Assembly: GCF_030811715.1 (NCBI RefSeq)
Contig: NZ_JAUSRH010000013.1
Span: 62,001-126,000, forward strand
DNA from: Sinomonas atrocyanea
GTDB taxonomy: Bacteria; Actinomycetota; Actinomycetes; Actinomycetales; Micrococcaceae
Reading direction: 5' to 3'
Length of the DNA stretch: 64,000 bases
A program made the position numbers and the translations under genes. The notes beneath the pieces were generated by a model that searched no databases, was not told the DNA's origin, and worked only from the letters and a program-made list of their open reading frames with translations. Shown piece after piece: positions 1-64,000 of this stretch. Position 1 is the first letter of the stretch. Each line of letters opens with the position of its first letter.

Positions 1-929
1 TGGGCAGCCGCCACTGCCGCTGAGGAAACGCATGGCAGGCCATGCGCAAGCGCCTCGGCCAGACTTATTCCGAAGTTTTCGTCGTCACTCGGCAGAACAT
101 AGATATCTGAACCAAAGTAGAACCGCTCTTTGTCTTGCCCTGTTTTCTGACCATGGAAAGTGACGACGCTTTCGATACCGAGAGCTTGGCACTGCCTCTC
201 GAGCTTCATCTTCAATTCGTCTGGCCCGTCACCGACGATGTCGAGATGAACGTTTATGTCGCGTTCTCGCAGCACCCCTACAGCCCCGAGGATGAGGTCG
301 TGGCGCTTCTTGGGGGCGATGCGGGAAAGGGCGAGTAATCTGAGCGGTTCGTGCCAACCGTTCGTCAGACTCTGCTGGGGGACGGGCGTGCCCACACCGC
401 CAACCGACACCCGAGCCCCCGGTACACTCGCGCGCAGTTCACCCGCTTCTATTTCAGACCCCGTAACCCATCCTGTTGCACTGTCGCGAACAAACCTCCC
501 AACAAGAAGCTCAAAGATGCGCTTTTTGAGAACCGAGACAGTTTGCTGGTGAAACGTCAGAGAACCGTGAGGGGTAATGACGAAGGGAGTTCGCAGAAGC
601 TTTGCGAGGATCGCGAGTGGCAGTATCCATCCGAGATAGTACTGGTGGACAACGATGACATCAGCGCCGCGTACCAAGGCATATAGTCGACGCACGCCAA
701 TCGCGTTCCGTCCATCGAGAAGCCGCAGCTGTGCCGGTCTGCGGGCAGGCAGAGGTCCGAGCGCTCCCCCATACGTATCGATAACAGATCTATTGGGCGT
801 TCGTTTCATATATATGAGCTGTGCCGATACGCCGTCTATCTTGTTCAGCGTCAGGTTGAGCTCGAACGAGTTCCGCGACGGTCCTCCGTAACTCACATCA
901 ACCGTCTGGATTAGCTGGAGTATTTTCAT
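1..929 (-). CDS. GT4 glycosyltransferase, 3' part beyond window edge
   Basis: A long frame on the minus strand starts at ATG 929 and stays open to base 1, giving 309 codons without a stop; the gene continues outside the window. The product starts MKILQLIQTVDVSYGGPSRN, the usual GT-B entry with a GGP loop. It carries the GT4 signature DDENFGISLAEALAHGLPC near residues 280-300 and an acceptor-side motif TPHGSL near 130. It likely transfers a nucleotide-activated sugar to a growing exopolysaccharide repeat unit in the cytoplasm. It begins 4 bases after the stop of the acetyltransferase gene, so the two are co-transcribed. Its GC content is clearly lower than downstream genes, typical of variable polysaccharide loci. 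Confidence 0.85.
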   Translation of the reverse strand, partial: MKILQLIQTVDVSYGGPSRNSFELNLTLNKIDGVSAQLIYMKRTPNRSVIDTYGGALGPLPARRPAQLRLLDGRNAIGVRRLYALVRGADVIVVHQYYLGWILPLAILAKLLRTPFVITPHGSLTFHQQTVSVLKKRIFELLVGRFVRDSATGWVTGSEIEAGELRASVPGARVSVGGVGTPVPQQSLTNGWHEPLRLLALSRIAPKKRHDLILGAVGVLRERDINVHLDIVGDGPDELKMKLERQCQALGIESVVTFHGQKTGQDKERFYFGSDIYVLPSDDENFGISLAEALAHGLPCVSSAAVAAA

Positions 930-933
930 TGCA

Positions 934-1563
934 CTAGCCGGTCCGACCGGAGTTGCCATCGATTGGCGAGCTGTCAATCTTACCCAAGGATTTCGCGTCG
1001 AAGCGAGGGAAAGTGCGTCTATCAGCGGTGGTCTTTACTACCGTGTTTGCGGGCACGTCCTCATTCGGACCAATCACAGTTCCAGGCGACAGAACTGCCG
1101 ATGTACCTATTGTGGTCCCTCCAAGCACCATGCATCTGGTCGTCACCCATGCGCCATCCGAAACTTCAACAGGCGCTGTGATCAGCCGCATGTCCTCCCT
1201 GAGCGCGTGACTCCCCGTCGTGATGAATGTCTCTTGCGAAATCACCACGTCCTGGCCAATCGATACGTGGTCCTGATTGTGTATCCAGACACCCTCACCG
1301 ATCCAGCTTCGATCGCCGACTCGAAGTTTCCACGGAAATTTCACCCTGGTGCGAGGTCTGAAGATCACTTGAGCACCGATGCTGGCACCGAAGAGGCGCA
1401 GGACGGCGACCCGAAGCCTAGACGACACCTGAAGCGGATTCGTGACCAAGCACGCTTCTGCTAATCCCCAAATGTAGACTACCCAAGCCGGCCGCCCCCA
1501 TGCCTGCCCTTCTCCCGGTGCCGCCGCAAGATCAATGACCCGTACGTGGTCCCGTGCTGGCAT
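934..1563 (-). CDS. WcaF-like hexapeptide-repeat acetyltransferase
   Basis: This 209-residue protein has left-handed beta-helix character: repeated hexapeptide turns such as IGAQVI, VGDRSWIGEGVWI and IGTSAVLSPGTVIG across residues 70-185, with the conserved WIHNQDHVSIG segment. It matches the putative colanic-acid WcaF acetyltransferase type and presumably O-acetylates a sugar of the exopolysaccharide using acetyl-CoA. ATG 1563 is chosen because GGGGGAGAAG lies about 9 bases upstream. A longer frame beginning at 1650 would overlap the divergent glycosyltransferase start. It shares a short divergent region (1564-1637) with that gene and is translated just ahead of the GT4 at 929. Confidence 0.8.
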   Translation of the reverse strand: MPARDHVRVIDLAAAPGEGQAWGRPAWVVYIWGLAEACLVTNPLQVSSRLRVAVLRLFGASIGAQVIFRPRTRVKFPWKLRVGDRSWIGEGVWIHNQDHVSIGQDVVISQETFITTGSHALREDMRLITAPVEVSDGAWVTTRCMVLGGTTIGTSAVLSPGTVIGPNEDVPANTVVKTTADRRTFPRFDAKSLGKIDSSPIDGNSGRTG

Positions 1564-1637
1564 TCCCGAAGACTTCTCCCCCACTGCACACCGCTCCTCG
1601 TGATACCAAGACTGTGGCCTCGGGTAGTATCCCACAG

Positions 1638-2861
1638 GTGACAGAACCACTCTCGACGGTGCTTGTCGTCGCTCTGAACTACGCGCCCGAGCCGACCGGC
1701 AACGCTCCCTACACCACGAAGTTGGTGGAAGGGCTTCGTGGTCAGGGCCACGACGTACGAGTGCTCACGGGCTATCCCCACTACCCCTGGTGGCGGGTCC
1801 AGGAGGGCTACACCGGCCTGTCGCGAACAGAGCTGGTGAACAGCGTCCCTGTACAGCGCGTCCGCCACACGGTTCCAGCCGCACCAAGGACGCTTTCGAG
1901 ACTGCTCATGGAGTTCACATTTGGCCTTCATGCGGTCTTCGTCCGCTGGGGCGAGCCGGACACCGTTCTCGTGGTTAGCCCCGCTCTCTTCTCTTCCGGG
2001 CTTGCCGTGCTGAAGGCCCGGTTGCGCGGCAAGCGCGTCGCGATCTGGGTTCAAGACCTCTACAGCCGCGGCCTCGAGGAGACAGCCGGCCGGCGGAGCA
2101 TCGTGTCTCGGGCGATGCGCAGGGTCGAATCCGCGATCCTCTCCTCCTGCGCGAGCGTCACCGTTATCCACGACAGGTTCCGGGCATATGTGGTGGACGA
2201 CCTGAACGTCCCCAAGTCCAAGGTCCACGTTGTCCGCAACTGGTCGCACGTCCAACTGCCGTCCCAGTTCGACCGAGGGTTGGCGCGCCGCGAGCTCGAC
2301 TGGGCTGAGGGCGAGATCATCGCGCTCCATGCAGGCAACATGGGGGTGAAGCAAGGCCTCGAGAACGTGGTCGAGGCGGCGAGACTGGCGAGCGCGCTGG
2401 GGAGCCCGGTGAAGTTCGTGTTGCTAGGAGATGGCAATCGCCGGGCGGCCCTCGAAGAAGCAGGTGCCGGCATCCCAAACCTCACCTTCGTCCGCCCGAT
2501 GGATGACGCCGCCTACTCGGCGGCGCTCCGCGCAGCTGATGTGCTCCTGGTGAACGAGCTGGCAGACGTGAGAGAGATGTCTGTGCCCAGCAAGCTGACG
2601 TCATACTTCGCCACCGGGCTCCCGGTCGTGGCCGCGACGCATGAGGAGAGCGCGACCTCCGACGAGATCCGCCTCTCTGAGGGCGGGGTCCGAGTCGACC
2701 CGGAGCGGCCCTCTGTACTCCTCCGGGCCATCGAAGCGCTCGGTGCCGACCCAGAGCGCGCCACGGCGCTCGGCGCGAACGGCCAGAGGTACGCGTTGCG
2801 CATGCTCTCGGCTGAGGCCGCGATCACAGCACATGAGCGTGTTCTCCTTTCGCACGCCTAG
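1638..2861 (+). CDS. WcaI-like GT4 glycosyltransferase
   Basis: A 407-residue GT-B enzyme. Residues 5-20 read LSTVLVVALNYAPEPTGN, with the ALNYAPE.TGN opening typical of WcaI-type fucose or colanic-acid glycosyltransferases. HYPWWRVQEGY follows. The C-terminal half has HAGNMGVKQGLENVVEAA (nucleotide-sugar binding) and VPSKLTSYFATGLPVVA. The start is taken as GTG 1638, because an upstream ATG at 1554 would run into the divergent acetyltransferase gene; no strong ribosome site marks either, so the start is uncertain. A small hairpin follows the stop. Position and family suggest transfer of fucose or another sugar to the lipid-linked repeat. Confidence 0.82.
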   Translation: MTEPLSTVLVVALNYAPEPTGNAPYTTKLVEGLRGQGHDVRVLTGYPHYPWWRVQEGYTGLSRTELVNSVPVQRVRHTVPAAPRTLSRLLMEFTFGLHAVFVRWGEPDTVLVVSPALFSSGLAVLKARLRGKRVAIWVQDLYSRGLEETAGRRSIVSRAMRRVESAILSSCASVTVIHDRFRAYVVDDLNVPKSKVHVVRNWSHVQLPSQFDRGLARRELDWAEGEIIALHAGNMGVKQGLENVVEAARLASALGSPVKFVLLGDGNRRAALEEAGAGIPNLTFVRPMDDAAYSAALRAADVLLVNELADVREMSVPSKLTSYFATGLPVVAATHEESATSDEIRLSEGGVRVDPERPSVLLRAIEALGADPERATALGANGQRYALRMLSAEAAITAHERVLLSHA

Positions 2862-2864
2862 AAC

Positions 2865-2884
2865 GCGTCTCATAAGACGCATTT
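2865..2884 (+). terminator. short hairpin after WcaI-like gene
   Basis: GCGTCT-CATA-AGACGC followed by ATTT, directly downstream of the stop at 2861. It is a 6-bp stem with a weak T tail, so it may be a weak terminator or processing site between the glycosyltransferase and the nucleotide-sugar genes. Confidence 0.4.
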
Positions 2885-2975
2885 GGCCCGCCTGCCACTG
2901 CAGGCTCTGACGCGACACGCTAAACTCTGCTTGGCCGTTCGCGGCTGCACTATAGGGGACCACATGGGGGGACAC

Positions 2976-4009
<1,034 letters not shown>

Positions 4010-4010
<1 letters not shown>

Positions 4011-4981
4011 TGCCTGAAAACTCCTACTCCCCCGGCGCCCTCGACCGCTCGGCCACGTTCTACGTTGCCGGGCACCGGGGCCTCGTAGGATCGGCAATCT
4101 GGAGGCGGCTCGAGGACGAAGGCTTCAGCAGCCTCGTCGGGCGAACGTCGTCCGAGCTCGACCTGAAGGACCGCAAGGCCGTCTTCGAGTTCTTTGCCGC
4201 CGAGAAGCCCCGCTACGTTGCCCTCGCCGCAGCCAAGGTGGGCGGGATCCTCGCCAACAACACCTACCCAGTCGACTTCCTCAGCGAGAACCTGCGCATC
4301 CAGACCAACGTCATGGACGCGGCCCTCGAGCACGGCGTGGAGCGCCTGCTCTTCCTCGGTTCATCCTGTATCTACCCGAAGCTCGCGCCGCAGCCCCTGA
4401 AGGAGGAGTACCTCCTCACCGGGCACCTGGAACCCACGAACGACGCCTATGCGATCGCCAAGATCGCGGGCATCCTCCAGGTCCAGGCAGTCCGCCGACA
4501 GTACGGGCTGCCGTGGATCTCCGCGATGCCCACCAACCTCTACGGCCCGGGCGACAACTTCTCGCCGACGGGTTCGCACGTGCTGCCGGCTCTGATCCGC
4601 CGGTACGAGGAAGCGCGCCTCAGCGGCGCGGAGAGCGTCACCAACTGGGGCACGGGATCACCCCTGCGGGAGTTCCTGCACGTCGACGACATGGCAGAGG
4701 CATGCCTCTACCTCCTCGAGAACTACGACTGCCCGGAGCAGGTCAACGTGGGCGTGGGAACGGACGTCACCATCAAGGAGCTCGCCCAAACGGTCGCAGA
4801 GGCCGTCGGCTACACGGGCTCCATCGAGTGGGACACGACGAAGCCGGACGGGACGCCCCGCAAGCTCATGGACGTCAGCAAGCTCACTGCCCTGGGGTGG
4901 AAGGCGAGCATCGGCCTCGATGAGGGGATCCGGAGCACCGTCGAGTGGTTCCGCGAGCACCAGGACGACTTCCGCAAGTAA
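4010..4981 (+). CDS. fcl: GDP-L-fucose synthase
   Basis: A 323-residue epimerase/reductase that turns GDP-4-keto-6-deoxymannose into GDP-L-fucose with NADPH. The Rossmann motif [12 protein letters not shown] is near residues 18-29, [11 protein letters not shown] holds the catalytic Ser, and YAIAK supplies the Tyr-Lys pair. The NLYGPGDNF segment and [17 protein letters not shown] are diagnostic. It shares a base with the stop of gmd. Together the two enzymes supply GDP-fucose to the surrounding glycosyltransferases. Confidence 0.96.
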
Positions 4982-5020
4982 GGGCGGGCACGCACCGCAG
5001 GTCTGATTCAGGGGGGAAAT

Positions 5021-6370
5021 ATGAGAATCAGCGTCATCGGCACGGGCTACCTTGGGGCAACGCATGCCGCGTGCATGGCCGAGCTCGGCTTCGAGGTGCT
5101 CGGCGTGGACATCGATCCGGCGAAGATCGAGGCACTCGCGAACGGGGTGCTCCCGTTCCACGAGCCGGGGCTCCCTGAGCTCCTGCGCAAGCACGTGGCC
5201 TCCGGGCGGCTGCGCTTCACCACCTCGTTCGAGGAGGCGGGCTCCTGGGCTGACGTCCACTTCATCGGAGTGGGCACCCCGCAGCGCGCCGGCGAGCACG
5301 CCGCGGACCTCACCTTCGTCGATGCGGCCGTACGGTCCCTCACGGAGAACATCACCAAGGACGCGCTGATCGTCGGCAAGTCGACGGTCCCGGTGGGGAC
5401 GGCGCGGCGACTGCGCGAAGTCATCGACCGACACGCCGACGCGGGCCTGCGGGTCGGTCTCGCGTGGAATCCCGAGTTCCTGCGCGAAGGCTTCGCCGTC
5501 CGGGACACGCTCTCCCCGGACCGACTGGTCTTCGGTGTGGAGAGCCAGGAGGACGAGGACCTGCTGCGCGCCGTGTACGCCGACGCTCTGGCCCTCGACA
5601 CTCCGCTCATCGTGACGGATTTCGAGACCGCAGAACTGGTCAAGGTGGCCGCCAATGCGTTCCTCGCCACCAAGATCTCCTTCATCAATGCCTTCTCCGA
5701 GATCACCGAGACCGTGGGCGGCGACATCCGCACCCTCGCGGATGCGATCGGCTATGACGCGCGGATCGGCCGACGCTTCCTCAACGCCGGCGTGGGCTTC
5801 GGCGGGGGCTGCCTGCCCAAGGACATCAGGGCGCTCCAGGCCAGGGCCAGCGAGCTTGGACTCGACAGGACCATGCGGTTCCTGTCCGAGGTGGACCTGA
5901 TCAATCTGCGGCGCCGCGACCGGGTGGTCCACCTTGCCGAAACCATGCTCGGCCCGCTTCTGGGGAAGAAGGTCGCCGTACTCGGCGTCGCCTTCAAGCC
6001 GGACAGCGACGACGTCCGCGACTCCCCCGCGCTCGACATCGCCGTGCGCCTCTTCAACAGCGGAGCCGATGTGGCCGTCTACGACCCCGAGGGCAACGCC
6101 AACGCCGCCAAGCGCTTCCCGCGTCTGGGCTACGTCGACTCCCTCGAGGCAGCCGCGACCGATGCTGACCTCGTACTCCTCCTCACCGAGTGGAACGAAT
6201 TCCGCCAGCTCAAGCCAGCAGACATCATGCCCCTCACCGAAGGCCGCAAGATCATCGACGGCCGCAACGTGCTCAACCCGGCAGAGTGGGAAGACGCGGG
6301 GTGGGACTTCACCGCCCTGGGCAAGCGCTTCGTTCCTGCGGCCGATCTGGCCAAGGCCTTCGCGGAATGA
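5021..6370 (+). CDS. UDP-glucose/UDP-sugar 6-dehydrogenase
   Basis: A 449-residue NAD-dependent enzyme oxidising a UDP-hexose to the uronate, most likely UDP-glucose to UDP-glucuronate. Features in order: N-terminal Rossmann motif VIGTGYLGATHA (5-16), GKSTVPVGT (119-127), the ELVKVAANAFLATKISF helix with Lys208, and catalytic Cys264 in GVGFGGGCLPKD. The C-terminal UDP-binding domain has LGVAFKPDSDDVRDSP. A 39-bp gap separates it from fcl, and an AGGGGGGAAAT-type ribosome site precedes ATG 5021. Its stop overlaps the next gene by 4 bases. It provides the acidic sugar for the polymer. Confidence 0.94.
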   Translation: MRISVIGTGYLGATHAACMAELGFEVLGVDIDPAKIEALANGVLPFHEPGLPELLRKHVASGRLRFTTSFEEAGSWADVHFIGVGTPQRAGEHAADLTFVDAAVRSLTENITKDALIVGKSTVPVGTARRLREVIDRHADAGLRVGLAWNPEFLREGFAVRDTLSPDRLVFGVESQEDEDLLRAVYADALALDTPLIVTDFETAELVKVAANAFLATKISFINAFSEITETVGGDIRTLADAIGYDARIGRRFLNAGVGFGGGCLPKDIRALQARASELGLDRTMRFLSEVDLINLRRRDRVVHLAETMLGPLLGKKVAVLGVAFKPDSDDVRDSPALDIAVRLFNSGADVAVYDPEGNANAAKRFPRLGYVDSLEAAATDADLVLLLTEWNEFRQLKPADIMPLTEGRKIIDGRNVLNPAEWEDAGWDFTALGKRFVPAADLAKAFAE

Positions 6371-7836
6371 CCGCCCGGGAGACGGCCGCCATGGCTACCT
6401 CCGCAGCCGTTCCACGCCCGACTAAGCACCTCGGCCTGCTCGGCCTGTCCGATCTCGTGTGCATCATCTGGGCCACCGTCGGTGCGCAGATGCTCCGCTT
6501 CGGATCCGACGACACCTCCATCCAAGTCAGCCACACCTGGCACGCCCCCTATGCCCTGGTCACCGTCGTGGTGATCGGAGCCTGGTGGCTCATCCTCGGG
6601 GCGGGGGGAACCCGGGAGAGCACGATTCTTGGCCACGGCCCCGAAGAGTACAAGCGGGTGCTCACCTCCTCGCTGTGGCTCTTCGGCGCGATCGCCATCC
6701 TCTCCTACGTCTTCGGCCTCGACACCGCCCGCGGCTACGTGGCCGTGGCGCTCCCCCTCGGCATCATCTCCCTGCTGATCTCCCGCTGGGTCCTGCGCAG
6801 CGTCCTGGTCCAGTCGCGCAGCGACGGCCGCAACCTCCGCCGCGTCCTCGTCCTCGGCGCGCCGAGCAGTGCGCGCCACCTCGCCAGGCAGCTCGCTGAC
6901 AACCCGGGGGCGGGCTACCGGGCCGCCGCAGCCTACCTCCCCGGCTACCCCGGTGTCGTGCTCACCGGCGTGGGCCACAGCATCCCCGTCCTGGGACATC
7001 AGGACGACGTGTGGGAGATCCTCGCTGCTGTGACCGAGGCCGGCGTGGACACGGTGGCGATCTCCGGCTCTGCGCTTGCCCCCGAGGACCTGCGCCGGCT
7101 CGGTTGGGAGCTCGCGGCGCGCAACGTGGGAATGATCCTCGCACCCGCGTTGACCGACGTGGCCGGCCCGCGCATCCACATGCAGCCCGTGGGCGGCCTG
7201 CCCCTCATCCACGTCACCACCCCCAAGCTCGAGGGCGGCAAGGCCGCGCTCAAGCGCGGCCTGGACATCGTGGCCTCGCTCGTACTCCTCGCGATCCTCG
7301 GCATCCCCATGCTCCTCGTCGCCGCCGCCGTGAAGCTGGACAGCCCCGGCCCGGCCCTCTTCCGGCAGACGCGCGTGGGCCGCGCCGGCATCTCCTTCAA
7401 GATGCTCAAGTTCCGCTCCATGGTGGTCGACGCCGAGGCGCGGCTCGCCGAGCTCCGCAGCCTCAACGAGGGCGCCGGCCTCTTGTTCAAGATGAAGCAG
7501 GACCCGCGCGTCACTCGGCTCGGCCGCATCCTGCGCAGGTTCTCCATCGACGAGCTCCCGCAGCTCATCAACGTGCTCCGCGGCGAGATGAGCCTCGTGG
7601 GCCCCCGGCCGCCGCTGCCCGCCGAGGTGGCCGGCTACGACGACTTCGCCCACCGCCGCCTCCTCGTCAAGCCTGGCGTCACCGGCCTCTGGCAGGTGTC
7701 CGGCCGCAGCGACCTGAGCTGGGAGGAAGCCATCCGGCTCGACCTCTCCTACGTGGAGAACTGGTCCCTCGTCCAGGACCTCGTGATCCTGCTCCGCACC
7801 GCCCGCGCTGTGCTCGGCAAGTCCGGCGCCTACTAG
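6367..7836 (+). CDS. WcaJ-type polyprenyl-phosphate sugar-1-phosphate transferase
   Basis: A 489-residue initiating enzyme for exopolysaccharide assembly. It has N-terminal transmembrane helices (residues about 20-150), a CoA-binding-like Rossmann domain around 155-280, and a C-terminal bacterial sugar transferase domain. That domain begins KRGLDIVASLVLL, followed by DSPGPALFRQTRVGR, FKMLKFRSM, the IDELPQLINVLRGEMSLVGPRP core and VKPGVTGLWQVSGR. It transfers hexose-1-phosphate from a UDP-sugar to undecaprenyl phosphate at the membrane. ATG 6367 overlaps the ugd stop (ATGA). Its own stop overlaps the stop of the convergent gene in a shared CTAG. Confidence 0.93.
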   Translation: MTARETAAMATSAAVPRPTKHLGLLGLSDLVCIIWATVGAQMLRFGSDDTSIQVSHTWHAPYALVTVVVIGAWWLILGAGGTRESTILGHGPEEYKRVLTSSLWLFGAIAILSYVFGLDTARGYVAVALPLGIISLLISRWVLRSVLVQSRSDGRNLRRVLVLGAPSSARHLARQLADNPGAGYRAAAAYLPGYPGVVLTGVGHSIPVLGHQDDVWEILAAVTEAGVDTVAISGSALAPEDLRRLGWELAARNVGMILAPALTDVAGPRIHMQPVGGLPLIHVTTPKLEGGKAALKRGLDIVASLVLLAILGIPMLLVAAAVKLDSPGPALFRQTRVGRAGISFKMLKFRSMVVDAEARLAELRSLNEGAGLLFKMKQDPRVTRLGRILRRFSIDELPQLINVLRGEMSLVGPRPPLPAEVAGYDDFAHRRLLVKPGVTGLWQVSGRSDLSWEEAIRLDLSYVENWSLVQDLVILLRTARAVLGKSGAY

Positions 7837-8903
7837 GCTCCGGCGGCCGTCATTGGCTCCCCGGCACCGCTGCCCGCGGGCCGGAGGCCGAGGTCCTCGA
7901 GTAGCGCGCCGAGCGCCTTCCGCCCCGCCTCGGGCGAGTAGGCGGTCTGCCAGCGGAGGCGGGCGGCAGCCACGGCGTCGTCCGCGGGGAGCGCCGCGGC
8001 GGCGGCCGTGATCACCTCGGCGAGGTGGCCGGCATCGCCCGCGCGCGCCACCCACGGGTGGTCCGGGCCCACCGCCTCGGACAGCGACCCGGCGTCGCTC
8101 ACCACCACCGGGACGCCCGAGGCCATCGCGGTCGCCGCCGGGAAGCAGAAGCCCCGGGGAGAGACGGCCGGGCAGACCAGCAGGTCCACAGACCCCAGGA
8201 ACTCGTCCACCGGCATGTTGTGGACGCTCTGGACCATCGCGCCCAGTGACCTGAGCCGGCCCTCGACCACGACGCGCTCGCGCGCATCGGCGTAGCGGGT
8301 CGGGCCGGTGATGCGGAGCCGGTACCGCCCGGGGGCCCAGCGCCGCAGCGCGTCGACGGCGTCCGCGAGGACGAGCACGCCGTCGCGCTCGGAGACCGGG
8401 CCCATGAAGCCGACCCGCAGCGGGCCGCCGCCGCGCGGGCTGCGGACGAGCTCGAGGGCGGGGACCGACGGGGCGAGCGCCCGGGCGCCCTTCAGCTGAG
8501 CGGCATCGGACGGGGACGGGACGATCGTGGCTAGCGCCCGCGCGCGTGCCGCGGACCGGAGTCGCTGCACGGGGGCCGGGGCCGCCGTGTCGAAGGCGAC
8601 AATCCGCTGCCGCATCCCGGCGGTCGCCAGGGCGGGCATGGTCCCCTCGCACCACAGCACGCCGTCCGGGTTCGCGCGGCGCCACAGGAGCAGATCCCGC
8701 GCGTACTCCGCGGGACCGGCGGAGGGCAGCGTGTGGACGGGAAGGCCGAGCGCGGACGCGCGGGCCACGAGCGGGCTGCGGGCCGGTGGGCCGACCACGA
8801 GGAGCTCCTCGCCGAGCGCGGAGAGGCCCTCCGCGACCGAGGCCATCAGGCCCTCCCCGCCGCCGCGCCGGATGCCCGCAGCGATGACATGCCTGGCCGT
8901 CAT
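7833..8903 (-). CDS. GT4-like glycosyltransferase
   Basis: A 356-residue GT-B fold protein. It has an N-terminal RRGGGEGLMASVAEGL loop, GFMGPVSERDGVLVLADAV at the start of the C-terminal domain, and the E-rich family region VCPAVSPRGFCFPAATAMASG near residues 260-280. The donor-binding EX7E motif is degenerate (PRGFCFPAA replaces the usual EGFGLPxxE), so activity or donor could differ from standard GT4 enzymes. The start at 8903 is favoured by AAGGAG about 9 bases upstream; ATG 8912 is too close to it. It converges on the polysaccharide operon and shares the stop tetramer CTAG with it. Confidence 0.72.
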   Translation of the reverse strand: MTARHVIAAGIRRGGGEGLMASVAEGLSALGEELLVVGPPARSPLVARASALGLPVHTLPSAGPAEYARDLLLWRRANPDGVLWCEGTMPALATAGMRQRIVAFDTAAPAPVQRLRSAARARALATIVPSPSDAAQLKGARALAPSVPALELVRSPRGGGPLRVGFMGPVSERDGVLVLADAVDALRRWAPGRYRLRITGPTRYADARERVVVEGRLRSLGAMVQSVHNMPVDEFLGSVDLLVCPAVSPRGFCFPAATAMASGVPVVVSDAGSLSEAVGPDHPWVARAGDAGHLAEVITAAAAALPADDAVAAARLRWQTAYSPEAGRKALGALLEDLGLRPAGSGAGEPMTAAGA

Positions 8904-9028
8904 CTCCCCCATACTCCTTGCTCGTCTTTGCCGTGTGGGTTCAAGGCTAGAGCGGCTGCCGCGCGGGTCTGTGGCGGCACGCCGGGGTGCGCTGCGGGGT
9001 GAGCTTCGGCACAGCCGGAAGCTCCTAG

Positions 9029-9166
9029 CTAGCGGTGGATGTTCAGGGCAATGAACAGCACGGTGGCCACGGCGGCGACCGCTAGGAGGGCGGTCTGCGC
9101 CCTGCTGATGAGGCGCTCGTTCCTCAGCCACCACTGCCGGCGGCGGTACTTGCTCTTCCAGCCCAT
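9029..9166 (-). CDS. 45-residue basic single-pass membrane protein
   Basis: A tiny gene preceded by a strong GAGGGGGG ribosome site. The product starts MGWKSKYRRRQWWLRNERL, a very basic, tryptophan-rich amphipathic N-terminus. It is followed by one hydrophobic helix (ALLAVAAVATVLFIALNI) and ends within three residues of it, so the basic side would stay cytoplasmic. No family is recognised. It lies 125 bases upstream of the glycosyltransferase on the same strand and might be co-transcribed with it. Confidence 0.55.
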   Translation of the reverse strand: MGWKSKYRRRQWWLRNERLISRAQTALLAVAAVATVLFIALNIHR

Positions 9167-9427
9167 GAGTGGCCCCCCTCGCGTCACTGAGCGCGGCAAC
9201 GGAAAGCCGCGGCTGCCCCTGTGCACGACCACCATGGCAGAGGCACGCACGAAGTTCCAAAGAGTGCAAGTCAAACGGCTTCATGGTGATGGAATGCCCG
9301 TCATCTCGCGGGATTTTGGCGGAATTCCGGGACTTTGGGCACTGGCTGTGCGGCGGGTTTCGGCTTTGCTCCGCCACCGGGGTTTCGGCTCCGCCCAGCC
9401 ACCACGGTCCCGTCCTAGGCTGGGCCC

Positions 9428-10480
9428 ATGAGGGGTAGCGCTGTGATCGTCGGGGCCGGGATCGCGGGACTCGCCGCGGCCCGGGCGCTCACCGCGGGCG
9501 GCTGGGACGTGGAGGTCCACGAGCGCCACGCGCAGCTCTCCACCGCCGGCACGCTCCTGGGCCTGTGGCCGGCGGCGTGGGCCGCGTTCGAGCGCCTCGG
9601 GGCCGCCGCCACGCTGGAGACCGTGAGCATCGCCTCGGGCGAGCTCCTCCGCCCGGACGGGCGCGTCCTGGCCCGCCTGGCCCTCCCGGGAACCACCCGC
9701 GGGGTGGGGCGGATGGACCTGCTCGAGACCCTCCTCGCCGGACTGCCCAAGGGCACCGTCCGCTGGTCCTCCGCCGTCGCCTCCCCCGCCGGGCTGCCGG
9801 ACGCGGACGTGGTGGTCGCGGCCGACGGCGTCCACTCGGCCCTGCGCGCCCGCGCCTTCCCGGCCGCCCGGCTCCGCGACGCCCACGTGGTGGCCTTCCG
9901 CGGCGTGGCCCCACTCGAGACCGTGGACGGGTTCGAGGCGTGGGGCGCCGGGCTGATCTTCGGCCGGGCACCGTTCCCCGGCGGCGGGACCAACTGGTAC
10001 GCCGGCGTCCGCGCCGACCTCGCCGGCACCCGCGAGGACGATCCGCTCGAGCTCCTCGGCGCCCTCTACCGCGGCTGGACCCCGCGCGTGCACGAGGTGC
10101 TCGCCACCCTCACCCCCGAGGCGGTGGACCGGCGCCGCATCGAGGACCTCGCCCCGCTCAAGAGCTACGTCGCCGGGAACCTCGCCCTCGTCGGGGACGC
10201 CGCCCACGCCATGGCCCCGCACCTGGGCCGCGGCGGCGGCGAGTCCCTCATGGACGGGCTCGCCCTCGCCGACGCCCTGGTCGCCGCCCCCACCGTCGCC
10301 GATGGCCTCGCGCGGTACGACGCCGCCCGCCGCCGCCCCTCCCAGCGCGCCGTGGCCGGCTCCCGGCTCATGAACCGCATCACGAACCAACTGCGCCACC
10401 CCTGGCTCCGCGACACCCTCGCCACCGCCGCCGGCAAGGTCGCAGCGCGGCGCCGCCCCGCGCCGTCGTCCGCAGGGTGA
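9428..10480 (+). CDS. FAD-dependent monooxygenase (UbiH/PHBH type)
   Basis: A 350-residue class A flavoprotein hydroxylase. The GXGXXG dinucleotide motif VIVGAGIAGLAAARAL is at 6-21, the DG motif VVVAADGVHSALRAR near 131, and the second FAD motif LVGDAAHAMAPHLGRGG near 255. The PHBH-fold family uses NAD(P)H and O2 to hydroxylate aromatic or isoprenoid substrates; no neighbour identifies the substrate. The stop is 135 bases before the LGFP gene. It appears monocistronic. Confidence 0.87.
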   Translation: MRGSAVIVGAGIAGLAAARALTAGGWDVEVHERHAQLSTAGTLLGLWPAAWAAFERLGAAATLETVSIASGELLRPDGRVLARLALPGTTRGVGRMDLLETLLAGLPKGTVRWSSAVASPAGLPDADVVVAADGVHSALRARAFPAARLRDAHVVAFRGVAPLETVDGFEAWGAGLIFGRAPFPGGGTNWYAGVRADLAGTREDDPLELLGALYRGWTPRVHEVLATLTPEAVDRRRIEDLAPLKSYVAGNLALVGDAAHAMAPHLGRGGGESLMDGLALADALVAAPTVADGLARYDAARRRPSQRAVAGSRLMNRITNQLRHPWLRDTLATAAGKVAARRRPAPSSAG

Positions 10481-10511
10481 GACACCTCGGCGAGGGCGGC
10501 AGGAGCACCTC

Positions 10512-10527
10512 GTTGGACATGTAAAAT
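10512..10527. promoter_or_regulatory. weak copy of the LGFP-locus palindrome
   Basis: GTTGGACATGTAAAAT matches 13 of 16 positions of the perfect palindrome found at 49082-49097. It lies 88 bases upstream of the LGFP protein start at 10616. Recorded as a degenerate operator candidate only because two better copies also sit next to LGFP genes. Confidence 0.4.
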
Positions 10528-10615
10528 CACGGTAGCCCGGTCCGCTGCGTCAAGCACCCGGCCGGCCGACCGGGCCACCACTTCGTTCAAGAACTCGTAG
10601 AACACTGGGGGCTCC

Positions 10616-11197
10616 ATGGAAGCATCGTCGCTTCGGCAGACCACGGGGAGCAGGCTCCTCGGCAAGGGCGGCATCGCCGCACTCGTGCTGGGCCTGCTGC
10701 TCGCACTCACCACCACCGGCATCGCGCCGCAGACCGCCTCGGCCGGCGGCTACAGCGCGATCGACGCCAAGTACCAGGCCGTGGGCGGCTCCCGCCTGCT
10801 CGGCGCCGCGCGGGGCCCCGAGGTCCGCACCAGCACGGGCGCGCACCGCGACTACGCCCGCGGCGCCATCTACTGGTCCTCGAGGACCGGGGCGCACCCG
10901 AACGCGGGCGCCATCCGCGCCGCCTACGCCTCGAAGGGCTGGGAGCTCGGCTACCTCGGCTACCCGACCACGGACGAGTACAACTACCAGGGCGGCCGGG
11001 CGCAGAACTTCCAGAACGGCTACATCACCTGGTCCACCCGCGGCGGCACCGCCGTGGTGGTCAACGGGCGCGTCATCCCCGGCGCCTTCTGCGCGAACAG
11101 CCAGGTCTGGATGAAGGGCCTGGCCTCGAACGGCCGCTGGTACACCTGCGGCAGCAAGGGCCGCGACGCCAACGGCCACTACCACTGGAACAGCTGA
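10616..11197 (+). CDS. secreted LGFP-repeat protein
   Basis: A 193-residue exported protein: a 43-residue N-terminus with a long hydrophobic stretch (IAALVLGLLLALTTTGIA) and an ASA/GG cleavage site, then two LGFP repeats. One is a degenerate LLGAARGPE copy near 60 and the other a good YLGYPTTDEYNY copy near 118. The C-terminus (residues 155-193) has two cysteines and ends DANGHYHWNS. LGFP repeats are known from actinobacterial cell-wall proteins and are thought to bind the envelope. A 21-bp inverted repeat terminator follows. Confidence 0.85.
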   Translation: MEASSLRQTTGSRLLGKGGIAALVLGLLLALTTTGIAPQTASAGGYSAIDAKYQAVGGSRLLGAARGPEVRTSTGAHRDYARGAIYWSSRTGAHPNAGAIRAAYASKGWELGYLGYPTTDEYNYQGGRAQNFQNGYITWSTRGGTAVVVNGRVIPGAFCANSQVWMKGLASNGRWYTCGSKGRDANGHYHWNS

Positions 11198-11236
11198 CCT
11201 GAAGCCCGGCACGCCCCTCGAAACAGGGGTACGCCA

Positions 11237-11281
11237 GCGACGAACGGGGTCCGCGAACGCTTCGCGGGCCCCGTTCGTCGC
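11237..11281 (+). terminator. strong terminator hairpin
   Basis: Perfect 21-bp arms (11237-11257 and 11261-11281) with loop CGC, 40 bases after the LGFP gene stop. There is no T tail, as is common in high-GC actinobacteria. Confidence 0.8.
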
Positions 11282-11296
11282 GCAATGATGGGGTGC

Positions 11297-11680
11297 ATGA
11301 CCGAGCCAGAGCCGGAAATGCCCGAGATGCCCAAGGTCTTCCAGATCTCCCTGCCCGAGGAGAACATCGAGGGCCGCTTCGCCGACTTCGCCAACCTCTG
11401 GCACACGCCCAACGTGTTCGTGCTGGACTTCGTGGCCCTCACCCAGCCCCCGCAGGTGGGCGAGACCGAGGACGGCGACCACGCCGAGGTGATCCCCGGC
11501 CGCGTGGTGAGCCGCATCCGCATCCCCCCGGAGCAGGTGTTCGAGCTCGCCGCGGCCCTCACGCGCCAGCTCGGCGTCTGGGAGCACGAGACCGGCCGCA
11601 AGCCCCCGGCCAAGCCCCTCTACGACTCCCAGGGACGCCAGATCCGCATCGACGACGAGGGCGTGGAAGGCCCCGAATGA
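11297..11680 (+). CDS. DUF3467-family small protein
   Basis: A 127-residue soluble acidic protein. The core PKVFQISLPEENIEGRFADFANLWHT and the IRIPPEQVFELAAALTRQL helix match the DUF3467 family, which is short, cytoplasmic and without assigned function. ATG 11297 fits the MTEPEPEM start; ATG 11285 in frame is possible. Its stop overlaps the next start (ATGA), so it is coupled to the SGNH lipoprotein gene. Confidence 0.75.
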   Translation: MTEPEPEMPEMPKVFQISLPEENIEGRFADFANLWHTPNVFVLDFVALTQPPQVGETEDGDHAEVIPGRVVSRIRIPPEQVFELAAALTRQLGVWEHETGRKPPAKPLYDSQGRQIRIDDEGVEGPE

Positions 11681-12378
11681 GGCCCGCCCTCGCGCGGTCC
11701 CTCGCGGCGCTGCCCGCCCTCCTGCTGCTCGCCGCCTGCTCGGCGCTGGGGACGCACGACGCCGGCCCCTCGCCGCACGCTGCCGCCTCCCCCGGGGCTG
11801 CGGCCCCCGGCGGGGACGCGGCGCAGGCGGTGCCCGCGGCGCAGACCGTGGTGAGCGTCCTGGGCGACTCCCACTCGGGCGTCCCCTACTCCTGGTACCG
11901 GCTCTCCGTGGCCGACTCCCTCGTGCCCGGGGCCTCCCCCGGCGTGCTCTCCTCCCACGCCGGGCGGACGTCCGCGGAGCTGCGCCCGTGGGTCCGCGAG
12001 GCCACCGCCCGCGGCGGCGTGGTGCTCGTCCAGGCCGGCACCAACGACATCCTGCGCGACGGCGCCCCGCCCGCCGCGGCCGCGGCCGGGGTGGAGCTCC
12101 TGGTCCGGGACGTGCTGGCCCGGCACGTGCGGGCCATGCTGGTCTCGGTGCCGCCCTCCGCCGCCCACGGCGCCTCGACCCTGCAGCTGAACGCGATCCT
12201 GCGCGCGTGGGCCGCCGCGCACGGGGTGCCGTGGCTCGACGTCACGAGCGCCGTCACGGCCCCGGACGGGACGTGGCTGCCGGGCCTCTCGAGCGACGGC
12301 GTGCACGCCAATGAGGCCGGCGGCGCGCTCATGGCCCTCGCCGTGCGGGACCAGCTCCCGGGCCTGCTCGGGAAGTAG
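11677..12378 (+). CDS. SGNH/GDSL-type hydrolase lipoprotein
   Basis: A 233-residue lipoprotein: signal peptide ending in the lipobox LLAAC (Cys at about residue 18), a low-complexity Ala/Pro/Gly linker, then an SGNH hydrolase domain. Block I is VLGDSHS, block III is GTND and block V is DGVHANE with the catalytic Asp and His. Such enzymes are esterases or acetyl-hydrolases acting outside the membrane, for example on wall or polysaccharide acetyl groups. Translation is coupled to the DUF3467 gene by a 4-base overlap. Confidence 0.83.
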   Translation: MRPALARSLAALPALLLLAACSALGTHDAGPSPHAAASPGAAAPGGDAAQAVPAAQTVVSVLGDSHSGVPYSWYRLSVADSLVPGASPGVLSSHAGRTSAELRPWVREATARGGVVLVQAGTNDILRDGAPPAAAAAGVELLVRDVLARHVRAMLVSVPPSAAHGASTLQLNAILRAWAAAHGVPWLDVTSAVTAPDGTWLPGLSSDGVHANEAGGALMALAVRDQLPGLLGK

Positions 12379-12405
12379 GGGCTTCTTGGGTAGGATCTGC
12401 TGTCC

Positions 12406-13095
12406 GTGGGCACTTCACGCGGGCGGGGCCGGGCACCGGCAGCGGTGCTGCTCGCAGCCATGGCAGCAGTCCTCGGCGTGTTCCCGGCGGCGCCGGCCGC
12501 CGTGGCCTCGCCGGCGCCGAGTGCGCTGAGCAGGCAGATGGCCGTGCCCGCCGGCTGTCCGGGCCTGCTCACCCTCTTCTGCCCGCCCAGCCGCCCCTCC
12601 CCGTCGCCGAGCCCGTCCACCGCTCCTCAGCCCGCAACCGGGCCGACGCCGGCGCCGAGCACGGCCCCTGTCGGCGGGACGGCCCCGAACCCGGTGCCCC
12701 CGCAGCCGGCGCCGGCGCCGGCAGCACCCGCGGCCCCCGCCCCCGGGCCCCCCGCGCCCAGTGGGCCCGCGTCTGCGGCTCCCGCACCCGGGCCGTCAGA
12801 TCGGCCGCCCCAGCCCGGGGCGGCCGCCCCGGCATCGCCGGCGGCAGCACCGTCGTCGTCCGCGCCGTCCGTGAGCCCGAGCACCGCGGCCTCTCCCGAG
12901 TCCGCGGTGTCCCCCGTGGCGGCGCTGCGGGCCGGCGGCGGTGCGGCGGCACCGTCCGACGGCGGCCCGGCGTCCGCGGGGCCGTACCTGCTCCTCGGCT
13001 TCGGGCTGGTCCTCACCTCCGCCTCGGCGTTCGGGCTCGCGCGCAACGCGCGGACCCGTGCGGCCCTGCGGGAGCGCGAGGGCCCGGAGTCCTAG
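12406..13095 (+). CDS. Pro/Ala/Ser-rich secreted, membrane-anchored protein
   Basis: A 229-residue protein starting at GTG 12406, with a signal peptide (AAVLLAAMAAVLGVFPAAPAAVA). A short segment containing two cysteines (GCPGLLTLFCPP) follows, then about 120 residues of Pro/Ala/Ser/Gly low complexity. It ends in a membrane helix (LLLGFGLVLTSASAFGLA) and a basic tail. The layout resembles an LPXTG-less wall-spanning stalk anchored in the membrane. No domain is recognised. It converges on the TIGR03943 gene. Confidence 0.6.
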   Translation: MGTSRGRGRAPAAVLLAAMAAVLGVFPAAPAAVASPAPSALSRQMAVPAGCPGLLTLFCPPSRPSPSPSPSTAPQPATGPTPAPSTAPVGGTAPNPVPPQPAPAPAAPAAPAPGPPAPSGPASAAPAPGPSDRPPQPGAAAPASPAAAPSSSAPSVSPSTAASPESAVSPVAALRAGGGAAAPSDGGPASAGPYLLLGFGLVLTSASAFGLARNARTRAALREREGPES

Positions 13096-13128
13096 CGGCC
13101 CCTCTCCCCCACGGGCCAGGCCGTCCGG

Positions 13129-13911
13129 TCACCGCGTCAGGTACGGCTGCGGGGGCTGGGCGGTGTTGGTGATCTGGTCGGCCGTGATGACCGTGGAGGC
13201 GCCCTTGGTCGGGTGCGGGCTCTCGTAGAACGTCCCGGTGGCGGTGACCCAGGCGTCGGCGCTGTACTGCTTCTGCCAGCCCGGCAGGTAGACGGGGACG
13301 CCCACCGGCTGCGCGTCCACGGCGCAGCAGGTGATCACGAAGCGGGTGATGAAGAAGACGTTGGCGGGGTCGGTGCGGTCCGGGGTGACGAAGCCGATCA
13401 GAGTGGCACTCTTGCCGACGAGGTGGCCGTCCGTGTCGTAGCGCAGCAGGGAGGCCCAGTCCCGCACCGTGTACGCGGCGGGATCCTGGCCTTCCAGAGT
13501 GCTGGTCTGCGCGCGGCTGAGGGTGCCGGAGACGTTCAGGCTGCGCTGGCTGGCGGTGGCAGAGGTCAGCGTCCTCGGCGGCAGGATCAGCAGCCCGACC
13601 ACGGCCGCCGCGACCACCAGGAGACTGCCGGCGGCCCGGAGACGCCCCACCGCCTCCCCGGCGCCCGGTGACGGCGCCCCCTCGCGACGCCCGCGTCCCT
13701 CCCGTCCCGCTGCCCGGGGCGCGGCTGCGGGCACGAGCGCGAAGGCCGCCACCGCCAGCAGGCCGCCGAGCACGGCCATGACGGTGGCGAACGGGGCGTA
13801 GCCGGGGTTGATATACAGGCCCAGACGCCCGGTGGCCGAGAGCCACAGGGTGGCAGCGACGGCGGTGAGGCTGAGCATGACGCCGGCCCTGCCGGCGAAT
13901 CCCCTAAGCAT
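13129..13911 (-). CDS. TIGR03943-family membrane protein (permease partner)
   Basis: A 260-residue protein with two pairs of N-terminal membrane helices (about 10-70 and 95-120) and a C-terminal extracytoplasmic domain. That domain contains GFVTPDRTDPANVFFITRF followed by VITCCAVDAQPVGVPV, the signature of the YcgQ/TIGR03943 family. These proteins are encoded beside YraQ/DUF318 permeases, as here. ATG 13911 is preceded by AGGAGCT overlapping the permease stop, giving tight coupling. A metal-related export role is inferred from the partner and is unproven. Confidence 0.82.
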   Translation of the reverse strand: MLRGFAGRAGVMLSLTAVAATLWLSATGRLGLYINPGYAPFATVMAVLGGLLAVAAFALVPAAAPRAAGREGRGRREGAPSPGAGEAVGRLRAAGSLLVVAAAVVGLLILPPRTLTSATASQRSLNVSGTLSRAQTSTLEGQDPAAYTVRDWASLLRYDTDGHLVGKSATLIGFVTPDRTDPANVFFITRFVITCCAVDAQPVGVPVYLPGWQKQYSADAWVTATGTFYESPHPTKGASTVITADQITNTAQPPQPYLTR

Positions 13912-13919
13912 CCGAGCTC

Positions 13920-15014
13920 CTAGGCCGCAAGGTTGACCGCCCACCCGAGGACGGCGGCGCACGCGCCGATGAGGAGGGTCAGGACCGCCAGCGTCTTCGC
14001 GGTGAAGGTGGTCCGCAGCAGGGCGATCATCTTCACATCGATCATCGGGCCGAAGACCAGGAATGAGGCGATCGCGCCGGGCAGGAACGTGCTGCCGAAG
14101 GAGAGGATGAAGAAGGCATCCACGTTCGAGCACAGGGCCACGATGAAGGCCAGCGCCATCAGCGCCAGCACCGACCAGATCACGTCGCCGCCGAGGGCGA
14201 CGAGCGCGTCGCGGGAGACGACGACCTGGATGAGGCCGGCGAGGGCCGCGCCGATGACCAGGGCCGGCAGCATGGCGTTGGTCTCATGGGCGAAGAGCTC
14301 CAGGCTGCGCCGGACCCTGCCCTGCGCCCCGTGGCCGTGATCGTGGCCGTGTCCATGTCCGTCTGCGGCGCAGACCGCCTGGAATCCGGGGGTGAGCAGT
14401 TCCTCGGGCCGGGGATGGCGGGCGTAGATCCAACCGACCAGATTGGCGATCAGGAACCCGCCCGCCACGCGTGCGGCGAGGACGGGGCTGTCCCAGCCGA
14501 AGGCCTGCTGGGTGGTGATGATGGTGATCGGGTTCAGGATCGGGGCGGCGAAGAGGAAGGTCATCGCCTCGGCAACCGTGAGCCCGTTGGAGATCAGGCC
14601 CCTCGCGAGCGGGACGTTGCCGCACTCGCACACCGGCATCAGGATCCCCAGGAAGGACAGCGCCAGGCGCCGCAGGACCGGCCGGGCCGGCAGCCGCCGA
14701 AGCAGCAGACCCTGCGGGAGCCAGACCTGCACGATGATCGAGATCAGGATGCCCAGGAAGACGAACGGCAGCGACTCGATCACCACGCTGATCGCGAGGG
14801 TGAAGAAGTCCCGGGCCGCGCCCTCGATCCCCGCAGTGGCGGACGGGACGAACGCACGGAAGATCAGCACGGGCACCAGGACGATGGCCGCCAGGACCAG
14901 GAAGACCGCAGTGCGGGCGATCGCCTCCGCACGGCGCACCTGCTCGGGAGGCGGCTCGGACGGCCTACCCAACGGCGGTGCGAGGCTGTCCGGGTCTGGT
15001 TCCGGCTGCGACAT
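13920..15014 (-). CDS. YraQ/ArsP-type (DUF318) permease with His-rich loop
   Basis: A 364-residue membrane protein with about 8 helices. The family hallmark PVCECGNVPLARG is near residues 127-139 and is repeated pseudo-symmetrically later as ALCSNVDAFFILSFG. Between the halves (about 217-227) sits the run GHGHGHDHGHG, a likely metal-binding loop. ArsP members of this family export organoarsenicals; the wider family is poorly characterised. It forms a two-gene unit with the TIGR03943 protein and is divergent from the MFS gene at 15159. Confidence 0.85.
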   Translation of the reverse strand: MSQPEPDPDSLAPPLGRPSEPPPEQVRRAEAIARTAVFLVLAAIVLVPVLIFRAFVPSATAGIEGAARDFFTLAISVVIESLPFVFLGILISIIVQVWLPQGLLLRRLPARPVLRRLALSFLGILMPVCECGNVPLARGLISNGLTVAEAMTFLFAAPILNPITIITTQQAFGWDSPVLAARVAGGFLIANLVGWIYARHPRPEELLTPGFQAVCAADGHGHGHDHGHGAQGRVRRSLELFAHETNAMLPALVIGAALAGLIQVVVSRDALVALGGDVIWSVLALMALAFIVALCSNVDAFFILSFGSTFLPGAIASFLVFGPMIDVKMIALLRTTFTAKTLAVLTLLIGACAAVLGWAVNLAA

Positions 15015-15158
15015 GGGGAGAGGCTACGACCGGGCCCGTGGGGCGACAAGGGGCGGGAGTCCGTCTGCCGGGGGCGCGGTGCAGTGCGCGTAATGCACGG
15101 CGCTTGGGATGATGGGACCAGAACTCCCCACTTCGGTCCGCACGGAAGGACGCACGGA

Positions 15159-16718
15159 ATGACTCCGGCTCACGAGACCCGCCCCAAGGAGGTCCGGCCC
15201 TGGCCGGCCCTGTGGGCGCTGGTCATCGGCTTCTTCATGATCCTCATCGACACGACCATCGTCTCGGTGGCCAACCCCTCGATCCAGGCCGGGCTCTCGA
15301 CGACCACGGACAACGTCATCTGGGTCACGAGCGCCTACCTGCTCACCTACGCGGTGCCGCTGCTCGTGACGGGGCGGCTCGGCGACCGGTTCGGGCCCAA
15401 GAACATCTACCTGATCGGCCTCGTGGTCTTCACCCTGGCCTCACTGTGGTGCGGCCTGTCTGACCTCCTGCCGGGCAGCGGCATCGCGAACCTGATCGTC
15501 GCCCGCGCGGTGCAGGGCCTCGGCGCGGCGCTCATGACCCCGCAGACGATGGCCGTCATCACCCGCACCTTCGCGCCGGAGAAGCGCGGGGGCGCCATGG
15601 CCCTGTGGGGCGCGACGGCGGGCTTCGCCACCCTCGTCGGCCCGGTCCTGGGCGGTCTGCTCGTCGACACCCTCGGGTGGGAGTGGATCTTCTTCATCAA
15701 TGTCCCCGTCGGGGTCGTGGCGTTCGTGATGGCGGCCGCCCTGGTGCCCCGGCTCGAGACGCACAGCCACACCTTCGACTGGCTCGGGATGCTCCTCTCG
15801 GCCGCCGGCATGTTCTTCCTCGTCTTCGGCCTGCAGGAGTCGAACACCTACGACTGGAACGGCTGGGTGTGGGCCTCCGTCGCCGCCGGAGTCGGCTTCC
15901 TCGTCCTGTTCGTGGTCTGGCAGGCCGTGAACAAGAAGGAGCCGCTGCTTCCGCTCGGGCTGTTCAAGGACAGGAACTTCTCCCTGGCGAACGCGGCGAT
16001 CTCCGCCGTGGGCTTCTCGATCACGGCGATGTTCATCCCGGTCGTCTACTTCTTCCAGGCCGTGCGCGGGATGACGCCGCTCGAATCGGCGCTGATGGGG
16101 ACGCCATCGGCAGTCATGACGATGGTGCTCGCCCCGATTGCCGGCCGCCTCACCGACCGGGTGCACCCCCGCTACCTCGTGGTGCCCGGCGCGGCCCTGG
16201 TCGGTGCCGGGATGTGGCTCTACTCGGCGATGCTCTCCCCCACCATTGCATGGGGCCTGCTGCTCATCCCCTCCTTCGTGATGGGCCTCGGCAGCGCGTT
16301 CATGTGGGGCCCCACGGCGACCACCGCGAACCGGAACCTGCCCCTGCGCGCCGCGGGCGCCGGCTCGGGCGTGTTCAACACGACCCGGCAGGTCGGCGCT
16401 GTGATCGGCTCGGCAGCCCTCGCGGCACTCATGACCAGCCGCATCACCGCCGAGATCAAGGCAGTCCTCCCGCCGGGGAGCAAAGCCGGAGGCGGGCAGC
16501 TCGGCAGCTCGAACTCCACCGTGCTACCCGCGTTCCTCCACGACGCCTTCACCCACGCCATGAGCCAGACGCTGATCCTGCCCGCGTCCGTGGTCCTGGT
16601 CGCCGCAGTGTGCGCGCTCTTCTTCGCCACCCCGCACCACCTGCGCGCCCAGAAGGAGGAGTCCGCCGAGGCAGTGGATGGCCGGCGCGCCGAACGCGGC
16701 TCCTCGGTCAGCGGCTGA
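15159..16718 (+). CDS. DHA2-family (EmrB/QacA) MFS drug exporter
   Basis: A 519-residue protein with 14 predicted membrane helices. Motif A is GRLGDRFGPKNIYLIG, motif C-like GPVLGGLLVDTLGWEWIFFINVPVG lies near residue 170, and DTTIVSVANPSIQ sits in helix 1 (motif D1). These place it with proton-driven multidrug antiporters. ATG 15159 has AAGGA about 11 bases upstream; longer in-frame readings upstream are not credible. It is divergent from the YraQ permease. A 12-bp stem with TTTGT follows at 16828. Confidence 0.9.
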   Translation: MTPAHETRPKEVRPWPALWALVIGFFMILIDTTIVSVANPSIQAGLSTTTDNVIWVTSAYLLTYAVPLLVTGRLGDRFGPKNIYLIGLVVFTLASLWCGLSDLLPGSGIANLIVARAVQGLGAALMTPQTMAVITRTFAPEKRGGAMALWGATAGFATLVGPVLGGLLVDTLGWEWIFFINVPVGVVAFVMAAALVPRLETHSHTFDWLGMLLSAAGMFFLVFGLQESNTYDWNGWVWASVAAGVGFLVLFVVWQAVNKKEPLLPLGLFKDRNFSLANAAISAVGFSITAMFIPVVYFFQAVRGMTPLESALMGTPSAVMTMVLAPIAGRLTDRVHPRYLVVPGAALVGAGMWLYSAMLSPTIAWGLLLIPSFVMGLGSAFMWGPTATTANRNLPLRAAGAGSGVFNTTRQVGAVIGSAALAALMTSRITAEIKAVLPPGSKAGGGQLGSSNSTVLPAFLHDAFTHAMSQTLILPASVVLVAAVCALFFATPHHLRAQKEESAEAVDGRRAERGSSVSG

Positions 16719-16790
16719 ACGGGGCACTCCCCCGGGGCTCTGCGAACTACTCCAATGTCCACTGCTGACCGCCCGCGGACCTCGTCTTCG

Positions 16791-16870
16791 GAGCTGACAC
16801 TCAGGCAACCGTCCTAGACTCTCCAGTGCAGTGCCCCGGCCACCCCCCATGGTCCGGGGCACTGCTTTGT
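16791..16870 (+). repeat. 80-bp repeat, copy A, with terminator hairpin
   Basis: This element recurs at 18031-18109 in the same orientation at roughly 85-90% identity. The left half carries CTCAGGCAACCG. The right half is a perfect 12-bp stem (16828-16839 with 16854-16865) followed by TTTGT, a classical intrinsic terminator for the MFS gene. Conservation extends about 37 bases upstream of the hairpin, more than a terminator alone needs. Confidence 0.8.
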
Positions 16871-17427
16871 CCCCGGACACCGGCCCTGTCATCGAGGGCG
16901 TGCAATCCAGAAGACTCAAGAATATGTGAATCAAGGGTCTAAAGCCCTCTGAACCGAGACGCCACCCTTTGTAAATCAGCTTGGTCCCGTCACCTTACCG
17001 ACAAGAAAACTCCGACCTTGTCCGGGGACCCATAAGGGCTGGCATTATGCCCTTGACCGGGCCTGCAACCCGGTGGTGCAATCATATCTGCCGGACCCGC
17101 GCACCTCACTTTTTATTCTCGCCCTAACGTACCAGTCGAGATCTCCGGCGTATCCCACAAAAACTTCCCCGGGAGCTTTCCCTCAAAAGGGTGTCATTTC
17201 ATGCGCACGACCCGCCCACGGTGATGCGCAGGGATCTGGAATGCCTCATGGAAACAGCTCGCAGTCCAGCGATGATCTCCCCATCGACGGCACTTACTTG
17301 CGACGACACTTTCTTCGCAGGTGGTGCGGGACGACCTCGAGATTCGCATACCGGAGCCCATGACTCCTTGAGTACTCAATCCAGAATCGATCAAACGCAT
17401 TGGCCCACAACAACTGAGGAGGTTGTC
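16871..17427. other. long intergenic region before secreted-protein gene
   Basis: About 557 bases between repeat A and the next gene, less GC-rich than the surroundings (stretches such as 17101-17130 and 16911-16960). No convincing ORF, RNA gene or transposase remnant is seen. Candidate promoter elements exist, such as TTGACC near 17053, but none could be confirmed. Confidence 0.4.
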
Positions 17428-17988
17428 ATGGCAAACATGATCGAACAATCCGCCCAGGACACGAGGGCGCACCCCGCTTTGGCAGAGCGGCGCGGACGGC
17501 CGAGAGCCCGAGCGTCTCGGCTTTCCAGACTCCTTCGGGAAATCGGTATCACCTTTGGGCTGATTGCCCTGGTCGCTACCGGAGTAGAGGTTGCTACCGC
17601 CACCCCGGCGGAGGCCGCGGCGTTCACTTACTCGGTCTATGCACCGCATAAGGTCAGCTCGACCACTGCCGAGGGTTGGGCCTACCTCAGCCACGACTGC
17701 CGTGGCACCTACGGATGCGCGAACTACATGAAGATCGAGGAGCGCGAGTGGTGGGGTTGGTCCAACCGAGGCGGAGGCTGGGTCTACCACAACGGGTGGA
17801 ACACCGCTCGAGGGAGCCTTACTCGCGGCTGCGCCTATTACCGCACGACGGTCGACAGCTACAACGACCTCGCAGGGAGGCACCACAGCGGCACGAACCT
17901 CGGCCCGGTCGGCCACACCCGGAACGGAACCACGATCTACCGCTACAGGACGACCTGGTCCTCGGGTACGACGAGGCTATGCCGGTAG
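17428..17988 (+). CDS. small secreted cysteine-containing protein, unknown family
   Basis: A 186-residue precursor beginning 9 bases after a consensus AGGAGG. The N-terminus is long and Arg-rich (RRGRPRARASRLSRLLRE), then comes a hydrophobic stretch (ITFGLIALVATGVEVATA) and a PAEAAA cleavage region near residue 64. The mature part of about 120 residues is rich in Tyr, Trp, Gly and Thr. It contains four cysteines (SHDCRGTYGC, RGCAYY, TRLC), consistent with two disulfides. No family is recognised; a secreted antimicrobial or surface factor is possible but speculative. Two copies of an 80-bp repeat bracket it. Confidence 0.7.
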   Translation: MANMIEQSAQDTRAHPALAERRGRPRARASRLSRLLREIGITFGLIALVATGVEVATATPAEAAAFTYSVYAPHKVSSTTAEGWAYLSHDCRGTYGCANYMKIEEREWWGWSNRGGGWVYHNGWNTARGSLTRGCAYYRTTVDSYNDLAGRHHSGTNLGPVGHTRNGTTIYRYRTTWSSGTTRLCR

Positions 17989-18030
17989 GCAGACGGTAGA
18001 CCCACCGTCATTGGCCCTGGGCCAGGCATA

Positions 18031-18109
18031 GAGCTGACGCTCAGGCAACCGCCCTTGGCACTCCAGCGCAGTACCCCGGCTACCCCCATGGTCCGGGGCA
18101 CTGCTTTGT
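18031..18109 (+). repeat. 80-bp repeat, copy B, with terminator hairpin
   Basis: Second copy of the element at 16791-16870, starting GAGCTGACGCTCAGG and ending CACTGCTTTGT. The hairpin (18068-18079 with 18093-18104) has one mismatch and is followed by TTTGT. It begins 42 bases after the stop of the secreted-protein gene and can serve as its terminator. Confidence 0.78.
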
Positions 18110-18135
18110 GCAGATCGACCGTTTAGCCTTGTCGC

Positions 18136-18627
18136 GTGGAGACACAGATATGTGCATCGTGCGGGCGGCCGGTGGATGAGCATGATCGCCACGTCCGCTT
18201 CCAATGGCCAGACCCTGTGCTGCAACAGCGGGGGCCGGAAGGCGACTTTCAAGCGTGGATGACGGGGCCGACGGCGAACGAATCCGTGATGATGCAGGTC
18301 AACGGGGTCGGAGCATTCGTCCGTGCGCTTCTGCCGGTACGGCTCTCCGGAGGCTACTCGGTGACCTTCGGGGTGTGGGTCGCCGTCGATCCCTCTGAAT
18401 TGCAGCGCGTCTTCGAGGTCTGGTGGAAGCCCGAATACGCCCAGCTGCACCTGCACGGCTACCTGGCGAACGAACTGACGCCGTGGGGCTTGCTGCGGGC
18501 CCCCGTCACCCTCGGAGTGCGCGACCCGAGCCAGACGCCGTACTGCCTCTCCAGCGACAACCCCGGACTGAACGCCCTCCTGACCGAGGAATGGGGGCAC
18601 GAGGAAGTGCTCGATGCATTGCCCTGA
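18136..18627 (+). CDS. DUF2199-family protein
   Basis: A 163-residue soluble protein starting at GTG 18136. The N-terminal zinc-knuckle-like CASCGRPVDEHD is followed by a region with VRALLPVRLSGGYSVTFGVWVAVDP, typical of DUF2199 proteins, whose function is unknown. No clear Shine-Dalgarno is visible, but the frame starts only 26 bases after repeat B. It converges on the DUF4177 gene. Confidence 0.68.
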   Translation: METQICASCGRPVDEHDRHVRFQWPDPVLQQRGPEGDFQAWMTGPTANESVMMQVNGVGAFVRALLPVRLSGGYSVTFGVWVAVDPSELQRVFEVWWKPEYAQLHLHGYLANELTPWGLLRAPVTLGVRDPSQTPYCLSSDNPGLNALLTEEWGHEEVLDALP

Positions 18628-18656
18628 CAGCCGCTCGGCGGTTTGCACAGGACAGG

Positions 18657-18863
18657 CTAGGCGATGCTCTCGAACACCATCGTCGCCTGAATGCGGTCGC
18701 CGCCGCCGAAGCCCTTGCTGCCGCTGCTCGCGGTCGTGATGGTGTGGAGCCGGTACCCCTTCGCGGCCTGGTTGTTGATGACCTTCTCGAGCTCGGTCAG
18801 GTTCCCCGACCCGGTCCCCCAGAGCTTCTCCTTGAGGATCACCTGCAAGACGACATACTGCAT
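18657..18863 (-). CDS. DUF4177-family small protein
   Basis: A 68-residue protein: MQYVVLQVILKEKLWG, then LTELEKVINNQAAKGYRLHTI and a C-terminal strand ending ATMVFES. This is the compact DUF4177 fold, a small cytoplasmic alpha/beta protein of unknown role. A GGAAGGGGA site lies upstream of ATG 18863. Confidence 0.75.
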   Translation of the reverse strand: MQYVVLQVILKEKLWGTGSGNLTELEKVINNQAAKGYRLHTITTASSGSKGFGGGDRIQATMVFESIA

Positions 18864-18971
18864 GACACGGTCCCCTTCCGCTGCTTGCCAGTCGCCGCCA
18901 TTCTATGTTGAGCGCGCCCACGAAGGATCGACCGCCACGACATCAGCTGTGCGGCGCTCTATGGTCTGTTC

Positions 18972-19286
18972 ATGGAGTACGACGACGGACTCGTGGCCTG
19001 TACGGACGATGCGCTGATCATCCGTCGGTACTACTTCCCTATGGCGACCAGTAAGCGGGTGCCGTATTCGGACATCCGCTCCGTGCAGCGATGCGCAGCT
19101 GGGAAAGGACGGATCTGGGGCAGCGGAGACCTCATCCACTGGCGCAACCTCGACGTGCGACGCCCGCAGAAGGACACGGGCCTGATGATCGATACCGGCC
19201 ACCGCGTCAAGCCGGTCATCACTCCCGACAATCCCGATGAAGTCATCAAGGTGCTCAGCAGTCACGGCGTCGGCCCGATCACCTGA
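18972..19286 (+). CDS. PH-domain-like small protein
   Basis: A 104-residue soluble protein resembling bacterial PH/DUF1648-adjacent domains. Residues 5-45 (LVACTDDALIIRRYYFPM then RVPYSDIRSVQR) form the typical strand pattern. A tryptophan-containing middle (WGSGDLIHWRNLD) and a C-terminal helix DEVIKVLSSHG complete it. Function unknown. It is monocistronic and divergent from the DUF4177 gene. Confidence 0.6.
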   Translation: MEYDDGLVACTDDALIIRRYYFPMATSKRVPYSDIRSVQRCAAGKGRIWGSGDLIHWRNLDVRRPQKDTGLMIDTGHRVKPVITPDNPDEVIKVLSSHGVGPIT

Positions 19287-19408
19287 CCACGTGCGCGCCG
19301 CGCGGCCCGGAGTCCGAGCCGGGTTCAGGCCATTTGGCTCATCTCAGGACCCTGTCGGCGCCTTCATCATTGCCAGAGGGGGACCGCAGTCTCTGAAAGG
19401 GGCCTCCC

Positions 19409-19939
19409 ATGGCGCGGAACCATCGACTCCGGGCGCGGCTGGCGGCGGTCGGCGCGGCGCTCGTGCTGCTGACAGGGTGCAGCAGCACGCCCGGCCCGTC
19501 GGCGACCACCACCTCCAGCCCGTCGGGAGGCACCTCGAGCCCGTCGGGGACCACGGCGCCCAGCCCGCCGTCGAGCACCTCGAGCCCGTCGGCAACCACC
19601 ACGCCCAGCCCGTCGTCAACCGCTGCCTGCACCGCGGCCAGCGCCTTCGGCGACGCCCTCGCCAGCTTCAAGGACGACCTCCAAGCCGGTGCGGCGGTAG
19701 AGGATGTCCGCGCCGCCCGTGACCAGATGGTCAAGGCCTTCACCGCCCTGAACGCAACGCCCGGCGATGCCGCCCCAGCCCACCTCGACGCGCTCAAAGC
19801 CGCTGAGACCCGTCTTGATGCGGCCGTGAAAGGCATTGCCAACGATGACGTGTTGGCCCAGGCACTCGGTTCTCTCAACCAAGACGCAAGCACTGTCCAG
19901 GCCGCGTTCAACGACGTCCTCGCGGACATCAACTGCTAG
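19409..19939 (+). CDS. lipoprotein with Ser/Pro/Thr stalk and helical domain
   Basis: A 176-residue lipoprotein: Arg-rich signal peptide, lipobox LLTGC (Cys24), a low-complexity stalk of SPS/TTT units encoded by repeated AGCCCGTCG-like triplets (residues 25-70), then an all-alpha domain to a C-terminal Cys. The helical part holds only one further cysteine, so an internal disulfide with the early Cys74 is possible. No enzyme motif is seen. It is likely a surface-exposed lipoprotein of unknown role. Confidence 0.65.
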   Translation: MARNHRLRARLAAVGAALVLLTGCSSTPGPSATTTSSPSGGTSSPSGTTAPSPPSSTSSPSATTTPSPSSTAACTAASAFGDALASFKDDLQAGAAVEDVRAARDQMVKAFTALNATPGDAAPAHLDALKAAETRLDAAVKGIANDDVLAQALGSLNQDASTVQAAFNDVLADINC

Positions 19940-19964
19940 ACAGATGCCCGTCTGGCGGCGGTCC

Positions 19965-20387
19965 TCAGTTGATGATTTCGCCTCGCTCAATGGTGCGGAG
20001 CACCGACAGCCGTTGCCGCCATGCCTGCAGCTGCTCCGGTGTCAGCCGTGACCACTCGGTGACCTCGCCGACGATACGGAGCGGTTCGCTGCTCCGGTAC
20101 GACCGGGTGGGGTTGCCCGGGAACTTCTTGTCGGTCACGTTGGGGTCGTCCTCGAACGCTCCCGTGGGCTCGACGGTGTACACCCGTGGAGTCGCAGCTC
20201 CCCCTGCGAGCTCCGCGGCGATCTCGGCCGCAAGACCGGCTCCGTCGGCGAGTGCTGTGAAGTAGATGTGGTTCATCACGACGTCAGGGCGATAGTTCGA
20301 TCGGCGGCCGGGCGTCAGCAGGTCGCCCACCTTGAGATAAGCGACGGTGCCATGGAAGAACGGGCCCCTATCGAGCGGTGTGGACAC
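19965..20387 (-). CDS. arr: NAD+-rifampin ADP-ribosyltransferase
   Basis: A 140-residue enzyme matching the usual Arr length. It ADP-ribosylates rifamycins at the C23 hydroxyl and so inactivates them. Family markers are all present: FFHGT near the start, KVGDLL.PGRRSNY, VMNHIYFTA, and the block EDDPNVTDKKFPGNPTRSYR holding the catalytic Asp, then IVGEVTEW. The start is placed at GTG 20387 because GGGAGGAGG sits just upstream and the length then fits the family; ATG 20408 or 20402 are alternatives. It is divergent from the PaaK-like gene. Confidence 0.93.
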   Translation of the reverse strand: MSTPLDRGPFFHGTVAYLKVGDLLTPGRRSNYRPDVVMNHIYFTALADGAGLAAEIAAELAGGAATPRVYTVEPTGAFEDDPNVTDKKFPGNPTRSYRSSEPLRIVGEVTEWSRLTPEQLQAWRQRLSVLRTIERGEIIN

Positions 20388-20520
20388 CTGGCCTCCTCCC
20401 ATCGGCATATTCGGCCCCGCGAGTCTGCCATCATTCTCAGCCCCGGACCAGTCCGAACATCGCGTCGTCGCCCGCATAATGGCCCTGCCCTAGGGGGACG
20501 ATGAATTCTAGAGTCGTGCC

Positions 20521-21945
20521 ATGAAGACGCGACGCAGGTCGACGCACGGTGGCCGGGAAGGCATCACGGCCTGGGTGTGGTGGGACGCCTACCGGGCCCA
20601 CAGACAGGGTCCGGCGGCCATCCGGAGCCGGCAGCGGGCGCGCTTGGCTGAGTTGGTCGCGTACGCCCGGCAGCACTCGACGTATTACCGGAACCGGTAC
20701 CAGGGGCTGCCCGAGCATGTCGAGGATGTCACTGCGTTGCCGGTGACAAACAAGGGCGAGCTGATGGCCCACTTCGACGAGGTCGCCACGGATCCGACGC
20801 TGACCCTCGCGGGGGTCCAGGAGTTCGTGGCGGATCCAGCCCGGATTGGGCACCGCTTCGCCGGGAAGTACTTGGTGGCCACCACCGCCGGCACCACAGG
20901 CACCCGGGGCATCTTCGTGCTCGACGACCGGTACTGGGCCGTGACCTCTGGCCTGATGGCTCTACTCACCGCAAAGTGGTTGTCTTGGCGGGGTTTGGTG
21001 CGACTCATGCGCCGCGGGGCGCGGTCCGCCGAGGTGATCGCCACCGGAGGGCACTTCCTGTCCGTGGCCGCTGGCACCCGGGAAAAACAGGAGAAACCAT
21101 GGCGTCACCGGAACGTGAGAATATTCTCCGTTCACTCCCCGCTGCTCCGGCTGGTGGCCCAGCTCAACAGCTTCGACCCGGCCCTGCTGGGTGGCTACGC
21201 CAGTGTCCTGCGCCTGCTGGCCACCGAGCAACAAGCCGGGCGGCTGCACGTGCACCCGGTGCTCGTGGTCAGCACCGCCGAGGGGATGCCGCCGGCAGAG
21301 CGCGGCCGTCTGGAGCGCGTCTTCGGGGCTGTCGTGAGGGAGGTCTACGGCTGCACTGAGTCCGGCTACTGCGCCTACGGCTGCGGCGAGGGCTGGCTGC
21401 ACCTGCTCGAGGACTGGGTGATCGTGGAACCGGTCGACGCCGAACAACGTCCCGTGCCGCCCGGAACAGTTTCACACACAGTGCTGATCACGAACCTGGC
21501 CAACCGCGTCCAGCCGATCATCCGCTACGACGTCGGCGACCGCATCGTTGTCAGGCCCGATCCTTGTCCGTGCGGGGACCCGGCGCCAGCGATCCGGGTG
21601 CAGGGACGCGCCTCGGACGTGCTCGTCTTCCCGGCCGCCGGCAACCGCGGCGCGGTGACGGTCACGCCCCTGGCACTGGGAACCGTCGTCGACCGTACCC
21701 CCGGGGTGGAACTGTTCCAGATCGTCCAGACTGCCCCCACGAGCCTGTCGGTGCGGGTGCGCCCGAACGCGGACGCAGACACCGAACGAGTCCGTGCGGC
21801 AGTACGGGAGGGGATCGCCGCCTCACTCAATGACCTGGGCCTGGCCCACGTGACCGTGGAGCTGGCCTCCGAACCTCCGGAACAGACTACCGGCGGCAAG
21901 TACCGCACCGTTATCCCCCTGCGGCCGACACCCCCGTCGTCGTGA
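20521..21945 (+). CDS. PaaK-like adenylate-forming enzyme
   Basis: A 474-residue member of the phenylacetate-CoA ligase/coenzyme F390 synthetase family. The P-loop-like ATTAGTTGTRG is near residue 121, VYGCTESGYC is the adenylate-binding motif near 275, and YDVGDRIVVRPDPCPCG carries a Cys-rich zinc-type segment. GRASDVLVF and a C-terminal domain with TTGGKYRTV follow. It would activate a carboxylate as acyl-AMP. No CoA-pathway or biosynthetic neighbours reveal the substrate. It is divergent from arr. Confidence 0.8.
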   Translation: MKTRRRSTHGGREGITAWVWWDAYRAHRQGPAAIRSRQRARLAELVAYARQHSTYYRNRYQGLPEHVEDVTALPVTNKGELMAHFDEVATDPTLTLAGVQEFVADPARIGHRFAGKYLVATTAGTTGTRGIFVLDDRYWAVTSGLMALLTAKWLSWRGLVRLMRRGARSAEVIATGGHFLSVAAGTREKQEKPWRHRNVRIFSVHSPLLRLVAQLNSFDPALLGGYASVLRLLATEQQAGRLHVHPVLVVSTAEGMPPAERGRLERVFGAVVREVYGCTESGYCAYGCGEGWLHLLEDWVIVEPVDAEQRPVPPGTVSHTVLITNLANRVQPIIRYDVGDRIVVRPDPCPCGDPAPAIRVQGRASDVLVFPAAGNRGAVTVTPLALGTVVDRTPGVELFQIVQTAPTSLSVRVRPNADADTERVRAAVREGIAASLNDLGLAHVTVELASEPPEQTTGGKYRTVIPLRPTPPSS

Positions 21946-22151
21946 CAGGCGCCTGCCACCACCGCAGTACGTCTATGACTTTCGACGGCAATAGTGAGGA
22001 ACCCACAGCGCTATTTCGCGCGGGGTAGGGCGACAGCCCTGGCCTCGGCTCTGCGCCGTGCGGTGACCTTCGACACTAAGTGACGCCATGTGCATCGCGC
22101 GGGTGTAGTCTTGCGTCGCTCATCACCCCTCTGGAAGGAACAGCGCGCCAA

Positions 22152-22448
22152 GTGGCAGCCGATTACGACGAACTTCGCTCTGATGTGAAGGAATCCCAGC
22201 ATGAGTCGCTGGAGGCCGTGAAGTCGGCCAACAAGCCCGATCCGCGGTCCGTGGTGCTCGAGCTCGACGGGGACGACTCCGCCGAGGAAGGCCTGTCCGG
22301 TGGCGAGATCGTCAACGACGAGCTCACCGTCATGGTGATCCCGCAGGGCGCCGACGAGTTCGTGTGCCAGTCCTGCTTCCTGGTCCGCCACCGCACGCAG
22401 AAGGTGGTCCTGGGCGGGGTCGAGTACTGCCGGGACTGCGAAGGCTGA
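22152..22448 (+). CDS. DUF4193 zinc-ribbon protein
   Basis: A 98-residue acidic protein starting at GTG 22152 with GGAAGGA upstream. It begins VAADYDELRSDVKE and ends in a zinc-ribbon with two Cys pairs (CQSCF and CRDC) around an HRTQK turn. This matches the actinobacterial DUF4193 family, which is widely conserved and of unknown function. In the family's best known members the gene lies near the dut/cell-cycle region; here the neighbours are unrelated. Confidence 0.82.
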   Translation: MAADYDELRSDVKESQHESLEAVKSANKPDPRSVVLELDGDDSAEEGLSGGEIVNDELTVMVIPQGADEFVCQSCFLVRHRTQKVVLGGVEYCRDCEG

Positions 22449-22579
22449 ACGGGGCGTCAGCTGCGTCAAGACACCTTGACAGTCCGAGGGGGCAAGGTGA
22501 CCCTGACAGCATTGCGAGGTACAGCGGCGGTCCAGTTACCCATCGCGCTCTCACCGGGCCACAAGCGCGCTTTCCGGAT

Positions 22580-22792
22580 ATGACCGATCAGGCGTGGCAG
22601 CAGGAGCTGCTGCTCACGCTTCGCTGCGTGAATGAGATCCGGCAGAAGTGCGACCACACCGAGTTGGGGGCCGTGCGGGAGGCCCGGAAGGCAGGGCTCT
22701 CCTGGACTGAGATCGCGGGCTCCCTCGGTGTGACCCGCCAGGCTGCGTGGGAGCGCTGGCGCGAGCTAGATGAGACCCTTGAGCGGGACTGA
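22580..22792 (+). CDS. small helix-turn-helix protein
   Basis: A 70-residue protein. AREAGLSWTEIAGSLGVTRQAAWERW-type residues (about 34-58) form a homeodomain-like HTH common in actinobacterial single-domain regulators. No clear ribosome site precedes ATG 22580, so a different start is possible. It may bind DNA as a small autonomous regulator or an anti-regulator. Confidence 0.6.
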   Translation: MTDQAWQQELLLTLRCVNEIRQKCDHTELGAVREARKAGLSWTEIAGSLGVTRQAAWERWRELDETLERD

Positions 22793-22888
22793 CGGGCGGC
22801 CCATGGGATGGGCGGGTCGAGGGCTATTTCCGAACTGGGCTTCTTCTGGATGGTGCCAGGAATCGAACCGGGACCCTAGACTCCGGTC

Positions 22889-23727
22889 ATGTGGACGGAG
22901 TCGGTCGCGCTTCCGGACGGTGTCTGGCTGAAGGCGGCCACCTACCTCCACCACGAGCCCCAGCCCTGGCGGAAGTCGTGGCTGCGCCGGAGGCTCTTGC
23001 TCGCGGTCGCCGTGACCGTCCTCGGCTTCACCGCGGTGGTGATGCATTACTCCTACACCCTCGGGTCGGCAATCGCCCCGTACACCCCGACCCACGCCCA
23101 CACTGACGGCACCCTGACCGCGTTGCAGCCCCTCCCCTCCCAGAGCGGCAGGCTGTGCCGCCTCACGATGGAGTTCACGCTGGAAGGGCGGCGGGCATCG
23201 GGTCTACGACCTACGGCGTCGAGTGCCGCACCGCCCCCGCACTGGGCACCCGCTGGCAGATCGCCATCGACCCCGGCAACCCGCAGGACATCACGGTCGT
23301 CGACCCCGGCTTCAGCCAGGTAAGGATTCCATGGGTGGCCGGCTTCGCCCTCGTCGCCTGCTGTTCCAGCGCCGCCGCGTACCTGGGACTGGCCGCCGTG
23401 CCGTTTCGGCGCGCGCGTCAGCTAGCATCTCGCGGCCCTGGCTGGAGGGAGGTCACCGCCGTCGTCGTGATGTCCTCTGAGGACCGCACCGGCACCACAT
23501 GGTTGCTGGAGGCTGACGACGTCATGGGAAAGCCCCGTTACTTCACCATCCGGCACTTCGGACGTGAACTCTGGGAGCCGATGCCGGAAAGGGGCCAGAA
23601 GGTTGTCTTCGCCCTGGTCGCCAATGGGTCGAGCTACGCTCTCTTCTCCACCGGGGAAGACCCCAGACTCCGGCTCGTTCGGGTCCAGGTGCCAAGCAGC
23701 TTCGAGCTCCGGGCGATGCAGTCCTGA
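22889..23727 (+). pseudogene. frameshifted DUF3592-like membrane protein
   Basis: Two adjacent frames make one protein. The first, from ATG 22889, encodes MWTESVALPDGVWLK, a basic segment, a membrane helix (LLLAVAVTVLGFTAVVM) and an extracytoplasmic stretch reaching LTMEFTLEGRRA. The reading then continues in the other frame as STTYGVECRTAPALG, IAIDPGNPQDITVV, a second helix (WVAGFALVACCSSAAAYLGLA) and a cytosolic domain to 23727. One base appears missing in the G-rich stretch near 23195-23205. Either this is a genuine decayed gene or a sequencing error; both halves retain coding character. Confidence 0.65.
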
Positions 23728-23921
23728 GCGGACCGGATCCTGCACTCCGGTTATGTGAAAGATTCGACCGCGGTCACCCCGCCCGGCTGGGGGGTGCCGA
23801 GGCGGGGCGCCGCGTGCCGGCTTCCCATCCCATCAGGCGGCAGGCCGGCCACCTTCACGTTAGGGCTGCGCGCCCATTCGCCCCAGAGGACTTGGGCACA
23901 ACCACAGAGACCTTTCACGCG

Positions 23922-24593
23922 TCACCGGCCCTGCCTCTCCCTCTGGGCCTCGGCGACGTACAGGGCCGCCTGGGTCCTGTTCTCGAGTCCGAGCTTGGCC
24001 AGGACGGTGGAGACGTAGTTCTTCGCGGTCTTCTCGGCGACGGCCAGTTCGTGGGCGATCTGGCGGTTCGTCATTCCCTGACCGAGCAGCTCCAGCAGAC
24101 GGGACTCCTTGGGGGTCAGCCCGTCGTAGACCGGCAGCCTCAGCGGAGTCGTCTCGATAGCGCCGGAGAGGATCCTGTCCTCATCCTCGGGGTCGATGAG
24201 GACCTCGCCCGCGGCGGCCCGGCGGACCGCAGCGACGACGTCCTGGGCTGCGAGCTCCTTGAGGAGGTAACCGGAGGCCCCGGCGAGCACGGCGTCACGG
24301 AAACCCTGCTCGTCGTGGTCCTCGGCCAGTATCAGGCACCTGATGCTTCGGTCGACCGACCGGACGCGCCGGCAGACGTCGGGTCCCGTGCCGTCCGCCA
24401 AGCGGGCGTCAAGCACGGCGATGTGCGGCCGCAGGGCCGGAATCCTCGCTGCAGCGTCAGCTGCTGTGCTGCTCTCGCCCACGACGACCATGCCTTCGCC
24501 CTCGAGTACCTCTCTCAGGCCCCGCCTGATCACCTCGTGGTCGTCCAGGAGGTACACCCGTAGGGCCTCGGCCGTCTTCTCATTGCTGTCCAC
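23922..24593 (-). CDS. NarL/DevR-type response regulator
   Basis: A 223-residue two-domain regulator. The receiver has acidic pair DD17-18, phospho-acceptor Asp62 (AVLDARLADG) and the GASGYLLKEL Lys. A LuxR-type HTH follows at about 150-210 (LTPKESRLLELLGQGMTNRQIAHELAVAEKT). It resembles the DevR/DosR subgroup. No histidine kinase gene is adjacent, so it is an orphan in this window. It is transcribed alone. Confidence 0.9.
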   Translation of the reverse strand: MDSNEKTAEALRVYLLDDHEVIRRGLREVLEGEGMVVVGESSTAADAAARIPALRPHIAVLDARLADGTGPDVCRRVRSVDRSIRCLILAEDHDEQGFRDAVLAGASGYLLKELAAQDVVAAVRRAAAGEVLIDPEDEDRILSGAIETTPLRLPVYDGLTPKESRLLELLGQGMTNRQIAHELAVAEKTAKNYVSTVLAKLGLENRTQAALYVAEAQRERQGR

Positions 24594-24818
24594 GGCGCAC
24601 GCCTCACACTTTTTCCTCAGAACGGGCGGCAGCGGCCGTCGCCAGAGCGTGCGGGGTGCGGCACACGCCAGGCGGTCCGTTCAAGGGGTTCCACGAAAGA
24701 GGAGCTGTTCCGGTTCAGCGCTCCCCACAGGCACAGTTCTCGGCCCGCAGCCATGCTAGGAAGCGGTCTCCGATACGGGCCAGTACGAGACGTCGCGTGG
24801 CTCACCGAGTCCACTGGG

Positions 24819-25391
24819 TCAATAGACGTCGTCTGTCGGACACATGCCTGCCCGATGTACACACTCTCGGCGACCAAGCACTGAATCCGCGATGAGCTGC
24901 GCGGCTTGGTCTGCTGTGATGAATGTGGTGTCGATGACCTCTGCTTCGTCATGCAGCCAGGTACGGGCGGCCTCGGCGTACGGCTCCAGGTACGCGAAGC
25001 GGAAGCTCGAGGGGCCCATGGCCTCGTCGTTCTGTATGCGGTCGCGGAGGGTGCCCTGGTCGGCGTGGAGCACGAAGTGCCGGATCGGTATGCCGTGCCC
25101 GGCAAGACCACCGCTGATCTCCCGCCAGTAGCTCTCGACCAAGACCGTCATCGGCATCACGAGCGTGCCTCCGGCGTACTCGAGCACGCGCCGAGCAGTT
25201 TCTACAACGAGCGGCCGCCAGGGCTCCCAGTGCTGGAAGTTGTCCGTTGCCGGAAGCCCCGGCTTGATGTCCATCAAGACCTCGCCGACCTTCTCGGCGT
25301 CGAGAACGCGCGCATCGGGCAGCAGTTGCTGAACCAGCACGCTCGTGGTGGTCTTCCCCGCTCCGTGGGTGCCATTGAGCCAAACGATCAT
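24819..25391 (-). CDS. TmrB-like P-loop protein
   Basis: A 190-residue nucleotide-binding protein opening MIVWLNGTHGAGKTTTS, a Walker A motif at the extreme N-terminus. The spacing of DPEK-like LDAEKVGEVL, NFQHWEPWR, a central TLVMPMTVL strand and HFVLHADQGTLRDRI matches Bacillus TmrB, which binds and neutralises tunicamycin. Related AAA_33 proteins have no assigned role, so tunicamycin resistance is a family-based possibility only. It is divergent from the PadR operon. Confidence 0.72.
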   Translation of the reverse strand: MIVWLNGTHGAGKTTTSVLVQQLLPDARVLDAEKVGEVLMDIKPGLPATDNFQHWEPWRPLVVETARRVLEYAGGTLVMPMTVLVESYWREISGGLAGHGIPIRHFVLHADQGTLRDRIQNDEAMGPSSFRFAYLEPYAEAARTWLHDEAEVIDTTFITADQAAQLIADSVLGRRECVHRAGMCPTDDVY

Positions 25392-25527
25392 GGACTGCAC
25401 CTTAGTGCCGAGGAGTGGCGTGGCTGCCGCCTCTTGGAGTGAGCCACTCCGAGGCGCCCTCGGCCACGGCCGCATCGTGCCACTGCACCTTCCCCCCCAC
25501 ACTCCAGCTGGTATTCAGTATTGCTAT

Positions 25528-25560
25528 CTACCAGTACTCGTGACTACTATGTACCGGTAG
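25528..25560. promoter_or_regulatory. inverted repeat, candidate PadR operator
   Basis: CTACCAGTAC (25528-25537) and GTACCGGTAG (25551-25560) are inverted copies with one mismatch, separated by 13 bases. The repeat lies 34 bases upstream of the padR start in locally AT-richer DNA, the usual place for an autoregulatory PadR operator. Regulation is inferred. Confidence 0.5.
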
Positions 25561-25593
25561 TCAGTGACACCGAATAGCTAGAGGAGCCTGGCC

Positions 25594-25923
25594 ATGGGCA
25601 AGCAGATGACCGAGATGCTCAAGGGCACGCTCGAGGGCATCGTCCTCGCGACCCTGGCCGCGCAGCCGGCGTACGGCTACGAGATCACAGCCCGGCTGCG
25701 CGAGCAGGGATTCTCCGACATCGTCGAGGGCACCGTCTACGCACTGCTGGTCAGGATCGAGCAGCGCGGCCTCGTCGACGTCGAGAAGGTCCCCTCGGAG
25801 AAGGGGCCCCCGCGCAAGGTCTACTCCCTGAACGGGCGGGGCCGCGAGTACCTCGAAGAGTTCTGGAGGACCTGGAGCTTCCTCGCAGAACGCATCGGAC
25901 AGCTCCGTGAAGGAGAAAAGTGA
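25594..25923 (+). CDS. PadR-family transcriptional regulator
   Basis: A 109-residue winged-helix regulator: TLEGIVLATLAAQPAYGYEI, GTVYALLVRIEQRGLV (recognition region), then KGPPRKVYSLNGRGREYLEEFW. Members are usually repressors of adjacent transporter genes. It heads a tightly packed unit with the DUF1048 protein and the ABC exporter. An AGAGGAGCC ribosome site precedes ATG 25594. Confidence 0.9.
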   Translation: MGKQMTEMLKGTLEGIVLATLAAQPAYGYEITARLREQGFSDIVEGTVYALLVRIEQRGLVDVEKVPSEKGPPRKVYSLNGRGREYLEEFWRTWSFLAERIGQLREGEK

Positions 25924-26303
25924 CCATGGCAGCCAAGTGGATCGAGACCCTCACCGGCTCGCTCGAGCAGAAGAAGCAGTACCGGCAGCACAAGGCCCGC
26001 CTCGAGGGGCTGCCCGAGCCCTACCGCACGGTCGCGAAGGCCCTCGAGCGCTACCTCATGTACTACGGGGGCATCACCGACGGCGACACCCTCGTCACGA
26101 TGCTCGGCGATTCGGCCGACCTCTGGGAACGCGCCGCCATCGACGCGACCCCCGTGGACGCGATCGTCGGCAGCGACCCGGTCGAGTTCGCCGAGACGTT
26201 CGCCCAGGCCTACGGCGGCGCGCGGTGGATCGACAAGGAGCGCGCCCGCCTCACCGAGGCCGTCGCAGAGGCCGTCAACAACCACGAACCGAAGGAGCCG
26301 TGA
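25920..26303 (+). CDS. DUF1048-family protein
   Basis: A 127-residue soluble protein with the sequence KWIETLTGSLEQKKQYRQ then YLMYYGGITDGDTLVTML and DPVEFAETFAQAYGG, typical of DUF1048. These helical proteins are found between PadR regulators and ABC exporters. The start is either GTG 25920 (overlapping the padR stop, 4 bases after GAAGGAG) or ATG 25926. The stop overlaps the ATPase start (TGATG). Confidence 0.8.
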   Translation: MTMAAKWIETLTGSLEQKKQYRQHKARLEGLPEPYRTVAKALERYLMYYGGITDGDTLVTMLGDSADLWERAAIDATPVDAIVGSDPVEFAETFAQAYGGARWIDKERARLTEAVAEAVNNHEPKEP

Positions 26304-27082
26304 TGACCGCGGACCCGGCCCTCCGGGTGCGGGGCCTCGAGAAGTCCTTCAAGGACGTCCACGTCCTCAGGGGCGTCGACTTCGACGTGAGTCCCGGGAG
26401 CATCTTCGCGCTGCTCGGCTCCAACGGCGCCGGCAAGACCACACTCGTGCGGATCCTGGCGACGCTGCTCGGGGCGGACGCGGGTACCGCCGCGGTCAAC
26501 GGGTTCGACGTCGCCGCGCGGCCACGCGACGTGCGCGAGTCGATCAGCCTGACCGGCCAGTTCGCCGCCGTGGACGGGATGCTCACCGGCCGCGAGAACC
26601 TCGTGCTGGTCGCCAGGCTCCGCCACCTGGAGGATCCTGGCGCGACGGCCGACGAGCTGCTCGACCGCTTCTCGCTCACGGACGCGGGCGGCCGGAGGGC
26701 GTCGTCGTACTCCGGCGGGATGCGGCGCCGGCTCGACATCGCCATGAGCCTGATCGGCAGCCCGCCCATCGTCTTCCTCGACGAGCCCACCACCGGCCTC
26801 GACCCGCAGTCCCGCCTCGAAGTCTGGCAGACCATCTGGCAGCTCGCGGCCGGCGGCACCACCGTGCTACTGACAACGCAGTACCTCGACGAGGCCGAAC
26901 AGCTCGCCGACCGGATCGCGATCCTGCACGAGGGACGCATCATCCAGAACGGCACCTTGGCCGAACTCAGGCAGCTGCTGCCGGCCGCGAAGGCCGAATA
27001 CGTCCAGAAGCAGCCCTCGCTGGAGGACGTGTTCCTCGCCCTCGTCGGCGACACCGCCCCCGCGGGAAAGGAAACCCGATGA
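26303..27082 (+). CDS. DrrA-type ABC exporter ATPase
   Basis: A 259-residue ATP-binding subunit: Walker A GSNGAGKTT near residue 42, signature YSGGMRRRL near 140, Walker B IVFLDEPTTGLDP, and an H-loop replaced by Q in TTQYLDEAE, as in DrrA-like exporters. The C-terminal tail SLEDVFLALVG is the DrrA-type extension. With the following permease it probably exports a hydrophobic compound or drug. It is coupled by overlaps to both neighbours. Confidence 0.92.
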   Translation: MTADPALRVRGLEKSFKDVHVLRGVDFDVSPGSIFALLGSNGAGKTTLVRILATLLGADAGTAAVNGFDVAARPRDVRESISLTGQFAAVDGMLTGRENLVLVARLRHLEDPGATADELLDRFSLTDAGGRRASSYSGGMRRRLDIAMSLIGSPPIVFLDEPTTGLDPQSRLEVWQTIWQLAAGGTTVLLTTQYLDEAEQLADRIAILHEGRIIQNGTLAELRQLLPAAKAEYVQKQPSLEDVFLALVGDTAPAGKETR

Positions 27083-27843
27083 CCACCCATGTCCTCGGCG
27101 ACACGGGCGTCCTCACCGCCCGCTCGCTGCGCCACATCCTCCGCAGCCCTGACACGATCCTGACCACCGCGGTCACGCCGATCGCCCTGCTGCTGCTCTT
27201 CGTCTACGTGCTCGGCGGCGCGATCAGCACCGGATCCGGAACGTCGTACATCGACTACATGCTCCCGGGCATCCTGCTCATCACCATCGCCTCCGGCATC
27301 GCCTACACCGCCTACCGGCTGTTCCTGGACCTGCAGGGCGGCATCTTCGAACGCTTCCGGTCCATGCCGATCGCGCGGTCGAGCGTGCTGTGGGCCCATG
27401 TGCTCACCTCGCTGGCCGCGAACCTGGCCTCGGTCGCCGTCGTGATCGGCGTCGCGCTCCTCATGGGCTTCCGCTCGGGGGCGTCCGTGGGCGCCTGGCT
27501 CGCGGTCGCCGGCCTCCTGGTCCTCGTCACCCTCGCGCTGACGTGGCTCGCGGTGATCGCCGGGCTCTCGGCCAAGACGGTCGACGGCGCGAGCGCGTTC
27601 AGCTACCCACTGATCTTCCTCCCGTTCATCAGCTCGGCGTTCGTGCCCACCGGAACGATGCCCGGCCCCGTCGCGTGGTTCGCCGAGCATCAGCCGGTGA
27701 CCTCGATCGTGGACACGATCCGCGCCCTGCTCGCCCAGGAGCCCGTGGGCAGCGACATCTGGACAGCCCTCGCGTGGCTCCTCGGCACCCTGGCCGCTGC
27801 CTACGCCTCCGCGATCGCGGTCTACCGGAGGAAGGCCGGCTGA
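27079..27843 (+). CDS. DrrB-type ABC-2 permease
   Basis: A 254-residue integral membrane protein with six helices, ABC-2 type. It begins TARSLRHILRSPDT, then VTPIALLLLFVYVLGG and the conserved GGIFERFRSMPIARSS coupling region. SSAFVPTGTMPGPVAWFAEHQPVT is the typical DrrB extracellular loop. It overlaps the ATPase gene by 4 bases. The 3' end also overlaps the convergent gene by 22 bases. Confidence 0.9.
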   Translation: MTTHVLGDTGVLTARSLRHILRSPDTILTTAVTPIALLLLFVYVLGGAISTGSGTSYIDYMLPGILLITIASGIAYTAYRLFLDLQGGIFERFRSMPIARSSVLWAHVLTSLAANLASVAVVIGVALLMGFRSGASVGAWLAVAGLLVLVTLALTWLAVIAGLSAKTVDGASAFSYPLIFLPFISSAFVPTGTMPGPVAWFAEHQPVTSIVDTIRALLAQEPVGSDIWTALAWLLGTLAAAYASAIAVYRRKAG

Positions 27844-28457
27844 GAGGCGCCGGCGGCGGCCGAGTCGATGTGCTGCCCGGTGACGGCGCTTCCCTGTGGG
27901 CGGTCCTGCGGCCCGATCTCGACGTAGAGCGGGTTGCCCCTGAGGCGCCTGGCGAGGCCACGGTTCGTCGGTGCGTGCGGCACGTAGAGGTGACCGAACG
28001 GGTCCGCCACGACCACCACGCCGGCACGATGCGCAGTCTGCGCGTCGACCGCGTGGAGCCCCGCACACCGCGTCGTCGTCGGGCCCGCATGGAGGGTCCA
28101 CTCCTGCCGGTCGGCAGGGTCTTCGAGCTCGAGCTCCTCGAAGATGGCGCTCAGGACGTCCTCGCGCGTCGAGGGGTAGCGGCGCAGGAGCCGGTGGGCC
28201 TCGGGGTGGGCGTGCTGCTGGCGGAGGAACTGCTGCCGGAGCGAGTAGTGGTCCGCCGGGCCGAGGGACCGGCTCACGGCGAGGAGGCCGTCCGGGCCCG
28301 CCAGGAGGTGGCGGTACAGGCCGGAGCGGTCGATGACGCACCGGCTGGTCCCGGGCCGCTCGTCGGAACGGAGCAGCTCGGCTTCGGTCCGGTAGAGGTG
28401 GAACTCGCCGTCGTCGTCGACCACGATGAGGGGCATGGCGCCCTGGATGGCGCACAT
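27822..28457 (-). CDS. hypothetical soluble protein
   Basis: A 211-residue protein of no recognised family. It starts MCAIQGAMPLIVVDDDGEFH with GGGAAGGA about 8 bases upstream. A central region rich in His, Arg and Glu (RQQFLRQQHAHPEAHRLLRR) and a late VVVVADPFGHLYVPHAPTN strand are the only visible structure. The last 22 bases overlap the convergent DrrB-type gene, so the two transcripts would be complementary at their ends. Confidence 0.5.
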   Translation of the reverse strand: MCAIQGAMPLIVVDDDGEFHLYRTEAELLRSDERPGTSRCVIDRSGLYRHLLAGPDGLLAVSRSLGPADHYSLRQQFLRQQHAHPEAHRLLRRYPSTREDVLSAIFEELELEDPADRQEWTLHAGPTTTRCAGLHAVDAQTAHRAGVVVVADPFGHLYVPHAPTNRGLARRLRGNPLYVEIGPQDRPQGSAVTGQHIDSAAAGASQPAFLR

Positions 28458-28617
28458 CGTTTCTGTCCTTCCCGGAGCCCTCGGGGCGGGGCCCTCTCTG
28501 AATGAGAGCACCCCGAAGGGCGCCAGCGGGCCGTTCTTTGCAGGACGTTGACGCGGCCCGGGCAAGCCTTGACGGGATCTTGACGGGCCCCGCACCACCG
28601 GGCGGGTCCGCGCAGGC

Positions 28618-29163
28618 TCAGAGCGCGAGCGTGTAGTACGCGCTGTTCGGGTCCTCGGTGTAGTCGGCAAACGGCGCGCACGGAGTGAATCCGTGCTTCG
28701 CGTAGAGCGCGCGGGCCGGCAGGAAGTACTCCTCCGTGCCCGTCTCGAGCGCGAGCCGGCGGATGCCCCTGGACCTGCACTCGCCGATGATCGCTGTCAG
28801 CAGCTCGCTCGCGACGCCGCGGCCGCGGGCAGCGGCACTCGTGCGCATCGACTTGACCTCGGCCATCGCCGCGTCGTGCTGCTTCAGAGCCCCGACGCCG
28901 AGCAGCGTGCCCGTGCCGGCGGCGCGGGCCGACCAGAAGGTGATGTCCGGCTGGGCCAGGGCAGCCGGGTCCAGGGCGTGCACGCTCTCGGCCGGCGAGG
29001 TCGCATGCATCTCCCGCAGGTGCTCCTCGAGCAGGGCGAGCACGTCGGGGGCCTGGGGGTCGTCGAGGGCGATGAGCACCTCTTGATGGTAGGCGCTGTG
29101 ATGGTAGGCGCTCCGGGCGGCGGGGATGTTTGGCCCGAAAGCGGACGGGCACCACATGCACAT
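28618..29163 (-). CDS. YsnE-like GNAT acetyltransferase
   Basis: A 181-residue acetyltransferase. It resembles the YsnE-type group: EEHLREMHATSPAESVHALDP, TFWSARAAGTGTLLGVGALK, the acetyl-CoA site VKSMRTSAAARGRGVASELL and the C-terminal YFLPARALYAKHGFTPC. The real start may be later, at GTG 29079, because the N-terminal 28 residues lie over a tandem 15-bp duplication (29084-29113) and are unlike the family. Substrate unknown. Confidence 0.8.
   Translation of the reverse strand: MCMWCPSAFGPNIPAARSAYHHSAYHQEVLIALDDPQAPDVLALLEEHLREMHATSPAESVHALDPAALAQPDITFWSARAAGTGTLLGVGALKQHDAAMAEVKSMRTSAAARGRGVASELLTAIIGECRSRGIRRLALETGTEEYFLPARALYAKHGFTPCAPFADYTEDPNSAYYTLAL
29084..29113. repeat. tandem 15-bp duplication
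   Basis: TGATGGTAGGCGCTG (29084-29098) is followed at once by TGATGGTAGGCGCTC (29099-29113). It lies at the 5' end of the GNAT gene and may have extended or shifted its start. Confidence 0.7.
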
Positions 29164-29220
29164 CCCTCAAGAAGAGCGGGGCAGCAGCACGCAGATCCAC
29201 GAACCTGAGGAGAAGCAGCG

Positions 29221-30138
29221 ATGATCGGACGTGAAAAGGTCGAGACGCTCGGACGCAACGGCGGAGCCGTCGTCGGACAGGACGGCGAGAAGATCGGCGG
29301 CATCGGCGAGCTCTACGTCGACGACGACACCAGCCAGCCCACATGGGTCACCGTCAAGACCGGCCTGTTCGGCATGAAGGAGTCCTTCGTTCCCCTCCAG
29401 GACGCAGACCTCCGGGGTGACGACCTCGTAGTCCCCTACACCAAGGACCAGGTCAAGGACGCACCCCGCATCGACCCCGACGGGCACCTCGAGCCCGGCG
29501 AGGAGGACCGCCTCTACAAGCACTACGGCCGTTCCGACGGGGCCGCCCGGGGCGTCGTCGGTGGGACCTCCGGCCGCGAGCAGGCGGACGTCGCGTCGGA
29601 GCCCGTTCGGGGCGACACGGGCTCGGTCTACGGCGAGGGCGGCTCCGCCTACGGCGGCACCGGGGAGTCCGCGGGCCTGGCCGGCACCGACACCGAGCAG
29701 ACCGAGAGGGCCAGCGAAGTCTCGGGCACGCAGCGCAGGTCGGAGCCGGGTACGGGCACGGACGATGCGATGACCCGCTCCGAGGAGCGGCTCAACGTCG
29801 GCACCGAGAAGCAGGAGGTCGGACGGGCCCGGCTGCGCAAGTACGTGACCACGGAGAACGTCACCAAGACCGTCCCGGTCCAGCGTGAGGAAGTCCGCGT
29901 GGAACGCGAGCCGATCACGGATGAGAACCGCGGCGCCGCTATGGGCGGCCCAGACCTTACCGAAGACGAGCACGAGGTCACCCTCCACGAGGAGCGCCCC
30001 GTGGTGGACAAGGAGACGGTACCCGTCGAGCGCGTCCGCCTCGGAACCGAGACGCGCACCAGCGAGGAGACCGTGAACGAAGAAGTCTCCAAGGAGCACA
30101 TCGACACCGAGGGGACGGAGGGCGGCCGCAGGCCCTGA
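29221..30138 (+). CDS. PRC-barrel/YsnF (DUF2382) stress protein
   Basis: A 305-residue soluble protein. The N-terminal PRC barrel (residues 1-90) has NGGAVVGQDGEKIGGIGELYVDD and the LVVPYTKDQVKDAPRID segment. After a Gly/Ser/Thr-rich linker, the C-terminal YsnF/AvaK domain (about 180-290) shows EERLNVGTEKQEVGRARLRK, TVPVQREEVRVEREPI and VVDKETVPVERVRL. Such proteins are common general-stress products in actinobacteria with no known enzyme activity. A strong AGGAGAAGCAGCG leader precedes ATG 29221. It is separated from the aldolase gene by a long terminator hairpin. Confidence 0.88.
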   Translation: MIGREKVETLGRNGGAVVGQDGEKIGGIGELYVDDDTSQPTWVTVKTGLFGMKESFVPLQDADLRGDDLVVPYTKDQVKDAPRIDPDGHLEPGEEDRLYKHYGRSDGAARGVVGGTSGREQADVASEPVRGDTGSVYGEGGSAYGGTGESAGLAGTDTEQTERASEVSGTQRRSEPGTGTDDAMTRSEERLNVGTEKQEVGRARLRKYVTTENVTKTVPVQREEVRVEREPITDENRGAAMGGPDLTEDEHEVTLHEERPVVDKETVPVERVRLGTETRTSEETVNEEVSKEHIDTEGTEGGRRP

Positions 30139-30157
30139 CCTCACTCTGACCGGCAAG

Positions 30158-30197
30158 AGGGGCCTGAGGAGGACGAATTCGTCCTCCCCAGGCCCCT
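30158..30197. terminator. bidirectional terminator hairpin
   Basis: A 40-base inverted repeat (20-bp arms, one mismatch) centred between 30177 and 30178, between the convergent stress-protein and aldolase genes. It can end both transcripts. Confidence 0.85.
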
Positions 30198-30224
30198 TCG
30201 TTCGGCCTTGTGATGGCTGGGGAT

Positions 30225-30872
30225 CTACGTGGCCGCGTTCTGTGACTGCGCTTGAACGCTCGCCCCCGGCCTGCCCATCAGTTCCGCGAGCTTGGGGAGC
30301 TGAGTCGGGTCCTCGAGCGCAGACCCGACAGCGACGACCTTCGCGCCGGCGGCGAGGAACTCCCCCGCGTTCCCGGCATGCATGCCGCCCGTCGTGACGA
30401 ACTTCGCCGCCGGGAAGGGGCCCTCCATCGCCTTGATCCACTCGGTGCCCAGCACCGAGGCGGGGAACGCCTTGAGCCAGGTCAGGCCCTCCCTGAGCGC
30501 GATCTGGACCTCGCTCGGCGTCGCCACCCCGGGCAGAGGCAGCAGCCCGGCGTCGGAGGAGGCCCGGACGACCTCGAGGTCGAGCCCCGGGCTCACGGTG
30601 AAGTGGGCGCCGGCATCGACAGCCTGCTGCACGTGCCCGGCCGAGACCACGGTGCCCGCGCCCACGACCTTGCCCCGCTCGCGCCCGGCCGCGGCCACAA
30701 CGCGCAGGGCCTCGACGTCGTCGGGAGTCTGGATGGGCAGCTCGACGACGTCAATGCCGAGGTCCCAGGCGGTCGTGGAAACGGCGAGGCTCCTCTCCAC
30801 CCCGATGCCGCGGAGGATCGCCATGAGCGGCGCCCCGCCGAAGATGCTGCTGAACTCGGAATTGTCGACCAT
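30225..30872 (-). CDS. KDPG/2-keto-3-deoxy-sugar-acid aldolase
   Basis: A 215-residue class I aldolase of the Eda/KHG family. The key residues fit: Arg21 (AILRG), Glu44 (VVELPIQ) and Schiff-base Lys134 (LKAFPAS). It cleaves 2-keto-3-deoxy acids (phosphorylated or not) to pyruvate and an aldehyde. The exact substrate cannot be read from sequence. It is transcribed with the IclR gene upstream (55-bp gap) and next to the sugar-acid genes, so a pentonate or hexonate derivative is likely. Confidence 0.87.
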   Translation of the reverse strand: MVDNSEFSSIFGGAPLMAILRGIGVERSLAVSTTAWDLGIDVVELPIQTPDDVEALRVVAAAGRERGKVVGAGTVVSAGHVQQAVDAGAHFTVSPGLDLEVVRASSDAGLLPLPGVATPSEVQIALREGLTWLKAFPASVLGTEWIKAMEGPFPAAKFVTTGGMHAGNAGEFLAAGAKVVAVGSALEDPTQLPKLAELMGRPGASVQAQSQNAAT

Positions 30873-30927
30873 GGGATGGACCGATCCTTTCAGTCAGTGA
30901 ACTCGTGAGCGCTGCCGACGCCCGCCG

Positions 30928-31695
30928 TCAGGCCAGCAGCTCCTGGACCCGAGAGGCTGCGGCGCGTGCAGCCGGCACGAACCCCCGCACCGAGTCGAGG
31001 TCGGTGAGGAGGGTGACCGTCGAGATGCTGACCGCGCCGACGGTCCGCCCTCCGGTCTGCACGGGCACGGCGAGGCAGCGGATATTGGCCTCGTTCTCCT
31101 CTTCGTCGAGGGCGAAGCCCTGCGCCCTGATGCGGGAGAGGTCGTCGAGCAACGCTTCGAGCGTCTGGTGGGTGCGGGGGGTCCGGGCAGCCAGGCCCGT
31201 GCGGCCCACCAGCTCTGCCACCTCCGTATCCTGCATTCCTGCCAGGATGCACTTGCCGATCGCCGTGCTGTGCAGGAGCTGCCTCATCCCGACGTGGGAG
31301 GCGATGCCGAAGCCCTGCGGACCTTCGACCTTGTGGGTGTAGATGAAGTGGTCGCCAGCAGCGAGTCCCAAGTGCACGGTCTGCGAGACCGTCCTGGAGA
31401 GGTCTTGGAGGACGCCGTCCACGCTGGCATTGACCGGGTCACGCATGGCGGCGGCGGCCAGCGCCCGTGCCCGGGGGCCGAGTTCGTAGGAACCGCCGTC
31501 GTGGACTGCCGCCCACCCTTCGGACACCAGCACGCCGAGCAGGCGGTGCGCCGTGGACTTCGCCATGCCGGCCTCGCGCGCCAGGGAGGCCAGCTGCGTC
31601 CTCCCCTCGGAACTGCCCAGCGCTTCCAGCAGTCTGAGCAGCTTCCTGGGGGCCGCCCCGTCACCGGCAGCGGAACCGTGCGTCGTCGTCGTCAT
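30928..31695 (-). CDS. IclR-family transcriptional regulator
   Basis: A 255-residue regulator: N-terminal winged HTH (LLRLLEALGSSEGRTQLASL, KSTAHRLLGVLV) and a C-terminal ligand-sensing domain with DLSRTVSQTVHLGLAAGDHFIYTHKVEGP and the ARTPRTHQTL loop. ATG 31695 follows GAGGGAGGG; a longer frame reaching 31767 lacks a ribosome site. It is divergent from the transporter operon and likely senses a pathway intermediate. A palindrome at 31805-31821 is its candidate operator. Confidence 0.9.
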   Translation of the reverse strand: MTTTTHGSAAGDGAAPRKLLRLLEALGSSEGRTQLASLAREAGMAKSTAHRLLGVLVSEGWAAVHDGGSYELGPRARALAAAAMRDPVNASVDGVLQDLSRTVSQTVHLGLAAGDHFIYTHKVEGPQGFGIASHVGMRQLLHSTAIGKCILAGMQDTEVAELVGRTGLAARTPRTHQTLEALLDDLSRIRAQGFALDEEENEANIRCLAVPVQTGGRTVGAVSISTVTLLTDLDSVRGFVPAARAAASRVQELLA

Positions 31696-31804
31696 TGCCC
31701 TCCCTCGTTCCTCGGCAGCTTCCGGCCGAGACGGCGTCGGCAATTGACACCTCTCGGGAGGATCCATAGCCTACTTCCTATACGATTCCATCACCCTGAA
31801 TACC

Positions 31805-31821
31805 GTTCCGTCAAGCGGAAC
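31805..31821. promoter_or_regulatory. palindrome, candidate IclR operator
   Basis: GTTCCGTCAAGCGGAAC: 6-bp perfect arms around a 5-base spacer, in the divergent region between the IclR gene and the transporter. It sits 26 bases before the transporter start, a repressor-like position. The 5-base-spaced GTTCC/GGAAC geometry resembles sites of IclR-family proteins such as KdgR. Confidence 0.6.
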
Positions 31822-31846
31822 GCAGGTGGTCGGCAAAGGAGCCGCT

Positions 31847-33238
31847 GTGGACCAGAGAGAACTGTTGACCCTGAGCGATCGGGCCGCAAAGCACGTGCTG
31901 AACCAGGAGGGGACGGGGGACGGCCGCCGTGCTGGCTGGCTGATGATCTCGACCATCCTCATCGAGGCGTGGGACCTCTACTCCATCTCCTTCCTCCTGA
32001 TCTTCGTGAGCAAGGACCTCCATCCCAGCCCAGCGATGCTGGGACTCGCGTCCGGCGCGGTCCAAGCGGGAGCGCTCCTGGGTGCCTTCTTCGGGGGCTG
32101 GATCGCGGACCGCCTCGGCAGGCGGAAAGTCTTCCTGGCCACGATGATCGCGTTCATCGTCTTGGCCGCCGCACAGGGCTTCGCGACCGACATGTGGCAG
32201 CTGGTCATCATTCGGTTCCTGCTCGGCTTCCCGCTCGGCAGCGACATTTCGACCGGCTACGCCTACATCATGGAGAGCATGCCCAAGGGCAAGCGCGAAG
32301 TAATGGGCAACCGGTGGCAGATGATGTTCGGCATCGGGGAGATCGTCGCCATCGTCGTGATCACCGTGCTCTACATGACCGGCATGGACCACGCCCTGCT
32401 GTGGAGGCTGGGACTGGCGCTGGGGGCCGTGCCGGCATTGGCCCTGCTGGCCCTGCGACTGGACGTTCCGGACACCGCTCTCGCCCTCATCCAGCGGGGC
32501 AAGTTCGCGCAGGCCAAGAAGGTCTCCCGCGAGATGTTCAACGACGACCTCGAGATGCTGCCCGACCAGGACTACGCGATCGACCGGCCCCGCACACGGG
32601 ACTTCCTGACCAGCATCTGGGCCGACCCCACGCGCCGGCGGGCCACCATCTTCGCCTGGATCTCCAACGCCATGCAGGGAGCGGAGTTCGCCGCGTTCGG
32701 GTTCTACCTGCCGACCATCCTCATCCTCACCGGCGTCTCCGGCATCACGGCGACCAACTTCCTCACAGCAGGCATCTATGTCATCGCCACGATCGGCGGG
32801 TTCACCGCACCCTTGGCCACCCCCAAGATCGGCCACAAGGGCGTCGCCCGCGTGGGCTACGGGCTGGCGTTCGTCTCCCTGATCCTCGCCGCCATCTTCC
32901 TGCAGGTGGACTGGAAGCCCCTGGTCCCGCTCGCGGCGGCCGGCCTGATGTTCGGCCACTACTGGGACGCGTCCAACGGCATGACCATCGCCTCGATGGT
33001 CGCCCCCTCGCGCTACCGGGCGACCGCTTCGGGGTTCGGCTACATCTTCGTGAAGCTCGCGTCGTTCGTCTCGATCTTCTTCTTCCCGATCATGTTCACC
33101 GCGCTCGGAGTGCCGCTGGCCACCGCCCTCGTTGCCCTGCTGTCCCTGACCGGCTACCTCGCCGCGACGTACATCCTCCCCGAGGTGTACGGCTACGTCG
33201 AGCAGGAGCAGGTCACCGCGACGGAGGGGGTCCTGTGA
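31847..33238 (+). CDS. MFS sugar/organic-acid transporter
   Basis: A 463-residue, 12-helix transporter. Motif A-like GGWIADRLGRRKVFLATM is near residue 80, RFLLGFPLGSDISTGY near 122, and a central loop with DYAIDRPRTRDFL follows. The GTG 31847 start is chosen because AAAGGAG lies 6 bases upstream. It heads the catabolic operon (overlap GTGA with the next gene), so it presumably imports the sugar acid that the enzymes degrade. A substrate cannot be named from sequence. Confidence 0.88.
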   Translation: MDQRELLTLSDRAAKHVLNQEGTGDGRRAGWLMISTILIEAWDLYSISFLLIFVSKDLHPSPAMLGLASGAVQAGALLGAFFGGWIADRLGRRKVFLATMIAFIVLAAAQGFATDMWQLVIIRFLLGFPLGSDISTGYAYIMESMPKGKREVMGNRWQMMFGIGEIVAIVVITVLYMTGMDHALLWRLGLALGAVPALALLALRLDVPDTALALIQRGKFAQAKKVSREMFNDDLEMLPDQDYAIDRPRTRDFLTSIWADPTRRRATIFAWISNAMQGAEFAAFGFYLPTILILTGVSGITATNFLTAGIYVIATIGGFTAPLATPKIGHKGVARVGYGLAFVSLILAAIFLQVDWKPLVPLAAAGLMFGHYWDASNGMTIASMVAPSRYRATASGFGYIFVKLASFVSIFFFPIMFTALGVPLATALVALLSLTGYLAATYILPEVYGYVEQEQVTATEGVL

Positions 33239-34209
33239 GCTCTTCACCGCGCATCGTCGTCACCGACTGGGACCAGGACTCGCTCGCCGAGGAGGAGGCA
33301 GTCGCCGCCTCGAGGGGCATGGAGCTGGTCCGGGCCGACTGCCGCACGGAGGAGGACGTCATCCGGGCGGCCGAGGGGGCCCGAGGCATTCTGGTCCAGT
33401 ACGCGCCGGTGACCCGTCGCGTCCTTGAGGCGCTGCCTGGGCTGAAGGCCGTGGGACGCTACGGGGTCGGCGTCGACAACGTGGACGTGGACGCCGCCAC
33501 CTCTCTGGGCGTTGCCGTGTGCAACGTCCCGGACTACGGCACCGAGGACGTCAGCGACCACGCCATCGCGCTCACCATGGCCCTCGCCCGCGGCGTTGCC
33601 GCCCTGGACCGCGCCATGCGCAGCGGCGACTACTCGCTCGCCCCGGCACAGCCGCTGCACCGCCTCTCCGGACGCGTCTTCGGGGTCGCCGGCCTCGGCC
33701 TGATCGGGGCCGCGACAGCCCGCAAGGCCAGAGGGCTCGGGTACAGCACCATCGGCTTCGACCCGCTCCACTCCCCCGGCACCGTCAGCCCGGACGGGAC
33801 ACCGGTCGTGACGTTCGACGAGCTCGTCAGGCGGGCTGACGTGCTCTCCCTCCACGTCCCGCTCAACGGGCACACGCGCCACCTGATCAACGCCGACGTC
33901 CTGGCGAAGATGAAACCGGGAGCCGTGGTCATCAACACCTGCCGCGGCGGCGTGGTGGACACGGACGCGCTGGTGGAGGCTCTGGAGTCGGGAAGCATCC
34001 GAGGGGCCGGGCTGGACGTGTTCGAGGAAGAGCCCCTTCCGTCAGCCAGCAGGCTTCTCGGACTCGAGAATGTCGTCCTCACGCCGCACGCCGCGTGGTA
34101 CAGCGAGGAATCGCAGGAAGAACTCAAGCGCCGGACGGCCGAGAACGTGATGGATGTCGCTGCCGGCCAGACGCCCCGCAACATCGTCAACCCGGAGGTA
34201 CTCGCATGA
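33235..34209 (+). CDS. D-isomer 2-hydroxyacid dehydrogenase
   Basis: A 324-residue NAD(P)-dependent oxidoreductase. The Rossmann motif GLGLIGAATAR is at about 153-163, catalytic Arg in NTCRGGVVD, Glu in GLDVFEEEP and His in LTPHAAWYS. The substrate domain has YGVGVDNVDVDAA. It starts at GTG 33235 overlapping the transporter stop. It reduces a 2-keto acid or oxidises a D-2-hydroxy acid; here it pairs with an FMN-dependent L-type enzyme, so the two could interconvert stereoisomers. Confidence 0.9.
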   Translation: MSSSPRIVVTDWDQDSLAEEEAVAASRGMELVRADCRTEEDVIRAAEGARGILVQYAPVTRRVLEALPGLKAVGRYGVGVDNVDVDAATSLGVAVCNVPDYGTEDVSDHAIALTMALARGVAALDRAMRSGDYSLAPAQPLHRLSGRVFGVAGLGLIGAATARKARGLGYSTIGFDPLHSPGTVSPDGTPVVTFDELVRRADVLSLHVPLNGHTRHLINADVLAKMKPGAVVINTCRGGVVDTDALVEALESGSIRGAGLDVFEEEPLPSASRLLGLENVVLTPHAAWYSEESQEELKRRTAENVMDVAAGQTPRNIVNPEVLA

Positions 34210-35504
34210 CCGAGACCGAGACCGTCAAGCGCTCTGAGAAGCCGGCCCCGGACGGCCGAGTGCAGGTGCGCCGACGGCTGCCCCGGATCTCCGAGGTGCG
34301 CGAACTGCTGCAGTTCCGTGCGCCGGTCCTGGACCCGGTCAGGCGCCGACTGGAGAGCGCCCTCACCATCGAGGACCTGCGCCGCATAGGCCGCCGCACC
34401 ACTCCGCGCGCCGTCTTCGACTACGTCGACGGCGCGGCGGACGCCGAGGTGACGGCATCCCGCAACCTGCAGGCTTTCCGGGACGCGGTCTTCGTTCCCG
34501 AGAACCTCAACCCGGTGGTCGATCCAGACCTCTCCACCGAGCTCCTCGGCGAACGGATCGCTTTCCCGCTCGTCTTCGCACCCACCGGGTACACCCGGAT
34601 GATGCACCACGAGGGTGAAGCGGCGGTGGCCCGCGTCGCCCAGCGCCGCAACCTGCCGTACGCCCTCTCGACGGTCGGAACCACCACCATCGAAGATGTG
34701 CGGGAGGCTGCACCAGAGGGGAAGAACTGGTTCCAGCTCTACCTCACCAACAACCGGCGACTGAACAACGAACTGGTGGACCGCGCACTCGAGGCCGGGT
34801 GCCGCACGGTCCTGCTGACCATCGATACAGCAGTAGGCGGCCGGCGCCTGAAGGACGTCCGCAACGGCCTGACGATTCCGCCCTCGCTGACCCTGAAGAC
34901 CTTCCTGGACATGTCCCGCTTCCCGTACTGGTGGATCAACAAGCTCACCACCGAGCCCATCGATTTCGCCTCCGTCCGCGACTTCCCCGGGACCTCCGCG
35001 GACGTCGCAGCCCTCTTGTTTGATCCGGGGCTCGACTATGACGACCTGGTCTGGCTGCGGAAGAAGTGGCCGCACAACCTCCTGGTGAAAGGCATCCAGA
35101 ACCCCGACGACGCCCGCCGGGTGACGGAGCTCGGAGCCGACGGCGTGGTGGTCTCCAACCACGGCGGGCGCCAGCTCGACCGGACTCCGGCCACCCTCGA
35201 CATCCTGCCGGCGGTGCGGGAGGCGGTCGGCCCAGACGCCACCGTGCTGCTCGACAGCGGAATCAGGCATGGACAGGACATCATCGCCGCCGTGGCCAAC
35301 GGCGCAGACGCCGTGATGATCGGCCGGGCCTACCTCTATGGGCTGATGGCGGGCGGCGAGGCCGGCGTCGAACGAGCGGTGGAGATCCTGCTTTCCGAGT
35401 ACCGCCGGGGCCTCCAACTCCTCGGGCTCGACGCGACGTCGAAAATCGCCCCACGCCATGTGAGCCTCCACGCCAACACCCCTGAAGGGACTCCGATCCG
35501 ATGA
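34206..35504 (+). CDS. FMN-dependent L-2-hydroxyacid dehydrogenase (LldD family)
   Basis: A 432-residue TIM-barrel flavoenzyme. It has an N-terminal 60-residue extension, TPRAVFDYVDGAADAEVT, LAPTGYTRMMHHEGE-type FMN loop, the FQLYLTNNRR segment and the catalytic block VVSNHGGRQLDRTPATLD carrying the active His and Arg. It oxidises L-2-hydroxy acids using FMN and passes electrons to quinone or O2. ATG 34206 overlaps the preceding stop (ATGA) and the last codons overlap the next start, so it is embedded in the operon. Confidence 0.9.
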   Translation: MTETETVKRSEKPAPDGRVQVRRRLPRISEVRELLQFRAPVLDPVRRRLESALTIEDLRRIGRRTTPRAVFDYVDGAADAEVTASRNLQAFRDAVFVPENLNPVVDPDLSTELLGERIAFPLVFAPTGYTRMMHHEGEAAVARVAQRRNLPYALSTVGTTTIEDVREAAPEGKNWFQLYLTNNRRLNNELVDRALEAGCRTVLLTIDTAVGGRRLKDVRNGLTIPPSLTLKTFLDMSRFPYWWINKLTTEPIDFASVRDFPGTSADVAALLFDPGLDYDDLVWLRKKWPHNLLVKGIQNPDDARRVTELGADGVVVSNHGGRQLDRTPATLDILPAVREAVGPDATVLLDSGIRHGQDIIAAVANGADAVMIGRAYLYGLMAGGEAGVERAVEILLSEYRRGLQLLGLDATSKIAPRHVSLHANTPEGTPIR

Positions 35505-36382
35505 CCAGGAACCAGCCGCTCAACCCCAACGATGCACCCCTCGGAACTCTGCTGAAGGCCCGGACCCAGTCCGGAGCCGCCCGCTGGTTCTACCAGAGCC
35601 CGGATGGACTGCGCGCCCTCGGCGCGGAAACCCGACTCGGGTCCTTGCTCGCCCTCGAGGTCTCCGACGCCCTGCGCACCCTCGACGCAGCCCCCCTCGC
35701 CTCCGAGGCTCCGACGCAGCTCCTCGCCCCGGTAGACGACTACACCGAGGTCTGGGCAGCAGGGGTGACCTACCAGATCTCGAAGGAAGCCCGGATGGAG
35801 GAAAGCAGCGAGGCGGACATCTACGACCGGGTGTACGACGCCGAGCGGCCGGAGCTGTTCTTCAAGGGGCTCGGCTGGCGGGTCTCCGGACCCGGCGGAC
35901 CGGCGGGCATCCGAGCCGACTCGGAACTGAACGTCCCGGAACCAGAACTTGCCCTCGTCCTGAACTTCCGAGGCGAGGTCATGGGCTACACGATCTGCAA
36001 CGACATGAGCTCGCGGTCCATCGAAGGCGAGAACCCGCTCTACCTGCCGCAGGCCAAGGTGTACCGGCACAGCTGCGTCATCGGGCCCTGGATCCGGCTG
36101 GCAGGCGCCATGCCCGATCCGGACAACACGGGGATCACCATGGACATCGCCCGGCGCGGCGAGGTGGTGTGGAAGGGGAGCACGTCCACGGCGAAGCTCA
36201 AGCGGAAGTTCACGGAGCTCGCCGACTACCTCATCCGCGCAGAGGACTACCCGGAGGGCGCTGTGCTCTCGACCGGGACCTCCGTCGTCCCGGACCTGGA
36301 CTTCATCCTGTCCGAGGGGGACAACGTGACGATCGGCATCGAAGGCATCGGCGTGCTCTCCAACGCCGTGGCCCGGGTCTGA
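35501..36382 (+). CDS. FAH-family 2-keto-3-deoxy-acid dehydratase
   Basis: A 293-residue fumarylacetoacetate-hydrolase-fold protein. The metal-binding pattern EPELALVLNFRGE (Glu-x-Glu plus later Asp) is present. NDMSSRSIEGENPLYLPQAK then VYRHSCVIGPW is typical of the KdaD/AraD1 group, which dehydrates 2-keto-3-deoxy-D-arabinonate to 2-oxoglutarate semialdehyde. That group is rarer than plain FAH hydrolases; the assignment rests on these segments and on the downstream semialdehyde dehydrogenase. Confidence 0.82.
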   Translation: MTRNQPLNPNDAPLGTLLKARTQSGAARWFYQSPDGLRALGAETRLGSLLALEVSDALRTLDAAPLASEAPTQLLAPVDDYTEVWAAGVTYQISKEARMEESSEADIYDRVYDAERPELFFKGLGWRVSGPGGPAGIRADSELNVPEPELALVLNFRGEVMGYTICNDMSSRSIEGENPLYLPQAKVYRHSCVIGPWIRLAGAMPDPDNTGITMDIARRGEVVWKGSTSTAKLKRKFTELADYLIRAEDYPEGAVLSTGTSVVPDLDFILSEGDNVTIGIEGIGVLSNAVARV

Positions 36383-36401
36383 GACAGCGAAAGGAGCTTG
36401 A

Positions 36402-37313
36402 GTGTCAGTGCTGAGCGGGGTCATCCCCGTGGCCCCTACCGTCTTCCGCGACGACGAGTCCCTCGATCTGGCCGGGCAGCTGCGCGTGCTCGACTACCTC
36501 GTGGACGCCGGCTCGGACGGCGTCTGCATTCTGGCGAACTATTCCGAGCAGTTCTCCCTCGACGACGCCGAGCGGGACCTGATCTCCGCCAGCACGCTGG
36601 AGCACCTGGGTGGCCGCCTGCCGGTCTGCGTCGCCGCCAGCCACTACAGCGCCAGGGTGGCCAGGGCTCGGGCGCTGCGGGCGCAGGAACTGGGCGCCTC
36701 GCTCGTCATGCTCATGCCTCCGTTCTATGGGGCGGGGGTCACCGCCGATGAAGAATCGGTCCTGGAGTACTTCAAGAGGGTGACGGACGGGCTGCAGATC
36801 GACGTGATGATCCAGGACGCTCCCGTCTGCCCGACCCGGCTCTCCGTGGCCCTGCTGGCGCGGCTGGCCCGCGAGATTCCGCAGGTGAAGTACGTCAAGA
36901 TCGAGACACCGCAGAGCGCCGACACACTCCGGGCGCTCGTCTCCGCCGCCGGGGATGACCTTCCCGGCCCCTTCGACGGGGAGGAAGGCATCACCCTCAT
37001 CCCGGACCTGGAGGCGGGCGCCAGCGGAACGATGTGCAGCTCGATGGTTCCGGACAAGCTCGGCCCCATCGTGCACCGCTTCCACAAGGGTGAACGCGAC
37101 GGGGCGGCGGAGGACTGGGAGGCGGTCCTCCCGCTCATCCATTTCGAGAACCGCCAATGCGGCCTGCGCGCAACGAAAGCGCTGCTGCAGGAGGGCGGCA
37201 TCATCGCCCACGACACAACGAGGGCCCCCTTTCCCGCTCTGCCGCCCCACACCCGGCGCCAGCTGATCCGGCTCGCGGAGAGCAGGGACCCGCTCATCCT
37301 GCGCTGGGCCTGA
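36402..37313 (+). CDS. DHDPS-family dehydratase/aldolase
   Basis: A 303-residue TIM-barrel lyase starting at GTG 36402 after AAAGGAG. Schiff-base Lys166 lies in KYVKIETPQ. The usual GTTGE motif is ANYSEQF, and the canonical catalytic Tyr is replaced within IQDAPVCPT, as in L-2-keto-3-deoxyarabinonate dehydratases rather than DapA. It would make 2-oxoglutarate semialdehyde from the L-isomer, or cleave the acid to pyruvate if it acts as an aldolase. Immediate neighbours are the FAH dehydratase and the semialdehyde dehydrogenase. Confidence 0.78.
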   Translation: MSVLSGVIPVAPTVFRDDESLDLAGQLRVLDYLVDAGSDGVCILANYSEQFSLDDAERDLISASTLEHLGGRLPVCVAASHYSARVARARALRAQELGASLVMLMPPFYGAGVTADEESVLEYFKRVTDGLQIDVMIQDAPVCPTRLSVALLARLAREIPQVKYVKIETPQSADTLRALVSAAGDDLPGPFDGEEGITLIPDLEAGASGTMCSSMVPDKLGPIVHRFHKGERDGAAEDWEAVLPLIHFENRQCGLRATKALLQEGGIIAHDTTRAPFPALPPHTRRQLIRLAESRDPLILRWA

Positions 37314-37384
37314 GGCCGCAACACCCACCCCCGCGCCGGGACAGGCCGGCGCCGCCAGTTTCAACGATGACGGAGGCAACACCC

Positions 37385-38860
37385 ATGAAGGACACGAGCC
37401 CCGAGGCCCTCGACGCCGCAGTCCGGGCAGCCCACGAAGCGTTCCGAGCCGGCCGGCAGGTCGACTTGTCCACCCGGGCCTCCTGGCTGGAGGCCATCGC
37501 CGAGGGGCTGGCCCACGACGGACCGGCCCTCGTGGCGACAGCGGACCGCGAGACGTCCCTGGGACGACCGCGGCTTGAGTCCGAGCTCCGGCGGAGCATC
37601 TTCCAGCTGCAGCTGTTCGCGAGCGAGGTCCGCCAGGGCGAGCACCTCGACGCCACCATCGACCATTCCGACCCGGCCTGGGGCATGGGGCCCCGGCCTG
37701 ACCTGCGCAGGGTCAACCAGCCCCTGGGGGTGGTCGGGGTGTTCGGCGCCTCCAACTTCCCCTTCGCCTTCAGCGTGATGGGCGGTGACAGCGCCTCTGC
37801 CCTGGCCGCGGGCTGTTCCGTGGTGCACAAGGCCCACGAGGCGCACCCGGACCTCGCCGAACAGACAGCCCAGACGGTCGCCGCGGCTCTGGAGTCTGCG
37901 GGAGCACCCGCAGGGCTGTTCTCCCTGGTCGCCGGCCGTTCCGCCGGGGAGCACCTCGTTGACCACCCACTGGTGAAGGCCATCGGCTTCACCGGCTCCA
38001 CCGCAGGCGGCCGAGCACTGCTCCAGCACGCCCAGAGCCGGCCCGAGCCCATCCCGTTCTACGGCGAACTCGGCGGCATCAACGCCGTCTTCGTCACCAC
38101 CGCGGCCTGGCAGCAGAGGCGAGAAGCCATTCTGAAGGAGTACGTGGGGTCGTTCACGCTGGGCATGGGCCAGTTCTGCACCAAGCCCGGACTCCTGTTC
38201 GTTCCGGCCACGGGCGGCGAGGAGATCAGGCGGGTCCTTCTCGCGTCACTGGATGGGTTCACCCCGACCAGGCTCCTGAGCGACGCGCTTCTCGAGGGCT
38301 ACCGCCGGGCCGTCACCGAGGTCCGCGGCCACGCGGGCGTCGACGTACTGGTGGAAGGAACCTTTGCACCGGAGCCGGCACCCATGGTCCTTCACACCAC
38401 CAGCTCCCGCGTGCTGGCCGACCCGGAGCTTCTGCGCCGCGAGATGTTCGGCCCGGCGAGCCTCATCATCGAGTACGACGACGAGAGCCAGCTCCCCGCG
38501 CTCGCCCAGCTCCTGGAAGGCCAGCTCACAACCACCCTCCAGACGGCACCGGGCGAAACCCCCTCGGACCTCGTGGACATCCTTGCGGGGATCAGTGGCC
38601 GGGTGCTGTGGAACGGCTGGCCCACGGGCGTCACGGTCAGCTACGCGCAGCACCACGGCGGCCCCTTTCCGGCGACGACGTCCAACACGACGTCGGTCGG
38701 CACGGCGGCCATCCGCCGATTCCTGCGCCCGGTCTCCTATCAGTCCTTCCCGCTGGGTCTCCTGCCCGAACCGTTGCGCGACAACAATCCATGGGGAGTC
38801 CCCCAGCGCATCGACGGCCGCTGGCACACCGTCCCGAGCCGCCAGTCGGCGTCCGTCTGA
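37385..38860 (+). CDS. 2-oxoglutarate semialdehyde dehydrogenase
   Basis: A 491-residue aldehyde dehydrogenase. Asn124 (GASNFPFAFS), Glu228 (YGELGG) and catalytic Cys265 (GMGQFCTKPG) are in place, and the VVHKAHEAHP motif is typical of the KGSADH type III group. It oxidises 2-oxoglutarate semialdehyde to 2-oxoglutarate, the last step of Weimberg-type pentose acid oxidation. GGAGG precedes ATG 37385 by 8 bases. It closes the operon, feeding the TCA cycle. Confidence 0.88.
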   Translation: MKDTSPEALDAAVRAAHEAFRAGRQVDLSTRASWLEAIAEGLAHDGPALVATADRETSLGRPRLESELRRSIFQLQLFASEVRQGEHLDATIDHSDPAWGMGPRPDLRRVNQPLGVVGVFGASNFPFAFSVMGGDSASALAAGCSVVHKAHEAHPDLAEQTAQTVAAALESAGAPAGLFSLVAGRSAGEHLVDHPLVKAIGFTGSTAGGRALLQHAQSRPEPIPFYGELGGINAVFVTTAAWQQRREAILKEYVGSFTLGMGQFCTKPGLLFVPATGGEEIRRVLLASLDGFTPTRLLSDALLEGYRRAVTEVRGHAGVDVLVEGTFAPEPAPMVLHTTSSRVLADPELLRREMFGPASLIIEYDDESQLPALAQLLEGQLTTTLQTAPGETPSDLVDILAGISGRVLWNGWPTGVTVSYAQHHGGPFPATTSNTTSVGTAAIRRFLRPVSYQSFPLGLLPEPLRDNNPWGVPQRIDGRWHTVPSRQSASV

Positions 38861-38897
38861 CCGGAGGCCCACCCAGACGGTGGTCTCGACCGTAGCC

Positions 38898-39245
38898 TCA
38901 GTCGAGGCCGGCTTGCCCGCGGCGACGGGTGCACTCGACAGGGCAGTCGAAGGACACCAGGTTGCGCCAATTGAGGGGAATAGGCTGTTCAGGTCTGATG
39001 CCAATGGCTTCGAGCCACTCCGGCAGCTGGCTCGGGTAGTCCAACTCGAACAGGACGCACGCGCCGCCCTCCCCTGAGAACGCCGCGCCGGTCTGCCCGC
39101 GTCTGCCGACAGCCGCCTTCCACCGCGAACCCGGCGCTTGCCGGGCGCTCCGGACCTCGAACCAGAGCGGCTCGTCCGGACCGAGCTCGGCCGCCATTGC
39201 CTCGATGCGTGCCCTCTGCTTCTCTGCCGAATGCCTGTCGATCAC
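38898..39245 (-). CDS. hypothetical soluble protein
   Basis: A 115-residue protein starting at GTG 39245 after GGGTGGGAG. It has an EMAAELGPDEPLWFEVRSARQ-like segment (residues about 15-36), a strand-rich middle (ACVLFELDYPSQL), and a C-terminal Cys/Arg-rich end (CPVECTRRRG). No family is recognised. It lies on the opposite strand just past the catabolic operon. Confidence 0.5.
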   Translation of the reverse strand: MIDRHSAEKQRARIEAMAAELGPDEPLWFEVRSARQAPGSRWKAAVGRRGQTGAAFSGEGGACVLFELDYPSQLPEWLEAIGIRPEQPIPLNWRNLVSFDCPVECTRRRGQAGLD

Positions 39246-39330
39246 GCTCCCACCCCCTTGTGTGGGGTAGTTGATTCCCCGTCAACGCTGCGGTCACACA
39301 AGAAGCTGGGGCGGATCCGCCCGTGCGTCC

Positions 39331-39648
39331 TCAGTGGTACGGCAGGGGCGGCCTCCCGCCGTCCTGCCCGTTCCACCACATTGATCCCAGAGCGCGGGAG
39401 AGCTCGTTGTCCTTCCACGGCGGCAGGTCATCCATGGTGCGCCGGTGCCGCTGGTGTTCCAGCCATGCGCCGAGGATGGGCTCGTCCGGCTCGTCCCGAC
39501 CTCCGGCCTCCGGGAGCCTCCCGTGCACGGAGCGGAAGGCCCGGACCCGCTCCAGCGCCCTGCCGAAGAGCAGTTCCGCCTCCTCCGCGCCAGCGGCGGC
39601 TGTGCCGCTCCCCCATTCCGGTCTGGGCGCTACGTATGCGTCCTCCAT
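39331..39648 (-). CDS. small protein with helicase-associated-like domain
   Basis: A 105-residue protein, start ATG 39648 preceded by GAGGAGGGCGAAG. The region RVRAFRSVHGRLPEAG, followed by LGAWLEHQRHRRTMDDLP and ALGSMWW, resembles a single helicase-associated (HA) repeat (hydrophobic-helix-HGRLP, then W..QR pattern), normally found in tandem with phage-type helicases. Here it is a lone domain of unknown role. Confidence 0.5.
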   Translation of the reverse strand: MEDAYVAPRPEWGSGTAAAGAEEAELLFGRALERVRAFRSVHGRLPEAGGRDEPDEPILGAWLEHQRHRRTMDDLPPWKDNELSRALGSMWWNGQDGGRPPLPYH

Positions 39649-39777
39649 CTTCGCCCTCCTCGTCCGAGCGGTTGCGGTGAACACGCCTCAGGTTGAGGCA
39701 AGGGCGAGCGCACCGACAAGAGGAAGACGGCCCTACTCCCCCACAGTGGCCATCGCCGAGCACCTAGCCACGGGGTC

Positions 39778-41910
39778 CTAGGCGATCTCCCTGAGCAGTG
39801 CCTGCAGGCGGTCGAGCGCGGCGTGGGCCCGAGTGGGCAGGTTCTGCGTGATGGCCCGGGCGCTGGGGTCGAGCGGCTCCCGCGCGAGCACTGGCGCGTC
39901 CGGCACTGATGCCCCGACGCGGTCGACGCCGGCCGCCGCCCGCGCCAGGTCGGCCACCTTCTCGATTTCGGCGGCCAGCTCGCCATCGGCATCGCGCACC
40001 CTGCACGCAGCATCGCTCAGGGAGCGCGCCGTCGCGACGATGCTCGCAATCAGAGTGAGGCGGCGCCGGATGGCGCGGGGCCGGTTCTCCCAGATCTGGT
40101 AGCGGGTGAGCGGCTCGCCGACGAGTATGAGCCGGCGCAGCTGGTTGTCTGCGGCGATGACGCGCTCGTCGACGGTGTCGGCGCTGACGGAGGCTGGGTC
40201 GAGCGCGCGGTCGTGCAGTGTGCCGAGCAGGTCGGCGACCGCCGTGAGGACGGAGCCCTGCACAACCTTGATGGTGTCGCGGGTGCTGACCGGCGTGACG
40301 AGGAGGGCGACGGCGATGCCGACCGCCGCGCCGGCTGCAGTCTCCTCGAGGCGCAGCAGCAGGAGCTCATCCGAGAACTGGCCGAGGATGGCGTACAGCT
40401 CGCTGAGCATGATGGTGAGGAAGAAGATCATGTACGCATAGGAGACGCGCATCAGGTAGTTGCCGCAGAAGATGCTGGCCACGATCACGGCGAGTGCCGC
40501 GAAGAGGTTTCCGTTGGTGAGGTGGGCGATGATGACGCCGGCGACGAGCCCGCCCAAGGTGCCCAGCACCCGCAGCAGCGATTTGCGGGTCGTGTCGAAG
40601 CGGGTGCCGGTTCCTGCAAAGGAGACGAACGCGGCGATGACCGCCCAGTAGTAGCGCTGCCCGCTGATGAGGCTCCCCACGAGGATCGCCAGGGTCCCGG
40701 CGACGGCGACCTGCACTGCCTGCCGGGTGGCGAACTGCAGCCGGGCGAGCGGATTCCACGTCGTCCCGCGGGGGTCTACGTCGGACGCCACGCTGGGGAT
40801 CCCGGGCAGCTGCCCCAGGACGAGCCCGGTTGCGGGCACGAACTCCGGTTCGTTCTCCTGCACGGCCCGACTCAGCGCCGGCCGGTTGGGCACCGACGTG
40901 ACGATGCTCAAGCCGCGGTGCAGGTCGGCAGCCGCTGCCTGCACCTTGGGGGCCGCCGCCGAGGCCAGCTCGGGGAGGGCCGCGGCGGCTGCACGGGCTC
41001 GGGCCGGGTTCGCGGTGGCGAGCGCGCTCAAGGCCTCCACCGCGGCGCTCCGCAGCGCCGGCGCGGCGCCCGCGGCGGCGAGTTGCCGGGTTCCGATGGT
41101 CAGGCGGTCGAGACCGAGCTGCAGTTCGAGCAGGCGTGCACGCAGCGCGGACGCAGTCCAGCCTTCGGGGAGCGCCGGAGCGTGGGCTGCCCAGCCGTCG
41201 CTCATCAGCGCCGCCTCCGTGACCTGCGCCCGGGCGCGGAAGATCGCCAAAGAAGCCCGTTCGGCCCCAGGGCTGCCTGGGTCGGACTCGAGCAGCGCGA
41301 TGCATGCCCGTGCGAGGCCGCGTTGTCTGGCGCTCATGCTCCGGAATACTGCAGCGAGGGTGCGGTGCGGATGCCGGCGGAACACCGTGCAGCTCAGCAG
41401 CAGCACCACCGCCGTCGCCACGATGATGGCGACGAACATCGCAGGGAGGGCAGGCAGCGTGGTCTTGAGGAAGGACGCGAAGAAGTAGCCGTTCCACAGC
41501 ATGAAGCCGTAGAAGAAGTAGCCAAGTCCGAACCGGCGCATCCACACGGCCAGGAACATGACGACGACGAAGCCGACGAGCGAGGCCACGTGGTTCGGTG
41601 CCAGCAGCGTGCCCGCCGTGATGCCCGCCCCCATGGCCAGGGGGAAGTGCGCGGCCGTGATCGCGTTGGCCCTGATGCGGTGGTCGACCAGTGCGTTGGT
41701 GCCGATCATCGCCACCACGCTGCTGAGGAGCATGAAGACGACAGTGCCCTGGGCACCCGCGTGGAGCAGCAGGGCGAGGCCGTAGCCGACCACCATGCAT
41801 ACCGCGACATTGCCGGCCCCGGCCAGACCGAGCTGGAGCCTCCCGAGCCCCGGATCAGAGGCCACGGCGACGTCAGCGATCCGGCGCAGGAGGCCAGGCC
41901 GGGAAGCCAT
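39778..41910 (-). CDS. FUSC-family inner-membrane transporter-like protein
   Basis: A 710-residue protein with two hydrophobic halves, typical of the FUSC/AaeB group. Half one (residues 30-190) has LAGAGNVAVCMVVGYG and FVVVMFLAVWMRRFG. A soluble helical segment spans roughly 190-390. The second half begins RLQFATRQAVQVAVAG, has SGQRYYWAVIAAFVSFAGT and LLLRLEETAAGAAVG, and a cytosolic C-terminal domain follows. Family members export aromatic acids. ATG 41910 follows AAGGGAGGT. It is co-directional with the small gene 47 bases upstream. Confidence 0.83.
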   Translation of the reverse strand: MASRPGLLRRIADVAVASDPGLGRLQLGLAGAGNVAVCMVVGYGLALLLHAGAQGTVVFMLLSSVVAMIGTNALVDHRIRANAITAAHFPLAMGAGITAGTLLAPNHVASLVGFVVVMFLAVWMRRFGLGYFFYGFMLWNGYFFASFLKTTLPALPAMFVAIIVATAVVLLLSCTVFRRHPHRTLAAVFRSMSARQRGLARACIALLESDPGSPGAERASLAIFRARAQVTEAALMSDGWAAHAPALPEGWTASALRARLLELQLGLDRLTIGTRQLAAAGAAPALRSAAVEALSALATANPARARAAAAALPELASAAAPKVQAAAADLHRGLSIVTSVPNRPALSRAVQENEPEFVPATGLVLGQLPGIPSVASDVDPRGTTWNPLARLQFATRQAVQVAVAGTLAILVGSLISGQRYYWAVIAAFVSFAGTGTRFDTTRKSLLRVLGTLGGLVAGVIIAHLTNGNLFAALAVIVASIFCGNYLMRVSYAYMIFFLTIMLSELYAILGQFSDELLLLRLEETAAGAAVGIAVALLVTPVSTRDTIKVVQGSVLTAVADLLGTLHDRALDPASVSADTVDERVIAADNQLRRLILVGEPLTRYQIWENRPRAIRRRLTLIASIVATARSLSDAACRVRDADGELAAEIEKVADLARAAAGVDRVGASVPDAPVLAREPLDPSARAITQNLPTRAHAALDRLQALLREIA

Positions 41911-41957
41911 CGCGACCTCCCTTGGGCCCGGCGACGTGCTTGTCCCGGCCAAAGGAC

Positions 41958-42329
<372 letters not shown>

Positions 42330-42523
42330 TTCTGACCTCCCTACCTACTCCTGATACCCGGCGCCGGCGGATCCATTCGGTCCATCCAGCCGCGGGTCCT
42401 GCTGCATCGCCGCTACCCCGTCACGGCCCCGTCCCGGACCGTGCGCGCGTGTGCTGCCCCGCTGTGTGGGGTCCAGCGCTCTCGGCGCACATGGCTCGGC
42501 CGGTCGGCCTGACGTGGTGAAGC

Positions 42524-43285
42524 TCAGGCGGCGAGCTTGCGGCGCATGCGGTCCAGGAGCCGGCGCAGCAGGCGCGAGACCTGCATCTGGGACACGCCGA
42601 GCGCGGCGGCGATCTCGGACTGGCTCATCTCGTCCACGAACCGCATCCTCACCAGGCGCCGCTCGTAGTCGGTGGCACCCTCCAGAGCAGAGGCGACGAG
42701 CTGGCGCTCCTCGACCTGCTCGAACCCCGGGTCGATCACGGGCAGCGCGTGGACCGTCTTCTCACCGTCGGAATCTGCCGAGGTGTCCAGCGGCTCGATC
42801 GCGGCCGCGGTCATCGCGGCCTCCACCGAGCGGGCCTCGGCGACCTGCTCGGCGCTGGACCCCGTCGCCGAGGCCAGCTCGGCCAAGGACGGCTCCCGGC
42901 CCAGCTCCTGCACCAGCCGGCCGCGGGCCTCCTTGACCCCCAGCCGCAGCTCCTGCAGCGACCGCGGCGGCCGCACCACCCACGACTGGTCCCGCAGGTA
43001 GCGCTTGATCGTGCCCGAGATCGTGGGCACCGCGAACTGCACGAACCCGTGCCCGGCACCCTCCCGGTACCGCTGCGCCGCCATCACCAGACCCATCCGC
43101 GCCACCTGCCGGATGTCCTCGAAATCATGCCCGGGCACCCGGTGCCGCCGCGCCAAAGCGTCCGCCAAACCCAGATGCTCCACCACCAGCGCCCCCGCAG
43201 CGGCACCGGCCGCGGACTCCTCCCCGCGTCCCCCAGCGAGGACCTTCAGCCGGTCCGCCCGCTCCATCACAGCTGACTCACTCAC
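42524..43285 (-). CDS. SigB/SigF-type RNA polymerase sigma factor
   Basis: A 253-residue group 3 sigma factor. Region 2 reads LADALARRHRVPGHDFEDIRQVARMGL (promoter melting) with YREGAGHGFVQFAVPTISGTIKRYLRD. Region 3 is centred near 110-155 and region 4 (about 210-250) has ATDYERRLVRMRFVDEMSQSEIAAALGVSQMQVSRLLRR. No anti-sigma or anti-anti-sigma gene is adjacent. The start faces a TetR gene across a 133-bp gap holding twin operators. Confidence 0.9.
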   Translation of the reverse strand: MSESAVMERADRLKVLAGGRGEESAAGAAAGALVVEHLGLADALARRHRVPGHDFEDIRQVARMGLVMAAQRYREGAGHGFVQFAVPTISGTIKRYLRDQSWVVRPPRSLQELRLGVKEARGRLVQELGREPSLAELASATGSSAEQVAEARSVEAAMTAAAIEPLDTSADSDGEKTVHALPVIDPGFEQVEERQLVASALEGATDYERRLVRMRFVDEMSQSEIAAALGVSQMQVSRLLRRLLDRMRRKLAA

Positions 43286-43358
43286 AGCGACCTACCCTCT
43301 CTGCACCGCCCTGCGGCTCCCAGTGTTGATGCTGGCAATGTCTACGCTTCTCAACGAG

Positions 43359-43372
43359 ACAGACCTGTCTGT
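43359..43372. promoter_or_regulatory. TetR-type operator 1
   Basis: ACAGACCTGTCTGT: 6-bp perfect arms around CT. It lies 60 bases upstream of the TetR start and 74 bases upstream of the sigma-factor start, in their shared promoter region. Confidence 0.65.
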
Positions 43373-43394
43373 TCCGTCATGAGTATGCACAGAG

Positions 43395-43408
43395 ACAGAC
43401 CTGTCTGT
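43395..43408. promoter_or_regulatory. TetR-type operator 2
   Basis: The same ACAGACCTGTCTGT, 36 bases from copy 1 and only 10 bases before the first ATG of the TetR gene. Here the perfect arms extend to 7 bp. The repeated sites imply cooperative binding and autoregulation. Confidence 0.65.
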
Positions 43409-43418
43409 CCAGAGGGCT

Positions 43419-44099
43419 ATGATGGCGACCATGATGGGTGCGGATGAGAGCCAGGTCTCCGGGGGTTCTGTGCGGAGGTCCGCCCGCGAGCGGATCCTTG
43501 AGACCGCCTACGGGCTGTTCGCCCGGTGCGGCGTCCGTGCCGTGGGCATCGACGAGATCATCGCCCACTCCGGAGTCGCCAAGGCGACGTTCTACCGGCA
43601 CTTCCCCTCGAAGGACGCCCTCGTCCTCGCGTACATGGACCGCTGGTACCAGGTCCGTCACGACGCGATCGAGGAGGCGATCTCCCATGCCCATGCGCCC
43701 GAGGATGCCCTCCTGGCGGCCTTCACGGTGCTGGACGACTGGTTCAGCCGCGGGGCGGCCGAGGTCAACACGTTCCTCCATGTGGTGATCGAATTCGGGC
43801 CCGGCCACCTCCTCGGGCAGGCAGCCATGGCCCATCTCGCGAACATCCGGGGGCGCCTCGCCGCCCTCGCCGAGGGTGCCGGCCTCAGCGACCCCACGGG
43901 CTTCGCCTGGTCCTTCCACATCCTCACCAAGGGCGCCATGGTCGCCTCCATCGAAGGCGACCAGCGCGCGGCGCTCCGGGCCCGTGCCCTTGCGCGGGCG
44001 CTCATCGACCTGCACCGCCCCGACACGCCCGGACGTCCGCAGTCGGAGCAGGAGGAAGACGACGAGGTGGAGGTCCTGCGGAAGCACGGCCACTCCTGA
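43419..44099 (+). CDS. TetR-family transcriptional regulator
   Basis: A 226-residue regulator with N-terminal HTH (SARERILETAYGLFARCGVRAVGIDEIIAHSGVAKATFYRHF-type residues 22-63). The larger C-terminal ligand-binding helical domain has FSRGAAEVNTFLHVVIEFGPG. Two adjacent ATG codons (43419 and 43422) follow AGAGGG; either may be used. The twin palindromes upstream predict control of itself and of the divergent sigma-factor gene. Confidence 0.85.
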   Translation: MMATMMGADESQVSGGSVRRSARERILETAYGLFARCGVRAVGIDEIIAHSGVAKATFYRHFPSKDALVLAYMDRWYQVRHDAIEEAISHAHAPEDALLAAFTVLDDWFSRGAAEVNTFLHVVIEFGPGHLLGQAAMAHLANIRGRLAALAEGAGLSDPTGFAWSFHILTKGAMVASIEGDQRAALRARALARALIDLHRPDTPGRPQSEQEEDDEVEVLRKHGHS

Positions 44100-44159
44100 T
44101 CCCTCCCTCTCCAGAGCCCCGTCCCAAGCTTCGGGATGTATCATCGCCGCGCAAGGTGC

Positions 44160-44321
44160 CGTTCGTTAGCTGAGGCTCCTTCGCGGACACAAGCCAGCGA
44201 CCCCCAACGTCGAGAGACGCCACAGGTCAGGACAGGCTGCCCCGGGCTAAGGGGCAACCCCGATTGGCTCCCCGGGTCTTCCCCGGGGTCACGACGCGAA
44301 GTGCCAAAGGTCTTACGAGGA
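44160..44321 (+). ncRNA. M-box (ykoK) Mg2+ riboswitch
   Basis: Conserved M-box blocks appear in order: GUUAGCUGAGGCUCCU (44165-44180), AACGUCGAGAGACGCC (44207-44222), GGUCAGGACAGG, GGGCUAAGGGGCAACCCC, GAAGUGCCAAAGG and UUACGAGG. The closing helix P1 can form between 44162-44169 and 44312-44319. It lies in the leader of the NRAMP-like gene, so Mg2+ availability probably controls that gene. The mechanism is described below with the leader ORF. Confidence 0.92.
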
Positions 44322-44334
44322 AGGGCCCGGCCCT

Positions 44335-44400
44335 ATGGCCGGCAGCCTGAAGGCACGCAGACTGCGTCCGGAGGAGGTGGCTGACCGTGTCCAGCGGTGA
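44335..44400 (+). CDS. possible leader peptide downstream of M-box
   Basis: A 21-codon ORF (MAGSLKARRLRPEEVADRVQR) begins 9 bases after GAGGAAGGG (44317-44325). That Shine-Dalgarno partly overlaps the 3' strand of M-box helix P1, and the ATG lies in a perfect 6-bp hairpin (44327-44332 with 44337-44342). A second overlapping mini-ORF could start at GTG 44387 after GGAGGAGG and end at 44428. Too short for codon statistics; translation is unproven. Confidence 0.4.
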   Translation: MAGSLKARRLRPEEVADRVQR

Positions 44401-44423
44401 CAGTAGTCCCTCCCCGCATATCT

Positions 44424-44440
44424 GCTGAGCCGCGCTCAGC
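44424..44440 (+). terminator. hairpin after leader ORFs, possible expression platform
   Basis: GCTGAGC-CGC-GCTCAGC, a perfect 7-bp stem followed by a C-rich tract, between the leader ORFs and the transporter gene. It might act as an attenuator or Rho-related signal of the riboswitch; it lacks a T tract. Confidence 0.4.
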
Positions 44441-44560
44441 CCCCTCCGCCAACGCCGCGCGCCCACGCCGTGACCACGCTCATCCCAGCCCGGTTCCGGC
44501 CCATGCGGGCGCGCCCGCTTCACGATCCCCGGCCACCGCCGGGAGGAAGCAGGTCCTGCC

Positions 44561-46252
44561 ATGCCCAAGACCCCCATGCCCACCGCCCCGACACCCGGAG
44601 TCCCCACTCCCGGGGTCACCACGCCCAAGGATTCGGCGGTCCTCGACTCCGCCCACGTCGGCGACATCCAGGGCGCCTTCGGCACCATCCGCCTGGGCGA
44701 CTCCTCGTCCCAGTCGAGCTGGAAGCGGCGCCTGAAGACGCTCCTGGCCATCGTCGGCCCGGGCCTGATCGTGATGGTCGGCGACAACGACGCCGGCGCG
44801 TTCGGCACCTACACCCAGGCCGGCCAGAACTACGGCACGTCCCTGCTGTGGACGCTCCTCCTGCTCGTCCCCGTCCTCTACGTGAATCAGGAGATGGTCC
44901 TGCGCCTTGGCGTGGTCACGGGCGTAGGGCACGCGCGGCTCATCCTCGAGCGGTTCGGGAAGTTCTGGGGCGCGTTCAGCGCGATCGACCTGTTCATCCT
45001 CAACGCCCTCACGATCGTCACCGAGTTCATCGGCATCTCGATCGGCCTTGACTACCTCGGCGTGCCCAAGATCCCGGGCGTGCTGATCTCGGCGCTGTTC
45101 GTGATCGGTGCGGCCAGCACGGGCTCGTTCCAGCGCTTCGAGCGGGTCTGCATGGCCCTCGTCGCCGGCTCGCTCCTGCTGGTCCCCGTGTTCTTCATGG
45201 CCGCCCCGGACTACGGGCAGATGGCCCACGACTTCGTGGTGCCCGGCATCCCGGCAGGCTCCGACATTGCCGACGTCACGCTGCTCATCATCGCCATCGT
45301 CGGCACCACCATCGCCCCGTGGCAGCTGTTCTTCCAGCAGTCCTACGTGATCGACAAGCGCATCACCCCGCGCTACATGAAGTACGAGCGGGTGGACCTC
45401 TGGCTCGGGATCGTGATCGTGGTGCTCGGCGCCGCGGCGATCGTCGGCTTCACCGCCGCGGCGTTCGCGCACCGGCCCGAGTTCGGCCACTTCACCGACG
45501 CCGGCGGCGTGGCCGAGGGCCTCGGCAAGCACGTGGGCCGGCTCGCCGGGATCCTGTTCGCCCTCGCCCTCATCGATGCCTCCATCATCGGCGCCGCAGC
45601 CGTGGGCCTCTCCACCTCCTATGCGCTCGGCGACGTCCTCGGCCTCAAGCACTCCCTGCACCGCAAGGTCAGCGACGCCAAGGGCTTCTACGCCGCCTTT
45701 GCCGGCATCATCGCCCTCTCCGCGGTCATCGTCATCATCCCCGGCAGCCCGCTCGGCCTCCTCACGGTCGGTGTTCAGGTCCTGGCCGGGGTGCTGCTGC
45801 CCTCGGCCACCGTATTCCTGCTCCTGCTCTGCAACGACAAGGAGGTCATGGGGCCGTGGGTCAACGGCCGCGGGATGAACATCTTCACCTCCGCCGTCAT
45901 CGCCGTCCTCGTGATCCTCTCCGTGGTCCTCACGGCCGCCGTCCTGTTCCCGGACATCAGCGGGACCGCGATCCTGCAGATCCTCGGCGGCGGGGCGCTC
46001 GTTGCCCTGCTCGCGGCGACAGGGCTCGCCGTCGTGCGCCTCCGCGCTGCGGCGAGCGCGAAGGCGGTCCGGGCCGAGCCCGCGGACCGCTCCCAGCGGT
46101 CCACCTGGCGGATGCCGCCGCTTGCGCTGCTGCAGCGGCCCCAGCTCTCCATGGCCCGGCGGGCCGGGCTGAGCGTGCTGCGCCTGTACCTGCTCGTGGC
46201 GATGGTCCTCGTGATCGTCCGCGTGGTCCAGCTGGCCCTCGCCGGCGCCTGA
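44561..46252 (+). CDS. NRAMP-related (probable Mg2+) transporter
   Basis: A 563-residue membrane protein of the SLC11/NRAMP superfamily with about 11 helices. In helix 1 the canonical DPGN is replaced by DNDAG (residues 75-79), and in helix 6 the metal-selecting Met-Pro-His is replaced by IAPWQ (251-255), so the Met that favours transition metals is absent. Those changes match the NRMT subgroup, which transports Mg2+ and does not exclude the hydrated ion. An upstream M-box supports this. The C-terminal region is cytoplasmic and basic. A soluble MgtE-N/CBS gene follows after 81 bases. Confidence 0.88.
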   Translation: MPKTPMPTAPTPGVPTPGVTTPKDSAVLDSAHVGDIQGAFGTIRLGDSSSQSSWKRRLKTLLAIVGPGLIVMVGDNDAGAFGTYTQAGQNYGTSLLWTLLLLVPVLYVNQEMVLRLGVVTGVGHARLILERFGKFWGAFSAIDLFILNALTIVTEFIGISIGLDYLGVPKIPGVLISALFVIGAASTGSFQRFERVCMALVAGSLLLVPVFFMAAPDYGQMAHDFVVPGIPAGSDIADVTLLIIAIVGTTIAPWQLFFQQSYVIDKRITPRYMKYERVDLWLGIVIVVLGAAAIVGFTAAAFAHRPEFGHFTDAGGVAEGLGKHVGRLAGILFALALIDASIIGAAAVGLSTSYALGDVLGLKHSLHRKVSDAKGFYAAFAGIIALSAVIVIIPGSPLGLLTVGVQVLAGVLLPSATVFLLLLCNDKEVMGPWVNGRGMNIFTSAVIAVLVILSVVLTAAVLFPDISGTAILQILGGGALVALLAATGLAVVRLRAAASAKAVRAEPADRSQRSTWRMPPLALLQRPQLSMARRAGLSVLRLYLLVAMVLVIVRVVQLALAGA

Positions 46253-46333
46253 CCCGTCCCCTCTCCCCACCGACCGGCGGGTGACGTACAGTCGCCCCGA
46301 GACGCCGATGCCCCGCGCACCGAAAGGCCCCCG

Positions 46334-47599
46334 ATGACCACCGCCGCCCCGGAAGCCTCCCTCTCGCTCTCCACGCTCCTGCGCCAGCCGGTCACCGACT
46401 CCGACGGGCACCGCATGGGCGTGCTCGCCGACCTCATCGTCCGGCTCGGCCGCGGCGACTACCCGCTCGTGACCGGGCTCGTCGTCGCCGTCGGCGGCAC
46501 GCGGGCGTTCGTCACGGCGTCCGACCTCGCTGCCCTCGAGCCCGGCCGCGTCCAGCTCGCCGTGAGCACCGTGGACCTTCGCGAGTTCCGCCGGCGGGAG
46601 GGCGAGGTGCTCCTCTCGGAGGACGTCCTGGGCCACCGGCTCATCGACGTCACGCGCGCCGCGTTCGTCAAGGCGTACGACATCCAGCTCACCCCCGTCC
46701 TGGACGGATGGGCGGCGACCGGCCTCGACGTGCACCGGCGCCGCTGGCTGAGCCTCGGCCCGCGCCACGCCGCCCACGCCCCGCGCGACTGGAAGGACTT
46801 CGAGCCGCTCATCGGCCACGCCGACTCCGCCCACGTGCGCCGCGCCGCCGGCCGCATCCCGGACCTGAAGCCTGCCCAGATCGCGGACATCATCGAGGAG
46901 GCCACCGAGCGCGAGCAGCACGAGCTGCTCGCCCAGGTGCACGAGGACCCCGAGCTCGAGGCGGACGTCTTCGAGGAGCTCGACGAGGACCGCCAGTCGG
47001 AGCTCTTCCGGGACCGCACCGACGCGGAGGTGGCGGAGGTGCTCGGGCGGATGCAGGCCGACGACGCCGCTGATGCCGTCATGGACCTGCCCCAGGAGCG
47101 GCGAGCCCCGGTCCTCGGGCTCCTGCCCGAGCCCCACCGCGGCGTGGTGCACCGGCTGCTCGGCTACCACGGGCTCACCGCCGGCGGCCTCATGGGCACC
47201 GAGTTCCTCGCCCTGCCCGCCACCGCGACCGTGGCGGACGCGCTCGCGGCGGTCCGCGGGGCGAGCCTCCTCCAGCCCCAGGCCCTGGCCGTCATCTACA
47301 CCCTCGCCCCGGACGGCACACTCGAGGGCGCCCTCACCCTCGTCCACGCCGTCCAGGCCGACCCCGGCCGCCTGCTGTCCGAGGTCGCCGACCGGGACGT
47401 GGTCCGTGCCGCCCCGGACGACGACGTCATCGACGTCACCACCCGCATGGCCGACTTCAACCTCCTGGCCATGCCGGTGCTGGCCGAGGACCGGCGCATC
47501 CTCGGCGTCATCACGGTCGACGACGCGCTCGAGGCCGCGATCCCCGAGGACTGGTCCCGGCGCGAGCCCCACCACCGCGAGACCGGGTCGGAAGGCTGA
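46334..47599 (+). CDS. soluble MgtE-N/CBS protein without membrane domain
   Basis: A 421-residue soluble protein. An N-terminal PRC-barrel-like part is at about 10-85. An MgtE_N superhelix (about 165-270) has RIPDLKPAQIADIIEEATEREQHELL and the DDAADAVMDLPQERR motif. A CBS pair (about 285-405) has TVADALAAVRGA and DRRILGVITVDDALEA. The five-helix membrane pore of true MgtE is absent, so it resembles the Mg2+-sensing plug alone. It is co-directional with the NRAMP-like gene. Confidence 0.87.
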   Translation: MTTAAPEASLSLSTLLRQPVTDSDGHRMGVLADLIVRLGRGDYPLVTGLVVAVGGTRAFVTASDLAALEPGRVQLAVSTVDLREFRRREGEVLLSEDVLGHRLIDVTRAAFVKAYDIQLTPVLDGWAATGLDVHRRRWLSLGPRHAAHAPRDWKDFEPLIGHADSAHVRRAAGRIPDLKPAQIADIIEEATEREQHELLAQVHEDPELEADVFEELDEDRQSELFRDRTDAEVAEVLGRMQADDAADAVMDLPQERRAPVLGLLPEPHRGVVHRLLGYHGLTAGGLMGTEFLALPATATVADALAAVRGASLLQPQALAVIYTLAPDGTLEGALTLVHAVQADPGRLLSEVADRDVVRAAPDDDVIDVTTRMADFNLLAMPVLAEDRRILGVITVDDALEAAIPEDWSRREPHHRETGSEG

Positions 47600-47623
47600 C
47601 GCGCACTGGTTCCTTGCTGGGCG

Positions 47624-47650
47624 GTCCGGCCGGGCCCGGCCCGGGCGGAC
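47624..47650. terminator. hairpin between convergent genes
   Basis: A 12-bp stem with one mismatch and a CCG loop, 25 bases after the MgtE-like stop and just before the convergent MFS stop. It could serve both directions. Confidence 0.65.
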
Positions 47651-47653
47651 AGC

Positions 47654-48880
47654 CTAGGAGTGCCGGAGGCGGCGCAGCACGAGGGCGAGGCCCACAAAGG
47701 CCAGGGCGTTGGCGGCCAGGATCACTGTGACGGCGGCGGCGGGGCTGGCCACGTAGGCGGCGCCGAGGATGCCGCCGGCGGCGAGGAGGCCGACGCCGCG
47801 GACGAGGGCCAGCCAGCCGAACGCCACCGCCCGCGAATGGGAGGGAACGAGCTCAGTGACCACGGCCTTGACCGTAGAGTCCAGCACGCCGTTGACGATT
47901 CCCCACACCGCGGCGCCTGCCCAGACGAGCGCCACGCTGCCGCCGAACGAGATCGCGGCGACCGCGGCCGCGGCAGGGACGGCGAGGAGCACGAGGGGGC
48001 CGCGGCGGTCGTAGAGCCGCCCGACCACGAACCCGCTGAGCCCGTCCACGGCCATCGCCACGGCGAAGACGACCGGGACGAGGGCGTCGCCGAGGAGCCC
48101 GGTGGTCTGGGCATGGAAGGCGATGAGCGGGAACGGCGCCACGCCGCAGGAGAGGACCGCCACCGCCGCCGTGTACTGCCAGAACCGCGCCGGCAGGTGC
48201 GCCCGCGCCATGCCCTTCGCATCCGGGCCGCGGGCAGGGGCGGCAGCACCGGCGTCGTGCTCGTAGACCGCCGGGTCCGGCACCCGGGTGCGCAGCCATG
48301 CCAGCACGCCCAGGACGAGCACGCCGGGGACGGCGAGGACGCCGAAGGCGAGCCGGTAGTCGCCCTCGCTCCAGGCCAGGACGGCGGCCAGGAGCAGGGG
48401 CCCGAGCATGGCGCCCGTCTGGTCGAGCGCCTGGTGGATGCCGAACGCGCTGCCGCGGCCGGTCCTGGTCGAGGCGTGGGAGAGGAGGGTGTCCTTGGCC
48501 GGGGAGCGAACGGCCTTGCCGAGCCGCTCGGTGCCGTAGAGCAGCAGCGCCGGGGCGATCAGGCCGGTGGCCCCGATGAGGGGAACGCTCAGGACGGTGA
48601 GGGCGTAGCCGGTGATGGTCCAGGCCCAGTAGTGCTGGGTGCGGCGCACCGCGAGGCCGGAGAGGACGCGCAGGCCGTAGCCGATGAACTCCCCCGCCCC
48701 CGCGACGAGGCCCACCACCGTGGCGCTCGCGCCGAGCGTGCCGAGGTAGGGGCCGATGATGCTGCGGGCGCCCTCGTACACCATGTCCGCCAGCAGGCTG
48801 ACGATGCCGAAGGCGAGGATGAAGTGCCACGGGCGGAGCAGGGGCGCGCGCTCCTGCGCGGCGGGGCTGCCGTTCGCCAT
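47654..48880 (-). CDS. MFS transporter
   Basis: A 408-residue 12-helix protein. It contains MVYEGARSIIGPYLGTLGAS near residue 32, a GRLYDRRGP loop, and SPAKDTLLSHASTRTGRGSAFG near 120, a pattern seen in hypothetical actinobacterial MFS proteins. ATG 48880 follows AAGGAGATCCCCC; an upstream in-frame ATG at 49096 would lie in the divergent promoter and is rejected. Substrate unknown. It is divergent from the lipoprotein/LGFP operon. Confidence 0.85.
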   Translation of the reverse strand: MANGSPAAQERAPLLRPWHFILAFGIVSLLADMVYEGARSIIGPYLGTLGASATVVGLVAGAGEFIGYGLRVLSGLAVRRTQHYWAWTITGYALTVLSVPLIGATGLIAPALLLYGTERLGKAVRSPAKDTLLSHASTRTGRGSAFGIHQALDQTGAMLGPLLLAAVLAWSEGDYRLAFGVLAVPGVLVLGVLAWLRTRVPDPAVYEHDAGAAAPARGPDAKGMARAHLPARFWQYTAAVAVLSCGVAPFPLIAFHAQTTGLLGDALVPVVFAVAMAVDGLSGFVVGRLYDRRGPLVLLAVPAAAAVAAISFGGSVALVWAGAAVWGIVNGVLDSTVKAVVTELVPSHSRAVAFGWLALVRGVGLLAAGGILGAAYVASPAAAVTVILAANALAFVGLALVLRRLRHS

Positions 48881-49081
48881 GGGGGATCTCCTTGGGGCTG
48901 GGTACCGGGGCTGGCCGAGGCCGGGGGTCAGGTTACCGCGTGCGCCCGAGGAAATGCTGCGCTCGGCGGGACCCCTGAACTGGTCTGCGGGCGGCCCCGC
49001 TCCCTTGAGCGAGGCGCAGACCCGTCCCACCGCCGCGTCGACCGCGAGAGGGACTGGGACCGTGCCTTCTCCACGGGCTAG

Positions 49082-49097
49082 GTTGTACATGTACAAC
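49082..49097. promoter_or_regulatory. perfect palindrome at LGFP locus
   Basis: GTTGTACATGTACAAC is its own reverse complement over 16 bases. It ends 26 bases before the start of the lipoprotein gene that leads the LGFP/L,D-transpeptidase operon. A near-identical copy is at 57125-57140. Confidence 0.65.
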
Positions 49098-49122
49098 GCT
49101 CGCTTCCTTGGGGGGACACTTC

Positions 49123-49587
49123 GTGAGAACCAGATCTGGGCCCAGAGCCCTGCCCGCAGCCGTGCTCCTGCTGTCCGTGGGCCTCGCCGGATGCTCGGCG
49201 ACAGGCACCGCTGCGGCGACGAGCCCGGCGTCGACCGCCGCCGCGATCACCCCTGCGTCGGCCACCGCCCCTACTCCGGCGGAATCCATGGCACCGTCGG
49301 TTGCCTCCGCGATGGCCGACGGCGCCCTAAGCGGGGAGCGCTGCCAGAAGTCCGCGGACGGGACGTGGACGTACGCGGCGAAGCTCACCAACCACGACAC
49401 GGTGCGCGAGGCGTTCACAGTGGCCATCGGCCTCACGAGGGCCACCGCGGTCCTCGACCATGCGATGGTGCAGAAGACCCTCGGCCCCGGCGAGAGCGCT
49501 GACATCTCAGCCGCAGGCTTTGGTAGGGACACCCCCGCCGCGGGGACGGACTGCGGCGCCGCCCTCTCCAAGGCGAGTGCAGAATGA
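49123..49587 (+). CDS. lipoprotein, operon leader of LGFP transpeptidase
   Basis: A 154-residue lipoprotein starting at GTG 49123 with a signal peptide ending SVGLAGC. An Ala/Thr/Pro-rich linker (residues 27-70) precedes a small beta-rich domain with GERCQKSADGTWTYAAKL and two late cysteines. The domain resembles a small extracellular fold of unknown type. Its stop overlaps the next start by 4 bases, so it is made together with the LGFP protein. Confidence 0.65.
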   Translation: MRTRSGPRALPAAVLLLSVGLAGCSATGTAAATSPASTAAAITPASATAPTPAESMAPSVASAMADGALSGERCQKSADGTWTYAAKLTNHDTVREAFTVAIGLTRATAVLDHAMVQKTLGPGESADISAAGFGRDTPAAGTDCGAALSKASAE

Positions 49588-51296
49588 GGATCCGCCGCCG
49601 AGGGGCGTGGGCCGCGGCCCTGGCCCTGGCCGCCCTCATCGCGGCGGCCGGGCCCTCGCAGGCCGGTCCCGCCCCCTCCCCGACCGACGCCCCGAGCTCG
49701 GCACCGACCTCGACCGACGCCCCGACTGCGACCCCCACGGCGTCGCCCAGCGGGACACCGTCGCCGACCGACACCGCGGTACCGACCCCCACCGATCCCG
49801 CGAGCGTCACGACCGCGGATACGGCGAGCGCCGCCTCCACCCCGACCACCGCCGCCCCCGCGCCGCTCTCCCCCATCCGGTCCAAGTACGCCGCGCTGGG
49901 CGGGGCCGCCGGATGGCTCGGCGCCTCCGTCTCGGCCGAGGACTGCACCGCGCCCCCGGGCGGCGGCTGCGCCGGGGCGTTCCGGAACGGTGCGATCTAC
50001 TGGTCAGCGGCATCGGGCGCCCACCCAGTGGGAGGCGCCGTCCGCGCACGGTGGGCCGCGGCAGGGGCCGCTGGCGGCCCCCTCGGCTACCCGACCACGG
50101 ACGAGGTGCCCATCCGCAGCGGCGGCGTCTACCAGCTCTACCAGGGCGGGGCCATCTACTGGTCGCCGGCCACCGGTGCCCACACCTCGCGCGGCGCTGT
50201 CCGCAGCGAGTACGCCGCAAAGGGCTGGGAGAACGGGTTCCTCGGCTACCCGACCACCGATGAGGTGCCCATCCGCAGCGGCGGCGTCTACCAGCTCTAC
50301 CAGGGCGGGGCGATCCTGTGGTCCCCGCCCACTGGCGCCCACACCTCTGGCGGTGCGATCCGCGGCGGATGGGCGGCCACCGGTTACGAGAACGGGCCCC
50401 TCGGGTACCCGACCACGGACGAGATCGCCCTCCGCGGCGGCGTCTACCAGCTCTACCAGGGCGGTGCCATGTACTGGTCCCCCAGCACCGGCGCCCATGC
50501 CTCACGCGGCGGGATCCGCGCGGTCTGGGCTGGGACCGGGTACGAGAACGGTTCGCTGGGCTACCCCGTCGCCGACGAGCTCTGCTCCGGGTCATCCTGC
50601 ATCCAGAAGTTCCAGGGCGGCACCATCACGTGGCTCGCCGGTGCCACCGGGGTGCATCCGTACAACGAGTGCGAGGCCCTGAACACCGGCCGCTCGAAGT
50701 ACCCGAGCTACGGCGCCTCCTCAGTCTCGTTCGCGATCGCGGAATCCTACGGCTCGTCCAGGGCCACGTTCGTCCGCTGCCAGAACACGGCCGGGGTCTA
50801 CTGGCCGGACTGGGCCGCCGGGGCCACTGTCGGCCGGTCTGGCTTCAAGCCGCCGGGCGTCGCCTCCGGCCCGACCCGCTACGAGTACTCACCGACCGGC
50901 GGCTACTCGGTGACCCAGGCCTTCGGCCTCGGCAACCCCGGCACGGCGCTGCCGTACCAGACCCTCAACCCCAACTCGCGCTGGGGCGGCAACCCATGGA
51001 GCGGGACGTACAACCAGTACTTCGAGGAGTCCGCCTGGGTGGGGTACGACGAGAACATGTGGTACTTCGCCACCCGCTCCACGCACGACTACCGGCAGGG
51101 CGCGGTCCTCAACTACAACCGGCCGCCCGACTCGGGCATCGTGCAGGACGCCGGCTTCGCGATCTTCCTCCACGAGAACACCTCCCCGACCGCCGGCTGC
51201 ATCGCCCTGCCGGACTGGAACCTGGTCGACTGGCTGCAGAAGGCCCACAGCGGCGACCGGATCATCATGGGGGTCCGCTCCGCCCTCTTCAGCTGA
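49584..51296 (+). CDS. secreted LGFP-repeat protein fused to L,D-transpeptidase-like domain
   Basis: A 570-residue exported protein: signal peptide, Pro/Thr-rich linker to about residue 95, one degenerate and four good LGFP repeats (about 95-350) with period 53 residues, then a C-terminal catalytic-type domain. That domain has H530 and Cys539 in HENTSPTAGCIALP, the YkuD/COG3786 L,D-transpeptidase signature. Thus peptidoglycan cross-linking or editing is likely combined with envelope binding. Start ATG 49584 overlaps the lipoprotein stop. A terminator follows. Confidence 0.88.
   Translation: MRIRRRGAWAAALALAALIAAAGPSQAGPAPSPTDAPSSAPTSTDAPTATPTASPSGTPSPTDTAVPTPTDPASVTTADTASAASTPTTAAPAPLSPIRSKYAALGGAAGWLGASVSAEDCTAPPGGGCAGAFRNGAIYWSAASGAHPVGGAVRARWAAAGAAGGPLGYPTTDEVPIRSGGVYQLYQGGAIYWSPATGAHTSRGAVRSEYAAKGWENGFLGYPTTDEVPIRSGGVYQLYQGGAILWSPPTGAHTSGGAIRGGWAATGYENGPLGYPTTDEIALRGGVYQLYQGGAMYWSPSTGAHASRGGIRAVWAGTGYENGSLGYPVADELCSGSSCIQKFQGGTITWLAGATGVHPYNECEALNTGRSKYPSYGASSVSFAIAESYGSSRATFVRCQNTAGVYWPDWAAGATVGRSGFKPPGVASGPTRYEYSPTGGYSVTQAFGLGNPGTALPYQTLNPNSRWGGNPWSGTYNQYFEESAWVGYDENMWYFATRSTHDYRQGAVLNYNRPPDSGIVQDAGFAIFLHENTSPTAGCIALPDWNLVDWLQKAHSGDRIIMGVRSALFS
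50080..50640 (+). repeat. LGFP coding tandem repeat, 156-159-bp period
   Basis: The LGFP core codons recur at about 50082, 50241, 50400 and 50556. Two of the units are nearly identical at DNA level (around 50095-50155 and 50251-50311), a sign of recent duplication or ongoing recombination. Confidence 0.8.
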
Positions 51297-51327
51297 GCGC
51301 ACGACGGCGGGCGGCGGCCCGTGCGGC

Positions 51328-51355
51328 GAAGGCCGCCCCCGTGGGGGCGGCCTTC
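51328..51355 (+). terminator. terminator hairpin after LGFP transpeptidase
   Basis: A 12-bp perfect stem (51328-51339 with 51344-51355) 32 bases past the stop, in the convergent gap before the phosphoesterase gene. Confidence 0.7.
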
Positions 51356-51391
51356 GGCATTCGGGGCGGCTCGGACGTTCGGCGGCTCGGG

Positions 51392-54289
51392 TCAGCCGTC
51401 CTCGTGGCTGGTCGAGCCGGCGGGGATGCCCGGGACGTCGTTCGGGCCGTAGACCTTGGCGTCACCCGGGTACGGGCTTGCCCAGTGGTGGGCCTGGTAC
51501 CAGGTCCAGCGGTTGAACAGGTACGGGTTCGCGAAGTCCTCCTTCGCGCCGTTGCCGGTCAGGTGCTGCTGCTCTCCCCAGGTGTCCCACTGCTCCGCGA
51601 TGTCCTGCATGGACGGCGGGACGGCCGCCGCCTGCGCCGCGGCGCTGTTCACGGCTGCGGCCGCCGGACCGGTCTTGCCCAGGGTGTCCGTGCCGCAGGC
51701 AGGGGCAGTCTTGACGCCCTCGGTCAGGGGCACTTGGTTCGGAACCGCGCTGTACGGGGTCAGGTCCGGCTTGTCGGTGAATGCGTCGAACATGGGCGTG
51801 GCGGCGGCGACCTTCTGGTTCAGCGGCTGCGCCCCGAGGATCTGCTGGATGGTGCGGACCATGTTGATCTGCGAGTAGAACGTGCTGACCGTCTTCCCGT
51901 GGGCCGCGTACGGGCTGATGACCTGGACCGGGGCGCGGTGGCCGTCCACGTGGTCGGCGCCGTCCTGGCTGTCGTCCTCGGCGATGAAGATCGCCGAGTC
52001 CTTCCAGTACTGCGAGTGCGAGATCTCGTCGACGATCTTGCCCACCGCGAGGTCGTTGTCCGCGACCTGGGCCTCCGGGTCGGCCGTCCCGCCCGTATGG
52101 TCGCTCGAGAGCCAGGTCATCTGGAAGTTCTTCGGGCCGTTCTTCTCGAAGTCCTGCTTCCAGGTCGCGTAGCGGTAGATGTCCGGCACGGCGGTGTCGA
52201 ACGGTGCCGCGTTGGGGTCGGCGATCGCGTTCAGCGAGGGAATGGCCGAGCTGGCGTGCATCTGGAGGGCGGGGGTGAACAGCTGCGCCGGGTCGCCGCC
52301 GGCCATGGTGCTCGTCGCCGCGCAGTAGTAGTCCTGCCAGGTCGCCCCGGCGGGCTTGCCTTCGCCGTACTCGAACTCGCCGTAGTTGCGGGCGGTGTTC
52401 CCGGCCGCCTGGATCGAGGTCCAGAGGAATCCCGTGCGCTGGTGGCCCAGGACGTCCTCCTCGGTGTCGTAGGAGCGCTTGTACTCGCCGGCGCTGGTCT
52501 CGCTGTAGGCAGGGTTGTCGCCCTGCATCATCCAGTTGTGCCCCTCGGCGGAGTTGGTGCCGATGTCATAGGTGTTGTCGTAGAGGCCGAACTGCGTGGC
52601 GAGGGCGTGCTGATTCGGGGTCACCTTTGCGCCGAACTGCGCCAGCGACGGGTCTCCGTTGCCCTGCTTCATGTCGCCGTAGACCTGGTCGTAGGTGCGG
52701 TTCTCCTTGACGATCAGGAAGACGTGCTTGATGGCCGAGGGGTCCCCGATCCGCCGGGGCACCGCCACCGCGGGGACCTTGGCCGCATCCGCGGCGACCG
52801 ACTGCTTGACCGAGGCGGCGTCCCAGCCGTTCTGCTGGAACACGGTCTCCGTGTACTTGCGGATCTGGTCATCGCCCGGGAGCGCGAACCTGGTCAGCGA
52901 GGCGGTCGTGGAGTGGGTCCCGTGGCCGGTGGCCGGCGATGTGCCCGGGCCCTTGCTGAAGCTCAGCTCGGGGCCGCGGGCGTCGATGCCGCGGATGTTG
53001 GTGACGACGATCTGGCCGCCCACTGCGGTGACGTTGCCGGGGTAGTAGTCCGTGGGCAGGAGGCCGATATAGCTGGCCGGGTCCCGTGGGTCCTTCCGGT
53101 TGACCTTGTAGACGGCCACCGCGTTCGCGCGGCCCAGCGAAACCAGCAGGCGGTCCCCCTGCATCGTGATGCCCGTGGGCTCGTAGCCGGCCTGCGAGGA
53201 GGCCCACGGCTGGGTCGCAATGGTCTGCACGACCTTGTTGCTCACCGTGTCCACCACTGAGACCGTGTCGCTGTTGGTGTTCGCCACGTACAGGGTAGAG
53301 CCGTCGAGGTGCATCGCCGTGGGGTGGAGCTGGACGTCGATCGAGGACGGCGCGGCCGAGGCGTTGGCGGTGTCGATGACGCTGAGCGTCCCGGTCGTGG
53401 ACGTGCCAAGGGTCGTGTCCGCGGGGACCTGCGTCCCGTAGGACCCCATGGTCGCCTCGCCGCCGACGGCCTGGCGCCCTCCCTCATTGGAGACGTACAG
53501 CTTGGCGCCGACGAACGTCAGCTGGCGCGGGGCGATGCCGGTGGGGAAGGTCTGCTTGACCGCCCCGCTGGCCGGGTCGAGGGCCACGACCGTGTTCTGG
53601 CCGTTCACGGCGGCGTACAGCGTCGCGCCGTCGGGCGAGAAGGCCATGCCGGCCGTCAGCGCCTGCTTGCCGCCCACCGCGGGGATGCTGATCTTCGTGC
53701 CGGCTCCGAGCGAGCCGTCAGCATTGAACGGGTAGCGGACGAGCCCCGTGGCGACGGGAGCGTAGAGGAACTTGCCGTCGGGCGAGAAGACCGGGCCCTC
53801 CTGCCCCACTGAGCCGTCCGTGATCTGCTGGTAGGCCATCGCCCCGTAGCCCGCGTTGGCAGCCGCTGCGGCGAACGAGGTGGCGGCGAGGGTTCCCGCC
53901 GCGGCCACGGGCTTGTAGGCCTTGAGGTCGAAGACCTGCAGGTCGACGGACCGATCGGCGCTGGTGCCGACCAGATACCGGCCGTCCGGGCTGACCGTCG
54001 AGCCCATGATCTTGCCGAACGGCGTCATCAGCCGGTCGCCGAGGGGCTTGATCACCTGGTTCGAGGCAATCTGCTCGCCGTTCTCGTACTGGGAGCCGAC
54101 CTGGTGCTGCCCGAACTCGATCGTCGAGGCTGCGGCGATCCCGCCGCCCACGAGGACGAGTGCGCAGCTTGCGGCCGCGATCGAGAGCGGTGTGCGAGTG
54201 CGGACGCACCTCGAGAGCCGACGCAGGGTCCAGGGACGGGGTGGCCCCGAGACCGGCGATCGTCGGGCGGTTGGTGACGGTGCGGCCAT
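51392..54289 (-). CDS. beta-propeller plus phosphoesterase/phospholipase-C-family protein
   Basis: A 965-residue exported protein: Arg-rich cytoplasmic start, one hydrophobic helix (PLSIAAASCALVLVGGGIAA), then a YVTN/YncE-like propeller (about 80-480) with repeated FSPDGKFLYAP, FSPDGATLYAA and SNKVVQTIATQPW. The C-terminal PF04185-type phosphoesterase domain starts HVFLIVKENRTYDQVYGD and contains GHNWMMQGD, SSDHTGG and DDSQDGADHVDGHR. Substrate unknown. ATG 54289 follows AAGAGGAGAA; an open frame extends to 55072 but crosses the divergent gene and is rejected. Confidence 0.83.
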   Translation of the reverse strand: MAAPSPTARRSPVSGPPRPWTLRRLSRCVRTRTPLSIAAASCALVLVGGGIAAASTIEFGQHQVGSQYENGEQIASNQVIKPLGDRLMTPFGKIMGSTVSPDGRYLVGTSADRSVDLQVFDLKAYKPVAAAGTLAATSFAAAAANAGYGAMAYQQITDGSVGQEGPVFSPDGKFLYAPVATGLVRYPFNADGSLGAGTKISIPAVGGKQALTAGMAFSPDGATLYAAVNGQNTVVALDPASGAVKQTFPTGIAPRQLTFVGAKLYVSNEGGRQAVGGEATMGSYGTQVPADTTLGTSTTGTLSVIDTANASAAPSSIDVQLHPTAMHLDGSTLYVANTNSDTVSVVDTVSNKVVQTIATQPWASSQAGYEPTGITMQGDRLLVSLGRANAVAVYKVNRKDPRDPASYIGLLPTDYYPGNVTAVGGQIVVTNIRGIDARGPELSFSKGPGTSPATGHGTHSTTASLTRFALPGDDQIRKYTETVFQQNGWDAASVKQSVAADAAKVPAVAVPRRIGDPSAIKHVFLIVKENRTYDQVYGDMKQGNGDPSLAQFGAKVTPNQHALATQFGLYDNTYDIGTNSAEGHNWMMQGDNPAYSETSAGEYKRSYDTEEDVLGHQRTGFLWTSIQAAGNTARNYGEFEYGEGKPAGATWQDYYCAATSTMAGGDPAQLFTPALQMHASSAIPSLNAIADPNAAPFDTAVPDIYRYATWKQDFEKNGPKNFQMTWLSSDHTGGTADPEAQVADNDLAVGKIVDEISHSQYWKDSAIFIAEDDSQDGADHVDGHRAPVQVISPYAAHGKTVSTFYSQINMVRTIQQILGAQPLNQKVAAATPMFDAFTDKPDLTPYSAVPNQVPLTEGVKTAPACGTDTLGKTGPAAAAVNSAAAQAAAVPPSMQDIAEQWDTWGEQQHLTGNGAKEDFANPYLFNRWTWYQAHHWASPYPGDAKVYGPNDVPGIPAGSTSHEDG

Positions 54290-54341
54290 GGCGGTTCTCC
54301 TCTTGTGGGTCCAGAACGCTGCCCACACAGCTTTCGCCCAG

Positions 54342-54363
54342 CGCTTTACGTTTCTGTAAAGCG
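54342..54363. promoter_or_regulatory. dyad in divergent promoter
   Basis: CGCTTTAC (54342-54349), 6 bases, GTAAAGCG (54356-54363): perfect 8-bp arms in the gap between the phosphoesterase start (54289) and the membrane-protein start (54461). It sits 53 bases before the former. Regulator unknown. Confidence 0.45.
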
Positions 54364-54460
54364 ACTGTGATGTTCTGTTGAACGAGCAGAGAATTGCGCC
54401 CCCGCCCGCGCCGTAGGATGGAACTCGATCCAGGCGAGCCGAGGAAAGGCGGGTGGGAGC

Positions 54461-55048
54461 ATGCGCGCAGCGTTCAGGCTCTCCCGCGCCGCCGTCGTCA
54501 CCGCGGCCACCGTGCTGCTCGCCGTCGCCGCCCACACGGCGGCCGGCGGGGCGCTGCCCGACCCGCTGATCCTGCTCGGGCTGCTGGCGCTGACGCTGCT
54601 GCCCACCGCGTGGCTGTCCGGCAGGCGCCTGACGCCCACGGCCGTGCTCGGGCTCCTCGGCACCGGGCAGTTCGTGCTGCACTCCGCCTTCGACGGCCTG
54701 TCGGAGCCCGCTGCCTCCCTGCAGCTCTCCCCCGCCGCCGGCCACGTCCACGTCCTGGGCGCGGTCTCCCAGGGCGGCCCGGTCGGCCACGTCCACGGGT
54801 ACAGCCCGGCGATGTTCGCCGCCCACGCGCTCGCGACCCTCGCGGCCGGCCTCCTGATCGCCAGGGGCGAGGCCGCCCTCTGGACGCTGCTGGCGTGGCT
54901 GGCCCCGCTCGTCCGCCTGCTCCTGGTCCCGGCGCCCTCCCCGGCGCCCACGCTTCCGGCCTACGCGCCGCAGCCGCTTCCGAAGATCTGGCGCGCCCTG
55001 CGGCTGCCGGCCCTTCGCGGCCCACCGGTGCCCTCCGCCGCCTGCTGA
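54461..55048 (+). CDS. membrane protein linked to copper genes
   Basis: A 195-residue protein with about five helices. It contains short His motifs (GHVHVLG and GHVHGY) flanked by membrane segments, suggesting metal binding. Such proteins are frequently encoded before YcnI in actinobacteria, as here. No enzyme motif is seen. A GGGTGGGAGC site precedes ATG 54461. Confidence 0.7.
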   Translation: MRAAFRLSRAAVVTAATVLLAVAAHTAAGGALPDPLILLGLLALTLLPTAWLSGRRLTPTAVLGLLGTGQFVLHSAFDGLSEPAASLQLSPAAGHVHVLGAVSQGGPVGHVHGYSPAMFAAHALATLAAGLLIARGEAALWTLLAWLAPLVRLLLVPAPSPAPTLPAYAPQPLPKIWRALRLPALRGPPVPSAAC

Positions 55049-55152
55049 GGCGGCCCCTGGACACCCGCACACCCTGCGGGCGGCTCATGCCTGCCCGCTT
55101 CCGCCCGGCGCGAGCATGCCCGGGCGGGACCAGACGAAGGCCAAGAACACCC

Positions 55153-55869
55153 ATGAAGACCTCCCTCCGCCGCGCCCTCAAGGCCACGGCCACCACCGCA
55201 GCGACCGCCGCCCTGATCGCCACCGGCGCAGCCGCGGCCAGCGCGCACGTCTCCGTCACCCCGGACGACACCGGCGCCGACGGCTACTCGCACCTGACCT
55301 TCAACATCCCCAACGAGTCCCCCGCCGCCAAGACGAAGAAGGTCGAGGTCAAGCTCCCCACGGACACCCCCTTCACCTCGGTCTCGGTGAAGCCTGTGGA
55401 GGGCTGGACCGCCCAGGTCGTCACCACGGCGCTGCCCAAGCCCGTCACGGTGGCCGGCGCGACCGTGACCAAGGCCCCCACCGAGGTGGTCTGGACGGCA
55501 GACGCCGCCCACGAGATCGGCCCGAACCAGTACCAGGCGTTCTCGCTCTCCGTGGGCCGGCTCCCCGCGGCCGGCACCACGGTGGTCCTGCCCGCGGCCC
55601 AGACGTACACCGACGGAAAGGTCGTCACCTGGGACCAGAAGGCTGAGGCGGGGAAGGAAGACCCGGAGCACCCCGCGCCGTCGTTCACCACCACCGCGGC
55701 CGACGACGCCGCCCCGAGCCCGTCCGCATCACCGCAGGCCGCTGCCCCTGCCTCCCAGGCCACGGACGCCACCGGCGCCTGGGGCCTCGGACTCGGCGCG
55801 CTCGGCGCCGTCCTCGGCGCCACCGCCCTCGGACTCGTCCTGGCCGGCCGCCGCCGGACCGCGAAGTAA
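55153..55869 (+). CDS. YcnI-family copper-associated protein
   Basis: A 238-residue exported protein: signal peptide ending ASA, mature N-terminal His (HVSVTPDD), DUF1775 beta-sandwich with YSHLTFNIPNESPAAKTKKVEV and the Trp of EGWTAQV, then a Ser/Pro linker and a C-terminal membrane helix. YcnI binds Cu(II) through that N-terminal His and a Trp. It is 5 bases plus a ribosome site before the CopC gene. The annotated start ATG 55153 gives the expected short signal peptide. Confidence 0.88.
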   Translation: MKTSLRRALKATATTAATAALIATGAAAASAHVSVTPDDTGADGYSHLTFNIPNESPAAKTKKVEVKLPTDTPFTSVSVKPVEGWTAQVVTTALPKPVTVAGATVTKAPTEVVWTADAAHEIGPNQYQAFSLSVGRLPAAGTTVVLPAAQTYTDGKVVTWDQKAEAGKEDPEHPAPSFTTTAADDAAPSPSASPQAAAPASQATDATGAWGLGLGALGAVLGATALGLVLAGRRRTAK

Positions 55870-55880
55870 GGAGGATGGCC

Positions 55881-56474
55881 ATGCGAACCTCAGCACGCGC
55901 CCACCTCCTGCGCGCCGCCGCGAGCGTCCTCGTCACCGCGGCAGCCCTCCTCCCCGGCGCGGCGGCCCAGGCGCACGACGTCATCGAGTCCACCAACCCG
56001 GCCGACGGGTCCACCGTGGCGACCGTGCCGGCGTCGGTGGTCCTCACCTTCGACCACACCCCCATCGGGGTCGGCACCGAGATCCTCGTCAAGGACCCGA
56101 GCGGGACCAACCAGGCGGACGGGCCCGCGAAGATCGTGGACACCGACGTCACCCAGGCGCTCAAGCCCGGGGCGCCTGCAGGGAAGTACACGGTGGTGTG
56201 GCGCGTCGTCTCGGCGGACTCGCACCCGATCGAGGGGACGTTCACCTTCACGGCCAAGGCCGCGGGGAACGGTGCACCCGCAGCCTCGAGCGCCCAAGGC
56301 TCGGGCGCGCAGGCCGCCGCGGTCCCATCGGCCTCCGCGCAGGCCGCACCGGCGTCGGCCTCCTCGAGCAGCGGGATCGCGCTGTGGATCGGGATCGGCG
56401 CGGCCGTCCTCCTCGTCGTCGTCCTGGGCGCGTTCTTCGTCCGGCGGGCCCTCAAGCCCGGCCGCGAGGAGTAG
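55881..56474 (+). CDS. CopC-domain protein with C-terminal membrane anchor
   Basis: A 197-residue exported CopC protein. The signal ends AAAQA, leaving mature N-terminal His (HDVIESTNPADGS), and the later motif VSADSHPIEGTF completes the Cu(II) site. An Ala/Ser linker and one C-terminal helix anchor it. ATG 55881 has GGAGG 6 bases upstream; ATG 55875 is within that site and less likely. It functions with YcnI outside the membrane in copper delivery or storage. Confidence 0.87.
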   Translation: MRTSARAHLLRAAASVLVTAAALLPGAAAQAHDVIESTNPADGSTVATVPASVVLTFDHTPIGVGTEILVKDPSGTNQADGPAKIVDTDVTQALKPGAPAGKYTVVWRVVSADSHPIEGTFTFTAKAAGNGAPAASSAQGSGAQAAAVPSASAQAAPASASSSSGIALWIGIGAAVLLVVVLGAFFVRRALKPGREE

Positions 56475-56500
56475 CCGCCCGCCGTCGGCGCGCGAGACGC

Positions 56501-56540
56501 ACGAGGGCCCGGTTCCGCAGCGGCGGAACCGGGCCCTCGT
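56501..56540. terminator. strong terminator hairpin
   Basis: Perfect 18-bp arms (56501-56518 and 56523-56540) with loop AGCG, 26 bases after the CopC stop and 15 bases before the convergent DUF805 stop. Likely bidirectional. Confidence 0.85.
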
Positions 56541-56555
56541 CGGTGCGGTGACCTG

Positions 56556-57080
56556 TCAGCGCCCGTAGGCCGGTGCGACAGGCTGGTCGAAGCGCTGGCC
56601 CTCAGGCTTGGGCGGCAGCAGCATGAACACCAGGAGGGCGATGCCGCCGACGAAGGGCACGAGCCCGATGAGGACCATCCAGCCGCTCATGTTCACATCG
56701 TGGAGCCGGCGCACGGCCAGGGCGAGCGTCGGGACGATGATGGCCAGGCCCCAGACCACCGCGAGGATGACCCCGATGATCGAGACGGGCCCCAGGGTGG
56801 GAGCCGAGTAGGCGTAGCCCGAGTAGGTGCTCGTCGAGGCGACCATCCCGGCGCTGATGATGATGTTCAGCACGATGCCCACCACGGCGCCCACGAGCGC
56901 CCACCACCAGTACTCGGCGCGGCTCGCGCGGCCGGAGAACGTGGCGTACTTCTTGAAGACCCGCTGCACGGCGTCCTTGAACGGGGCCCCGTAGTAGGGC
57001 GCCCACAGCGGCGGGGCGGCGTTGTAGTTGGCCGGCGTCGGGGTCGGGTACTGCGGGGTCGGGTGCTGCGGTGCGGTCAT
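56556..57080 (-). CDS. DUF805 membrane protein
   Basis: A 174-residue protein. A Pro/Tyr-rich cytoplasmic N-terminus precedes the DUF805 motif FSGRASRAEYWWWALVG and four helices, with ALAVRRLHDVNMSGW near the end of the third. These small membrane proteins have no established role. ATG 57080 follows GAGGGGGAACC. Its promoter region holds the second copy of the 16-bp palindrome, so it may share regulation with the LGFP gene. Confidence 0.85.
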   Translation of the reverse strand: MTAPQHPTPQYPTPTPANYNAAPPLWAPYYGAPFKDAVQRVFKKYATFSGRASRAEYWWWALVGAVVGIVLNIIISAGMVASTSTYSGYAYSAPTLGPVSIIGVILAVVWGLAIIVPTLALAVRRLHDVNMSGWMVLIGLVPFVGGIALLVFMLLPPKPEGQRFDQPVAPAYGR

Positions 57081-57124
57081 GGTTCCCCCTCGAGTCGATG
57101 CGGTGACGAACCGATCGTACGGCC

Positions 57125-57140
57125 GTTGCACATGTACAAC
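57125..57140. promoter_or_regulatory. near-perfect palindrome copy at LGFP locus
   Basis: GTTGCACATGTACAAC differs by one base from the perfect palindrome at 49082-49097. It is 45 bases upstream of the DUF805 start and 242 bases upstream of the large LGFP gene on the other side. Either or both genes could be controlled. Confidence 0.55.
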
Positions 57141-57381
57141 CAGAGCGCAGCGGCCACCCGGACGAAAGATGACGCGCCGCCGGGGTCCCTGCGTACTTGT
57201 CCAGTGGCGCTCGGACGGCACCCTGCGTACACCTTCCGGGAATCCCCGTAAAGGGGCATAAGAAGTGCCTGAAAGACGGGTATGGATTACTCGGGCGCCC
57301 CACAGGCCTCAATTTTTACGCTCCTACTACCACGCTGCCGGCACCCGGCCAGCGGCGGCGAGGGTAGGGGGGAACCTGCTC

Positions 57382-60300
57382 ATGGAGCCCAGTGGAAGAC
57401 CTAGTGGTCGCGGCGCCCGCCGCGCCCTGCGCGGCGTGTTCCCGAGGCCGCCGCGGGCACTCGCGGCGCTCCTGGCGGGAGCCCTCGCCGGTGCCATGCT
57501 CCTCGCCGGGCCGTCCGCCACGGCCGACGTCGGGACCATCGCCCACGACACTCTGCGGACCGGATGGGACAGCGACGAGAGCGCCCTGTCTCCCGCCGGG
57601 GTGGCCTCCCCCAGCTTCGGCAAGCTGTTCTCCACCGCCGTCGACGGCCAGGTGTACGCCCAGCCGCTCGTCGTCGGCCAGACCGTCATCGCGGCCACGG
57701 AGAACAACGCCGTCTACGGCCTCGACGCCGCGACCGGGGCGGTGAAGTGGAGCCGCTCGGTCGGCCCTGCCTGGCCGGCCTCCGCCATCGGCTGCGGAGA
57801 CCTGGTGCCCAACATCGGCATCACGTCCACTCCGGTCTACGACGCGGCGACGAACAGCGTCTTCCTCACGGCTAAGAAGAATGACGGCGGGAACACGCAG
57901 GTGCCGCACTGGTACATGCACTCGATCGACGTCGCCACCGGCGCCGAGCGGGCGGGCTTCCCCGTGATGATCGACGGCGCCCCCACCAATGACCCGACCA
58001 GGCCCTTCAACGCGTTCACGGCGATGCAGCGCCCCGGCCTCCTGCTGATGGGCGGCGTCGTCTATGCCGGCTTCGCCAGCCACTGCGACCACAGCCCGTT
58101 CGTGGGCTACGTCGTGGGCGTCTCGACCGCGGGCAAGCAGACCACGATGTGGGCCACCGAGACCGGGGTCAGCAATGCCGAGGGCGGCATCTGGCAGTCC
58201 GGCGGCGGACTGGTCTCCGACGGCCCCGGGCGCATCCTCTTCGCCACGGGCAACGGCATCGCCCCGCAGAAGTCCCCGGGGACGTCCCCGCCGTCGACCC
58301 TGGCCGAGTCCGTGGTCCGGCTGCAGGTCGGCACCGACGGCAACCTCGCGGCCAAGGACTTCTTCAGCCCGGCGGCCAACGTCAAGATGAACCAGGACGA
58401 CGCTGACCTCGGCTCCGGGGCACCCATCGCCATCCCGGACGGCTACGGCACCACCGCGCACCCGCACCTGATGGTGCAGACCGGCAAGGACGGCCACATC
58501 TACCTGCTCGACCGCGACAAGCTGGGCGGCATGGCCCAAGGGCCCAACGGGACGGACGCCGTCGTCGACACCGCCGGCCCCTACAACGGCGTGTGGGGAC
58601 GCTCCGCGTTCCTCGGCACCACCCAGGGCGGGTACGTGTACCAGGTCGAGAACAAGGGCTACCTGAGGGCGTCGAAGCTCGTGCCCAACAGCACCGGGGG
58701 CGTCAAGCTCGCCTCGGTGGGCACCTCGCCCGGCACCTTCGGCTACACGTCCGGGTCCCCGGTGGTCACGTCCTCCGGAACCGACGGCTCGTCCGCCCTG
58801 GTCTGGGTCATCTACACGGACAACAACACGGGCACCAACGGGCAGCTGCGGGCGTACCGGGCCATCCCGGACAGCACGGGCAAGCTCGCCCAGGTCTTCA
58901 GCGCCCCCATCGGCACGGCCGCGAAGTTCACCTCTCCCGCCACCAACGGCGGCAAGGTGTACGTGGGCACCCGGGACGGCCACGTGCTCGGCTTCGGCAT
59001 CCCGACGACGGCCGCAGTGGGCTCGACCAGTGGGGACCTCGGCCAGGTCGCGGTCGGGACGAGCTCCACCACGACGGTGACGGTCAAGGCCACCCGGGCG
59101 GTGACGATCAGCTCGATCACCACGGCCGCCCCGTTCGGCATCGGCTCGCTGGCCCTCCCCAAGGCCCTGGCCTCCGGGGCGAGCCTCGGCATCCCGGTGA
59201 CGTTCTCCCCCACAGCGGCGGGCGAGTCGGACGGCACGCTGACGGTGAAGACCTCGGACGGTGAAACGGTCCTCCTGGGCGTCCACGGGGTCGGCACGAA
59301 GGACGGCCTCGGCGCCACGCCGACGTCGCTCGCCTTCACCAACGTGCCGACCGGCACGGTCAGCCAGCAGACCGTGAACATCGTCAACACCGGCACGACG
59401 CCGGTCAGCGTCACCGGGGTGACCCTGCCTGCCGACGCGAGCCTCGTCACGGATCCGACCACGGTGCCCGCGGTCGGGACCACGATCCAGCCGCTCGCCT
59501 CGGTCCCGGTCTCCATCGCCTTCAAGCCGACCGTGGCCTCTTCGGTGACCGATTCGATCACGGTGACGAGCAACCTCGGCGGAGTGACCGTCCCGGTGAC
59601 GGCCACGGCGATCTCCGGGGCGTCCCACCTGCAGATGCCCAAGGCGCTCGACTTCGGCGACGTGGCTGTCGGGACCTCGTCGACGCGCTCGTTCCAGATC
59701 CAGAACACCGGCAACATCCCCATGACGCTCACCAAGGCGAAGGCCCCGCAGGGCGTGTTCAGCACCACGACCCCGGTCTCGGAGGGCCTGACCATTCCGC
59801 CCGGTGATTCCGTGTTCCAGAGCGTGACCTTCACGCCCACGGCATTCGGGCAGGCCGGTACCGCGGACACGTACTACCTCATCACGGCCGACGACGGCTC
59901 CGGCGCCCAGCAGGTCATGCTCACCGGCAACGGCATCGACGATCCCATCGCGGCCTATGCGGCGAAGATCGGCGCAGGCCGCTGGGCGTCCCCGCTCGGG
60001 CAGGCCCTCTCCACCCAGTACGCGGTGGGCACCGGCAAGTGCCAGGACTACACCTCCGGCATCATCTGCTGGTCCCCGACCACCGGGGCGCACGAGGTCC
60101 ACGGGTCCATCTATTCGCGCTACGCCGCCGCCGGAGGGCCGAGGGGCTTCCTCGGCTTCCCGACCACGGACGAGAGCAAGACGCCGGACGGCATCGGCCG
60201 GTACAACCACTTCGCCGGCTCGGGCGGCGCCTCGATCTTCTGGTCGCCCACGACCGGGGCACACTCGATCCAGGGCTCGATCCGAGCCAGGTGGGCCGCG

Positions 60301-60942
60301 AGCGGCTGGGAGAAGGGGCCGCTGGGCTACCCGACCACCGACGAGATGGGCACCCCGGACGGGGTGGGCCGCTACAACCACTTCAACGGCTCGGGCGGCG
60401 CGTCGATCTACTGGTCGCCGAAGACGGGCGCGCACTCGGTCCAGGGCGCCATCCGGGCCAAGTGGGCAGAGAAGGGCTGGGAGCGCGGACCCCTGGGCTA
60501 CCCGACCACGGACGAGATGAAGACCCCGGACGGGATCGGGCGCTACAACCATTTCTCGGGCTCGAGCGGCGCCTCTGTCTACTGGTCCCTGACCACCGGC
60601 GCGCACTCGATCCGCGGCGCCATCCGAGCCAGATGGGCCGCGAGCGGCTGGGAGAAGGGGCCGCTGGGCTACCCGACGACCGACGAGATGGGCGCCCCGG
60701 ACGGCTCGGGCCGCTACAACCACTTCTCCAAGTCGGCCTCGATCTACTGGTCGCCGTGGACGGGCGCGCACTCGGTGCGGGGCGCGATCCGGGCCACGTG
60801 GGCGTCGATGGGCTGGGAGCGCAGCTGGCTCGGCTACCCGACCTCCGAGGAGTACTCCGTCTCCGTGGGACGCGCGGAGGACTTCGAGAGCGGCAGCCTC
60901 ACCTGGAGCGCCTCCACCGGGAGGGTGAACGCCGGCGGCTGA
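57382..60942 (+). CDS. large exported propeller, anchor-D-like and LGFP protein
   Basis: An 1186-residue exported protein. Residues 1-50 give an Arg-rich signal with LLAGALAGAMLLAGP. A PQQ-type beta-propeller (about 60-545) has VYGLDAATGAVKWSR and HIYLLDRDKLGG. Three ASH/choice-of-anchor-D-like beta domains (about 545-850) show LGQVAVGTSSTTTV and FGDVAVGTSSTRSFQIQNTG. Five LGFP repeats (about 870-1180) close it, four at an exact 57-residue period. This suggests a long stalk-like surface protein tethered to the envelope. Start ATG 57382 follows AGGGGGGAA. Confidence 0.85.
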   Translation: MEPSGRPSGRGARRALRGVFPRPPRALAALLAGALAGAMLLAGPSATADVGTIAHDTLRTGWDSDESALSPAGVASPSFGKLFSTAVDGQVYAQPLVVGQTVIAATENNAVYGLDAATGAVKWSRSVGPAWPASAIGCGDLVPNIGITSTPVYDAATNSVFLTAKKNDGGNTQVPHWYMHSIDVATGAERAGFPVMIDGAPTNDPTRPFNAFTAMQRPGLLLMGGVVYAGFASHCDHSPFVGYVVGVSTAGKQTTMWATETGVSNAEGGIWQSGGGLVSDGPGRILFATGNGIAPQKSPGTSPPSTLAESVVRLQVGTDGNLAAKDFFSPAANVKMNQDDADLGSGAPIAIPDGYGTTAHPHLMVQTGKDGHIYLLDRDKLGGMAQGPNGTDAVVDTAGPYNGVWGRSAFLGTTQGGYVYQVENKGYLRASKLVPNSTGGVKLASVGTSPGTFGYTSGSPVVTSSGTDGSSALVWVIYTDNNTGTNGQLRAYRAIPDSTGKLAQVFSAPIGTAAKFTSPATNGGKVYVGTRDGHVLGFGIPTTAAVGSTSGDLGQVAVGTSSTTTVTVKATRAVTISSITTAAPFGIGSLALPKALASGASLGIPVTFSPTAAGESDGTLTVKTSDGETVLLGVHGVGTKDGLGATPTSLAFTNVPTGTVSQQTVNIVNTGTTPVSVTGVTLPADASLVTDPTTVPAVGTTIQPLASVPVSIAFKPTVASSVTDSITVTSNLGGVTVPVTATAISGASHLQMPKALDFGDVAVGTSSTRSFQIQNTGNIPMTLTKAKAPQGVFSTTTPVSEGLTIPPGDSVFQSVTFTPTAFGQAGTADTYYLITADDGSGAQQVMLTGNGIDDPIAAYAAKIGAGRWASPLGQALSTQYAVGTGKCQDYTSGIICWSPTTGAHEVHGSIYSRYAAAGGPRGFLGFPTTDESKTPDGIGRYNHFAGSGGASIFWSPTTGAHSIQGSIRARWAASGWEKGPLGYPTTDEMGTPDGVGRYNHFNGSGGASIYWSPKTGAHSVQGAIRAKWAEKGWERGPLGYPTTDEMKTPDGIGRYNHFSGSSGASVYWSLTTGAHSIRGAIRARWAASGWEKGPLGYPTTDEMGAPDGSGRYNHFSKSASIYWSPWTGAHSVRGAIRATWASMGWERSWLGYPTSEEYSVSVGRAEDFESGSLTWSASTGRVNAGG
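60100..60870 (+). repeat. LGFP coding tandem repeat, 171-bp period
   Basis: LGFP core codons recur at 60151, 60322, 60493, 60664 and 60829, exactly 171 bases apart except the last (165). Units 2 and 4 share long identical DNA stretches around the core, indicating recent duplication. Confidence 0.85.
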
Positions 60943-60961
60943 CGATCCGGGGCGGCGCAGC

Positions 60962-61387
60962 TCAGGACAGCTCCCACGTCCTGGCGCTGTGCCGCCACCG
61001 GACGGCGTCCCTCAGGGCCCTCGCCAGGCGGTCGCCGGTGAGGCTTGCCAAGACGTAGCCGGAGGCTCCGGCACGGAACGAGGCGGTGATCTCACCGGGC
61101 CGGTCCCGGAGCGAGAGCATGACGCACGCGATCCTGGGCGCCGCCTCGGTGACCGCCCGGCAGACCTCGATCATGCTCTGCCCGACAAGGCCCAAGGAGA
61201 GCAGGCACACGTCCGGGGCTACGGCGGCGACGACCTGCACCGTCGCCGCCGCAGCCGGGCAGCACCCCACGACCTCGAAGCCCTCGTCCTCGAGCACGGC
61301 ACCGAGCGTGTCCCGTGTGAGGGCGTGGTCTTCGACGATGAAGACCTTCAGCCGCGGATCCGCTGGCCGATCATCGTGTGGGCCCAT
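60962..61387 (-). CDS. receiver-domain protein lacking the phospho-acceptor
   Basis: A 141-residue single receiver domain. The acidic pair Glu19-Asp20 (FIVEDHALTRDTL) is present. At the phospho-acceptor position there is Ser64 (CLLSLGLVG) in place of Asp. The conserved Lys is Ala114 (GASGYVLASL). There is no HTH. The fold is otherwise NarL-like, so it cannot be phosphorylated in the usual way and may act as a protein-binding pseudoreceiver or bind a ligand. It is divergent from the small gene at 61636. Confidence 0.8.
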   Translation of the reverse strand: MGPHDDRPADPRLKVFIVEDHALTRDTLGAVLEDEGFEVVGCCPAAAATVQVVAAVAPDVCLLSLGLVGQSMIEVCRAVTEAAPRIACVMLSLRDRPGEITASFRAGASGYVLASLTGDRLARALRDAVRWRHSARTWELS

Positions 61388-61635
61388 TGCGGCCCTCCGT
61401 CTCACCTTGCAGAAGCACTTGCCCCCGGTCCCCACACACAGCCTCGTCCGCATGCGGGACGCGGGTCAGAGCCAAACGTCCCCTCCGCGCGCCGACGGCA
61501 CAGGAAGGGCCTATCCCCGAAGTGAGGTGCGGGAGGACAATGGAGTGAGCGCAATGGCCTCGAGCAGCCGGGACCTCCCCCGCGCAAGGAGCAGAAGCCG
61601 TGGGCAACGCCACCCACGGACCAAGGAAGATCACC

Positions 61636-61860
61636 ATGCTTCCCCGAAGCAGAGAGCCCCACACCACCCTCCACGTCAGCAACGCCGCCCGGTGGCCAGA
61701 GCACGAGCACGACTTCCCAGCGCGCCCGGCCGGCTTTGCGCCCACTCCCCATGACCCGCGGACGCGCCTGCTGCGTGAACTGCGACAGGTTGGCCTCGGC
61801 GACGCCGAGGCCCAGGCGGAGGCGGACCGGCTCCTGGCCGGCGACATCTGGAGCGGCTGA
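61636..61860 (+). CDS. hypothetical small protein
   Basis: A 74-residue basic-then-acidic protein. ATG 61636 follows AAGGAAGATCACC. The second half (RTRLLRELRQVGLGDAEAQAEADRLLAG) is a predicted amphipathic helix pair. No family is recognised. It is 76 bases upstream of the next gene on the same strand. Confidence 0.5.
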   Translation: MLPRSREPHTTLHVSNAARWPEHEHDFPARPAGFAPTPHDPRTRLLRELRQVGLGDAEAQAEADRLLAGDIWSG

Positions 61861-61936
61861 ACGCGGGGCCGGGCCCCTGCTTGGGCCCTCCTGACGCGGG
61901 TAACGGTGGGTCGCCACCCATCTGCCAGGAGGACCC

Positions 61937-62464
61937 ATGACTGACACCCCCCGCACGCGGCAGGTCGACGACGACGTGCTCGCGAAGTACCTGCACAGCC
62001 ATCTGATCGCCGGCAACTCGGGCAAGAGGCTCTTCGACGAGGCGGCGAAGGCGTGGGAGGGGACCTTCCACGCCTCTGCCCTGAGCAGGCTGGCCCGGGA
62101 GGTCAGCGAGGACGCCGATGAGCTCGAGAAGATCGTGCAGGCCCTCGGGCTGGAGCCGCCGGCCCACAGGAAAGCGGTGGCGTGGGCCACAGAACAGGCC
62201 GCCAAGGTCGACCCGCTCAACCCGGCGCACGCAGCCGGAGGACGCGCGGGCCAGCTCGAACTCGAGTCGCTCCTCACCGCCGTGACCGGGAAGTGCCTCC
62301 TGTGGAAGGCGCTCCTGCTCCTCACTGGTGAGGGGCTGCCGGTGGATGCGGCCCGTCTCGAGCAGCTGCACGACCGCGCACTGCACCAGATCAGCACCCT
62401 TTCCGAGATCCTCCGCTCGGCAACTGCGGCCAATTTCCGGGCCGACGGGACCAAGCAGCACTAG
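61937..62464 (+). CDS. all-helical protein, unknown family
   Basis: A 175-residue protein predicted to be a helical bundle: KYLHSHLIAGNSGKRLFDEAAKAW, HASALSRLAREVSEDADELEKIV, LELESLLTAVTGKCLLWKALLLL and HDRALHQISTLSEILR. No ferritin metal ligand set is complete, and no family can be assigned. The CAGGAGGACCC leader and the 18-base gap to the decarboxylase-type gene suggest co-transcription. Confidence 0.6.
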   Translation: MTDTPRTRQVDDDVLAKYLHSHLIAGNSGKRLFDEAAKAWEGTFHASALSRLAREVSEDADELEKIVQALGLEPPAHRKAVAWATEQAAKVDPLNPAHAAGGRAGQLELESLLTAVTGKCLLWKALLLLTGEGLPVDAARLEQLHDRALHQISTLSEILRSATAANFRADGTKQH

Positions 62465-62482
62465 GGAGAGGAAGAACTGCCC

Positions 62483-63958
62483 ATGGAGGAGACGAAGCCC
62501 GACCAGAGCAGCGCCCCGGTCCTGGAGGCCATCGAGGAGTACCACCGGCTCGACCGCTACGGCTTCACCCCGCCCGGACACCGTCAGGGCCGCGGCGTGG
62601 ACCGCAGGACCCTCGATGCCCTGGGCCTCGATACGTTCCGCTCCGACCTCCTCGCCACGGCGGGCCTGGACGACCGGCTCTCCCGCGGCTGCGTCCTCAG
62701 CCGCGCCGAGGACCTCATGGCCCAGGCCGTCGGGGCGGACAAGGCCTTCTTCTCCACGTGCGGCAGCTCGCTCTCCGTCAAGGCGGCCATCCTCGCGGTC
62801 ACCCGGGGACGGGGCGAGATCCTCATCTCCCGGGATGCGCACAAGTCCGTCACCGCCGGGCTGCTGTTCTCTGGGCTGCAGCCGTGCTGGATCCCCGTCC
62901 GCTACGACGAGGACCTGCACATCGCGCACCCGCCGTCGCCGGAGAGCGTGGAGGAGATGTGGCAGCGGCACCCGGACGCGGCGGCCGCCGTCGTCGTCAG
63001 CCCCACCCCGTACGGGACCTGCGCGGACCTCGCGGCGATCGCCCAGATCTGCCACTCCCGCGGCAAGCCGCTCATCGTCGACGAGGCCTGGGGCGCACAC
63101 CTGCCCTTCCATGAGGGCCTGCCCACCTGGGCGATGGACGCGGGGGCGGACATCTGCCTGGTGAGCATCCACAAGATGGGCCTCGGCTTCGAGCAGGGGT
63201 CGGTCTACCACCTGCAGGGCCCGCTCGTGGACCCTGTGCGGCTCCAGCAGTGTGCCGACCTGCTCGCCAGCACGAGCTCGAACGTGATCCTCTACGCGGG
63301 GATCGACGGCTGGCGCCGGCAGATGGTCAGCCAGGGCCACGAGCTGCTCGACGCCGCCCTCAAGCTCGCGGACCGGTTGCGTGCCGACATCGGGGCTCTC
63401 CCCGGCTTCCATGTCCCCCATGACGAGCTGCTCGGAGCAGAGGCCTCCCACGATCTCGATCCGCTGCACGTCCTCATCGACGTCTCCGGACTGGGGATCA
63501 GCGGCTACCAGGCGTCCGACTGGCTCCGCGCGGAGCAGCGCCTCGACATGGGGCTGGTGGACCACCGGCGCGTCGAAGCGACGCTCAGCACGGCGGACGA
63601 CGACGCGGCCGCGCAGCGACTCCTCGAGGCCCTCGAGGCGCTGGGCCGCGCTGCCAAGGGCTTCTCCACTCCCCCGCCCGTCAGGCTGCCGCGGGGCAGC
63701 GACTTCCAGCCTGAGATGGCCCTGCAGCCGCGCGATGCCTTCTTCGGGCCCGTAGACTCGGTTCCCATCGCGGAGGCTGTGGGGAGGATCGCCGCGGAGC
63801 AGGTCACGCCCTATCCGCCCGGGATCCCTGCTCTGCTTCCCGGCGAACGGATCAACGCCGCCATCCTCGAGTACCTCCGCACCGGCGTGGAAGCGGGCAT
63901 GAACCTGCCTGACCCCGCCGACCCCTCGTTCAAGACCATCCGCGTCGTTGTCGAGTGA
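62483..63958 (+). CDS. Orn/Lys/Arg decarboxylase-family PLP enzyme
   Basis: A 491-residue fold-type I PLP protein. The Schiff-base Lys231 is in SIHKMGLG, the pyridine-binding Asp200 in LIVDEAWGAH, and CGSSLSVKAAIL with SRDAHKSV supplies the phosphate-binding set. The C-terminal part (about 400-490) matches the wing domain of the YaaO-like Orn/Lys/Arg decarboxylases. Substrate could be an amino acid such as arginine, lysine or ornithine; it is not set by sequence alone. It starts 18 bases after the helical protein and ends 42 bases before the window edge. Confidence 0.82.
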   Translation: MEETKPDQSSAPVLEAIEEYHRLDRYGFTPPGHRQGRGVDRRTLDALGLDTFRSDLLATAGLDDRLSRGCVLSRAEDLMAQAVGADKAFFSTCGSSLSVKAAILAVTRGRGEILISRDAHKSVTAGLLFSGLQPCWIPVRYDEDLHIAHPPSPESVEEMWQRHPDAAAAVVVSPTPYGTCADLAAIAQICHSRGKPLIVDEAWGAHLPFHEGLPTWAMDAGADICLVSIHKMGLGFEQGSVYHLQGPLVDPVRLQQCADLLASTSSNVILYAGIDGWRRQMVSQGHELLDAALKLADRLRADIGALPGFHVPHDELLGAEASHDLDPLHVLIDVSGLGISGYQASDWLRAEQRLDMGLVDHRRVEATLSTADDDAAAQRLLEALEALGRAAKGFSTPPPVRLPRGSDFQPEMALQPRDAFFGPVDSVPIAEAVGRIAAEQVTPYPPGIPALLPGERINAAILEYLRTGVEAGMNLPDPADPSFKTIRVVVE

Positions 63959-64000
63959 GCGCCGAGCTGCCCGCCGCCCCTGCGCCCCGGGTAGTCGGTG

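Follow-up and report, generated by a model that had tools for sequence, protein, structure and literature searches.

We identified a putative Mg2+-starvation operon in Sinomonas atrocyanea, in which an M-box leader precedes genes for an NRMT-like importer and for a pore-less relative of the Mg2+ channel MgtE (hereafter the fragment). The operon lies within a 64,000-nucleotide stretch of contig NZ_JAUSRH010000013.1 (hereafter the window). Taken as a whole, we consider it somewhat probable that this operon of a Sinomonas-type actinobacterium combines an M-box/uORF/Rho switch with a Mg2+ importer that the fragment restrains in trans. This reading is based on the M-box score, the closeness of the importer to EleNRMT, its TxxA motif and replaced helix-6b histidines, a sister clade with DxxG and a fragment, the importer-fragment linkage, the acidic positions kept in the fragment, the MgtC neighbors, the other genes that follow M-boxes in the family, the lack of terminator-like sites, the C-rich spacer and the conserved uORF, together with the precedents of the mycobacterial M-box and of Mg2+ transport by EleNRMT. 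Counted against it are the unpaired relatives, data from A. capsulatum, the loss of some acidic and ATP-site residues, a folding proxy, and the quality of the structure models.

The leader contains a complete M-box (ykoK) Mg2+ riboswitch aptamer at positions 44155..44329 of the plus strand. Its match to Rfam family RF00380 scored 108.8 bits (E 2.5e-23; gathering score, 44), spanned profile positions 1-169 of 169, and was the sole such match in the genome. This agrees with the earlier note on this DNA, which had called a clear M-box before a transporter and whose start and end for the locus (44160-47599) were correct to within a few bases. M-boxes were present upstream of the importer orthologue in all 10 importer-bearing genomes among the 149 family genomes searched. 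Using Rfam, they were also found at 24/80 named importer relatives; these are the best 80 of 534, so this and the other counts of related proteins are weighted to close relatives. Those family M-boxes that occur without NRMT instead precede genes for MgtC, a P-type cation ATPase, a full MgtE, or an ABC permease.

A short uORF follows 57 nt past the aptamer (44387..44428, plus strand), with a GTG start, 13 codons (MSSGDSSPSPHIC), and a strong Shine-Dalgarno sequence (AGGAGGTG) 7 nt upstream. A related peptide is encoded at the same place in 9/9 complete family leaders, and similar uORFs lie 3' of other M-boxes in actinobacteria, where the Mg2+ genes that follow are unrelated. In a mechanical test, which left out near-identical leaders as well as L066, L019, and L017, 48 of 76 M-box leaders passed compared to a shuffle mean of 4.7, with a few of the passes looking like chance (e.g., L036, L046). 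The test missed four leaders with a weak Shine-Dalgarno sequence (L014, L016, L063, L064) and one with a TTG start (L067), and a similar uORF is visible in each of them. No clear uORF was seen after the M-boxes that precede MgtC (L049, L051, L054, L055) or in many leaders from the phylum's other classes, and one genome of the mycobacterial-type group (L030) had no uORF with an ATG or GTG start. Two leaders (L100 and L085) contain a second, dissimilar uORF candidate besides.

We tentatively propose, at slightly short of an even chance, that a short leader peptide (approximately M-S-S-[GS]-[DH]-x-P, with variants), translated from between the aptamer and Mg2+ genes of unrelated kinds (NRMT, P-type ATPase, MgtE, ABC permease, mycobacterial loci), is a second element common to actinobacterial M-boxes. 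This peptide would be the true output stage, making the arrangement one actinobacterial Mg2+ regulatory cassette rather than a mycobacterial oddity. It is also quite conceivable, if on the doubtful side, that the peptide itself is not what is read and that the conserved thing is RNA, i.e., the Shine-Dalgarno sequence, an anti-Shine-Dalgarno formed by C-rich codons, or a small hairpin in which the frame is open by chance. Synonymous codon differences were in excess in frame for 17 Micrococcaceae-type uORFs (181/502, compared to 70/409 and 30/392 in the other frames) and for three Streptomyces-type uORFs (11/25, compared to 5/24 and 4/24), which argues for the peptide. In favor of the RNA, no such excess was found for the mycobacterial-type uORFs (13/60, compared to 14/59 and 16/59), the Microbacteriaceae uORFs (2/23, compared to 8/22 and 3/21), or the L118/L130 pair (1/5, compared to 2/6 and 2/6); here we take genomes with an MSSSDSP uORF to be mycobacterial. 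The frame test was similarly divided, with a z of 8.3 in frame and the +1 frame also above its null (z 3.6). The uORF of the window contains a CCUCC that could, as judged by eye, pair with its own Shine-Dalgarno sequence. Against the RNA explanation, the Ser-Ser codons are TCC-AGC in some sequences and AGT-TCT in others, the start codon varies between ATG, GTG, and TTG (the last in L067), and the mycobacterial counterpart, uORF2, is translated. The length of the peptide is below what a homology test needs.

The enterobacterial leader MgtL is proline-rich and reads translation at low Mg2+. By analogy, the actinobacterial leader peptide may itself sense translation at low Mg2+. In mycobacteria, the M-box has been described as a translational platform that works with a uORF and Rho, and lacZ fusions indicate that uORF2 is translated (PMC12810186). 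That report terms the uORF2/Rv1805A peptide mycobacteria-specific, and searches of an open-access library gave us no report of the uORF outside mycobacteria. The two leaders have in common the M-box, a purine-rich stretch at the 3' end of the aptamer, and a second Shine-Dalgarno sequence before a short uORF, and an intrinsic terminator was seen in neither, as far as the relevant passages of that report extend. The peptides also begin alike (MSSSDSP there, MSSGDSSP in the window), whereas the downstream genes differ and the mycobacterial uORF2 starts farther from the aptamer (approximately 92 nt past it). The proline expected at position 7 is located there in several relatives but at position 8 in the window, and is absent from that place in L010, L013, and L070. 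The presence of the uORF beyond mycobacteria, before several unrelated Mg2+ genes, opens the output stage of actinobacterial M-boxes to experiment in hosts that are harmless.

Between the uORF and the transporter gene is a C-rich, G-poor spacer (44429..44540, plus strand) that, judging by its composition, is a possible Rho loading (rut-like) region. It contains 60 C and 29 G, a ratio of 2.07 compared to 1.25 in both coding regions; the ratio ranged from 1.28 to 2.58 in the spacers of 12 relatives and the signal is therefore uneven. A simple scan of positions 44000-47800 returned 0 terminator-like sites, compared to 0.4 in shuffles, making this a weak test. The importer and fragment genes are on the same strand, separated by an 81 nt gap, and are probably co-transcribed. 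We modeled the OFF-switch and the Rho step on the published mycobacterial M-box: as cytosolic Mg2+ falls, the M-box would give ribosomes access to the Shine-Dalgarno sequence of the uORF, and translation of the uORF would prevent Rho-dependent termination within the C-rich leader, resulting in read-through into the importer and sensor genes. In a folding proxy covering 18 leaders, a switch at the uORF Shine-Dalgarno sequence was not seen. Whether the 5' arm of the aptamer was left free or was blocked made little difference to the accessibility of this sequence in most leaders (0.27 vs. 0.36 in the window), and the direction was reversed in L011 and L068.

The first gene of the pair (44561..46252, plus strand) encodes an NRMT-type, NRAMP-related importer of 563 amino acids (Pfam Nramp, 285 bits). 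Its best solved relative is EleNRMT of Eggerthella lenta (PDB 7qia; 188.6 bits, E 1.9e-54), followed by a match at 91 bits and by MntH entries at no more than 58.2 bits. By these match scores to solved structures, the importer is nearer to NRMT than to MntH within PF01566. Helix 1 reads GDNDAGAF and alignment with EleNRMT identifies the site aspartate as D77 of D77-A-G-A80; the DNDAG given in the earlier note starts two residues early, and the site is DxxA rather than the DxxG of the published NRMT signature. This DxxA is present in 89/89 aligned members, as is the helix-6 motif GTT[IV]APW. The latter reads GTTIAPW in the window, i.e., TxxA (T249..A252), bearing out the previous claim that the helix-6 methionine is replaced by alanine. 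Trp254 and Gln259 occupy the two helix-6b histidine positions, where EleNRMT has Trp and Asn. A sister clade with 55-59% identity keeps DxxG in 5/5 members, in the form of EleNRMT's own DNDAGG, and has its own fragment gene too. Because the site is DxxA here and DxxG in this sister clade, we term the importer an NRMT-like variant rather than a textbook member. With this switch from DxxG to DxxA, the two clades offer a naturally occurring test of the Mg2+ site. Besides TxxA and the tryptophan at the first helix-6b histidine position, the importer shares the helix-3 Glu and helix-10 Gln with EleNRMT (PMC8806188), whereas its N-terminal LDxAHxGDIxGAxGTI motif lies outside the aligned part. The predicted importer structure had a pLDDT of 37.7 and was set aside.

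EleNRMT transports Mg2+ without H+ coupling and carries Mn2+ besides (PMC8806188). We infer that Mg2+ is also the substrate of the importer, which would carry it inward uncoupled from protons. Its site would be wider because the Asn of helix 1 and the Met of helix 6 have been lost. It seems improbable that the importer serves mainly for Mn2+ or another divalent metal and that the M-box merely reports Mg2+ status. Such a role would fit with the capacity of EleNRMT for Mn2+, with the missing DxxG half of the NRMT signature, and with the NrmT of A. capsulatum, which has an adjacent fragment and complemented a mutant in Mn2+ uptake (Shin et al., 2014; PMC4072509). However, as presented in the relevant passages of the same study, the A. 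capsulatum gene has no M-box, and its authors regard an M-box as indicating specificity for Mg2+ (PMC4072509). Also against this alternative are the M-boxes at 10/10 family orthologues and at the 24/80 named relatives (best 80 of 534), and the identity of the importer's other recurrent neighbor, MgtC.

The importer and the fragment are tightly linked in the genome within the family, and among more distant relatives the linkage runs one way. A close fragment was found directly downstream of the importer in 10/10 importer-bearing genomes of the 149, and in 7/7 genomes where a close fragment was located away from the first importer, it adjoined a second importer copy. The pairs occur in two gene orders and in two importer clades, and whole-genome searches revealed no lone close fragments, all of them adjoining an importer. 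For these counts, distant homologues (approximately 28-37% identity) were not counted as partners; some homologue is present in 131/149 family genomes. The genome with the present fragment also encodes a distant paralogue of it (L008), on a different contig from the importer. Among the named relatives, an adjacent fragment was present in 17/80 and none was adjacent in 63/80 (best 80 of 534; a few of these 63 loci stop shortly past the gene), thereby dismissing universal pairing. MgtC was instead encoded directly downstream in 11/80 (best 80 of 534; one Pfam-checked). The gene-order comparison suggested by the earlier note thus upholds co-occurrence in the family and finds it one-sided farther out. 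Because an adjacent fragment is missing from the majority of named relatives, transport does not require it, and this one-sided linkage supplies natural paired and unpaired importers for comparison. In a quick tree, made with no mixture model and containing two long branches, fragment and M-box states changed several times (8 and 9 changes, respectively, over 98 rows); L066 was left out, being from the same genome as L010. We also considered importer-fragment fusions. The long frames of L014 and L011 are no such fusions, as each overlies the importer in a different reading frame.

The fragment (46334..47599, plus strand; 421 amino acids) consists of a PRC-like N-terminal part, an MgtE_N domain (178-279; 71.5 bits), a first CBS domain without a Pfam call, and a second CBS domain (349-401; 41 bits). 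The Pfam search gave no match to the MgtE pore, in agreement with the previous claim that this gene encodes the MgtE-N and CBS parts without the pore. To this description we add approximately 170 N-terminal residues that are foreign to MgtE, predicted to be beta-rich, and weakly similar to PRC-barrels (Pfam E 0.074, under its cut-off). The NCBIfam mgtE profile scored 102.3 bits, below its cut-off of 232.75, and was covered from 24 to 250 of 450 positions. Among solved structures, the cytosolic domains of MgtE (PDB 2yvy, 2oux, 8gpv) are the fragment's best matches by both sequence and fold. Foldseek returned E-values down to 3.7e-17 against them, with TM-scores of approximately 0.3 relative to the query and 0.47-0.53 relative to the targets, for a structure model with a pTM of 0.55.

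Conservation of the MgtE sensor residues, which were compared without L007 and with Thermus numbering derived from alignment to the solved MgtE relatives, was partial. Fragments below 300 bits had been dropped from the fragment set beforehand. The acidic positions matching Thermus MgtE 91, 92, and 95 are kept in 30/30 fragments, and those matching 246 and 247 are acidic in 29/30; we take these acidic positions of MgtE to be Mg2+-binding. In contrast to MgtE, the position matching Asp226 is Asn in 29/29 fragments, that matching Glu216 is mostly Val or Ile, and the ATP-site positions matching Y170, R187, D188, N203, and F227 are occupied by different residues in all fragments that cover them. 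The position matching V207 is Val or Ile.

The fragment could thus be the cytosolic Mg2+ sensor of MgtE minus its channel, which would adopt a compact closed form when Mg2+ is replete and so restrain the importer in trans. If so, a sensor module that evolved with a channel acts on a carrier of another fold. We regard it as rather unlikely that the fragment has some other role tied to the importer, e.g., to buffer Mg2+ or act as a chaperone at its exit, to give placement through the PRC-like part, or to provide a readout to another target. The foreign N-terminal region, the loss of some acidic and most ATP-site residues, and the separate contig of the L008 paralogue would suit these roles. So would the chaperone activity that Shin et al. 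(2014) raised as an alternative, and their finding that adding the A. capsulatum fragment by co-expression did not improve the rescue by its NrmT, itself a likely Mn2+ transporter (PMC4072509). Gating of the importer is favored by the close fragments adjoining importers throughout (10/10 and 7/7), in two gene orders and two clades, and by the invariance of several acidic positions.

Neither the pairing nor the feedback idea is a new discovery, and the earlier suggestion of a novel type of gating system is not supported. Shin et al. (2014) reported that most NrmT group neighborhoods hold a gene homologous to the N-terminal cytoplasmic domain of MgtE, many of them under M-boxes together with NrmT, and speculated on cytoplasmic feedback (PMC4072509). 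Those mgtE-nramp operons share with the present one the M-box leader, the NRAMP-related Mg2+ importer, the adjacent MgtE-cytoplasmic-domain gene, and the proposed feedback. Compared to the relevant passages of that paper, the DxxA helix-1 site, the leader uORF, and MgtC as the other neighbor in relatives are features of the present set. In the A. capsulatum operon, the fragment gene is located before nrmT (PMC4072509), whereas here it follows the importer.

The M-box (Rfam RF00380; 44155–44329, 108.8 bits) was the sole match in a search of the 4.23 Mb assembly. On the same forward strand, it is followed by a short upstream open reading frame (uORF; 44387–44428, MSSGDSSPSPHIC), a gene for a 563-residue NRAMP-family importer with a Pfam Nramp match (44561–46252) and, after a gap of 81 nt, a gene for a 421-residue MgtE-like fragment that has MgtE_N and CBS domains but lacks a membrane part (46334–47599). 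A TetR-family gene lies upstream of the locus and a major facilitator family gene downstream, on the opposite strand. The M-box score and the domain matches confirm the observation in the earlier note of an M-box, an NRMT-type (NRAMP-related Mg2+ transporter) importer and a pore-less MgtE-like neighbor. The Mg2+-type motifs it had named in the importer hold for helix 6, which reads GTTIAPW, i.e., the TxxA of NRMTs, but differ at helix 1, where the site is D77-A-G-A80. Since the same site is DAGG in EleNRMT, the solved Eggerthella lenta protein (PDB 7qia), the importer signature is DxxA rather than the helix-1 DxxG of the published DxxG-TxxA/T signature (PMC8806188).

EleNRMT is the closest solved structure (188.6 bits), followed by a clade-B NRAMP (91) and by MntH entries (at most 58.2). 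Both DxxA and TxxA are invariant in 89/89 aligned relatives, i.e., nine Micrococcaceae loci and 80 named loci (the best 80 of 534 named relatives), with one genome in both sets. A sister clade, comprising second copies in five genomes (L100, L120, L139, L149, L150; 55–59% identity to the window protein), carries DNDAGG plus TxxA in 5/5. EleNRMT and the sister clade have Gly at the helix-1 position, whereas the window clade has Ala. From these alignments, we read the window clade as NRMTs with a Gly-to-Ala change; such a small change is in keeping with the published view of a site widened for hydrated Mg2+ by the loss of Asn and Met. One paper sets NRMTs apart from another NRAMP outgroup (PMC9606685). 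The DxxA clade is not found in print within the literature searched. Two further NRAMP-family proteins with Pfam Nramp matches have sites that appear odd by eye: DAGS with SxxI in the window's genome (L002) and DGPS with AxxT at L018.

A search of solved structures found the fragment alignable to the MgtE cytosolic domain. Such domains were also the top structural matches of its predicted model (mean pLDDT 78.9, pTM 0.55), with E-values down to 3.7e-17, though a TM-score of only about 0.3 of the query. In Thermus MgtE numbering, taken from alignment to solved MgtE structures, Asp occupies positions 91, 92, and 95 in 30/30 fragments and positions 246 and 247 in 29/30 (the remaining sequence is incomplete); positions 214 and 250 are acidic in 29/30 and 26/30, respectively. 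In contrast to these shared aspartates, Asp226 of MgtE is replaced by Asn in 29/29 fragments, and Glu is found at the Glu216 position in only four. The ATP-site residues named in PMC5529423 include Tyr170, Arg187, Asp188, Asn203, Val207, and Phe227; all six positions carry other residues in the fragments except for Val207, which is Val or Ile. The N-terminal 170 or so residues are conserved among fragments to the level of CBS1 (53–57% mean identity to the window), compared to only 16–36% identity with the paralog L008. This distant paralog (32% identity; C12:121164–122372 of the window's genome) adjoins a divergent gene whose product carries a YflT stress-protein domain.

Importer orthologs (E ≤ 1e-60) occur in 10/149 Micrococcaceae genomes, and a close fragment (46–100% identity) lies directly beside the importer, with an M-box upstream, in all ten, including G097, where the importer gene is split across two contigs. 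M-boxes are present in 21/149 genomes and some fragment homolog in 131/149, those genomes lacking the importer yielding distant homologs only (28–35%). Among the named loci (best 80 of 534), an adjacent fragment is present in 17/80 (16 downstream and one, at L110, upstream), MgtC lies within 139 nt downstream in 11/80, and 52/80 have neither by the test used, some owing to a contig end. The MgtC loci are L084, L086, L099 (where Pfam backs the identity), L111, L112, L116, L118, L122, L131, L137, and L139; some are proteobacterial and lack an M-box. We searched 34 genomes drawn from the named loci without an adjacent fragment: a close fragment (49–77%) was found in seven, distant ones only in 12, and none in 15. 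In 7/7 with a close fragment, it sits beside another importer copy (five at other loci, two within the named loci). The fragment thus seems to depend on the importer and not the reverse. Gene order is importer then fragment in the window clade, except at L110, and fragment then importer, with a four-base overlap, in 5/5 of the sister clade. Rfam searches found an M-box before the importer in 24 of these best 80 of 534; 23 are labeled actinobacterial and one (L083) is a metagenome bin labeled Proteobacteria, and eight of the 24 have an adjacent fragment. Bradyrhizobium BTAi1 (L148) contains the pair, with no M-box found by Rfam. One-sided linkage with MgtC as an alternative neighbor is not found in print in a narrow literature check that included PMC9606685.

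The window uORF is preceded at seven bases by a Shine-Dalgarno sequence, AGGAGGTG, and a uORF with a related peptide occupies the same place in 9/9 complete family leaders (e.g., MPSGDSHTSISSS, MTDGDNGCLQSASAQESARDA, MPDGHKPAPRPRSNP, MSSGHQPCPAPDQSIR); Sinomonas humi (L067) has the same peptide with a TTG start. Similar uORFs follow family M-boxes heading P-type cation ATPase genes (L062, L063, and others) and a full MgtE gene (L058), with families checked by Pfam, and the L060 M-box, whose downstream gene encodes an ABC-transporter permease domain (BPD_transp_1) and is, to our knowledge, not known as a Mg2+ transporter. Further examples come from loci of Microbacteriaceae, Streptomyces, and Amycolatopsis and from 4/5 leaders examined in a group taken for Mycobacterium (peptide MSSSDSPGRSP...). 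Besides the window, uORF-bearing leaders were recorded at L009–L016, L060, L062–L065, L067–L071, L090, L094, L100, L118, and L130. A mechanical test (10–45 residues, ATG/GTG start 50–175 nt past the aptamer tail, and a Shine-Dalgarno match of 5 or more) was positive for 48/76 leaders. In 60 rounds of approximately dinucleotide-keeping shuffles, positives averaged 4.7 and never exceeded 13, a contrast that is not a probability since the leaders are related. For 14 distinct Micrococcaceae-type sequences, the frame test gave z values of 8.3 in frame and 3.6 and 0.1 in the other frames, and synonymous differences were in excess in Micrococcaceae-type and three Streptomyces-type uORFs. The region may alternatively be conserved at the RNA level; codon-difference comparison showed no synonymous excess for mycobacterial or Microbacteriaceae uORFs or for the L118/L130 pair.

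For a mycobacterial M-box, D'Halluin et al. (2026; PMC12810186) show a translational platform, termination that depends on Rho, and translation of uORF2, whose peptide they call specific for mycobacteria. The distribution of similar uORFs suggests that the element is not confined to mycobacteria, though peptides this short cannot prove homology. In the window leader, the spacer that follows the uORF is C-rich (60 C, 29 G). This spacer fits a Rho mechanism, as does the lack of an intrinsic terminator in a simple scan of 44000–47800, itself a weak test; folding of the leader gave no clear switch. A uORF common to actinobacterial M-box leaders is not found in print within the literature searched.

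The pairing of fragment and importer was reported by Shin et al. (2014; PMC4072509), who proposed feedback regulation and found that the A. capsulatum transporter (NrmT) rescued a Mn2+ mutant and that co-expression of the fragment gave no further rescue; no later test was found in the literature searched on NRAMP with MgtE. The central idea of the earlier note, a detached sensor gating the importer, was therefore already in print, and its interpretation is supported in part yet largely anticipated; the pairing it suggested comparing across relatives holds in every family genome with the importer (10/10) but becomes one-sided farther out (17 of the best 80 of 534). We propose that low Mg2+ would open the leader, that translation of the uORF would let transcription extend into the importer and fragment genes, that the importer would admit Mg2+, and that the fragment would sense the recovered Mg2+ and hold back the importer. 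We lean slightly toward this chain as a whole. Its first steps draw on family knowledge and the published analog, and restraint of the importer by the fragment, which we infer, is made more likely by the one-sided linkage.

Other family M-boxes head MgtC (L049, L051, L054, L055, L057), with no clear uORF between M-box and MgtC in the first four. Actinacidiphila oryziradicis (L100) contains three M-boxes within 3 kb (784–957, 2491–2668, and 3504–3679), only two of which share a strand.
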